Shown here one piece after another: positions 1 through 33,888 of a DNA stretch of 33,888 nucleotides. Made by a program: the position numbers and the translations under genes. Under the pieces are notes generated by a model. It saw only the letters and a list, made by a program, of their open reading frames with translations, was not told the DNA's origin and did not search any database. How positions within the stretch are numbered: the first letter of the stretch is position 1; each line of letters starts with the position of its first letter. The DNA is taken from IMG/VR virus record IMGVR_UViG_3300025769_000431, positions 1-33,888 of that record; one strand, given 5' to 3'. Source of the DNA: a virus.

Positions 1-66
1 GAATCGCTCCGCAGCTCCGTCAACCGTCTCGAACTGTCCCACGATGTCTGTTGATTCAATTCGCAT
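1..66 (-). CDS. Start of an unidentified leftward gene (partial)
   Basis: On the minus strand an ATG at 66-64 opens a frame that stays open to the left edge, giving 22 residues beginning MRIESTDIVGQFE. Purine-rich Shine-Dalgarno-like GGAG and GAAGG lie just upstream on the minus strand, which supports a real start. The fragment is too short to assign a family. It diverges from the genes on the right, so it may be a host gene at the edge of the inserted element or an early gene. I infer coding only from the start context and composition. Confidence 0.45.
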   Translation of the reverse strand, partial: MRIESTDIVGQFETVDGAAERF

Positions 67-664
67 CGCCTTCAATCTCCATTAGTGTCAGGTGGCCGGG
101 GTGGCTCTCCATGCGAGCAGGTGCCCGGCGATGAGTGAAAACCCATCACATAAGTAACGGGTGACAGGTGACAGGTGCGGGCAGCAATCTGGGAAGAAGC
201 ACAACAAAGGCCAAGATTGACTCGTCTTAAACTGGACATCGAGGTCCAATTTAAGCTCAGACAGGCCATCGGCAGCATTCCTACCGTTTTTGGCTGTAGA
301 ATGAAGGTTGAAGGCGTTGCCGATGTCCGTCAGTGAGCGACACCTCGCTGACAGGACGGTCGCGATCGCTTCCGAAAGCCTGAAAAGGGGGCCCCATCGG
401 CGGTCAGGAACTTCGCCCCGACCCCCACCCGGCGAACGTGCCCTTGGTTCCATATATAGCTGAAGTGTTGATTTTCAATTTTCACCCGCTACCTATATTC
501 CCGTTACTCCCATTTCTCCCACCTGTCCCTTCTATCCCTTTATTTTCTTTAATTTCCCGGATTGCGGCCGTTTTGTTGTGGTGTTTTTGTTGTTGGCGAT
601 TAGAAATCGCGTTCGGTATTGCATGGGGTTGTGATTTGGTGGCCGATGTGGAAGGGAGAATGCT
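67..664. other. Long non-coding interval with small repeats
   Basis: I see no convincing gene here. The interval has a short tandem repeat at 161-177 (GTGACAG twice plus GTG). A pyrimidine-rich stretch runs from about 476 to 558 on the + strand, and a palindrome lies at 596-610. A leftward open frame covers part of it (453-88), but its composition (runs of R, S, C, P) and lack of a ribosome-binding site look non-coding. From memory, similar stretches recur as dispersed intergenic repeats in planctomycete chromosomes; I cannot check that here. If true, this would be host DNA left of the mobile region. Confidence 0.5.
596..610. promoter_or_regulatory. Palindrome, possible operator or promoter element
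   Basis: GCGATT and AATCGC form a perfect 6-bp inverted repeat around AGA, about 55 bases before the ATG at 665. A weak sigma-70-like pair overlaps it: TTGGCG at 593-598 and TATTGC at 617-622, with an 18-base spacer. The symmetry would suit a repressor operator for the rightward accessory genes. This is inference from position and symmetry only. Confidence 0.3.
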
Positions 665-1432
665 ATGGGGATTCGATCTGATTTGGCGTTGATGCAGGAG
701 TTCACGGGAGCGGACACAGATCTTTGTGCTGTGGCTTTGGACCTGCAGGATCTCGGTGCGAAGTTTGAGATTCAGTTCAAGGATGGTGGCTGGTTGTCTC
801 AGCGGGGAGATTTCGCATTCAATGCTAAGACTGTCCGCTACCGGATGGTGTTTCCGCCAGACAGGTCGACGATCGAGCCAACGTCCGGGCCTGCTGTTTC
901 TCCGCTGTTTGAGGTTGGCAAGCGGTATGCGAATGGGGTTGACGATATTTTCGAGGTTGTCAGTGCGACCGGGGCAGGGAGCCACTTGATGTATCCGCAC
1001 CCGATCGAGGCCCGTTGCGTGGTGGCAGCGAGCGGCGACGTGAATCGTGGTCAGCGTTTATTTTTCACTCGCGAAGGGGTGTTTATCTGTAATGGCACGA
1101 TGCCAGAGTGGAACCTGCTTCCGGGCGAAGTTCAGGCGGAAGCTCATGCGGCCTCACCTTCATCCGACGTCCCTGCTACCACCGACGTCCCTGTCGCTCA
1201 GTCCGCTCAGTCGGAACTGGACCGACGTGCTGCCGAGTCTTCGAAGGACGAGCTGATTCAGCTTTTGTTTGAGCACCAGCGCCAGTTGTTGTCTGCTGGT
1301 TTTCGTCTTGCGGGCGAGGCGTTGTTGTCGAGCGGGGGGAATCCTGATTTGCACCGGGCATTGATTCTGGCTGTTGTTGAGTGGTCGCGAGTTGCTGGTG
1401 AGGGGTTTGGTCGTTCGGGCAGTGGTTCTTAG
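665..1432 (+). CDS. Hypothetical protein, 255 aa
   Basis: The ATG at 665 follows a good Shine-Dalgarno (GGGAG about 8 bases upstream). Residues 1-160 look like a compact mixed alpha/beta domain. A low-complexity Ser/Pro/Asp/Val linker follows (about 162-185), then a helical tail (about 186-250) with E/L-rich segments. No motif identifies a function, and there is no signal peptide or membrane segment. It is the first rightward gene after the long non-coding interval and is followed after about 15 bases by a small DNA-binding-like gene, so the two are probably co-transcribed. The family is unrecognised. Confidence 0.7.
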   Translation: MGIRSDLALMQEFTGADTDLCAVALDLQDLGAKFEIQFKDGGWLSQRGDFAFNAKTVRYRMVFPPDRSTIEPTSGPAVSPLFEVGKRYANGVDDIFEVVSATGAGSHLMYPHPIEARCVVAASGDVNRGQRLFFTREGVFICNGTMPEWNLLPGEVQAEAHAASPSSDVPATTDVPVAQSAQSELDRRAAESSKDELIQLLFEHQRQLLSAGFRLAGEALLSSGGNPDLHRALILAVVEWSRVAGEGFGRSGSGS

Positions 1433-1447
1433 TTCTGGAGATTGGTG

Positions 1448-1678
1448 ATGTCGCAGGGTAAATACAAACATTCGCCGGAGCGTGTTCGCCGGGTGTTGCG
1501 ATATCTTTATTGCAACGGTTGGTGCAGCCGGGAGTCGATTGCGAACGGTTGCTGCCTGACTCAGACTGCGGTCAGGTCGATGATTCGCGAGGAGTTGTCT
1601 TTGCGGGAGATCGAGCGGACTCCGCTGAATGGCGGGCCGAAGATGAAGCTGTATGCGTTGCCGCTGGTGAATTGCTGA
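1448..1678 (+). CDS. Small winged-helix-like protein, 76 aa
   Basis: The ATG at 1448 is preferred over in-frame TTG (1442) and GTG (1445) because CTGGAG lies about 7 bases upstream of it. The basic N-terminus (KYKHSPERVRRVLRYLY) is followed by a helix-turn-helix-like stretch (SRESIANGCCLTQTAVRSMI, about residues 29-48) and a short basic wing-like end. This resembles small winged-helix DNA-binding proteins, so a regulator of the accessory or phage genes is plausible. Function is inferred from the pattern only; no close family is recognised. It ends just before a strong hairpin region. Confidence 0.6.
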   Translation: MSQGKYKHSPERVRRVLRYLYCNGWCSRESIANGCCLTQTAVRSMIREELSLREIERTPLNGGPKMKLYALPLVNC

Positions 1679-1686
1679 CGGCTAAC

Positions 1687-1742
1687 GCCCGGTTTGTGCG
1701 GGCCGCAAAGCAACGGGCAGTGATATTGCTTCGGTGTGCGGC
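1687..1742. other. Intergenic hairpins after the winged-helix gene
   Basis: GCCCG (1687-1691) pairs with CGGGC (1699-1703). Alternatively GCCGCA (1702-1707) plus AAGCAA (1708-1713) pairs with TTGCTT (1726-1731) and TGCGGC (1737-1742), with five extra bases on the right arm. The box GGCTAAC at 1680-1686 resembles the left box of the attC-like sites downstream, but no matching GTT box closes this structure. It may be a decayed recombination site or a plain mRNA hairpin. There is no T-run. Confidence 0.4.
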
Positions 1743-1765
1743 GATTCAGGTGAAAAAGGGACAAC

Positions 1766-1978
1766 ATGAGCCAAGTCTACGCTTCTGTGGGACATGAATT
1801 GAGAGACCGTATTGTTGCGTTGATCCCAGACCACCCGGAGATTCTTGATCTGGAAAGCTGCTGGGATTTGTTCAAAGTGGACGGGTTCAAGTGCGACGAT
1901 CTTCAGCCGTCGATGGCGCAAGCTGGATGGGCGTTGGCGGCAGCGAAGCGTCAGTACCGCGAGAAGGTAGCCAGATAA
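1766..1978 (+). CDS. Hypothetical protein, 70 aa
   Basis: The ATG at 1766 has an AAGGGA Shine-Dalgarno 6-8 bases upstream. The product is a small, mostly helical, mildly acidic protein (ELRDRIVALIPDHPEILDLE near the N-terminus, KRQYREKVAR at the end). No family is recognised. The TAA stop lies inside the left box (AGATAAC) of attC-like site A, a placement typical of genes in integron cassettes. Its own left cassette boundary is not evident. Confidence 0.6.
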   Translation: MSQVYASVGHELRDRIVALIPDHPEILDLESCWDLFKVDGFKCDDLQPSMAQAGWALAAAKRQYREKVAR

Positions 1979-2062
1979 CGACCAGCAATAACTTGGCGGC
2001 GCAATGCGGCGTGCCACCAAGACAGACCGACCACGCCGCTCAGGTTGATTGCATTGTTATCT
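1973..2062. repeat. attC-like recombination site A
   Basis: Outer boxes AGATAAC (1973-1979) and GTTATCT (2056-2062) are perfectly complementary over 7 bases. Inside them are spacers of 10 (1980-1989) and 9 (2047-2055) bases. The arms AACTTG (1990-1995) and CAGGTT (2041-2046) match at 5 of 6 positions with one wobble. An unpaired T sits at 2040, and GCGGCG (1996-2001) pairs with CGCCGC (2034-2039). The layout box-spacer-arm-bulge-stem matches integron attC sites. The boxes fit the GTT/AAC core but deviate from the GTTRRRY consensus at positions 5-6. An alternative 8-bp stem, GCGGCGTG with CACGCCGC, is also possible. Confidence 0.7.
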
Positions 2063-2284
2063 CGTATTCACGTAAACCAACACGTTATTAAGGCAAACGC
2101 GAAAGGATGCGGCGTTGATCCACCTTTGACCGTGAAGGACTACAAAAGCAACCGCAAGGCATTTGAAGCCGAAATCGTTGTCGATGGTAAAATTGTTGCG
2201 ACGGTGGTTTATCGCCCAGATGATCCGCTACGGTGCGGAGCGAAGTGCTGGGTCGAAACAGAGCACGAAGTGAGAACGAGATAA
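2054..2284 (+). CDS. Small conserved phage-type hypothetical protein, about 76 aa
   Basis: The product reads RIHVNQHVIKANAKG near the start, then LTVKDYKSN, then VVYRPDDPLRCGAKCWVET near the end. From memory this resembles a widespread small phage or bacterial protein of unknown function that starts with an IHVNQH-like stretch. No ATG precedes that stretch in frame. I chose TTG 2054, which has AGG about 9 bases upstream; TTG 2045 is another option. The TTG start overlaps the GTT box of site A, so the start would depend on which cassette is upstream. The TAA stop again lies inside an AGATAAC box (2279-2285). Confidence 0.6.
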   Translation: MLSRIHVNQHVIKANAKGCGVDPPLTVKDYKSNRKAFEAEIVVDGKIVATVVYRPDDPLRCGAKCWVETEHEVRTR

Positions 2285-2318
2285 CGCCCCGGCGGTAACC
2301 GGGCACGAAAGGTTGACG
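2279..2318. other. Box plus short hairpin, possible decayed attC-like site
   Basis: AGATAAC (2279-2285) is the exact complement of the GTTATCT box that begins this cassette (2056-2062). It is followed directly by GCCCCGG and CCGGGC arms with one bulged C, and then by GTTGACG (2312-2318), which is not complementary. The spacer-arm-bulge layout of the full sites is missing. It may be the remnant of a shortened site that merged two cassettes, or a plain intergenic hairpin. Confidence 0.35.
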
Positions 2319-2603
2319 ATGACTACACAAACGGGAATGCAGAGTGCTCCGGTTGACCGGCCTTGTTATGTGGCTCCGTGCCACATTGACGGCAGGCCGA
2401 TGCAGGATCTGTATTTGCTGAATGAAGTTTTGATGCTGCTGCTGAACGGTGTTGACTGGGAGGAGCTGGAGAATCGATACAACAGCACCGGGTACGCAAT
2501 CGCCCGGCTTCGAAATGCCTATGAGACCGGTGAGCTGCACACACTGAATTTGTCACTGGCAAACTATTTCGATCGAACAGGGTCGATTCGCGGCGGACAG
2601 TAA
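2319..2603 (+). CDS. Hypothetical protein, 94 aa
   Basis: The ATG at 2319 is preferred over the upstream in-frame TTG because GAAAGG lies 7-12 bases before it. The product is acidic and probably helical. A leucine-rich stretch (LYLLNEVLMLLLNG, about residues 30-43) is followed by DWEELENRYNSTGYAIARLRNAYETG, which resembles small helix-turn-helix-like adaptors, though I recognise no family. It lies between the AGATAAC hairpin and site B, sharing a cassette with the preceding gene if only sites A and B are functional. Confidence 0.6.
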   Translation: MTTQTGMQSAPVDRPCYVAPCHIDGRPMQDLYLLNEVLMLLLNGVDWEELENRYNSTGYAIARLRNAYETGELHTLNLSLANYFDRTGSIRGGQ

Positions 2604-2605
2604 CC

Positions 2606-2696
2606 ACATAACGACCAAAATCACCGGGCGTGCGGCGGTGACTCTCAACAACACGAACCGGCCAGCCGCACGCTCCGGTGTATTTTATGGTTCTAC
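2606..2696. repeat. attC-like recombination site B
   Basis: The left box is ACATAAC (2606-2612), followed by a 9-base spacer. The arm CACCGG (2622-2627) pairs 6/6 with CCGGTG (2675-2680), and GCGTGCGGC (2628-2636) pairs 9/9 with GCCGCACGC (2665-2673). A single unpaired T sits at 2674 between the two right arms. A 9-base spacer then leads to the right box GTTCTAC (2690-2696). The central loop is about 28 nt. From AAC or GTT to the extra-helical position is 15 bases on both sides, as in the well-known aadA7 attC. This is the best-formed of the sites. Confidence 0.8.
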
Positions 2697-2699
2697 GCG

Positions 2700-3434
2700 A
2701 TGCTGCATTACCACGGGACACCATGCGGCGGAACACGGCAAGATGTCGCCCGATTCTTGAAAGGGCGGCACGCCTTCATCTCGTTTTTCCGGCCAGAAGA
2801 CATCGGTACGGCTGCAGAGGTCTGCCAGTCGTTTGCGGTAGACAACGGCGCTTTCAGTGCCTGGATGGCCGGGCAGGCTGTCACAACGTGGCGACCGTAT
2901 TACGGCTTCTGCGAGGCGTTGCACCGACATCCGGCGTTCGATTGGGCTGTGATCCCGGATGTTATCGACGGCAGCGAAGAAGAGAATGACGCGCTGCTCG
3001 ACGAATGGCCGAGTCACATAGAAGGCGTGCCGGTGTGGCATATGCACGAATCACTGGAGCGGCTTGACAGGCTGTGCACTTGGCCGAGACTTGCAATCGG
3101 CAGTTCCGGCGAATGGCCGAATCCGGGCACAGATAAATGGTGGGCACGGATGGCCGAGGCGATGCGTGTGATCTGCGACGATGCGGGCCGTCCACGGTGC
3201 AAGCTGCATGGGCTGCGAATGCTTGACCCGGCGATCTTTCAGCAGTTGCCATTCGCGTCGGCGGATTCCACCAACGCGGTCCGAAATTCGAGCAACTATG
3301 GACGCTTCGGCCAGTACGTGCCGCCGAATGCGAGCACACGCATGGCGATCATCGCGGAGCGGATTGAGGCACATCAATCGGCGGCAGTGTGGTGTGGGAT
3401 TGAGAAGCCCGAGCAACTGCGACTGTTTGCGTAG
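2700..3434 (+). CDS. TGT/DpdA-superfamily transglycosylase-like protein, 244 aa
   Basis: The product looks like the TIM-barrel tRNA-guanine transglycosylase superfamily, closest in style to phage DpdA-like deazapurine DNA-modification enzymes. Markers are VDNGAFSAW (about 48-56), DWAVIPDVIDG (about 80-90), the strand VPVWHMH, AIGSSGEW, CKLHGLRML, and ASADSTNAVRN near the C-terminus. These match the order DSGAF, Q/PV, GVGS, LHGFG, ADS in DpdA-like proteins. The known family exchanges a guanine base for a deazaguanine in tRNA or DNA; the actual substrate here is unknown. No zinc-binding cysteine cluster is evident. The ATG lies only 3 bases after the GTT box of site B, with no Shine-Dalgarno. 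The TAG stop lies inside the left box of site C, so the gene fills one cassette. Confidence 0.65.
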   Translation: MLHYHGTPCGGTRQDVARFLKGRHAFISFFRPEDIGTAAEVCQSFAVDNGAFSAWMAGQAVTTWRPYYGFCEALHRHPAFDWAVIPDVIDGSEEENDALLDEWPSHIEGVPVWHMHESLERLDRLCTWPRLAIGSSGEWPNPGTDKWWARMAEAMRVICDDAGRPRCKLHGLRMLDPAIFQQLPFASADSTNAVRNSSNYGRFGQYVPPNASTRMAIIAERIEAHQSAAVWCGIEKPEQLRLFA

Positions 3435-3520
3435 AACGTTTAATATCACGGGGTTGCGGCAAGTTGCTTTCCATTCAGAACACGCGAGACCCGCAACTCC
3501 CGTGCATGTTTTGGTTATCC
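3431..3520. repeat. attC-like recombination site C
   Basis: The left box GTAGAAC (3431-3437) is the exact complement of the GTTCTAC box that opens this cassette at 2690-2696. A 9-base spacer follows. CACGGG (3447-3452) pairs with CCCGTG (3499-3504), and GTTGCGG (3453-3459) pairs with CCGCAAC (3491-3497). An unpaired T sits at 3498. A 9-base spacer leads to the right box GTTATCC (3514-3520). The central loop is about 31 nt. The geometry is the same as in site B although the arm sequences differ. Confidence 0.8.
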
Positions 3521-3527
3521 TGCATTT

Positions 3528-3578
3528 TCTAAGCCTGATGAGTCCGTGGGGACGAAACGCTTTCTAGCGTCGCTTAGG
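3528..3578 (+). ncRNA. Type I hammerhead ribozyme
   Basis: All core elements are present in order. CTGATGA lies at 3535-3541. Stem II is GTCC/GGAC (3542-3545 and 3550-3553) with loop GTGG. GAAA lies at 3554-3557. Stem III is ACGCT/AGCGT (3557-3561 and 3566-3570) with loop TTCT, followed by the cleavage nucleotide C3571. Stem I is CTAAGC (3529-3534) with GCTTAG (3572-3577), extended by a T3528/G3578 wobble. Stem I is the open helix, hence type I. Known chemistry predicts self-cleavage between C3571 and G3572, leaving a 3' product with a 5'-OH that begins GCTTAGG. It begins only 8 bases after the GTT box of site C. Confidence 0.93.
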
Positions 3579-3696
3579 CCACTAGCTGGGTTGTGAGTGG
3601 ACAAGGCCGCCCAGCCTCAAGGTCATTCTTCGGAGTGGGTTTGAGGCGAAGACCGGACGGGGCGGATGTGGTAGCCGGATACGAAGCCCAGCACCC
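3572..3696 (+). ncRNA. Structured RNA between ribozyme and tRNA-like element
   Basis: This would be the 5' part of the RNA released by the hammerhead. Helices visible by eye are CCACT/AGTGG (3579-3583 and 3596-3600) and CCGCCC/GGGCGG (3607-3612 and 3660-3665). The latter encloses GCCTCAA/TTGAGGC (3614-3620 and 3641-3647), which encloses CATTC/GAGTG (3624-3628 and 3633-3637) capped by a TTCG tetraloop. GCTGGG in the first hairpin loop (3585-3590) can pair with CCCAGC at 3687-3692, a possible pseudoknot, or with CCCAGC at 3610-3615. No open frame with a start signal fills it. The class of RNA is not recognised. Confidence 0.7.
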
Positions 3697-3769
3697 GCGA
3701 TTGTGATGGTAATGGCAGCCATAGCGAGGACGTATGCTCGCCGTGTCGGTTCGACTCCGACCAATCGCT
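3697..3769 (+). tRNA. tRNA-like cloverleaf with 8-nt anticodon loop
   Basis: The 7-bp acceptor stem is GCGATTG/CAATCGC (3697-3703 and 3762-3768), with T3769 as discriminator. The D arm is ATGG/CCAT (3706-3709 and 3719-3722) with GG in its loop. The anticodon stem is GCGAG/CTCGC (3724-3728 and 3737-3741). The variable region has 3 bases. The T arm is GTCGG/CCGAC with the canonical loop TTCGACT (3750-3756). All stems are perfect. The anticodon loop GACGTATG has 8 bases and lacks U33, so no anticodon can be assigned. No CCA is encoded. It could be a non-decoding tRNA mimic, a target of RNase P or CCA-adding enzyme, or a degenerate tRNA; the intact stems argue against decay. Confidence 0.7.
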
Positions 3770-3775
3770 TTGTCA

Positions 3776-3818
3776 GGATAACTCTGAATTATACGGATTC
3801 CGAAATATAGAGTTATCT
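3776..3818. repeat. Minimal attC-like site D
   Basis: GGATAAC (3776-3782) is the exact complement of the GTTATCC box at 3514-3520 that begins this cassette. GATAACTCT (3777-3785) and AGAGTTATC (3809-3817) form a perfect 9-bp inverted repeat. The centre CGGATTCCG gives only a 3-bp hairpin, followed by a 9-base spacer before GTTATCT (3812-3818). The bulged T and long GC stem of sites A-C are missing. It therefore looks like a shortened or boundary version. It has no T-run and is AT-rich, so a terminator is unlikely. Confidence 0.5.
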
Positions 3819-3854
3819 GGATTCCACATAATACCCTGAAGACAGGTAAGCATG

Positions 3855-3893
3855 GCAGATGGCGATGCTGGATTGATCTAATTTGCCGTCTGC
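3855..3893. promoter_or_regulatory. Inverted repeat before the small coiled-coil gene
   Basis: GCAGATGGC (3855-3863) and GCCGTCTGC (3885-3893) pair over 9 positions with one wobble around a 21-base loop, 41 bases before the ATG at 3934. It may be an mRNA hairpin or an operator. No GTT or AAC boxes flank it, so it is not counted as an attC-like site. Confidence 0.35.
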
Positions 3894-3933
3894 TGGAGCT
3901 GATCGCGTGACGATACACTCTCTGAGGTGAACC

Positions 3934-4143
3934 ATGAGCGAATCAACTGACCGTGAGCTGAGGTTGATATCGCAACTGAACAGTTCGCGTGACGCTGTTG
4001 AGTTTCAGCTTTCGAACAATCAGATGTCGTCAACGCAGCGGGAGTTTCTCACTTCGAGGTTGACGGATATTGATTTGCAGCTCAAGCACGCTCGGCGGCG
4101 ACTGGCTCGTGAAGAAGAGCGGCAGACGCAAGGCCCGTCTTGA
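3934..4143 (+). CDS. Small coiled-coil hypothetical protein, 69 aa
   Basis: The ATG at 3934 follows GAGGTGA with good spacing. The product is short, charged and helical (SESTDRELRLISQLNSSRD, then LTDIDLQLKHARRRLAREEE) and reads as one coiled coil. No function is recognised. Its 3' end overlaps the 3' end of the convergent recombinase gene by 62 bases, so transcripts of the two genes would be antisense to each other there. Confidence 0.6.
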   Translation: MSESTDRELRLISQLNSSRDAVEFQLSNNQMSSTQREFLTSRLTDIDLQLKHARRRLAREEERQTQGPS

Positions 4144-4843
4144 TCATGTCTTTGACTTTCTGAGGGTGCCACGGTCCTTTTCGGAGCTGGCGATCGTTGC
4201 ATTCCATCTGCTCGCAGATGGCTCGGTACGAGAATCCTTCGTCGCGAAGTAGTAGGACTTCGCTGATCATTCGGATTTCATCCGGGTTGTCGACGATCCG
4301 GTTGGCGTCGTTCGGGTCGATCATCTTTCCGTACGGGACAAGATTCTTGTGCGTCATTCGCTCGCCGTTTTTCTGTCGATGCTGCATCATCTGGCTCGTC
4401 CGTTCCGACGTAAGGTCGGCTTCGAATTCTGCGTTGGAGAGCATGAACCGGACGAAGTGTCTGCCCATTGCGGTCGAGACGTTGATTGAGTTGCCGCCCT
4501 GATCGGCGAAGTGGATAGTGATTCCTTTCGCGTCCCAATGGTCGAGCATATCGAGTCCGTCACGCATGTTTCGGAAGAGTCGGTCGATCTTCGACGTGAC
4601 GATGTGGGTGACGTTCTCGGGCAGTTCTCGCAGGTGCTTTCCACCCGGTCGCTCAAAGAGCGGCGTGGTCCGAGCTGACTCGAAAGTGTCGGAGATTTCT
4701 TCGGCGACTTCGAAGTCTCGCATCTGGCAGTACCGACGACAGTTCTTCAACTGCAGTTCGATGGTCTCGCCGTCTTCGACGCGGTTTCGCTTCTTGACTT
4801 TTGGGCGTGGAGAGAATCGCGCGTAGAGCAGGGCACGTTCCAT
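4082..4843 (-). CDS. Serine recombinase, short form (253 aa)
   Basis: This is a site-specific DNA recombinase of the serine (resolvase/invertase) family and the likely phage integrase. The N-terminal catalytic domain shows LLYARFSPR with the presumed nucleophile Ser11, SKIDRLFRN (the D-R-x-x-R motif), and AMGRHF plus SNAEFEADLTSERT, typical of the family's long helix. Residues from about 175 on (NPDEIRMISEVLLLRDEGFSYRAI and on to GPWHPQKVKDMI) match the recombinase domain that follows it. At 253 aa it stops there. It lacks the zinc-ribbon and coiled-coil end of large serine integrases (usually 450 aa or more), so it is a compact or truncated type. The start has AGGAA about 10 bases upstream on the minus strand. 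It faces away from the phage late operon. Confidence 0.88.
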   Translation of the reverse strand: MERALLYARFSPRPKVKKRNRVEDGETIELQLKNCRRYCQMRDFEVAEEISDTFESARTTPLFERPGGKHLRELPENVTHIVTSKIDRLFRNMRDGLDMLDHWDAKGITIHFADQGGNSINVSTAMGRHFVRFMLSNAEFEADLTSERTSQMMQHRQKNGERMTHKNLVPYGKMIDPNDANRIVDNPDEIRMISEVLLLRDEGFSYRAICEQMECNDRQLRKGPWHPQKVKDMIKTGLASAALLHEPVAAERA

Positions 4844-4881
4844 AGCGGGGTTCCTGGTCTCTGGTCGAGATCGATTAGTGA

Positions 4882-4946
4882 AAGGTATTGGGTGGGAGGC
4901 GACCAGAAAGCCATCCCACCTCGCGGAGGATCAGTCCGAATACCTT
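4882..4946. promoter_or_regulatory. Nested inverted repeats upstream of the recombinase (possible att or control site)
   Basis: AAGGTATT (4882-4889) pairs with AATACCTT (4939-4946). Inside, GGTGGGA (4891-4897) pairs with TCCCACC (4914-4920), continuing as GGC/GCC (4898-4900 and 4910-4912) with one bulged A. The structure lies between the divergent recombinase gene and the packaging operon, where serine integrases often keep attP and where divergent promoters are expected. It could be a recombination site, an operator or a leader RNA structure. Function is inferred from position alone. Confidence 0.45.
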
Positions 4947-5025
4947 GCCATGTGCGAGACGCGGCACTGAGAGACTATCGGTCGATACAGAAATCGCAAG
5001 TCCCTGTAATCGTGCCGAGCGAAAA

Positions 5026-6021
5026 ATGTCAGAAAATAAACCTGGTAGACCGGCAAAATACGTCGGGCGATGGGATCCAGAGTTGGAACCTCGCTGGCAA
5101 TCTGCCCAACGTCTCCTGCAGGAAGGGCGACTCGAAGAGTTTCGGAAGTATCAGGTCTGGTTCTTTGAGCTTTACAACATCCGAAAGATCGGGAAGCAGA
5201 AGCAGACTCTGGTTCAGAAGAAGGCTTACGACGAGGTTGTCCGCAGGTTCCCGCCAATCCTTGAGCCGGGGTACGAGAAGGAGCAGGCCAAAGCCGAAGA
5301 GCTGCGGATGCTCGATCTGGATGAGGAGGCTGAGAAGAAGAAGACGGTCCAGACGCGGGAAGATTTGGCGAAGATTCGGAAGGAGCAGGCCAGAGAAGAA
5401 AAGAAACTGGCCCGCCAGGAGCAGAAGAACAAGGTTCGTCGTGAGCTGATTGACTATAAACGCCAGGTGCTTCTTGATGCGAAGAGGATATCGAGCGAGG
5501 AGTCGAGGCTGAAAAAAGAAGAGGAGCAGATCAAGCAGGGGATCAAGTTGACCTCGAAACAGACTGCCTCCACTTCCGCGAGCATCCCCGACGATGATCT
5601 TGACCCGGAGATCGCAGCACAGCTTCAGGAACTGGCCGACGGCGGTTTCGAGTTCGACATCGATCGCGATTGGGAATGGGCATTCAACAATCAGGCGCTG
5701 AAGGTGATGCCTCGCGACGCGCCGAGTCCTGGTGCGTGGAAGATTCTGGAGTACGCCCGCAACAACTCGGTGAAGTTCACTGAGAAAACATTGCAGTGGG
5801 CAGAGAAGCGGCGAAAGGAAATGACTGCCGCCGATCGGGAACACGAAGAGGATCAGCGGACGCAGTTCAAGATGATCGAACGGATGGAAAGAAACATCCG
5901 GTCGAGTTCTGATTCGGTTGTCACGGATCTGGCGAAACAGTTTCCGGCCGAAGTGGCTCAGTCGCTTCGCAAACTTGGCTGGTCGGTCTCGTTTCCGGTT
6001 GGCGAAAAGAGTGCCGTATGA
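5026..6021 (+). CDS. Probable terminase small subunit or packaging accessory, 331 aa
   Basis: The ATG at 5026 is preferred; the frame is open further left, but the upstream part has non-coding composition. The N-terminus (SENKPGRPAKYVGRWDPELE) looks DNA-binding. Residues about 90-190 form a long, highly charged coiled coil rich in E, K, R and Q. Acidic and tryptophan-containing segments follow (DIDRDWEWAFNN), then a helical C-terminus. The stop overlaps the ATG of the large terminase (ATGA), the usual place of the small subunit, which recognises the packaging site. No specific TerS motif is certain, so the call rests on position and the basic N-terminus. Confidence 0.55.
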   Translation: MSENKPGRPAKYVGRWDPELEPRWQSAQRLLQEGRLEEFRKYQVWFFELYNIRKIGKQKQTLVQKKAYDEVVRRFPPILEPGYEKEQAKAEELRMLDLDEEAEKKKTVQTREDLAKIRKEQAREEKKLARQEQKNKVRRELIDYKRQVLLDAKRISSEESRLKKEEEQIKQGIKLTSKQTASTSASIPDDDLDPEIAAQLQELADGGFEFDIDRDWEWAFNNQALKVMPRDAPSPGAWKILEYARNNSVKFTEKTLQWAEKRRKEMTAADREHEEDQRTQFKMIERMERNIRSSSDSVVTDLAKQFPAEVAQSLRKLGWSVSFPVGEKSAV

Positions 6022-8027
6022 GCGAATCGGCCCTCACCGAATTTCTCACGCGGTACAGAAAGGACGGTCTTCAGGAGACAGACTCCGACGTCCTTTCTCG
6101 TATCGTGCCTCGCGAACTGTCGACCAATCTGAAGTGGCGACGGGATGTGCTTCAGGCGGGCTACGACGATCCGGCGATGGCTGAAGAGATTGCGATTCTT
6201 TGTGCTCGCGACTGCCTGTTTTTTATCAACACGTTCTGCTGGATTCTTGAGGCTCGTTCGGCGGCAGAGTGGCAGATTGAAAACCCGCTGGGTTCGGCCA
6301 ACGACATCCCGTTCATCACTCGCGAGTATCAGGCCGACGTGATCCGTCGATCCGTGAAGGTGCTCGGGAAACGGGACATCGGCGTTCCGAAGTCTCGCGA
6401 AACAGGCGTGACTTGGATCTACATTGCGATTGCGGTCTGGGACTGGCTGTTTCATCCCGGAACGCATATCGGTCTGGCTTCCAAGGACGAAGCGTCGGTC
6501 GATGATGCGAACGATCCAGACAGCCTGTTTTCGAAGATTGACTTCCTGATCAAGCGGCTGCCCAACTGGCTGCTTCATCCGAAGCAGTTCAATCGAAATC
6601 TGACGACGCACACTTTGTCGAATCTTCAGAACGGCTCGACGATCAGCGGTTACGCGGCGACGGGAAACATCGGTCGTGGTGGTCGAAAGAAGTGGTTCCT
6701 GTTCGACGAGTTTCACTTTTTTCCAAGCGGTCCAGATTCGGAGTCGCTGGAATCCAGTCAGCACGTCACTCGCTGTCGAATCTTCGTTTCCACGGCGAAC
6801 CGACGTCGGGGCGAATCCGGCGCGTTCTACGACGTGATCAACAGCGGCGCTCGAAACCTCGAGCTGATCGAGATTGACTGGAAGGACGACGAGCAGAAAG
6901 CTCGAGGTCTTTACGAATCGACTCGGCTCGGAGAGTCTGACTATTTCGAGCTGAAGATTCTGGATGAGAAATTCTGGAGCGAATTCAAAGTCGACGAAAA
7001 GACGTACCGGAGTCCGACAGTCGACGGCGAGAACTATGCGTTCATTCTGGATGGCAAGAAGCGGTCACTCTATTACGACTTCGAATGCAATCGCCCCGGG
7101 GCGACGGCACATTCGATTGCGGCAGAACTGGATCGGAATCCGACCGGTGCGGCGGCTCAGGTTTTCGATTCATCGATTCTGAAGTCGGCGATGGCTCGGG
7201 TGTCGCCGCCGATGTCGTTCGCCGAAGTCTATCGGGATCCCGACAACAAATCCGAATGGAAGATGGACATTCAGAGCGAAGGGGCGATGACACTGTGGTG
7301 CCCGATGGAAGAAGGGAAGCCTCCGCTCAGTGAATACTCGTTCGGTTTTGACATTGCACTTGGTACGGGCGGCTCGCTGTCGAGCTACTCGGCGATCGCT
7401 GGTTTCGACAAGCGAACCGGTGAGCAGGTGATGGAATGGCGGTCGAATCGGATGGATCCGCTGGAGTTCGCGGAATTGGGCGTCTATCTGTGCCGGCTTT
7501 TTCACAATGCCTACCTGATTCCTGAAGCGAACGGTGCGGGGGCGATGTTCATCAAGCGGGTGACGGAGCTTGGCTACGGAAACCTGTTTCACCGGCGAAA
7601 GAAGGAGCTTTCTGGTTCGGATCGAACGATGATCCCTGGTTACACGAATCAGGACGGCGGCGACATGATCTTCAAATCGCTGCAGAAAGCCATTAAAGCG
7701 AGAGAGGCACACGTTCACTCAACGATCGGCCTGCGGGAAATGGGTCGATACTTCTACAAGAACGGAAAAGTTGTCCATTCCGGCGAGCAATCCGAAACCG
7801 ACGAGTCTGCGCGAGGCAAGGCACATGGAGACATGGCGATTGCGATCGCTCTGGGCTGGTATGGCGTAGAGGACTGGCCGGTGCGTCCTGAACAGCAGCC
7901 GGAAGCCGAAATTCCCGACGATTCGTTTCTTGGCCGTCGACTGAGACGCCAGAAAGCGATGAATGATTCGCGTAACCGATCCTACTGGTCGCCGTACGAA
8001 ACACAGGCAGGTAACCGATGGCAATGA
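6018..8027 (+). CDS. terL: Terminase large subunit, 669 aa
   Basis: This is the packaging motor ATPase and nuclease that cuts concatemeric DNA and pumps it into the prohead. The ATPase domain shows a variant Walker A, PKSRETGVTW (about 124-133), of the known class with a G-x-(S/T)-W ending instead of GKT. Walker B is WFLFDEF (about 226-232), and the coupling motif VSTAN is at about 257-261. The RNase H-like nuclease domain has Asp445 in FGFDIALG, Glu503 in IPEANGAG and Asp605 in HGDMAIA, the expected acidic triad. Length is normal or slightly large. It overlaps the upstream gene by 4 bases and the portal gene by 10, so the three are translationally coupled. Confidence 0.93.
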   Translation: MSESALTEFLTRYRKDGLQETDSDVLSRIVPRELSTNLKWRRDVLQAGYDDPAMAEEIAILCARDCLFFINTFCWILEARSAAEWQIENPLGSANDIPFITREYQADVIRRSVKVLGKRDIGVPKSRETGVTWIYIAIAVWDWLFHPGTHIGLASKDEASVDDANDPDSLFSKIDFLIKRLPNWLLHPKQFNRNLTTHTLSNLQNGSTISGYAATGNIGRGGRKKWFLFDEFHFFPSGPDSESLESSQHVTRCRIFVSTANRRRGESGAFYDVINSGARNLELIEIDWKDDEQKARGLYESTRLGESDYFELKILDEKFWSEFKVDEKTYRSPTVDGENYAFILDGKKRSLYYDFECNRPGATAHSIAAELDRNPTGAAAQVFDSSILKSAMARVSPPMSFAEVYRDPDNKSEWKMDIQSEGAMTLWCPMEEGKPPLSEYSFGFDIALGTGGSLSSYSAIAGFDKRTGEQVMEWRSNRMDPLEFAELGVYLCRLFHNAYLIPEANGAGAMFIKRVTELGYGNLFHRRKKELSGSDRTMIPGYTNQDGGDMIFKSLQKAIKAREAHVHSTIGLREMGRYFYKNGKVVHSGEQSETDESARGKAHGDMAIAIALGWYGVEDWPVRPEQQPEAEIPDDSFLGRRLRRQKAMNDSRNRSYWSPYETQAGNRWQ

Positions 8028-9754
8028 GCCGCGACAGCTTCATCAAGTTCAAGGACGCAGTTAATGAGTCCCACAAGGGCTTGCGTCCGTTCCGCGACGG
8101 CCAGCGGGAAGCGATGATGCAGTATCTGGGTCCGCATTATGGTGATCGCACGAAATCTCAATCGGTTCCGGTCAACATGCTGGAAATGGCCGTCACGACA
8201 TACGTGCAGCAACTCGCCGCGCGCGCTCCGCAGGTGCTGGTAAATACGCACAAGCGGGAGCTTCGTGCGTCCGCGAAAGAGTTCGAACTCGCAATCAACG
8301 AGTCTTTGAAGCGGATGGACTTCGAATCGGAGCTTCAGCTCTGGGTGATGTCGGCGCTGTTCAGCATCGGGATCATGAAGATTGGCACCTATTCTTCCGG
8401 CTTTCACGAGATCGACGACGAGACGTTCGCGAACACGCAGGTTTTCGCTGAAGCGATCATGCTGGACGATTGGGTGCATGATGTTCGGGCGAAACGATGG
8501 GGTCGCGAAGTGTCGTTCTGCGGCCATCGGTACAAGATGAAGATCGCAGACGTAGAGGCGAATCCATATTTCGACCAGGAAATGGTTGCGAAATTGTCTA
8601 CCAGTCTTCGCGAAGAGCGGATCGGCGAGGAACGGATTGAAGATTTGTCGGGAGAGAAATCGGTTGACGACGCAGACTTTGATCCTTCGGTTGAACTCTG
8701 GGACATTTGGATTCCTCGGGACAACGTGGTCGTGACGTTCAGCGAGACTCAGTCAAAGCCACTTCGCGAGCAGGAGTGGACGGGGCCGGATCATGGTCCG
8801 TATCGGTTGCTCGGCTTCAATCGTGTGCTGAACAACATCATGCCTTTGCCGCCAGTCGCCAACTGGATTGACTCGCATGATCTGTTCAATCTGCTCTACA
8901 CAAAACTTGGCGAGCAGGCATCCCGGCAGAAGACAGTCACGTTCGCGACACCGATGGGCAAGGATGACGCTCGCACGGTGATCAGTGCCAACGACGGCGA
9001 GACCGTCATGGTTCAGAATCCGAATTCGGTGAAAGAGGCGAAATACGGCGGCGTGGATCAGGCTACGCTTGCATTTGCGTTGAACATGCGGGGCGTCAAC
9101 TCGTACATCATGGGCAATCTTGACGCTCTGACTGGTGGCTCGACGACGGCCGACACTCTCGGCCAGGAGAAGATCATCAAGGAGTCTTCTTCCGATCGGC
9201 TCAAACAAATGCAGGGCGGCGTCAGCTCTGCGATCAAAAAAGTGGTCGCGGACATCGCTTTCTGGTTGTTCCATGATCCGATGCTGGAGATGGATCTGAC
9301 GCAGAAGATACCCGGGACGGACGTCGAACTGGACACGAAATGGCCGTTCCAGCAGGACGAGTTCGGCGTTGAGATCGATGCCCGGGAAGGCGAGTTCGAC
9401 CAGTACGATTTCGACATCGAGCCGTTCTCGATGCAGGATTTGTCGCCAGGCGAACGGCTGCAACTTCTTCGTCAGGTGTTCACGCAAGACATCATGCCGC
9501 TGACTCAATTCGGAGTTCAGCCGGACGTGAACGCTTATTTGGCCCTTGTTGCGAAGTATTCGAACATGCCGGAACTTGCCGATATTGTTCCGGCGATTTC
9601 GACTTTTGGCGATGCGTCGATACAGGGACAACCTGGCAAGTCGCCGACGTCATCTCGCGAGTACGTTCGTAGAAGCGTTTCCGCAGGGCGGACCCAACAG
9701 GCTGATGATCAACAAATGACACAGCAACTCATGGCTGCTGCGTCGGCTGGTTAA
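8018..9754 (+). CDS. Portal protein, 578 aa
   Basis: This is the dodecameric ring at the unique capsid vertex through which DNA enters and leaves. The call rests on its place directly after the large terminase, its length, and portal-like features. These include an N-terminal helical region, an alternation of acidic helices and beta segments, and a stretch GGSTTADTLGQEK (about 369-381) followed by a long helix (DRLKQMQGGVSSAIKKVVAD) like the stem/wing helices of P22-like portals. The C-terminus is Gln/Ala-rich (QQADDQQMTQQLMAAASAG), as in crown or barrel tails. Two in-frame ATGs (8018, 8024) lie close together; the first overlaps terL. Confidence 0.85.
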   Translation: MAMSRDSFIKFKDAVNESHKGLRPFRDGQREAMMQYLGPHYGDRTKSQSVPVNMLEMAVTTYVQQLAARAPQVLVNTHKRELRASAKEFELAINESLKRMDFESELQLWVMSALFSIGIMKIGTYSSGFHEIDDETFANTQVFAEAIMLDDWVHDVRAKRWGREVSFCGHRYKMKIADVEANPYFDQEMVAKLSTSLREERIGEERIEDLSGEKSVDDADFDPSVELWDIWIPRDNVVVTFSETQSKPLREQEWTGPDHGPYRLLGFNRVLNNIMPLPPVANWIDSHDLFNLLYTKLGEQASRQKTVTFATPMGKDDARTVISANDGETVMVQNPNSVKEAKYGGVDQATLAFALNMRGVNSYIMGNLDALTGGSTTADTLGQEKIIKESSSDRLKQMQGGVSSAIKKVVADIAFWLFHDPMLEMDLTQKIPGTDVELDTKWPFQQDEFGVEIDAREGEFDQYDFDIEPFSMQDLSPGERLQLLRQVFTQDIMPLTQFGVQPDVNAYLALVAKYSNMPELADIVPAISTFGDASIQGQPGKSPTSSREYVRRSVSAGRTQQADDQQMTQQLMAAASAG

Positions 9755-9764
9755 GGGTTGGTGG

Positions 9765-10151
9765 ATGCCTCGTTACGCATTTATTGATGACGATTCTGTT
9801 CGGCATGAGTTCATTTTCACGATCTCCGAGTTGAATAGTCGCCGCAAGCGGGATGGTCGATTTGAGTTGCCCGGTGGCGTTGTCGGAAAGATGGATTTCT
9901 CTGCGCACGCCGGGATCAGCACTTGTCCATCGAATTACCCGATGGCGAGTGAGGCACTGGCGGTCAATCCAGAGGATATCGGGCGGCAGAAGGCGGAAGA
10001 CAGGAGACGCGGAGTTCGCGACACAGATTACGACAAGGCTGGCCGGCCGATATTTACTGGCCCAAGGCATCGTCGGGAGTATTGCGAGGCTCAAGGGTTT
10101 TTCGATCGAAACGGCGGATACGGTGATCCGCAGCGTGGTAGCCGAAACTGA
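9765..10151 (+). CDS. FmdB-like N-terminus phage protein, 128 aa
   Basis: The ATG at 9765 has GGTTGGTGG just upstream. The N-terminus (MPRYAFIDDDSVRHEF) resembles the fold used by FmdB-type zinc-ribbon proteins, but no CxxC pairs are present, so metal binding is probably lost. The C-terminal half (SEALAVNPEDIGRQKAEDRR, then GRPIFTGPRHRREYCEAQGF, then DRNGGYGDP) matches a common small phage protein encoded between portal and scaffold, whose role I do not know. A virion assembly accessory is likely from context. Confidence 0.65.
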   Translation: MPRYAFIDDDSVRHEFIFTISELNSRRKRDGRFELPGGVVGKMDFSAHAGISTCPSNYPMASEALAVNPEDIGRQKAEDRRRGVRDTDYDKAGRPIFTGPRHRREYCEAQGFFDRNGGYGDPQRGSRN

Positions 10152-10168
10152 TTTCACAAGGTGTTGCG

Positions 10169-11275
10169 ATGTTGAATTTTCTGCCGATGGAAAGATTGTT
10201 GTTCGCTGAAGAGTCTGGCGATGGTGCATCGTCTGGCGGTGGTGCGGCTGTTGCTGATGACGGCGGCGACTACGACTACGGCGACGAAGGTGAAGTCGAT
10301 CTGTTTGCCAATGAGTCGGATGATGAGACGGTTGGCGGTGGCGAGTCCGCTGAAGTCGGTGACCAGGACGACGAAGAATCGCCCGAAGGTGCTGGCGAGG
10401 CTGACGAGGCTGACGGTGCAGATGATTCAGGCGAGGCCGCGGAGTCTGCTGATGAATTTGAAGAGTCGCTGCTGAATCGCGCCGCTGCTGTCGGCTACAA
10501 CTTCAACGACGTCAAACAGTTTGGCAGCAATGCCAGCTTGAAGATTGCGGTTGAGCGATCAGAGGCTCTGGCTCGAAGTATTCTCGAACAGCAACAGCGG
10601 CAGGCTGCGAATCCTGCTCAGTCTGGTCAGCAGCAGTCTCGCCCGAGTGAGTACGAGCAGTTTCACGCCGCTCAGAAAGAGAAGATCGAACAGTTGGCGG
10701 CTGAAGGGTATGGCGACGAGGCAGTTGCCGTCATGCACCAGCAGAACGACATGGCGTTACGGCAGGCTCAGATTATCGAGTCGCTTCAGCAGCAGTCGCG
10801 AAACACACAGACCGAGGCTTCTATTGCAGCGCAGCAAGCTGCGGAAGTGCAGTTTGAGCGGTCAATGGACGGATACCTCGAATCATTGGGAGATGAGTAT
10901 TCCTCCCTGTTCGGGAAGGGGGCGTCTGCAACCATGAGTCAGGGGACGCAGGAGTTTGCGAACCGTGCTCGTGTTTTTCAGGTTGCTTCGGGTTTGAAGG
11001 AGCTGGCTCAGCAGAAGGGCTGGGATGTTCCTTCCGATAGCCGCGCGTTCGAAATGGCGGTGAATGCCGAGTTCGGCAGTCGAGTCAAAGAACTCGCGAG
11101 GAAAGAGATTAAGTCAAAATTACGAAAGTCGAGTCAGTCGGTGACTTCAAGGCCAAGTCAGTCTGCTGGCCGGGCATTGACGGGCGAAGAGCGTGCGGCG
11201 GAAAGGGTGACAACCTTTTTCAAAGCGAATGCTTCGCACGACGACGCATCCGACGGATTCGATGATGAAATATGA
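10169..11275 (+). CDS. Capsid scaffolding protein, 368 aa
   Basis: This is the internal scaffold that templates prohead assembly and leaves before or during packaging. The first 100 residues are extremely acidic and Gly/Ser/Asp/Glu-rich. The middle (about 120-230) is Gln-rich and helical with coiled-coil character (LARSILEQQQRQ, HQQNDMALRQAQIIESLQQQ). The C-terminus is basic (ELARKEIKSKLRKSSQS) and then acidic, as in scaffolds that bind capsid through a charged helical end. It sits directly before the major capsid gene. No protease motif is visible. Two nearby in-frame ATGs make the exact start less sure. Confidence 0.8.
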   Translation: MLNFLPMERLLFAEESGDGASSGGGAAVADDGGDYDYGDEGEVDLFANESDDETVGGGESAEVGDQDDEESPEGAGEADEADGADDSGEAAESADEFEESLLNRAAAVGYNFNDVKQFGSNASLKIAVERSEALARSILEQQQRQAANPAQSGQQQSRPSEYEQFHAAQKEKIEQLAAEGYGDEAVAVMHQQNDMALRQAQIIESLQQQSRNTQTEASIAAQQAAEVQFERSMDGYLESLGDEYSSLFGKGASATMSQGTQEFANRARVFQVASGLKELAQQKGWDVPSDSRAFEMAVNAEFGSRVKELARKEIKSKLRKSSQSVTSRPSQSAGRALTGEERAAERVTTFFKANASHDDASDGFDDEI

Positions 11276-11281
11276 ACCAAC

Positions 11282-11299
11282 ATCACACGCCCGTGTGAT
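11282..11299. promoter_or_regulatory. Perfect hairpin before the capsid gene
   Basis: ATCACACG (11282-11289) and CGTGTGAT (11292-11299) form a perfect 8-bp inverted repeat with only CC between, right after the scaffold stop and 20 bases before the capsid ATG. With the hairpin at 12404-12425 it flanks the capsid gene. It could stabilise or define the capsid mRNA, or separate translation of the two genes. It has no T-run and so is not a terminator. Confidence 0.5.
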
Positions 11300-11318
11300 T
11301 TAATGCGGAGATTCTCAG

Positions 11319-12404
11319 ATGGGTGTTCACGCGAGTGATATTATCGACCTCGTCAAAGGTACGCTCGATGACCTTGGTCGACCGAAGTTTCAGCAGATTG
11401 CTCAGAATCTGCAGCATTACGAGGTGATGGGGAACTGGATGAAGAAGGGTCGCGTCACGTTTGACGACGGCCGGGGCATCCAAAAGAACCTGATGACTCG
11501 TCTTCAGAATAATGCGGCTCACGTTGGGTTGCTCGAAACTGACGGCGCGGTTCTTCCGAACCTGATGGAGCAGTTGCGGGTTGACTGGCGACATGCTCAG
11601 ACGAGCTGGTCGTTCCTGTACCAGACTGACATCCTGATGAATCGTGGCAAAAGCCTGATCTTCAATGTCATCAAGCCACGTCGCGCTGGTGCGATGATCA
11701 ATCTGACGGAAGAACTGGAAGCGAAGGCGTGGTCGGCTCCCGAGCCAGACAATGTCAACGATCCCTGGGGTGTTCCATACTGGGTTGTTTACAACTCAGT
11801 GACCGGGTTCAACGGCGGCTACCCTGGTACTCATACGTCACTGGCCGGCTTGAATCTGGCGACGGATGCGCCCAAGTTCAAGAATTACACGGCGAACTAC
11901 ACGGCCGTCAGTAAAACTGATCTGATCAAGGCGATGCGAACTGCGCATCGCAAGACTGGTTGGAAGTCGCCGGTTTCAATCGACGATTATCGTGGCTCGA
12001 TGGGTCGCGACATGCGGATTTACACTGACGAAACCACGATCGCTGCATTCGAGGATCTGGGCGAAGCTCAGAACGAGAATCTCGGTCGTGACCTGGCTTC
12101 GATCGAGACTGGCGGCGGCGGTGGTCGCGACGTCAAGGATATCGAAGGGCAGCTTACGTTCCGTAAGCATCCGATCATCTGGGTTCCGCAGCTCGACGAC
12201 ACCAGTGTCTACACGGCTGCTACGAATCCGGTCTACATGATCGATCACTCGACGTTCAGCCCGGTTTGCCTGAAAGGCGACTTCCTGCGTGAGTCAGAGC
12301 CTGAAAAGGTTCCGAATCAGCACAACGCTTTCCGGGTGTTTGTCGACCTGACTTACAACTACCTGTGCATTGACCGTCGCCGAAACGCTGTTTTCGGCAA
12401 GTAA
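11319..12404 (+). CDS. Major capsid protein, 361 aa
   Basis: This is the main shell subunit, probably of HK97 fold. The call rests on its place after the scaffold, its length, its even composition, and features such as MKKGRVTFDDGRGIQKNLMT, the strand RADWRHAQT-like segment near residue 90, and a C-terminal region with EKVPNQHNAFRVFVDLTYNY that reads like the conserved P-domain end. The ATG at 11319 has GGAG about 12 bases upstream. No processing or protease site is evident. It is flanked by two short perfect hairpins. A decoration-like protein follows. Confidence 0.82.
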   Translation: MGVHASDIIDLVKGTLDDLGRPKFQQIAQNLQHYEVMGNWMKKGRVTFDDGRGIQKNLMTRLQNNAAHVGLLETDGAVLPNLMEQLRVDWRHAQTSWSFLYQTDILMNRGKSLIFNVIKPRRAGAMINLTEELEAKAWSAPEPDNVNDPWGVPYWVVYNSVTGFNGGYPGTHTSLAGLNLATDAPKFKNYTANYTAVSKTDLIKAMRTAHRKTGWKSPVSIDDYRGSMGRDMRIYTDETTIAAFEDLGEAQNENLGRDLASIETGGGGGRDVKDIEGQLTFRKHPIIWVPQLDDTSVYTAATNPVYMIDHSTFSPVCLKGDFLRESEPEKVPNQHNAFRVFVDLTYNYLCIDRRRNAVFGK

Positions 12405-12425
12405 CATCGCAACAGGTTGCGATGT
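12404..12425. promoter_or_regulatory. Perfect hairpin after the capsid gene
   Basis: ACATCGCAAC (12404-12413) and GTTGCGATGT (12416-12425) are perfect complements around AG, starting at the last base of the capsid stop codon. A run of five T follows 11 bases later (12437-12441), too far for a strong intrinsic terminator. A partial terminator or an mRNA 3'-end stabiliser is likely. Confidence 0.55.
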
Positions 12426-12475
12426 GAGTCGTTGAGTTTTTCAAAATCAAGTTCACCTCAAACGAGGATATAACG

Positions 12476-13306
12476 ATGGGGAATCAAGTTGTTCGTTCGG
12501 TCGATGAGTCAAGCCGATTCGGTTTGTCTCCGGCAATTTTTGAAGGGAATCGGATCCCTGACCACAGTGAGTTTCTGGACAATCCGGCGTTGGGTCGTTC
12601 GGTACTTCTTAACTTCATGAACGGTACGCCGAAGTTTGCGACGACCGTCTCTCAGAATGGGATGGTGACGTACCAGGACACTGGCGTGACCATTCAGGGG
12701 TCGGCAGTTGTCGACGCTGGTCTGGAGATCGCCGGCAACGACGCCGACAACGACGAGGGTTCGATTACTCTCGACGGTGGCACTGGTGCGAGCTTCGTTA
12801 TCAGTGACACGGCGGGCGTTGCGAAGAAGCTGGCTTTCGAGGCAGTCTTCAGCAAGGCGAGCGTGGCTGATGACGGCTTGGCGTTCTTTCTCGGTCTGGC
12901 CGAAGAGGGGCTTGCTGCGGCAGACACTCTGGTCGACAACACTGGTGAAGTTGCCAGTAAAGACCTGATTGGTTTCCACTGCCTGCAGGATGATGGCGAT
13001 TCGCTGGACATCATCTACCGCAAGGCCGGGCAGGCAAAGCAGGCTGTCTCAGATGCCCATCAGGCGATCGCGGCGAGCACTTATTACTCGCTGGGCATGG
13101 TCTACGATCCGGCAGCTACTGCTGCCGAGAAGATCAAGTTCTACGTCAATGGCGTGGAGCAGGGTGTTTATGTCACTGCTGCGAACATCGCTGCTGCGAC
13201 GTTCCCGGATGGTGAAGAGCTGACTTTCCTGCTGGCGACCAAGGTTGGCTCAGCAGCCGAAGTCAAAGCAAATCTGCGACTGCTTCGAATCGCTCAACTT
13301 CGGTAG
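12476..13306 (+). CDS. Capsid decoration or LamG-like structural protein, 276 aa
   Basis: The ATG at 12476 follows GAGG. From about residue 80 on, the pattern is that of a concanavalin/LamG-type jelly roll: LAFEAVFSKASVADDGLAFF, DLIGFHCLQDDGDSLDIIYR, STYYSLGMVYDP, KIKFYVNGVEQGVYV, and a closing strand NLRLLRIAQLR. Phages often encode such a domain right after the major capsid protein, where it acts as a head decoration or cement. Residues 1-80 would form the shell-binding part. A terminator follows. The exact role is inferred from location. Confidence 0.65.
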   Translation: MGNQVVRSVDESSRFGLSPAIFEGNRIPDHSEFLDNPALGRSVLLNFMNGTPKFATTVSQNGMVTYQDTGVTIQGSAVVDAGLEIAGNDADNDEGSITLDGGTGASFVISDTAGVAKKLAFEAVFSKASVADDGLAFFLGLAEEGLAAADTLVDNTGEVASKDLIGFHCLQDDGDSLDIIYRKAGQAKQAVSDAHQAIAASTYYSLGMVYDPAATAAEKIKFYVNGVEQGVYVTAANIAAATFPDGEELTFLLATKVGSAAEVKANLRLLRIAQLR

Positions 13307-13354
13307 TTGTGTCGATACAGAAGCGTGAGTGAGTGAGCTTCAGGTTCATGACTT

Positions 13355-13388
13355 GCCCGGAGAGTTCAATCTCTCCGGGCATCTTTTT
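13355..13388 (+). terminator. Intrinsic terminator after the decoration gene
   Basis: GCCCGGAGAG (13355-13364) and CTCTCCGGGC (13371-13380) form a perfect 10-bp GC-rich stem with the loop TTCAAT, followed by ATC and five T (13384-13388). This is a textbook rho-independent terminator. It would make the packaging/capsid genes more abundant than those downstream. Confidence 0.92.
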
Positions 13389-13414
13389 GTAATTCAAAGA
13401 AAGGTGGTGATCTG

Positions 13415-13534
13415 ATGGGGTCAACCGGACGGCGATTCAGTATCCAGAAGGGTGACGACAGTTGTCACATGCCTTCAACAACCAGTGATGGTTCCCAGGC
13501 TGCTGCCAACGCGGCTGCTCAGTCTGCGAAATAG
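13415..13534 (+). CDS. Very small hypothetical protein, 39 aa
   Basis: The ATG at 13415 is preceded by AAAGAAAGGTGGTGA, a good ribosome-binding region. The product is short, polar and Ala/Ser/Gln-rich (MGSTGRRFSIQKGDDSCH at the start, QAAANAAAQSAK at the end). Small unstructured proteins of this kind are common after the capsid cluster. No function is recognised. It sits between the terminator and the next small gene. Confidence 0.5.
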   Translation: MGSTGRRFSIQKGDDSCHMPSTTSDGSQAAANAAAQSAK

Positions 13535-13548
13535 TCTTCAGGCGAGGA

Positions 13549-13686
13549 ATGGCATTGTCATTCTCCCTTGGCTGGGTCGAGCGGATCGGCACGCTCGGCT
13601 CAGCTTTTGATCGTGCCGAGCAGGTCTATGCCGAAAATGAATGGGACACACGCTGCTGTTTACCGGGCGATGCTGAGGGTAGATGA
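13549..13686 (+). CDS. Small hypothetical protein, 45 aa
   Basis: The ATG at 13549 has the strong Shine-Dalgarno GGCGAGG directly upstream. The product (MALSFSLGWVERIGTLGSAF then DRAEQVYAENEWD) has normal protein composition, unlike the other frame over the same bases. It overlaps the next gene by 17 bases if that gene starts at 13670, a typical coupled arrangement. No family is recognised. Confidence 0.55.
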   Translation: MALSFSLGWVERIGTLGSAFDRAEQVYAENEWDTRCCLPGDAEGR

Positions 13687-14212
13687 ACTCTATCCGTTGC
13701 CAAAGAGTCTCTGTGAAATTCACGATCGCATGGCTCACTTCATGCAGAACTACGGACCTCGTGAGTTTAGCGGGGCGACGTACGCTCTGGTGCTTGTTGT
13801 TTGGGAGATGAATTGCCCTGATGATGTTATCTCGTCCGACTCAGTAAGGCCGGTTGCTGACCTGAATGAGCGGGCGAAGGCAGTTGAGAAGCAGAAGCTG
13901 CAGGCAGGCGTTGATGTTGTTCTTTCTGCTGCTGATGGTGATTTTGTCAGCGTTCTCGCTGCTGATCGGGATGACGAGAACGCAGCGGAATCGCCGGAAG
14001 AGCCTGATGCTCCGCAGAGTAAGTGGGCTGCTGTCGAGGCTGGTGCCGAGGTGCTGGTTACGAAGGAAGGTCGGCCTCCTGTTGCCGGTAAGTTTGTCGG
14101 CATTAAGGATGACAGTGGGAAGTTGCTGGTTCGTCTGGAAAACATGCCGACTGGTTCAAGGCAGTTTGATGAGTCGGAAGTTGCTTTGGTTGAAACGTCG
14201 CCAGTTTCCTGA
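13670..14212 (+). CDS. Hypothetical phage protein, 180 aa
   Basis: The frame is open from 13568, but I prefer the ATG at 13670. Residues encoded before it look like out-of-frame noise, and the other frame there encodes a credible small protein. The product begins MLRVDELYPLPKSLCEIHDR. Its middle is rich in Ala, Asp and Glu (about 85-115). Its C-terminal part (AGAEVLVTKEGRPPVAGKFV then GKLLVRLENM) reads like a small SH3-like beta domain. A structural or connector role is possible from context; no family is assigned. Confidence 0.6.
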   Translation: MLRVDELYPLPKSLCEIHDRMAHFMQNYGPREFSGATYALVLVVWEMNCPDDVISSDSVRPVADLNERAKAVEKQKLQAGVDVVLSAADGDFVSVLAADRDDENAAESPEEPDAPQSKWAAVEAGAEVLVTKEGRPPVAGKFVGIKDDSGKLLVRLENMPTGSRQFDESEVALVETSPVS

Positions 14213-14254
14213 CTCGCGACAGGTTGCATTCAGTTAAATGTGGAGAGTCGTTCG

Positions 14255-14476
14255 ATGAGTAAGCCTTCGTTGCTGCATGATGGCACTGGCGTGATTACCG
14301 AAATCCCTGGTAACGGGATTATCGACGCTTACGGGGCAACGGTTCCGACCGACGGCGCTTCCGGTTACGCGACAGGTTGCCTGTTTCGCCACACTGACGG
14401 TAGTGCCGGGACTTCGCTGTACGTCAACGAAGGTTCGAACACCTCGTGTGATTTCAATGCAGTGGCTGGTGCGTAA
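14255..14476 (+). CDS. Small structural-region protein, 73 aa
   Basis: The ATG at 14255 has GGAG about 10 bases upstream. The product contains GYATGCLFRHTDGSAGTSLYVNEGSNTSCDF-type features (conserved GYATG, LYVNEG and SCDFN). From memory these recur in small phage proteins encoded near fibre or capsid genes. It is beta-rich and probably a virion component; the function is not known. Confidence 0.6.
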   Translation: MSKPSLLHDGTGVITEIPGNGIIDAYGATVPTDGASGYATGCLFRHTDGSAGTSLYVNEGSNTSCDFNAVAGA

Positions 14477-14523
14477 TGTCGGCGGGTACTGTTATTTCTC
14501 AATTTGAAGCCCAGAGGTGATTT

Positions 14524-15078
14524 GTGGATTCGGTTAAAGACTTGCAGAGGTCATGGATTGCGAGAAAGGCTGAAATCTCGCGGTACGAAGCCGAGGAACA
14601 GTTGCATTTGAATTCTATTGATGGGTTGCCAGATGATCTGCCTGACGAATGGCCTGCTCATCTGGCTGAGTTCAAGTCAGCGAATCGGTCTGCGATTATC
14701 GCTGGTGTTGCCGACAGTGAACTTGATTTAGTTCAGAATCTTCTGATTCGTGACCGTTCAGTTGGTGCTTTGCGAGAAGTTCGGTTTGAACTCAATGTGT
14801 GCAGGCGGCACTTGGCTGCGATCGAAAAGACACTGCCTGAAGAAGACAGGCATCATCCGGTCAGTCAGCAGGAAATTGGTATTCGTCATCTTGAGTCTCT
14901 TCGGTTGTCTGGCGAGATACTGGAGTGGAGTGTTGACGAGAATACAATTGCCTTGTACGGGGCGACTCTGGTGGCGTCAGTTTTGATTACGCGAGCTGAC
15001 TCCACAACGAAACGAAGAATAATGTCCGTCACTGAAGATGGGATTGTTACTTTTGTTCATTCTTCGATTAGTGTGTAG
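14524..15078 (+). CDS. Hypothetical protein with helical N-terminus, 184 aa
   Basis: It starts with GTG at 14524, with GAGGTGA upstream at normal spacing. Residues 1-120 are charged and helical (SWIARKAEISRYEAEEQLHL, VRFELNVCRRHLAAIEKTLP). The C-terminal 50 residues look like a small beta domain. No motif gives a function. It lies between two virion-type genes and shares their orientation and spacing. Confidence 0.6.
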   Translation: MDSVKDLQRSWIARKAEISRYEAEEQLHLNSIDGLPDDLPDEWPAHLAEFKSANRSAIIAGVADSELDLVQNLLIRDRSVGALREVRFELNVCRRHLAAIEKTLPEEDRHHPVSQQEIGIRHLESLRLSGEILEWSVDENTIALYGATLVASVLITRADSTTKRRIMSVTEDGIVTFVHSSISV

Positions 15079-15092
15079 TCGAGGTGGCTTAG

Positions 15093-16121
15093 ATGTCTGA
15101 TGTCATCCTTGCCCATGCTTCTTCGCCTTACGTTTCGGCGTATCCTTGGAGTTCTGGGTTTGGGACAAAGTATTCCAATCCGGCAACGCTGCCTGGTAGT
15201 ACATGCTATGGGGTTCAGTTTTCTTCTGACGGTGCTGATATTGTTGTTGCCCATGCTTCTTCGCCTTATGTTTCGGCGTACCCCTGGAGTTCTGGTTTTG
15301 GGACAAAGTATTCTGATCCGGCAACGACGCCAACGGGTCTGGGTCGAGGGGTAGGATTTGCTCCAGATGGTTCTGCCGTTGCTGTTGCTCATAGCACTTC
15401 GCCTTACGTTTCGGCGTATCCCTGGAGTTCCGGGTTTGGGACAAAGTATTCCGATCCAGCAACGCTGCCATCTGGTATAGGACGAGGGGTGAGCTTTAAT
15501 CCGGGAAGCTCGGCGATTGCTGTTGCACATTCTTCTTCGCCTGTTATTTCGGCATATCCCTGGAGTTCCGGGTTTGGGACAAAGTATTCCGATCCGGCAA
15601 CGCTGCCGACCAGTACATGCTATGGAGTTGAGTTTTCATCTGACGGTGCTGATATTGTTGTTGCCCATACGGGAGGCGGGAACATTTCGGCATATCCCTG
15701 GAGTTCCGGGTTTGGGACAAAGTATTCTGATCCAGCAACGACGCCAACGGGTTTCTCTAATAGCGCTACCTTTTCTTCTGACGATGTTGATGTTGTTGTT
15801 GCCCATACCACTTCGCCTTATGTTTCGGCGTATCCTTGGAGTTCCGGTTTTGGGACAAAGTATTCCGATCCGGCAACGCTGCCAACGGGCAATTCAAACA
15901 AGGTCACTTTCACGTCGGATGATTCAGATGTCATCCTTGCCCATAACACTTCGCCTTACGTTTCGGCGTATCCTTGGAGTTCTGGGTTTGGGACAAAGTA
16001 TTCCAATCCGGCAACGCTGCCGGCCAGTCATGCGTTCGGGGTATCCATTACCGATGAAGGTGCGGCCCCCTCCGTTAATGTGCCTGTATTCTGGCATCAT
16101 TATCAGTTGTTGAGGTGTTAA
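15093..16121 (+). CDS. Seven-bladed beta-propeller protein, 342 aa
   Basis: The ATG at 15093 follows GAGGTGG. After 13 residues the protein is seven units of exactly 46 residues, each opening with VSAYPWSSGFGTKYS (or ISAYPW...) and followed by (D/N)PATLP and a variable strand, then a strand like ADIVVAHASSPY. Seven WD40-like blades with an N-terminal strand that completes the last blade (velcro closure) predict a closed propeller. The variable residues lie mostly in the segment after PAT(L/T)P. Such a protein could be a fibre-associated or adhesin-like surface part of the virion. The C-terminal 20 residues (VNVPVFWHHYQLLRC) are outside the repeat. Confidence 0.8.
   Translation: MSDVILAHASSPYVSAYPWSSGFGTKYSNPATLPGSTCYGVQFSSDGADIVVAHASSPYVSAYPWSSGFGTKYSDPATTPTGLGRGVGFAPDGSAVAVAHSTSPYVSAYPWSSGFGTKYSDPATLPSGIGRGVSFNPGSSAIAVAHSSSPVISAYPWSSGFGTKYSDPATLPTSTCYGVEFSSDGADIVVAHTGGGNISAYPWSSGFGTKYSDPATTPTGFSNSATFSSDDVDVVVAHTTSPYVSAYPWSSGFGTKYSDPATLPTGNSNKVTFTSDDSDVILAHNTSPYVSAYPWSSGFGTKYSNPATLPASHAFGVSITDEGAAPSVNVPVFWHHYQLLRC
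15132..16097 (+). repeat. Seven exact-length 138-bp tandem repeats
   Basis: Units begin at 15132, 15270, 15408, 15546, 15684, 15822 and 15960, each 138 bp with no insertion or deletion. About 45 bases of each unit (coding AYPWSSGFGTKYS and flanks) are nearly identical at the DNA level. The remaining part varies more. This points to recent duplication or gene conversion within the propeller gene. Confidence 0.9.
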
Positions 16122-16122
16122 G

Positions 16123-18465
16123 ATGCACTTGAGAAATGGCACTGCAAATCAATCGGTCCTGCTTGGGCCATTCCTTGACGAGACCGATGGGAAAACGCCA
16201 GAAACCGGATTGACGATTGCCAATACTGATATTCGCCTTTCGAAGAACGGCGGCAATATGGCTGCCAAGAATTCTGGCGGCGGCACGCATGACGAGGCTG
16301 GTTACTATACGATCACGCTTGATGGCACCGACACTGGAACTGTTGGCAGGTTGCAGGTTTCATGTCAGGTTTCAGGGGCACTTCCAGTGTTCATGGAATT
16401 TGAGGTCTTGACGATTGCCAAGTACGACGAGATGTATGGTTCTTCGGCTGCTGCATTGCCGACGGCCGCTGCAATTGCCGATGCGGTCTGGGACGAGGTA
16501 CAATCTGGTCATGTTTCGGCAGGCAGTTTCGGCGAGATAGCGACAGAGATTGCAGCAATCCTTGTTGATACGAACTCGCTTAATGACACAAAGATTCCAC
16601 AGACGCTGAACCTGACGGCCAGTGGCAATATCGGCATTGATTGGGCGAATGTTGAGAACCCGTCTTCGGCCGTTGACCTGTCTGCGACTGACATTCGGTT
16701 GTGTGACACGATCACGACATACACCGGAAACACTGTGCAGACCGGTGATTCTTATGCTCTGGCAAACGGGGCGTCCGGGTTCGTGGCGAGTAAAGCGGTC
16801 GTCGATGCGATTCTTGTCGACACGGCAGTAATCGGCGCGGCCGGTGCAGGTTTGACGGCAATCCCTTGGAATGCCGCCTGGGATGCTGAAGTCCAATCTG
16901 AGGTTCAGGATGCGATTGAGGTTAATCATCTCGATCATCTTCTGGCTGTTGATTATGACCCGGCGAGCAAGCCTGGTGTTTCGACAGCGTTGCTGAATGA
17001 ACTGATCGGTGATGATGGCGGCGTCTCTCAATTCACAGCGAATGCTCTAGAGCTTGGTCCGTCTGGCGGCGGTGGCGGCGGTGGCGGTGACGCTACGGAA
17101 GCCAATCAGACAACGATCATTGCACACCTGACGGACATTAAAGGCACTTCATTCGTCAAGGACACGCACAGTCTGACTGACATTCTCGCTGACACTGCGG
17201 AGATCGGGGCTGCAGGGGCTGGGTTGACTGATCTGGGTGGTATGTCAACAGGGATGAAGGCCGAAGTCGAGAGCGAAGTGAATGACGCTTTGGTTGCGAT
17301 TCATCTCGATCATCTTCTGGCAGTGGATTACGACCCGGCTTCGAAGCCAGGGACTTCCACGGCACTGTTGAACGAATTGATTGGTGATGACGGCGGTGTC
17401 TCGCAATTTACAGCGAACGCTCTGGAGAACGCGACGAGCGCGACAGCGGCGGCGATTGCCGATGCCGTCTGGGATGAGCTGCAGGCCGGCCATGTGACTG
17501 CCGGTTCATTTGGTGAGATAGCGACGGAGATCGCTTCGATCCTTGTTGACACAGCCGAGATCGGCGCGGCCGGTGCTGGTTTGACGGCGGTTCCTTGGAA
17601 TGCCTCGTGGGATGCTGAGGTTCAGTCAGAATGCAACGACGCTCTGGTTGCGATTCATCTCGATCATTTGCTGGCTGTGGATTACGACCCGGCATCGAAG
17701 CCGGGAACATCGACATCTCTTTTGAATGAGATATTCGAGAGCGACGGCGGCATTTCCCGTTTCACGGCGAATGCTCTGGAGAACGCTCCGGGCGCGAGTG
17801 CGGCAGCGATTGCTGATGCGGTCTGGGATGAGGCTCAATCTGGTCATGTTTCGGCAGGCAGTTTCGGTGAGATAGCGACGGAGATCGCTTCGATCCTTGT
17901 TGACACAGCCGAGATAGGCGCAGCCGGAGCAGGCTTGACGGCAGTCCCGTGGAATGCCTCGTGGGATGCTGAGGTTCAGAGTGAAGTGAATGACGCTCTG
18001 GTTGCGTTCAATGTAATGGCGACGACTGATCTGCCGTCGAACTTTGCAGACCTTGCAATCACGGCTTCAACTGGCCGGGTCGATGTTTCACTCATTGAAG
18101 GCGTTGACGCGACGGATCAGATTCGGGATGCGATCGTTGATGATGCGACTCGGATTGATGCGTCTGCCTTGAATACCCTGAGCGGTCACGATCCGGGTGC
18201 AACGCTTTCGAGCCTGACCGCAGCTCAGGTGAATGCCGAAGTGGTTGACGCACTCGATACAGACACGTATGCCGAACTTGGCGCTGTGCCGGCAGCGACG
18301 GCGAGTCTGGCAGATAAGATTGCCTGGCTGTTCATGCTGGCACGCAACAAGGTGACTCAGACGGCGACGACAGTCGTGGTGCGAAACGATGCGGATTCAG
18401 GGAACGTGGCGACGTCAACGGTTTCGGACGATGGGACGACGGCAACCAGAGGAGAATTCTCCTGA
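16123..18465 (+). CDS. Repetitive tail-fibre-like protein, 780 aa
   Basis: The ATG at 16123 lies 1 base after the previous stop. Residues 1-95 form a globular N-terminal domain (LDETDGKTPETGLTIANTDI, RLSKNGG, HDEAGYYTITLDGTDTGTVG) seen in many phage fibre or baseplate proteins. The middle is built from repeated modules: AAIADAVWDE...GHVSAGSFGE, ILVDTAEIGAAGAGLT, VPWNASWDAEVQSE, then HLDHLLAVDYDPASKPGTST and FTANALE. Modules recur about four times in full or in part. A poly-Gly hinge lies near residue 315. The C-terminus looks like a tip (ATTVVVRNDADSGNVATSTV). A trimeric fibre shaft is likely; the role is inferred. Confidence 0.7.
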   Translation: MHLRNGTANQSVLLGPFLDETDGKTPETGLTIANTDIRLSKNGGNMAAKNSGGGTHDEAGYYTITLDGTDTGTVGRLQVSCQVSGALPVFMEFEVLTIAKYDEMYGSSAAALPTAAAIADAVWDEVQSGHVSAGSFGEIATEIAAILVDTNSLNDTKIPQTLNLTASGNIGIDWANVENPSSAVDLSATDIRLCDTITTYTGNTVQTGDSYALANGASGFVASKAVVDAILVDTAVIGAAGAGLTAIPWNAAWDAEVQSEVQDAIEVNHLDHLLAVDYDPASKPGVSTALLNELIGDDGGVSQFTANALELGPSGGGGGGGGDATEANQTTIIAHLTDIKGTSFVKDTHSLTDILADTAEIGAAGAGLTDLGGMSTGMKAEVESEVNDALVAIHLDHLLAVDYDPASKPGTSTALLNELIGDDGGVSQFTANALENATSATAAAIADAVWDELQAGHVTAGSFGEIATEIASILVDTAEIGAAGAGLTAVPWNASWDAEVQSECNDALVAIHLDHLLAVDYDPASKPGTSTSLLNEIFESDGGISRFTANALENAPGASAAAIADAVWDEAQSGHVSAGSFGEIATEIASILVDTAEIGAAGAGLTAVPWNASWDAEVQSEVNDALVAFNVMATTDLPSNFADLAITASTGRVDVSLIEGVDATDQIRDAIVDDATRIDASALNTLSGHDPGATLSSLTAAQVNAEVVDALDTDTYAELGAVPAATASLADKIAWLFMLARNKVTQTATTVVVRNDADSGNVATSTVSDDGTTATRGEFS

Positions 18466-18692
18466 TGGCAGTTGACAGCCGAGACAAGCGGTTTTCGATG
18501 ATGGGACTGTCTCATTCGGTTGGCCTGCTAATGCCAAATCCTGACGGTGGATTTGGTGTTAAGGCTGATCGGTTTCAGTTATTGGGTCTTTATCGGTCTG
18601 CAGCGGCAGCATTGACACCGGCGACGTATTCAGTCTGGCGGAAGACGGTGTCGGTTATTCGGGTTGATTCACGAACAGTGACGATCGACTGA
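18465..18692 (+). CDS. Small hypothetical phage protein, 75 aa
   Basis: The ATG overlaps the preceding TGA by one base, with AGAGGAG just upstream. The product is basic at the start (VDSRDKRFSMMGL) with a Gly/Pro-rich middle and a beta-rich end (TYSVWRKTVSVIRVDS). Short proteins of this kind sit between fibre and adaptor genes in many phages. A virion role is likely; no function is known. Confidence 0.6.
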   Translation: MAVDSRDKRFSMMGLSHSVGLLMPNPDGGFGVKADRFQLLGLYRSAAAALTPATYSVWRKTVSVIRVDSRTVTID

Positions 18693-18709
18693 TCGTTCAG
18701 GGATAACAC

Positions 18710-21700
18710 ATGACTGAATCAACGCTTTCAATTTCCCGATCAGACCTTGACCGTCGCATCGGGATGCGTCTTGGCTACGGCAACAAGGTCTCGGCATACA
18801 ATCCAGAGCAGTTAGAAACGATTGGATTGATTCGCCAGGATGCTTTGTCGCGATTCTATTTCCCGACGGTTGCAGGCGAGTCGCGTTGTCACGAGTGGTC
18901 GTTCCTGCGGATTGAGCAGTCGATCAACCTGACTGCGGGGGTTGCGACTTACTCGCTGCCGGATAGTTCGGCAGGCGAACTGGAATCGCTGCAGGTCACC
19001 TCGGCTTCTGGGAAATCGCTGATTGAGATCGTCACGCAGGCGAGCCTCACGCAGTCTCGCGGTTCAGAATCGGCGTCAAATGGTGTGCCGCTTTACGGTG
19101 CCGTCCAGGTGGTTGGTCACACGACGTCCGCTTCTGCCGGGCAGCGTTGGCAAGTTGAGCTTTATCCGACTCCTGATGCGGCTTACGTGCTGGCATACAC
19201 GTCTTCTGTTCTGCCAGACGGGTTGTCGGACACTCTGGATTATTATCCACTCGGCAGCGCGATACACCAGCAGGCACTGATCGAGGCGGCATTGTCAGTT
19301 GCCGTCGAGTATCTGCATCCTGACATGCCGCCTGAGCAGAACACGCATCAGCAGCGGTTCGAGGCATTGCTGGGATCGGCCGTTGAACGCGATCAGAAAT
19401 TCAAAAACAGTTCAACGCCTCAAGCGGTTACGGCTCCAGTAGATGGCACTTTCGACTGGTATCGGCGCGAGATCGCCGGGAAGCGGTTCAATAAGTGGAA
19501 CCTGCATCAACTCACTCACGGCGAGAAGGCGACGGTTGAGCGGTTGCTCACTTCTGGCCTGAATCGACTCTACTTTCCACTGGTCCCAGGTGAGTCTCGT
19601 TTTCACGAATGGTCGTTCCTGCGGATTGAGGATTCGATTAGCCTGACATCAGGTACGGCGACGTACACGCTGGCAGACAAGTTTGGCGGGAAGATCAATT
19701 CGCTTCAGGTGACATCGTCGAGTGGCAAGTCTCGAATCGATATGGTCACTCGGGAAGAGATGACGCAGTCTCGCGGATCGGAAGCGGCGTCAAACGGCGT
19801 CCCTCGATACGCCTCACTTCAGGTCGACACTCACACGACGTCTGCGACCGACGAGCAACGATGGGAAATCGAGTTCTACCCGACGCCCGATGCGTCTTAC
19901 ACGGTGAAGTATTCCTCGGCGGTTTTGCCGGGCGAGATTGACACGACGCATTCGTACTATCCGTTGGGTTCGGAAATCCACCAGCAGGCTTTGTTGGAGT
20001 CCGTGTTGGCTGTTGCGGTAGCCGACAAGAATCCTGATGCGCCGGCTGAGCAGAATCCACACGAACAGCGATTTGGGGGCTTGCTGGCAGCAGCGATTGC
20101 TCAGGATGTTGATTTCAAAAAGGCTGAGGCTCTTCAGTCAATCACGGCTCCAGCGACTGGCACGTTCGACTGGTATCGCCGAGAGATTGCCGGTGTTGCT
20201 TTCGACAAGTGGAATCTGTTTCAACTCTCGCACAACGAAGAAGCGACCGTTGAGCGATTGCTTACATCCGGTCTGAATCAACTTTACTTCCCGACGAATC
20301 CGGCGAATGGTGAGTCGCATGAATGGTCGTTCCTGCAGATTGAAAAGACACTGACGACGAGCAGTGGGACTTCAACCTATGCTCTGCCTGCATCGTTCGG
20401 CGGTCGTATTCGAGACTTGCAGGTCACGTCGGCAAGCGGCAAGCCTTTGATTCAGGTGGTGAGTCAGGACAAGTTGACTCAGTCTCGGGGATCGGAAGCG
20501 GCATCCAATGGCGTTCCAAACTACGCAGCGGTGCAGACTACCGGACACACAACGTCGGCGACTGATGAGCAACGATGGGAGATCGAGTTCTATCCGACTC
20601 CCGACGACACCTACACAATTGCGTACACGTCGGCGGTTCTTCCAGGCGAGATCGACACAACACACACGTATTATCCGCTTGGCACTGAGGTTCACCAGCA
20701 GGCACTTCGCGAGTCTGTTCTTTCGCAGGCTTATGCGTTCAGGAATCCTACGTCGCCGGCCGAGGAAAATCAGCATCAGCAACGGTTCGAGAAGTTGCTG
20801 GCCGGTGCGATCGATCGTGATGTTAAGCTGAAAGAAGAGTCTTCGCTTCAGGCGATCACGGCTCCGGCGACCGGCACTTTCGACTGGTATCGGCGCGAGA
20901 TTGCTGGGCGACGGTTCAATAAGTGGAACCTGCATCAGCTTACCCATAGCGAAGAGGCGACAGTCGAGCGTCTGCTGATCTACGGCCTGAATCGGTTCTA
21001 TTTCCCCCTTTCTCCGGGTGAGAATCGATTCCATGAGTGGTCGTTCCTGCGGATTCAGAAAACTTTCACGACTGTCGCCAGTACGTCAACGTACACGCTG
21101 CCTGATAGTTTTGGTGGAAAACTGCAGTATCTTCAGATTACCTCAGAGTCTGGCAATCGCCTGATTGAAATCGTCTCGCACGAAGAGATGGCTCAGTCTC
21201 GGGGATCGGAAGCAGCATCCAATGGTGTTCCGCTTTATGCGGCTTTGCAGGTCGATACTCACGTTACTTCAGCGTCCGACGAACAGCGATGGGAAATTGA
21301 GCTTTACCCGACTCCCGACGATTCCTACACGATTGCCTACTCAGCGGCGGTGCTGCCTGGCGAAGTGGATGCGGTTCACAGTTACTACCCGCTTGGCACC
21401 GAGATTCACCAGCAGGCTCTGTTGGAATCGATTCTGTCCGTCACCGAAGCTGATAAGAATCCTGATGCGCCGGCTGAGCAAAACGCGAACGAGCAGCGAT
21501 TCGAAAAACTGCTGGCTGCAGCAATATCGCAGGATGTTGAGTTTAAGAAGGCTGCTGCGACTCAGGCTGTGACCGCTCCAGCGACTGGCACGTTTGATTG
21601 GTTCCGTCGTGAGATTGCTGGGAAGATGTTCGACAAGTGGAATCTTTTCCAGTTGTCGCACAGCGAAAAGGCGACTGTCGAGAAGCTGATGATTTCAGCT

Positions 21701-23770
21701 TTGAATCGGTTCTATTTCCCGACCGTGCCGGGACAGAATGGGTTTCACGAATGGTCATTCCTGCGGTTACAGTCGACATTGACGACGACCAGCGGGACAG
21801 CGACGTACGACTTGCCGGCGACGTTTGGCGGCAGGCTGATCGATTTGCAGATTACTTCTGCTGCCGGTAAGCCGAAAATCGAAGTAGTCTTGCAGTCGGA
21901 ATTGACACAGTCTCGCGGATCGGAAAATGCTCCTGATTCGACACCCGTTTATGCCGCGGTTCAGGTCTCCAGCGTCACGACGGACTCGGCCAATGAGCAG
22001 CGGTGCGAGATTGAGTTTTATCCGACTCCCGACAACACCTACACGATCGCGTACACGTCGGCGGTTTTGCCCGGTGAAGTCACCAGCGTTCTGGACAACT
22101 ACCCGCTCGGGAATCAGATCCACCAACAGTTGCTGCTTGAGTCAGCTCTGGCCGTTGCGTTCGAGTACAAGAACCCGGAAGCTCAGCAGAATCCTCACCA
22201 GCAACGGTTTGAATCTCTGCTGGTTGGTGCTGTCGATCAGGATGCCAAGCTGAAAGAAGCCGGGGAACTGGAAGCGATCACGGCTCCGGCGACCGGTTCT
22301 TTCGATTGGTTCCGACGGGAGATTGCAGGGAAGCGGTTCCAGAAACGCAATCTGCATCAGTTGACGCATCGCGAGAAGGCGAGCGTAGAATCAATTCTGA
22401 CGTCCGGTCTGAATCGATTGTACTTCCCGCTGGTTCCAGGGCAGGACCGTTTTCACGAGTGGTCATTCCTCAAGACGGAACAGACTTTGAACACGGTTGC
22501 TGGCACTGCCACGTACACCTTGCCCGCTTCGTTTGGTGGGAAGCTGAGGAAACTGCAGATCACGTCGGTTTCCGGCCAGCCTGAAATTGAAGTCGTGTTG
22601 CAGTCGGATCTGACGCAAGCGCAGGCTTCAGAAGCGGCTGCGTCTGCTGTGCCGCTCTACGCTGCAATTCAGCCGGTGAATCAGGTGACGACGGCGTCAT
22701 CGATTCAGTTGGACGAGATCACGTTCTATCCGACTCCCGACGACACCTACGCGATCGCTTACACAGTCGCTGTTTTGCCTGGCCAGATCGACACGACGAA
22801 CACGCACTATCCGCTCGGGAACGAAAGCCACCAGCAGGCATTGTTGGAGTCAGTTCTGGCAGCGGCCTGCGAAGAAACAAATCCTGAACAGTCGGCTCGG
22901 CATGACGAGCGATTTCAGAGGCTGTTGCTGGCGGCGATCGATCAGGACATGAAGATCAAGAAGGCTGGCGACCTTCAAGCGGTCACTGCTCCGACGGTCG
23001 GCACTTTTGATTGGTTCCGTCGCGAGATCGCTGGCCGAGTCTTCGACAAGTGGAATCTGCATCAGCTCACTCATGGCGAGAAGGCGACCGTTCAGCGACT
23101 CCTGACATCAGCACTGGATCGATTCTATCGGCCGCAAATGCCGGGTGAGGGGCTTTATCGCTGGTCATTCCTGACTGTTTCGTACACCCTCACAACCGTG
23201 GCTGATCAGGAAGATTATACTCTTTCGGCCGATCACGGCGGGGTCATCGGCCCGATGTTCATCACAGCCGGAAGTAATGTTCTGGGCGAGATCACGAAGA
23301 CGTCCGTCGAGAACATCCTTTCGTACCGATCCGACAACGTCACTTACACCAGCCATCCGACGGTCTTCGCCGAGCGGCCGACGACAAGTGACGGCACTGG
23401 CGAGCACGTTTGGGAACTGCTGTTGTGGCCGACTCCGACTGCCGTCTACACGATTTCCGCCACGCGAATGCTCGATCCTGATTCAATCACGGCAGACGCT
23501 CCGTATCCATTGGGTGGTCGAGCGCATCGCGACACGATTCTCGCCTCGTGCCGTGCGGTCGCGGAGCTTGAGAAAAACGGCAAAGCAGGTGCGTACGAGG
23601 CCGATTTCCAGAAGCGACTGGTTGCGAGCCTGCAGGCCGACATGCAGACGCATCAGCCGCAAATTCTGGGGTACAACGGCGATGGAATTGGCCGTCGGGG
23701 TCGGGCGGATCGTCGTCCTGATGGCCGTTACGAGAATTTCAGTCCGATCACTTATCCGTCTGGATCCTGA
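18710..23770 (+). CDS. Seven-domain head-tail adaptor-like protein, 1686 aa
   Basis: Each domain of about 236 residues looks like a single-domain phage head-to-tail adaptor, which normally is one small protein of about 200-250 aa. Each repeat shows LNRLYFP, then HEWSFL, TYTLP, FGG, LQVTS, QSRGSEAASNGVP, then FYPTPDDTYTIAYTSAVLPG, YPLG, HQQALLES, and a helical end. These are followed by VTAPATGTFDWYRREIAGKR and WNLHQLTH, which link to the next repeat. HEWSFL-type motifs start at 18893, 19607, 20321, 21035, 21749, 22457 and 23159. The first repeat has a different N-terminus and the last is the most divergent and carries a unique Arg/Gly-rich end. In known phages the adaptor attaches to the portal as a ring. 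A fused heptad is unusual. Confidence 0.75.
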   Translation: MTESTLSISRSDLDRRIGMRLGYGNKVSAYNPEQLETIGLIRQDALSRFYFPTVAGESRCHEWSFLRIEQSINLTAGVATYSLPDSSAGELESLQVTSASGKSLIEIVTQASLTQSRGSESASNGVPLYGAVQVVGHTTSASAGQRWQVELYPTPDAAYVLAYTSSVLPDGLSDTLDYYPLGSAIHQQALIEAALSVAVEYLHPDMPPEQNTHQQRFEALLGSAVERDQKFKNSSTPQAVTAPVDGTFDWYRREIAGKRFNKWNLHQLTHGEKATVERLLTSGLNRLYFPLVPGESRFHEWSFLRIEDSISLTSGTATYTLADKFGGKINSLQVTSSSGKSRIDMVTREEMTQSRGSEAASNGVPRYASLQVDTHTTSATDEQRWEIEFYPTPDASYTVKYSSAVLPGEIDTTHSYYPLGSEIHQQALLESVLAVAVADKNPDAPAEQNPHEQRFGGLLAAAIAQDVDFKKAEALQSITAPATGTFDWYRREIAGVAFDKWNLFQLSHNEEATVERLLTSGLNQLYFPTNPANGESHEWSFLQIEKTLTTSSGTSTYALPASFGGRIRDLQVTSASGKPLIQVVSQDKLTQSRGSEAASNGVPNYAAVQTTGHTTSATDEQRWEIEFYPTPDDTYTIAYTSAVLPGEIDTTHTYYPLGTEVHQQALRESVLSQAYAFRNPTSPAEENQHQQRFEKLLAGAIDRDVKLKEESSLQAITAPATGTFDWYRREIAGRRFNKWNLHQLTHSEEATVERLLIYGLNRFYFPLSPGENRFHEWSFLRIQKTFTTVASTSTYTLPDSFGGKLQYLQITSESGNRLIEIVSHEEMAQSRGSEAASNGVPLYAALQVDTHVTSASDEQRWEIELYPTPDDSYTIAYSAAVLPGEVDAVHSYYPLGTEIHQQALLESILSVTEADKNPDAPAEQNANEQRFEKLLAAAISQDVEFKKAAATQAVTAPATGTFDWFRREIAGKMFDKWNLFQLSHSEKATVEKLMISALNRFYFPTVPGQNGFHEWSFLRLQSTLTTTSGTATYDLPATFGGRLIDLQITSAAGKPKIEVVLQSELTQSRGSENAPDSTPVYAAVQVSSVTTDSANEQRCEIEFYPTPDNTYTIAYTSAVLPGEVTSVLDNYPLGNQIHQQLLLESALAVAFEYKNPEAQQNPHQQRFESLLVGAVDQDAKLKEAGELEAITAPATGSFDWFRREIAGKRFQKRNLHQLTHREKASVESILTSGLNRLYFPLVPGQDRFHEWSFLKTEQTLNTVAGTATYTLPASFGGKLRKLQITSVSGQPEIEVVLQSDLTQAQASEAAASAVPLYAAIQPVNQVTTASSIQLDEITFYPTPDDTYAIAYTVAVLPGQIDTTNTHYPLGNESHQQALLESVLAAACEETNPEQSARHDERFQRLLLAAIDQDMKIKKAGDLQAVTAPTVGTFDWFRREIAGRVFDKWNLHQLTHGEKATVQRLLTSALDRFYRPQMPGEGLYRWSFLTVSYTLTTVADQEDYTLSADHGGVIGPMFITAGSNVLGEITKTSVENILSYRSDNVTYTSHPTVFAERPTTSDGTGEHVWELLLWPTPTAVYTISATRMLDPDSITADAPYPLGGRAHRDTILASCRAVAELEKNGKAGAYEADFQKRLVASLQADMQTHQPQILGYNGDGIGRRGRADRRPDGRYENFSPITYPSGS
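18893..23770 (+). repeat. Tandem 714-bp (708, 702) repeats in the adaptor gene
   Basis: The spacing between equivalent codons is 714, 714, 714, 714, 708 and 702 bp. Adjacent units share long near-identical stretches, for example around ACTGGCACGTTCGACTGG and GAATGGTCGTTCCTGCGG. Conservation is strongest at the linker and the HEWSFL segment. The DNA similarity suggests stepwise unequal recombination, while the last unit has drifted most. Confidence 0.85.
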
Positions 23771-23773
23771 CCG

Positions 23774-24103
23774 ATGGCACGTCGCAAGCCAATCTTCTTC
23801 AACGGTGACTACGGGTTTCGCATCGAACGCACGATTCGTGACCAGGATGGTGCTGTTGTTGATATCGCTGACGCCACGACGAAGAACCTCGTCATGTGGA
23901 AGCCTGATGGTACAACTGTCGTCACGAAGGGGATGTCGTTCCTGACGGACGGTACTGATGGCGTGCTCTATTACGACATGGAAGCCAGTACGATCACGAC
24001 GGTTGGTGAGTGGACAATGCAGGTTGACGTGGTGAAGAACACGTCAGACAGTCAGTTTCGGACACAGAAAGAGAAGTTCGAAGTGCGGGAGAAAATAGCC
24101 TGA
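23774..24103 (+). CDS. BppU/Ig-like tail accessory protein, 109 aa
   Basis: The ATG at 23774 lies 3 bases after the previous stop. The pattern is that of a small Ig-like domain seen at the N-terminus of BppU-type baseplate proteins: FNGDYGFRIERTIRDQDGAVVDIADAT-like opening, then VMWKPDGTTVV, DGVLYYDMEA, and VGEWTMQVDVVKN. There is no catalytic motif. It probably binds or decorates the tail or adaptor. Its stop overlaps the next start by one base. Confidence 0.55.
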   Translation: MARRKPIFFNGDYGFRIERTIRDQDGAVVDIADATTKNLVMWKPDGTTVVTKGMSFLTDGTDGVLYYDMEASTITTVGEWTMQVDVVKNTSDSQFRTQKEKFEVREKIA

Positions 24104-26778
24104 TGACACCGTATCCGATTGAATCAGGTTTTCCCGTCAACGGTCTTTCTCAGGTGACTCCGTTTTCTGATCAGGAAGAAGGCACCAGCCCGGACATGGA
24201 GAATGTGTTCCCGTTCGGTTCCGACGGACGGCTTCGCGGTGCTAAGCGGCCGGGATTGTCTAAGTTCCATGCGGACGTTGTTGATGCTGGCGAGCGAATC
24301 CAATGTCTCCAAAGCGTTTCCGCGACACTGGTAAAGCCGGTGCTTGGCAGCGCGGAAGTTCTGATCAAAGGAACGACTTCTGGGACGACGGGAATCGCTC
24401 TTCTGTCTTCTGCTGCCGGCACTGAGCAAGTGCTGACAAGCAGCAACTCATTTCTCGGGGCAATTTTTGGTCCAGATGATCGCGTCTATGCCGTTTACAG
24501 TTCAGGATCGACCGTTGTTCTGACTTCTTACGCTCTGGCAGGCGGGGCAGCCAGTTTTGCATCTCCGATTTTCACCGACAGCAATACTCCTGCGGAGAAG
24601 AAGCTCCTCGGCATGGCAGCCGACGAAGATACTATTTTCATCTGGTATTCCGAGATCGATAATGTCGGCGAAGGAATCATGCGGTTCACGTTCAGCGGCG
24701 TGAATAAAGACAGCTCGACCAAAGGCGTCTGGATTCGGGCGGAAAACGACGCGACCAGTATCGAGAAGGTCTTCGGTGGTGTTGCGAATGCCGGTTGGGA
24801 CGTGCTTCCATCGACGTCGCATCACGGGATGAAACTTTACCAGGGGAAGCTGGCGGTTGTTGGTGCGCCGTTGAAAGACGGCGGAACTGCTTTGGAGCAT
24901 GAGTTGGTGCTTTATGTCATGGACCTGAAGACAGGCATTATTGATGCCGTCCATGACCTCGGCCTTGATGGGACGAATTCGTCGACCGACAAAGGAATAA
25001 TCCGTGACATTGAGTTCGGTCTCGACGGTTTCATCTACGTGCTGATGCGGGACGACGGTACTGACGACACCAACTATCTGCGAAAGATTGATTCGGCGGG
25101 AAATGGTATCTGGGAAATCCAGATGTCGAGTTCATGCACTCCAATGTCGATCAGTTGGAACATCAAGCGTTCGATGCTGGCGATTTGCGGAGACACGCTG
25201 TTTGAGGATGCAGATATCAGTCTCGCGCTGATCGATGTTGATTCGAAGGGTTTGGTTGAATACTGCAAGCCAAAGAGTTCAGCGGCATGGACCTGCGTCC
25301 GATGCGATACCGACGGCAACTACTATATGTGGCGGTCGAGCGGGACTCAGGTGATTCGCCTGGCTGCCGACCTGTCTTCGCTGACGTACGACTGGACCGT
25401 GACGACAAACGCCAATGACCAGAACAGAGTTTGTATCAACCTGTTTTGGAACTCCGGGGCCGATGAGCAGGGCGCAACGCGGTATCAGGTGGCGTTGGCG
25501 GTTGCGGATGGCACCGTCTACAAGATTGCGAATGCTGGTGCGGCGATTTCTCCAGCGGCGGTGACCGGAGGTACCAGTGTGCTTTCGAGTTCGGCGAATA
25601 CCATCTTCGCGACGAACTTCGGGATCCTGACCTTCTTCGCGGACGGCGTGAATGCGTACTACTACAACGCAGCCGACGACGAGGTTTACAACTGGAGAAA
25701 CGAGGTTGTCTATGGAATTCTGCCGAACGACAGCAACGGCGGTTTCCCTTACATTGAATTCTGGAACAACCGGCTTGTGATCTTCGGTCTCTCCGATGAC
25801 CCGTCAAACTGGTATATGTCGGCGGAAAACAATCCGTTCGATTGGAAGCAGCAGTCGAACGTGGTTGGTGCTTCGATTTCAGGGCGTACCTCGCCGGCCG
25901 GTCTGTTTCCTGGTCGAATCTTTGGCGTGATTCCCTACAACGACGATCTGGTCGTATTCGGCGGCGACCATACGCTCTACCAGCTTTCTCTCGATCCGGC
26001 TGTCGACGGCCAGTTCAATCTGATCAGTGACACGATCGGAATTGCTCCCGGCAGAGCGTGGTGCAAAGACGGCTACGGCGCGGTTTACTTTCTGGGGAAT
26101 TCCGGTGGCCTTTACAAATTGCCATTGAGCGCTTCGCCTGAACGGTTATCAAATCGTGCGATCGATGCGAAGCTGGGCATGATCGACATCGCCAATTCAG
26201 TCGTTCATCTGACGTGGGACGCTATCCGCCAGGGTGTGCATGTTTTCGTTCGCCCGAATGACGACTCCGAGGCCGAGCAGTTTTTCTATGACTTCCGTAC
26301 CGAAGGCTGGTTCCCGTACATCTTCGGCTCGTCGGACTACAATCCGACGTGCATTGCGACTGTTGACTTTGACAGTCCAGAGGACAGGTCGATTCTGATT
26401 GGTTGCAATGACGGCTACGTGAGGCAGATCGACGATACAGCAACAGACGATGACGGGTTGCAGATTGATGCGTACTACGTGCTGGGACCGTGGGTGAGCC
26501 AGGCGGGGATTGGCACGCAGGTAATGCTGAATGCGATTGATGGTGCTCTGGCTCGGGGTTCCAATGCGACCGTTTCAGTGTTGACTGGTGAGGATGCCGA
26601 ACACGTCATTGAGGAAGGTGTTGTTGCTTACGAGACGGAGTTTCGGTCTGAGTTTTCCAACGTGCATCATCCTCGTGTTTCGGGAAGATCGTTGGCGGTG
26701 CGTTTCGATTCGGTGGATGACGAGCCGTTCGGTCTGGAGTGGTTTCGTGGTGAGATGGTTGACGCGAAGGTGCTCTAA
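24103..26778 (+). CDS. Tail nozzle / DNA-stabilisation-like beta-propeller protein, 891 aa
   Basis: This is a large beta-rich protein encoded right after the adaptor, where podoviruses encode the tail nozzle (P22 gp10-like). Blade-like repeats run through it (FGPDDRVYAVYSSG, EFGLDGFIYVLMRDD, DTDGNYYMWRSSG). A telling region is IEFWNNRLVIFGLSDDPSNW followed by YMSAENNPFDW (about 546-576), typical of nozzle proteins, and then YNDDLVVFGGDHTLYQLS. The C-terminus (FRSEFSNVHHPRVSGRSLAV) fits the final strands. There is no signal peptide. It overlaps genes on both sides by 1 base, so expression is coupled. Confidence 0.72.
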   Translation: MTPYPIESGFPVNGLSQVTPFSDQEEGTSPDMENVFPFGSDGRLRGAKRPGLSKFHADVVDAGERIQCLQSVSATLVKPVLGSAEVLIKGTTSGTTGIALLSSAAGTEQVLTSSNSFLGAIFGPDDRVYAVYSSGSTVVLTSYALAGGAASFASPIFTDSNTPAEKKLLGMAADEDTIFIWYSEIDNVGEGIMRFTFSGVNKDSSTKGVWIRAENDATSIEKVFGGVANAGWDVLPSTSHHGMKLYQGKLAVVGAPLKDGGTALEHELVLYVMDLKTGIIDAVHDLGLDGTNSSTDKGIIRDIEFGLDGFIYVLMRDDGTDDTNYLRKIDSAGNGIWEIQMSSSCTPMSISWNIKRSMLAICGDTLFEDADISLALIDVDSKGLVEYCKPKSSAAWTCVRCDTDGNYYMWRSSGTQVIRLAADLSSLTYDWTVTTNANDQNRVCINLFWNSGADEQGATRYQVALAVADGTVYKIANAGAAISPAAVTGGTSVLSSSANTIFATNFGILTFFADGVNAYYYNAADDEVYNWRNEVVYGILPNDSNGGFPYIEFWNNRLVIFGLSDDPSNWYMSAENNPFDWKQQSNVVGASISGRTSPAGLFPGRIFGVIPYNDDLVVFGGDHTLYQLSLDPAVDGQFNLISDTIGIAPGRAWCKDGYGAVYFLGNSGGLYKLPLSASPERLSNRAIDAKLGMIDIANSVVHLTWDAIRQGVHVFVRPNDDSEAEQFFYDFRTEGWFPYIFGSSDYNPTCIATVDFDSPEDRSILIGCNDGYVRQIDDTATDDDGLQIDAYYVLGPWVSQAGIGTQVMLNAIDGALARGSNATVSVLTGEDAEHVIEEGVVAYETEFRSEFSNVHHPRVSGRSLAVRFDSVDDEPFGLEWFRGEMVDAKVL

Positions 26779-26999
26779 TGTCACAGCTCAGCGACTTCAA
26801 ATTTGCTCAGAAAATCACGTCGTTTGCTCCGTTGACGGACGCAGCCGATTCATTTTCGCCGCATGACCGCGCGAAGCCAGACTTCAAGACTGGTGAGGTT
26901 GTGGTGGCGAATTTTTCGTTTCCTGATGGTCAGAGATTGAAGGGCTTTCGTCCGAGCTACACACAGAAGTCGATGCCGCAGCAAGGGACTCCAGAATGA
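26778..26999 (+). CDS. Small hypothetical protein, 73 aa
   Basis: The ATG at 26778 overlaps the TAA of the preceding gene. The product is short, polar and Phe/Pro/Lys-containing (FKTGEVVVANFSFPDGQRLK). No family is recognised. Its place between the nozzle and the internal proteins suggests a virion or assembly part. Its stop region overlaps the next ATG by 4 bases. Confidence 0.6.
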   Translation: MSQLSDFKFAQKITSFAPLTDAADSFSPHDRAKPDFKTGEVVVANFSFPDGQRLKGFRPSYTQKSMPQQGTPE

Positions 27000-28111
27000 G
27001 TCGGCTCAGCAACAAGTTCTTCACAGGCGGTGTGCAGAATCGAGTTCAATCGTCGGTTCGCGATCCCGGTGCGTCTGCGTTTTCCGCGACGACTGTTTTG
27101 CCGGCAACTCCGACCGTTCGCCCGACGAGTTCCAGTCGGCGAGGGACGACGTTTGCAGGGAGTGTGGCGGGTGCTCTGCCGAATGCGTCACCAAACGAGC
27201 AGACATTCGGGGCGGTGCAAAGCAACGGGCCGGGCCGCGACACGTTTGGTAAGCGAGGTGAGCGTGCGGCGAATCAGGATGTCAATACCTACAACTCGAC
27301 AGCGACAGCCGCTAACGATGCAGCGAGGGCAGCGAAGGCTGCTGAGGTAGCTGCTTACGAACAGCAGACTGGTCAATTGACTGATGCCTACAATACCCAG
27401 AAGGCTGCGTACGAAGATGCTTACGCGGCGTACGATCGAGATGTGGCTGGGTATCAGGAACGGCAGGCGGACATTCGGTCGCTCAACGACAGGTACACAA
27501 ATTACAAGTTTTACGAGTCGATCTTAAACGACCCGTTCTACGTTCGGAACTCTGGTGATTACAACATCTACAATAATCTTTATCAGCAGAACAAGAGTCT
27601 GTTTGATGGGTATTCATCCAGTCTGAGGAATCAGTATCCATCTTTGTCGCACATGTTTACTGGTGCATTCACGAGCGATAGTCTGACTCAGCCGACGGTG
27701 CAGTTGCCGACAGCTCCGACTTTGCCAGATGCTCCAGACCCATTTGTTAATTTGCAGCAGTTGCAGGAGCAGTTGCCGGATACACCTGTTCGTCGGCTTG
27801 GTGGTGATCAACGCGAGGTCTTTGGCGGTGCGTTGCCTCCGCAAGTGGCGAGCACGACCGGAAGCACGTTCGATCAGGTGGACGTGCCTTACAAGGACGC
27901 CAGTCAGTTCAACGCTGTGGAGCAGTCGCGTCTCGGATTGCCAAAGGCGTATCGGGTGAATGCTGGGTTTACGGCTCAGGCTGGTAACAACACTTCGTAC
28001 GGCGGTCAGACGTTTACTCCAGATCAAATTGGTAATCAAACTGCCACTGCCTACTTCGTGAAGGGTGGCATTGGCTGGATTCCGAAGTCGAATGTGACAT
28101 CGCTTTATTAA
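26996..28111 (+). CDS. Putative internal virion protein, 371 aa
   Basis: It begins MSRLSNKFFTGG, a start shared with two later proteins. Residues 20-90 are disordered (Ser/Thr/Pro/Gly). Residues about 95-165 form an Ala/Tyr/Gln-rich helix (ANDAARAAKAAEVAAYEQQT, AYEDAYAAYDRDVAGYQERQ). The C-terminal third is proline-rich, then ordered (QAGNNTSYGGQTFTPDQIGN). There are no catalytic motifs. Together with the next three genes it resembles the ejection-protein cluster of podoviruses. This is inference from location and composition. Confidence 0.5.
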   Translation: MSRLSNKFFTGGVQNRVQSSVRDPGASAFSATTVLPATPTVRPTSSSRRGTTFAGSVAGALPNASPNEQTFGAVQSNGPGRDTFGKRGERAANQDVNTYNSTATAANDAARAAKAAEVAAYEQQTGQLTDAYNTQKAAYEDAYAAYDRDVAGYQERQADIRSLNDRYTNYKFYESILNDPFYVRNSGDYNIYNNLYQQNKSLFDGYSSSLRNQYPSLSHMFTGAFTSDSLTQPTVQLPTAPTLPDAPDPFVNLQQLQEQLPDTPVRRLGGDQREVFGGALPPQVASTTGSTFDQVDVPYKDASQFNAVEQSRLGLPKAYRVNAGFTAQAGNNTSYGGQTFTPDQIGNQTATAYFVKGGIGWIPKSNVTSLY

Positions 28112-28121
28112 GGTTGGGCAA

Positions 28122-28721
28122 ATGGCTCTTGCTTACAATCCATTCTCAAAAGACGAGATCGACCGTCGCGCTCAGGAGCAGCAGGCTCGACAGCAGCAGT
28201 CGGTCTTCTCGCAATTACCGGCCGGGACCGTTCCGCCTCCGGTTGCCAACGCACAGCCGCAGTTCTCGCCGATCACGTCACTGCCGAACCAACTGAACAT
28301 CGACGAGTCCGTGGCGTTTCCGGTCAACGAGGCATTCCGCGACTGGCACATCAACCGTGCGAAACAGGGGCTTGGAGACATTCCGGTTCCGACGCCGTTT
28401 CTGACTTACGACCAGCAGCGGAATGCGGAGACTGGCGACTACGAGAGCCGGAGCTTCTCGGGCGATTTTGCAGGCGTTCCACCAGAAGTTGCGGCGTTGC
28501 AGCGAATGTATCTGGAACCGGTTGTCGGGCGTCAGAACGCTTCGATTGCTGGTGAGAATGCGGCCAGGGCGGAAGTTCGGGCCGCGGCTCAGCCGCAGCA
28601 GTACACGTCGAATCGGCTGGTCAACATCTTCGATCCGACGACTGGCCGAAGCATGTACCAACTGGCTCCGACGACTCAACTGAAACCATTCCTGCCTTTG
28701 GCGGCACAGTTCACGGGATAA
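28122..28721 (+). CDS. Putative internal virion or ejection-region protein, 199 aa
   Basis: The ATG at 28122 has a weak AAGGTTGGGC upstream. The N-terminal helix is Gln/Arg-rich (DEIDRRAQEQQARQQQSVFS) and is followed by a Pro-rich linker (about 30-55). The rest is mixed (RDWHINRAKQGLGDIPVPTP, VNIFDPTTGRSMYQL). No family is recognised. The Gln-rich helix is like those of its neighbours. It ends 4 bases before the next start. Confidence 0.5.
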   Translation: MALAYNPFSKDEIDRRAQEQQARQQQSVFSQLPAGTVPPPVANAQPQFSPITSLPNQLNIDESVAFPVNEAFRDWHINRAKQGLGDIPVPTPFLTYDQQRNAETGDYESRSFSGDFAGVPPEVAALQRMYLEPVVGRQNASIAGENAARAEVRAAAQPQQYTSNRLVNIFDPTTGRSMYQLAPTTQLKPFLPLAAQFTG

Positions 28722-28725
28722 TCCG

Positions 28726-29376
28726 ATGTCACGTTTGAATTCACGATTCCTCTATGGCAGTACCTACGATCCGAATGCTCGTCAGGCGGGATCGGTGTTT
28801 GCTCAGAATCCAACGGGCATTGCCGGTCAGGCGGCTTCGTTCGCTGCCGCACAGCAATCACAACAGGCGACTCAGGCTCAGCGTGAGGCTGATGCCAGAA
28901 ACGCCGCGATCGCTCAGCAGCAGCAGATTGCTCAGGAAGCCGCAGCCGCTCAGCAGCGAGATGAGCAGGCGAGGTCGCAGGCATTGAGCGAAGAACAGGC
29001 CAGGCTTGAGCAGGCTCGGTTCGAGCAGCAGTTGGCGTTGACGGAGCAGCAGAATCGCGAGCAGTTGGCGTTTCAGGCGAATCAGCAAAGCTACCAGCAG
29101 AATCAAAGTATGGCGGCGAAGCGGGCAGAGCAGCAGGCGGCCTTGGCACCAATTCGGCAGGCTGAATACGCTCAGTATGGTGGTGGGTCGCCGATCTTTA
29201 CGAATAGCCTGAATCAGTCTGCTGCAAACTTTTTCGATGCCCGGTTGCGTGGTGGTTACACGGGAGCACAGCCGACGTTCTCGTTCAGTCGTAATGGCGG
29301 TGGTGTCCAGTCTGCATTCGGCAGAGGTGCAGCCGGTGGCGCTCTTGCGTCTAACAGCAATTACCGCAACTCCTGA
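28726..29376 (+). CDS. Gln/Ala-rich internal virion-like protein, 216 aa
   Basis: The ATG at 28726 follows the previous stop by 4 bases. It begins MSRLNSRFLYGST. Residues about 30-145 are a long Gln/Ala/Glu-rich helix or coiled coil (QREADARNAAIAQQQQIAQE, LTEQQNREQLAF). The C-terminal 60 residues are Gly/Ser/Asn-rich with a Phe pattern (NQSAANFFDARLRGGYTGA). Such Gln-rich helices occur in podovirus ejection proteins that cross the envelope. The exact role is unknown. Confidence 0.5.
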   Translation: MSRLNSRFLYGSTYDPNARQAGSVFAQNPTGIAGQAASFAAAQQSQQATQAQREADARNAAIAQQQQIAQEAAAAQQRDEQARSQALSEEQARLEQARFEQQLALTEQQNREQLAFQANQQSYQQNQSMAAKRAEQQAALAPIRQAEYAQYGGGSPIFTNSLNQSAANFFDARLRGGYTGAQPTFSFSRNGGGVQSAFGRGAAGGALASNSNYRNS

Positions 29377-29384
29377 GAGACACA

Positions 29385-31211
29385 ATGAGCCGTCTAAGTG
29401 CAGTCGACCTGAATATCCTGCGAGGTGCCAACCTCCGAGGCGGTAGTACGTTCGGTGGTTCCGTGCAGCCACGTCGGACGTTTCGCCAGCCGGCCAATAC
29501 GAAGGCTTTGAAGCGAGCTGAAAAAGAAGCGGAACGCCAGCGTCAGTTTGAGCTGCAGAAGATTGCGATGCAGTCTGACGCCAGTCAGCAGGAGTCAATC
29601 CTCAATGCGAACATGCGGGCCGCTGAGACGGCGTTCCGTGCTGACAATGAGTTTCGGCTTCAGGCCAATGCTGAGCAGGCGGCGTATCAGCGGGCGCGAG
29701 CGGCGGCGAAGGATGACAGCGAACGGCAACGGATCGACAATCAGTTCCGCGAGCGGATGCAGTATCTGGAGCAACGCCAGCGGATGGAGTTGGGTCAGTT
29801 CGAAGCTGGCGTGCAGGCCGATCGCGACAATCGGCTGTTTGGTCAGCAGACTCAGCGAGACAGGACACAGCAGGGCTACACGCAGAACAATGCGATGTTG
29901 CAGGCTGGCATCCAGCGAGATCGCGACGAATTCCAGGTAGGTGCTCAGCGAGATCGAGATGGTCAGTTGTTTGACCAAAGTCTGCAGCAGGGTCAGATTG
30001 CTTTCGAGCAGCAGGGAATCCGCGATGAACGCCTGCAGGGGTTCAATCAGCAGAACTCGCGGGAATCGTTCGACCAGCAGATGCTGCGTGACGAACGCCT
30101 ACAGGGTTTTGGTCAGGACAACACTCGCCTCAATTTCGATCTGAACAGTCAGCTTAACGCACAGCAGAACGAGTCCAGTCGCGAGTCGCTGATCGAGCGG
30201 GCGTTGATCGCATCCGAACAGCGTCGTGCCGAGATGACAAATCAGGCTCGCGTTGAAGGCCGACAGCACAGTCCTGAGCAGTTGAAAAAGATCGAGCAGA
30301 TCGAGCAGATGAAGGAAGACATTCACCGACGCATTAACTCCGGCGAGATACGACGTACGGCTGGTTTGCGTGCTTTGAATGAATTGGAAACTCGGGCGTC
30401 ATCGTATGGTGCCCGCGAGCAGATTCAAACGCCACAGCAGAAGCTCGACGGCATGATGATTGAGCATCCTCAGTACGGGGCGATGATCGTCGGCCAGGAC
30501 GGTGTGAAACAAATTCAGTCAATGAAGACTAATCCTGAGATGGAGCAGACGAAACTCGAAGACCAGATTCGTACTGCCGGGCTGGCTTACTTCAGGGACT
30601 TGATCAAAGAAGGATACGACGAACAGTCGGCCGGCAAGGCAACGGAAAAGAGCTTCAAATTCAATCCGATGGACGGCCTTCAAATGGAGAGGGTTGCATC
30701 GAAAGAGAAAGAGCAGAAGCCAGTCATCAACGAACTATTCGTCAGTGATCTTGCAGAGAAGATTCAGGCTCAGCATACAAGGGATGGTGAGCCTCCCTTG
30801 GATGAAGATGAACTCGCAAGGCGAATCAAATCCAGACTGAATGTTATCCGCAATTCTTTGAATCCTGATGCGGCTATTCCTGATGCGGCTATTCCTGACG
30901 CTGCTCCTGGTAAAGCTGGGATGCCCCTGTTGTGGGATGAAAATAACACACCACCTGAAGGCTTTACTCGTTCGATTCAGCAGAACTTCGCGACGTTCGA
31001 TCGTTCTGCTGTCAGCAGGGAAGTTCTGTCTGATCCGCAAATGAAAAACATGATGGATGTTGCATCAGGGTACGCGGATACGCCTGACGGTCCTGCTGTC
31101 GATGCAGCAGTAGATACGCTGTTGATGTTGCGTTCTAAGTCCGGGGAATTGACGCCCCAAGAGGAAGAGCTAAGCAATCAGGCCATGCTCTTGCTGGAAT
31201 CGTTGCAGTAG
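29385..31211 (+). CDS. Large coiled-coil internal virion-like protein, 608 aa
   Basis: The ATG at 29385 has GAGAGA upstream. It begins MSRLSAVDLNILRG. Residues 40-300 are an almost continuous charged and Gln-rich coiled coil (KALKRAEKEAERQRQFELQK) with internal near-repeats of the type QRDRDGQLFDQSL, RDERLQGFNQQN and RDERLQGFGQDN. The second half is globular (LDGMMIEHPQYGAMIVGQDG, AGLAYFRDLIKEGYDEQSAG). A short duplication DAAIPDAAIPDAAPG lies near residue 498. No lysozyme or protease motif is seen. An ejection protein is my best guess. Confidence 0.5.
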   Translation: MSRLSAVDLNILRGANLRGGSTFGGSVQPRRTFRQPANTKALKRAEKEAERQRQFELQKIAMQSDASQQESILNANMRAAETAFRADNEFRLQANAEQAAYQRARAAAKDDSERQRIDNQFRERMQYLEQRQRMELGQFEAGVQADRDNRLFGQQTQRDRTQQGYTQNNAMLQAGIQRDRDEFQVGAQRDRDGQLFDQSLQQGQIAFEQQGIRDERLQGFNQQNSRESFDQQMLRDERLQGFGQDNTRLNFDLNSQLNAQQNESSRESLIERALIASEQRRAEMTNQARVEGRQHSPEQLKKIEQIEQMKEDIHRRINSGEIRRTAGLRALNELETRASSYGAREQIQTPQQKLDGMMIEHPQYGAMIVGQDGVKQIQSMKTNPEMEQTKLEDQIRTAGLAYFRDLIKEGYDEQSAGKATEKSFKFNPMDGLQMERVASKEKEQKPVINELFVSDLAEKIQAQHTRDGEPPLDEDELARRIKSRLNVIRNSLNPDAAIPDAAIPDAAPGKAGMPLLWDENNTPPEGFTRSIQQNFATFDRSAVSREVLSDPQMKNMMDVASGYADTPDGPAVDAAVDTLLMLRSKSGELTPQEEELSNQAMLLLESLQ

Positions 31212-31219
31212 GAATTGTA

Positions 31220-33888
31220 ATGCCAACTTTTCAAGAGTTGCTGGGGAGTCGCCTGGCGGCTCTGGGAAAAAAGTCACCCAATTCTGGCTCGCGGATCCCC
31301 GACGTTCCCCCGGAGCCAGCGTTTTCGGTTGGTGGCTACGGGCTGGTTGGCGGTCTCCCTGATCGTTCCTCATTGCAGGAACTGGAGCAGGAAGCGGCGT
31401 ATCGCGAGCAGGAAGCTCGGCAGGCCGAGGAAGAGGAAGCTCGACGCCGTGAGCGTGTCAGGCTGCAGATTGAAGCAGCGAGGAATGCTCGTCGTGGCAG
31501 CAACGGGGACTTCAATCCCGATGTTCCCATTCCGACAAATTCCGAGGCAGAGGCTGTGTCTGCTCCAGTGCTTGAGCGAGAACGTCTCGCCAGAGAACGC
31601 AGCGCACTCATTCAATCCAGCCCGTTCGCTCGCCTGGCCGTTATTCGCGCTCGTGCTCAGGATCTGGCTGCTGGTGGCATGGATCCGACGTCGGCGATGC
31701 AGCAGGCCGAAGCAGAAAAGGCCACAACCGACCAGACTCGCGAGGATGCGTATCGTCTTCAGAAGACTCGAATGGAATCGATGGGGCAGGGGTTCCGCGA
31801 AGGTGCGGAAATGCTTCAGCGAGTTCCAATGGATATCGCGTCGATGGTTGCGCGTCCATTCGATCGCGAACTGGCAGACAGAACGCTGGCTGCTGGGCAG
31901 GGGCTTTCGCAGGCTGCTGAGGAATTAAGGCAGGAGCAGGATCAGTATCCGGGCGTCTCGCGAATGATCAGTTCGGCCGGACAGTCGATGGGCAAGATGT
32001 CTGCCGCATTGCCGGTATCGGCCGTCGCTGGTCCCGGTGCTGGTTTCGCAGCAATGACGATGATGTTCGGTGCGGACGAGGCCAACCAGTCGTTGTTCGC
32101 GGCGGAAGAAGCCGGGCTCAAGGGTGCTGATCGGTTCAAGTACGCCGCAACGAAGGCGGGAATCACTGCTGGTGTCATGTCAGCCTTTCAGGCGATTCCC
32201 GGCATGGCAGGGATCGAATCCGGTGTGCTGCGCGGCGTCGTGAACCAGAGCGTGAGAGACTCGGCGAAATCTCTGGGCAAAAACCTCATTGGTGAAAGTG
32301 TTGAGGAAGTTGTCGACGATGTTCTGCAGCGAGTAGCCGACGTCGGGTTCGGCGTTGATCCAACGGCGCTTGATTTGGACAAGATATCAAAGGGCGTGCT
32401 GGAAACGCTGGCGACGACTGCTTTGACCGTCGGGATGGCTGAGTCTCCCAATGTCGCTTCGGCGGTGCGGAATTACATCGCGGATCCGAGTCGCACGAAT
32501 TTCAAGGGGCTGGCTGCGATCGAGGAAGCGAAAGCATTCACTGCGGATGTCAATGCCAATGGCAATCGCCGTCAGCGTGAGGAACTGGCTCAGAAGTTGG
32601 CTCAGATAACTGCTGATTACGAGCAGGCAGCACAAGCGAAGTTCGAGCAGGAACGTGACTCGTTCGCTCCGGGCGAAGAACAGAGAGTCGATTTCGGCCC
32701 TGTCGAGCAGTTCAAAGATAAAGTCGATTTCGGTCCTGTCGAGCAATTTACAGGTGCGAATCCAGCTACTGATTTGGCAGATATGGGAGGTGAGATTGGT
32801 CGTAGCATCGGCGAAAATCTGAGGAAGATGCTTCTCGAAAAGGTCGAGACTGGAGACGTCACTGAGAATGGGCGACCATCTACTATTCTTCAGGTGGCGA
32901 AAGCGATCAAGGATGCTGGAGTCGCGGTAGACGCATCCATGCTCGAACGGATTCAGGCGGGCATCGACTCTGCAAGAAAGACTGGTGATTTTCAATCCGC
33001 GATGCGTTCATTCGTTACGGATATCACTCGTCCAACCAACGAACTCGTCGATTCGCTACCGACGGACGGCATCGGGGTGCAGGGTGATGCTCCTGCCCCC
33101 GATGTTTCTCAACCAGCATTGACCCCAGAGGTCAATGATCAACCGGTCAGCGGTGGGACGGAGCAGAAGCCTGAGCGGGAACCTTGGTATCCCGGACAGG
33201 TTCCAGTGTATCAGCCGACTGCTGAGGCTGTCCCGCTTGGCACCGGCGATGGAATTTCCGCGTTCTATGAGCCGTCATCCGGGGCTACGGTGATCGTTGA
33301 TGATGAGACGCAGATGCCGATCACTGGTCTGTCGATGCGTATGATTCCCTCAGTTGAGCAGGCGGCTGAGTGGGTGAAATCGCAAGGCATTGCGATACCG
33401 GAGCAGTCGACTCAGGATGATGAGGCCGCACAACTACCGAAGGAAGTCATCCGGGCAGCGAAGCGAGATAAGATCAGGCTCGACAACATCGTCGTGAGGA
33501 ATGGTCGTCACGCTACGTTCTTGGGCGAGCGGTCACCCGGCCAGTTCGAGTATCACGACGTTCTGACCCGTGAGAAATTCATGGTGCAGGGTGAGCCGTT
33601 GCCGGGCGGCTTGCCGAATGAGAGCGATGTGCCTCTCAGTGTGCTTCGGGATCAGGAAGCAAAGCAGCCATTGAAGTCGCTTGAGTATCTCGAAAAGAGA
33701 AAGGAAGGCATCCGCAATCAGTTCAAGTCAAATCATCCAGATGCAGTTGAGATTCGTGACGGTCAGATTGCTGATGTGGATGCAATGATTTCGTTGTTTC
33801 AAAAGCTGGCAAACGAGTCGATTGAGAATAACGAAAGCGTCAAGGAAACGATTGCCAGAAACAAGCTGGAAAAAGGAGGGTTCGCGAC
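31220..33888 (+). CDS. Very large putative ejection protein, N-terminal 889 aa (partial)
   Basis: An ATG at 31220, 8 bases after the previous stop, opens a frame with no stop to the right edge. It begins MPTFQELLGSRLAALGKK. Residues about 50-100 are a charged coiled coil (EQEAAYREQEARQAEEEEAR). Residues about 256-335 are rich in Gly, Ala and Met with two moderately hydrophobic segments (SAALPVSAVAGPGAGFAAMT and AGITAGVMSAFQAIPGMAG), as in membrane-interacting internal virion proteins. A 12-residue step repeat carries VDFGPVEQF at about 490-498 and 502-510. Residues beyond 570 include an acidic, Pro-rich linker and a mixed domain (DNIVVRNGRHATFLGERSPG). Function is inferred from context; a polyvalent protein carrying enzyme domains further right is possible. 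Confidence 0.65.
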   Translation, partial: MPTFQELLGSRLAALGKKSPNSGSRIPDVPPEPAFSVGGYGLVGGLPDRSSLQELEQEAAYREQEARQAEEEEARRRERVRLQIEAARNARRGSNGDFNPDVPIPTNSEAEAVSAPVLERERLARERSALIQSSPFARLAVIRARAQDLAAGGMDPTSAMQQAEAEKATTDQTREDAYRLQKTRMESMGQGFREGAEMLQRVPMDIASMVARPFDRELADRTLAAGQGLSQAAEELRQEQDQYPGVSRMISSAGQSMGKMSAALPVSAVAGPGAGFAAMTMMFGADEANQSLFAAEEAGLKGADRFKYAATKAGITAGVMSAFQAIPGMAGIESGVLRGVVNQSVRDSAKSLGKNLIGESVEEVVDDVLQRVADVGFGVDPTALDLDKISKGVLETLATTALTVGMAESPNVASAVRNYIADPSRTNFKGLAAIEEAKAFTADVNANGNRRQREELAQKLAQITADYEQAAQAKFEQERDSFAPGEEQRVDFGPVEQFKDKVDFGPVEQFTGANPATDLADMGGEIGRSIGENLRKMLLEKVETGDVTENGRPSTILQVAKAIKDAGVAVDASMLERIQAGIDSARKTGDFQSAMRSFVTDITRPTNELVDSLPTDGIGVQGDAPAPDVSQPALTPEVNDQPVSGGTEQKPEREPWYPGQVPVYQPTAEAVPLGTGDGISAFYEPSSGATVIVDDETQMPITGLSMRMIPSVEQAAEWVKSQGIAIPEQSTQDDEAAQLPKEVIRAAKRDKIRLDNIVVRNGRHATFLGERSPGQFEYHDVLTREKFMVQGEPLPGGLPNESDVPLSVLRDQEAKQPLKSLEYLEKRKEGIRNQFKSNHPDAVEIRDGQIADVDAMISLFQKLANESIENNESVKETIARNKLEKGGFA

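What the first reader, a model, noticed from the sequence alone, without database searches (positions are those of the whole stretch)
3514..3818. A cassette that appears to carry only RNA: hammerhead ribozyme, structured RNA and tRNA-like element between attC-like sites
The segment between the GTTATCC box of site C and the GGATAAC box of site D has no credible protein gene. It is filled by a complete type I hammerhead, a nested-helix RNA of about 125 nt, and an intact cloverleaf. The two end boxes are exact complements, as in integron cassettes. The unit would be a mobile non-coding RNA that frees its own 5' end by self-cleavage, while tRNA-processing enzymes could define its 3' end. I do not know of a standard annotation for such a unit.
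Basis: partly seen in the sequence, partly recalled or inferred. Interest (0 to 1): 0.95.

Follow-up and report, generated by a model that had tools for sequence, protein, structure and literature searches.

The report
Self-cutting pseudoknotted RNA in a phage
A stretch of an uncultured phage genome with no credible protein gene encodes a ribozyme fused to a tightly knotted RNA that two unrelated phages also carry with matching compensatory changes; it is a previously uncatalogued viral RNA, not an integron cassette, and the tRNA-like piece beside it probably just helps trim its end.

Summary
The RNA observation holds; the integron-cassette reading does not. A complete type I hammerhead (3528-3578, cut 3571/3572) and an all-Watson-Crick cloverleaf (3697-3768) are present; neither kind of match occurs in 300 dinucleotide shuffles of the window. 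The "nested-helix RNA" between them (3572-3692) is a conserved double-pseudoknot RNA. I found it, again directly behind a hammerhead, in two otherwise unrelated viral contigs (G001/L307 and G009/L326). All five helices, including both pseudoknots, keep pairing through changes: 14 of 33 pairs changed on both sides, 0 of 500 shuffles reach this, slid controls give 1-3. It has no Rfam match. The homologues lack the tRNA-like element and the GTT/AAC boxes, the boxes break the attC consensus, and I found no integron integrase, so the cassette claim fails. Most likely it is a phage non-coding RNA whose 5' end is freed by the hammerhead and whose 3' end is set by a replaceable element. Here that element is a non-decoding tRNA-like domain, presumably cut by RNase P. 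Other hammerhead-led phage RNAs end 6-9 nt before a tRNA, as this one ends 4 nt before the tRNA-like. Molecular function is unknown; trans-acting RNA, leader element and a second ribozyme remain open.

The parts
3528..3578 (+). Type I hammerhead ribozyme; predicted cleavage between C3571 and G3572. Helix I 3528-3534/3572-3578, helix II 3542-3545/3550-3553, helix III 3557-3560/3567-3570
   Evidence: Rfam Hammerhead_1 28.2 bits E 7.6e-5; strict descriptor 1 in window, 0 in 300 shuffles; homologues keep every core base while helices II and III change completely in G009 and helix I has an A-U to C-G swap
3572..3692 (+). Conserved double-pseudoknot RNA (family A). P1 3579-3583/3596-3600; P2 3607-3612/3660-3665; P3 3614-3620/3641-3647; PK1 3653-3656/3675-3678; PK2 3585-3591/3686-3692
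   Evidence: Homologues L307:1538-1663 and L326:168-295(-); 14 pairs with both-side changes, 0/500 shuffles, slid controls 1-3; covariance-model scores 120-136 bits; no Rfam match besides the hammerhead
3693..3696 (+). 4-nt spacer (ACCC) between PK2 3' strand and tRNA-like 5' end; predicted RNase P cut at 3696/3697
   Evidence: Sequence; corresponding spacers of 6, 8, 9 and 6 nt before real tRNAs in L040, L035, L156, L045; cleavage inferred
3697..3768 (+). tRNA-like cloverleaf, 21/21 Watson-Crick stem pairs, T loop TTCGACT, 8-nt anticodon loop GACGTATG lacking U33, U14 instead of A14, 3-nt variable loop, no encoded CCA
   Evidence: tRNA-Sec model 26.8 bits, E 0.0039; 0 in 300 shuffles; not called by ARAGORN
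3514..3522 (+). GTTATCCTG, left arm of a 9-bp inverted repeat bracketing the unit; not an attC core site
   Evidence: Pairs with 3775-3783 in the minimum-energy fold; violates GTTRRRY; absent from homologues
3775..3783 (+). CAGGATAAC, right arm of the same inverted repeat; also starts the local hairpin GATAACTCT...AGAGTTATC (3778-3817)
   Evidence: Sequence, fold; violates RYYYAAC
3444..3507 (+).
   Evidence: Sequence; the terminator scan found none
2700..3434 (+). Upstream gene, queuine tRNA-ribosyltransferase-like (phrog_887); context, not part of the unit
   Evidence: PHROGs E 2e-72
4082..4843 (-). Small serine recombinase (Resolvase N-terminal domain, 253 aa); context
   Evidence: Pfam PF00239 E 6.9e-26; NCBIfam weak XisF/CcrB similarity

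Best explanation
The locus encodes a phage non-coding RNA made as part of a longer transcript on the + strand. Step 1: a type I hammerhead cuts at 3571/3572 and frees the RNA's 5' end (5'-OH). Step 2: the following 121 nt (3572-3692) fold into a compact double pseudoknot in which the loop of the first hairpin pairs with the RNA's 3' end, so that both ends are tied together. Step 3: the 3' end is set by whatever processing element lies next. Here it is a non-decoding tRNA-like domain whose 5' end (3697) would be cut by host RNase P, giving an RNA of about 125 nt. In the homologue G001 a twister-sister-like ribozyme lies about 195 nt downstream, and in G009 a hairpin follows. The freed RNA is most likely the functional product (trans-acting, or acting as a stable RNA). 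Shown here: hammerhead architecture, conserved double-pseudoknot fold, replaceable 3' neighbour. Inferred: transcription, cleavage, RNase P trimming, trans action.
For: Three members share hammerhead plus RNA and nothing else at DNA level in the compared loci. Both pseudoknots covary: PK2 is GCTGGGT/GCCCAGC, CCGGCGC/GCGCCGG, AAGAGGC/GCCTCTT; PK1 is CCGG/CCGG, CCGA/TCGG, CTGG/CCAG (14 pairs changed on both sides, 0/500 shuffles). The genes next to it differ: TGT-like gene and tRNA-like in the window; terminase small subunit in G001; Enc34-type ssDNA-binding protein upstream in G009. That argues for a self-contained RNA rather than a leader of one gene. Two more hammerhead-led phage RNA groups have a first hairpin loop pairing with the RNA's 3' end, and in L040, L035, L156 and L045 that 3' strand ends 6, 8, 9 and 6 nt before a standard tRNA; in the window it ends 4 nt before the tRNA-like.
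Against: No transcript or cleavage data. Only three family members are known. The tRNA-like is absent from both homologues, so its role rests on analogy. Unselected viral hammerheads have a same-strand tRNA within 600 nt about as often upstream (7 of 52) as downstream (8 of 52), so proximity to tRNA alone is not evidence. The twister-sister match in G001 is below threshold (27.6 against 34 bits) and lacks parts of the consensus.
Confidence: 0.55

Rival explanations
1. Cis-acting leader: hammerhead cleavage and the double pseudoknot form a protected 5' end, or a ligand-binding switch, for the downstream transcript, so the RNA works in cis on phage mRNA.
For: Many viral hammerheads cut a short distance upstream of a start codon (listings). 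Terminase small-subunit genes lie downstream of the RNA in G001. Compact conserved pseudoknots are typical of riboswitches and of exonuclease-resistant RNAs (general knowledge).
Against: The genes around the three members differ. In the window a tRNA-like domain follows within 4 nt, then only a 69-aa ORF with no Pfam match and a recombinase on the opposite strand.
Confidence: 0.25
2. The double pseudoknot is itself a catalytic RNA (a second self-cleaving ribozyme), explaining its highly conserved unpaired bases and its place beside a hammerhead and, in G001, a twister-sister-like ribozyme.
For: Invariant unpaired blocks TGTGA, ACAAGG, AAGAC, GTGGTAG and ATACGAAG. Self-cleaving ribozymes are enriched near one another in bacteria (PMC10085705).
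Against: Three sequences are too few to separate catalytic conservation from short divergence time; the hammerhead already supplies a cut; no known ribozyme model matches.
Confidence: 0.15
3. Integron-type gene cassette carrying RNA between attC sites.
For: A perfect 9-bp inverted repeat, 3514-3522 with 3775-3783, brackets the unit, and hairpins lie on both sides.
Against: Boxes break GTTRRRY/RYYYAAC (PMC3053210); no attC-like pair at the unit; no integron integrase found in the proteins scanned; boxes absent around both homologues.
Confidence: 0.02
4. The tRNA-like is the scar of a phage attachment site in a host tRNA gene (recombinase nearby) and is unrelated to the RNA.
For: A serine recombinase lies about 310 bp away; phage att sites often carry tRNA pieces (general knowledge); short T-arm/acceptor matches to tRNA-Leu genes of large phages.
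Against: A full cloverleaf is present, not just a 3' half; the recombinase is a small resolvase-type enzyme; the host tRNA could not be checked.
Confidence: 0.15

Closest known systems
Hammerhead ribozymes of phages and prophages (Rfam RF00163; PMC3088659)
   Same: Type I fold, full catalytic core, phage genome, placed between genes
   Different: Here the product downstream of the cut is a conserved, double-pseudoknotted non-coding RNA; the 2011 survey passages read describe flanked genes, not such an RNA
HDV-like theta ribozymes next to phage tRNAs (PMC10879173)
   Same: Self-cleaving ribozyme coupled to a tRNA element in a phage genome
   Different: Theta ribozymes are HDV-like and are proposed to process tRNA 3' ends; here a hammerhead lies 125 nt upstream of a non-decoding tRNA-like and defines another RNA's 5' end
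RAGATH-18 / IS607 TnpB guide-RNA scaffold (PMC11061315)
   Same: An RNA scaffold with two pseudoknots, one joining a 5' hairpin loop to the 3' flank; RAGATH RNAs were found near genes associated with hammerheads and twisters; a serine recombinase lies nearby here
   Different: No Rfam match to RAGATH-18; no TnpB found among the window proteins scanned; the 3' tail shows no guide-like feature and in the window runs into a tRNA-like
Twister-sister ribozyme (RF02681)
   Same: Sub-threshold match about 195 nt downstream of the homologous RNA in G001
   Different: Absent from the window and not shown for G009; imperfect in G001
Integron gene cassettes with attC sites
   Same: A mobile-looking unit between inverted repeats
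   Different: Core-site consensus, integrase and array are all missing

Membership tests
Type I hammerhead ribozyme | Conserved core CUGANGA / GAAA / U16.1-H17 with three helices, helix I open | tested here: met
   All present at 3528-3578; kept in both homologues while the helices change
Type I hammerhead ribozyme | Curated Rfam score | tested here: not met
   28.2 against 34 bits; E 7.6e-5; the G001 homologue also scores 28.4. A score shortfall in a short motif, with every core base present
Type I hammerhead ribozyme | Self-cleavage after H17 | not testable with these tools
   Needs in vitro transcription
Canonical tRNA | Cloverleaf stems and T loop | tested here: met
   21/21 Watson-Crick pairs, TTCGACT
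Canonical tRNA | 7-nt anticodon loop with U33 | tested here: not met
   8-nt loop GACGTATG, no U33; ARAGORN negative
Integron gene cassette | attC core sites RYYYAAC/GTTRRRY | tested here: not met
   GTTATCC and GGATAAC do not fit; only one pair in the window, at 19410
Integron gene cassette | Integron integrase nearby | tested here: not met
   No tyrosine recombinase among the window proteins scanned with Pfam
RAGATH-18 / IS607 reRNA | RAGATH-18 covariance-model match and adjacent TnpB | tested here: not met
   Not among Rfam matches up to E 10; no TnpB in Pfam scans
Any Rfam RNA family (RNA 3579-3692) | Covariance-model match | tested here: not met
   No match at all for 3579-3692 up to E 10

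The most novel reading that the evidence does not exclude
Phages carry a broad class of ribozyme-released RNAs of at least three sequence groups (window/G001/G009; L040/L117; L035/L045/L156 and relatives). All are built as hammerhead, then a 5' hairpin whose loop locks onto the RNA's 3' end, often followed by a tRNA or tRNA-like. The hammerhead and RNase P together cut out a closed RNA that acts in trans, either as a scaffold or as a catalyst of its own.
Probability: 0.35. Interest if true: 0.85.

Novelty: new variant of a known kind. Interest (0 to 1): 0.66.

Why it matters
What phage hammerheads are for is largely unexplained. This gives one a concrete, testable product: a conserved pseudoknotted RNA directly behind the cut, shared by unrelated phages and with a replaceable 3' processing element. 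It is an RNA family absent from Rfam. It also suggests that phages use tRNAs, and even non-decoding tRNA-like domains, as 3'-end cutting signals for other RNAs.

Tried and rejected
(1) attC/integron cassette: consensus, integrase and homologues all fail. (2) Hammerhead plus tRNA-like as the conserved unit: a pattern scan for hammerhead plus T loop gave mostly ordinary tRNAs and unrelated hammerhead-tRNA pairs; the real homologues lack the tRNA-like. (3) Directional tRNA enrichment next to unselected viral hammerheads: none (8 downstream against 7 upstream of 52). (4) Relatives through the terminase: the 55%-identical relatives L166 and L167 have neither a hammerhead nor the RNA. (5) Bacterial genomes: three pattern hits and three weak model hits among 399 genomes carry no hammerhead and were rejected. 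(6) Phage and plasmid BLAST: only short chance matches. (7) Exact 3'-motif scan of viral contigs: only the two known family contigs, the other hits show no hammerhead unit. (8) Antisense protein gene 3574-3918: no Pfam match. (9) L117/L040 as members of the same sequence family: model R1 does not find them; only the helix order is shared.

Full report
What is there. The window is an uncultured virus record of 33,888 bases with a TGT/queuine-transferase-like gene, a small serine recombinase and a terminase large subunit. Between the TGT-like gene (stop at 3434) and the recombinase lies the reported unit. Rfam with default thresholds is empty. With a permissive search of 3400-3950 it shows a type I hammerhead at 3529-3577 (28.2 bits, E 7.6e-5) and a tRNA-type cloverleaf at 3697-3768 (26.8 bits with the tRNA-Sec model, E 0.0039). 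My own strict descriptors find exactly one hammerhead and one cloverleaf in the window and none of either in 300 dinucleotide-preserving shuffles. The cloverleaf has perfect stems and a canonical T loop, but an 8-nt anticodon loop without U33, and ARAGORN does not call it. It therefore looks like a tRNA-shaped processing substrate, not a decoding tRNA (inference).

Finding relatives. A scan of viral contigs for hammerhead cores without any tRNA condition returned L054, which aligns to the window not only over the hammerhead but into the downstream RNA (81% over 95 nt). The full record G001 (51 kb, loci L307/L321) shows the whole RNA. A pattern made from the two sequences then found a third, more diverged member, L326 in record G009 (31 kb). 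Contig L044 (35 kb) is identical to the window over the 9.4 kb compared and is not independent. The three phages share no other DNA similarity in the loci compared, and the terminases of the window and G001 fall in different families (phrog_5989 against phrog_2).

The RNA. From the cut onward all three read: helix I strand, GG(C)C, P1, loop carrying PK2 5', TGTGA, P1', GACAAGGCC leading into P2, P3 hairpin, AAGA, PK1 5', P2', GTGGTAG, PK1 3', ATACGAAG, PK2 3'. Helices that differ completely in sequence stay paired: PK2 GCTGGGT/GCCCAGC, CCGGCGC/GCGCCGG, AAGAGGC/GCCTCTT; PK1 CCGG/CCGG, CCGA/TCGG, CTGG/CCAG; P2 CCGCCC/GGGCGG, CCAGCCAT/ATGGCTGG, CCCGCC/GGCGGG. On the MAFFT alignment, 33 pairs give 92.8% paired cells and 14 pairs with a change on both sides (shuffled mean 5.3, 0 of 500 reach it); sliding the partners by 1-3 columns gives 1-3 such pairs. 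These counts are slightly pessimistic because P1 of the window and P2 of G001 are aligned one column off. The hammerhead covaries too: helix II GUCC/GGAC becomes GAGUU/AACUC, helix III is entirely different in G009, and helix I has one A-U to C-G change.

What varies. The 3' neighbour of the RNA differs: the tRNA-like after 4 nt in the window; in G001 no tRNA, but a sub-threshold twister-sister ribozyme (27.6 bits, gathering 34) about 195 nt on and then the terminase small subunit; in G009 a hairpin. In G009 the hammerhead starts directly behind the stop codon of an Enc34-type ssDNA-binding protein gene. The conserved module is thus hammerhead plus double pseudoknot, and the tRNA-like is a local 3' partner.

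Why the tRNA-like may matter. Among other hammerhead loci fetched here, two further groups show a first hairpin loop that pairs with the RNA's 3' end: L040/L117 with the same helix order, and L035/L045/L156 with relatives. In L040, L035, L156 and L045 the 3' strand of that pairing ends 6, 8, 9 and 6 nt before a standard tRNA, as it ends 4 nt before the tRNA-like in the window. This is the spacing expected if RNase P cleavage at the tRNA 5' end also makes the RNA's 3' end (inference). L117, L147 and L155 do not have the tRNA that close, so it is not universal. In an unselected set of 52 viral hammerheads, tRNAs are no more common downstream (8) than upstream (7), so the argument rests on the spacing, not on proximity. 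Separately, some hammerheads cut exactly at or within 1 nt of a phage tRNA's first base (L046 second copy, L072, L074 twice, L130).

Cassette claim. Integron cassettes are bounded by GTTRRRY, and attC sites lie between RYYYAAC and GTTRRRY (PMC3053210). GTTATCC and GGATAAC fit neither; the only such pair in the window is at 19410; no integron integrase was found among the proteins scanned with Pfam; and the homologues have no such boxes. The 9-bp inverted repeat is real and closes the predicted fold of the transcript, but it has no counterpart in the relatives.

Known or new. No Rfam family covers 3579-3692 even at E 10, BLAST against 50,697 phage and 72,556 plasmid records finds no homologue, and text searches found no description of a hammerhead-led pseudoknotted phage RNA; subscription papers and bioRxiv are not covered. 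The 2011 hammerhead survey reports hammerheads flanking prophage genes, and theta ribozymes process phage tRNAs. The two-pseudoknot scaffold of RAGATH-18/IS607 guide RNAs (PMC11061315) is a topological resemblance only: no RAGATH-18 match and no TnpB were found.

Limits.

Noticed in passing
L046:2314 (+), L072:8394 (+), L074:6478 and 6628 (+), L130 (- strand, 3315): Type I hammerheads whose predicted cut falls exactly at, or 1 nt before, the first base of a phage tRNA, with helix I sharing the acceptor 5' strand: hammerhead-made tRNA 5' ends.
   Followed up: partly
L117:2179-2305 and L040:1428-1558: A second hammerhead-led RNA group with the same helix order as the window RNA (loop-to-3'-end pseudoknot GGCGGG/CCCGCC against GAAGGG/CCCTTC; PK1 GTCGGC/GCCGAC against GTGTGC/GCACAC) but not detected by the window RNA's model.
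   Followed up: partly
L035:622-740, L045:454-572, L147:7494, L156 (- strand), L155 (- strand), L090:5406: A third group (ACCTTNNGGTGT hairpin just after a hammerhead), mostly in phage tRNA clusters; the loop GTGGT/ATGGT/CGGT covaries with a 3' ACCAC/ACCAT/ACCG, in several cases just before a tRNA.
   Followed up: partly
L005:2695, L026, L029/L033, L010: Hammerhead-like structures with 41-71 nt inserted in the helix III loop, directly followed by a tRNA or tRNA-like.
   Followed up: no
L002:178-394 / L024, L013, L022: Other hammerheads followed within about 80-130 nt by tRNA-like cloverleaves that ARAGORN does not call.
   Followed up: no
L321:5384-5454: Sub-threshold twister-sister ribozyme match downstream of the homologous RNA in G001, just before the terminase small subunit gene.
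   Followed up: partly
L321:5410-6108: Terminase small-subunit reading frame of G001 carries a GIY-YIG endonuclease domain behind a short Terminase_2 match.
   Followed up: no
window 15109-16033 and 16802-18010: Long tandem-like internal repeats (about 138-bp offset, 76% identity) inside two large ORFs, seen as self-matches when the window was aligned to its near-identical contigs.
   Followed up: no
window 2700-3434: Queuine tRNA-ribosyltransferase-like phage gene (phrog_887) directly upstream of the tRNA-like/RNA unit; possible DNA or RNA deazaguanine modification, no link to the RNA shown.
   Followed up: no
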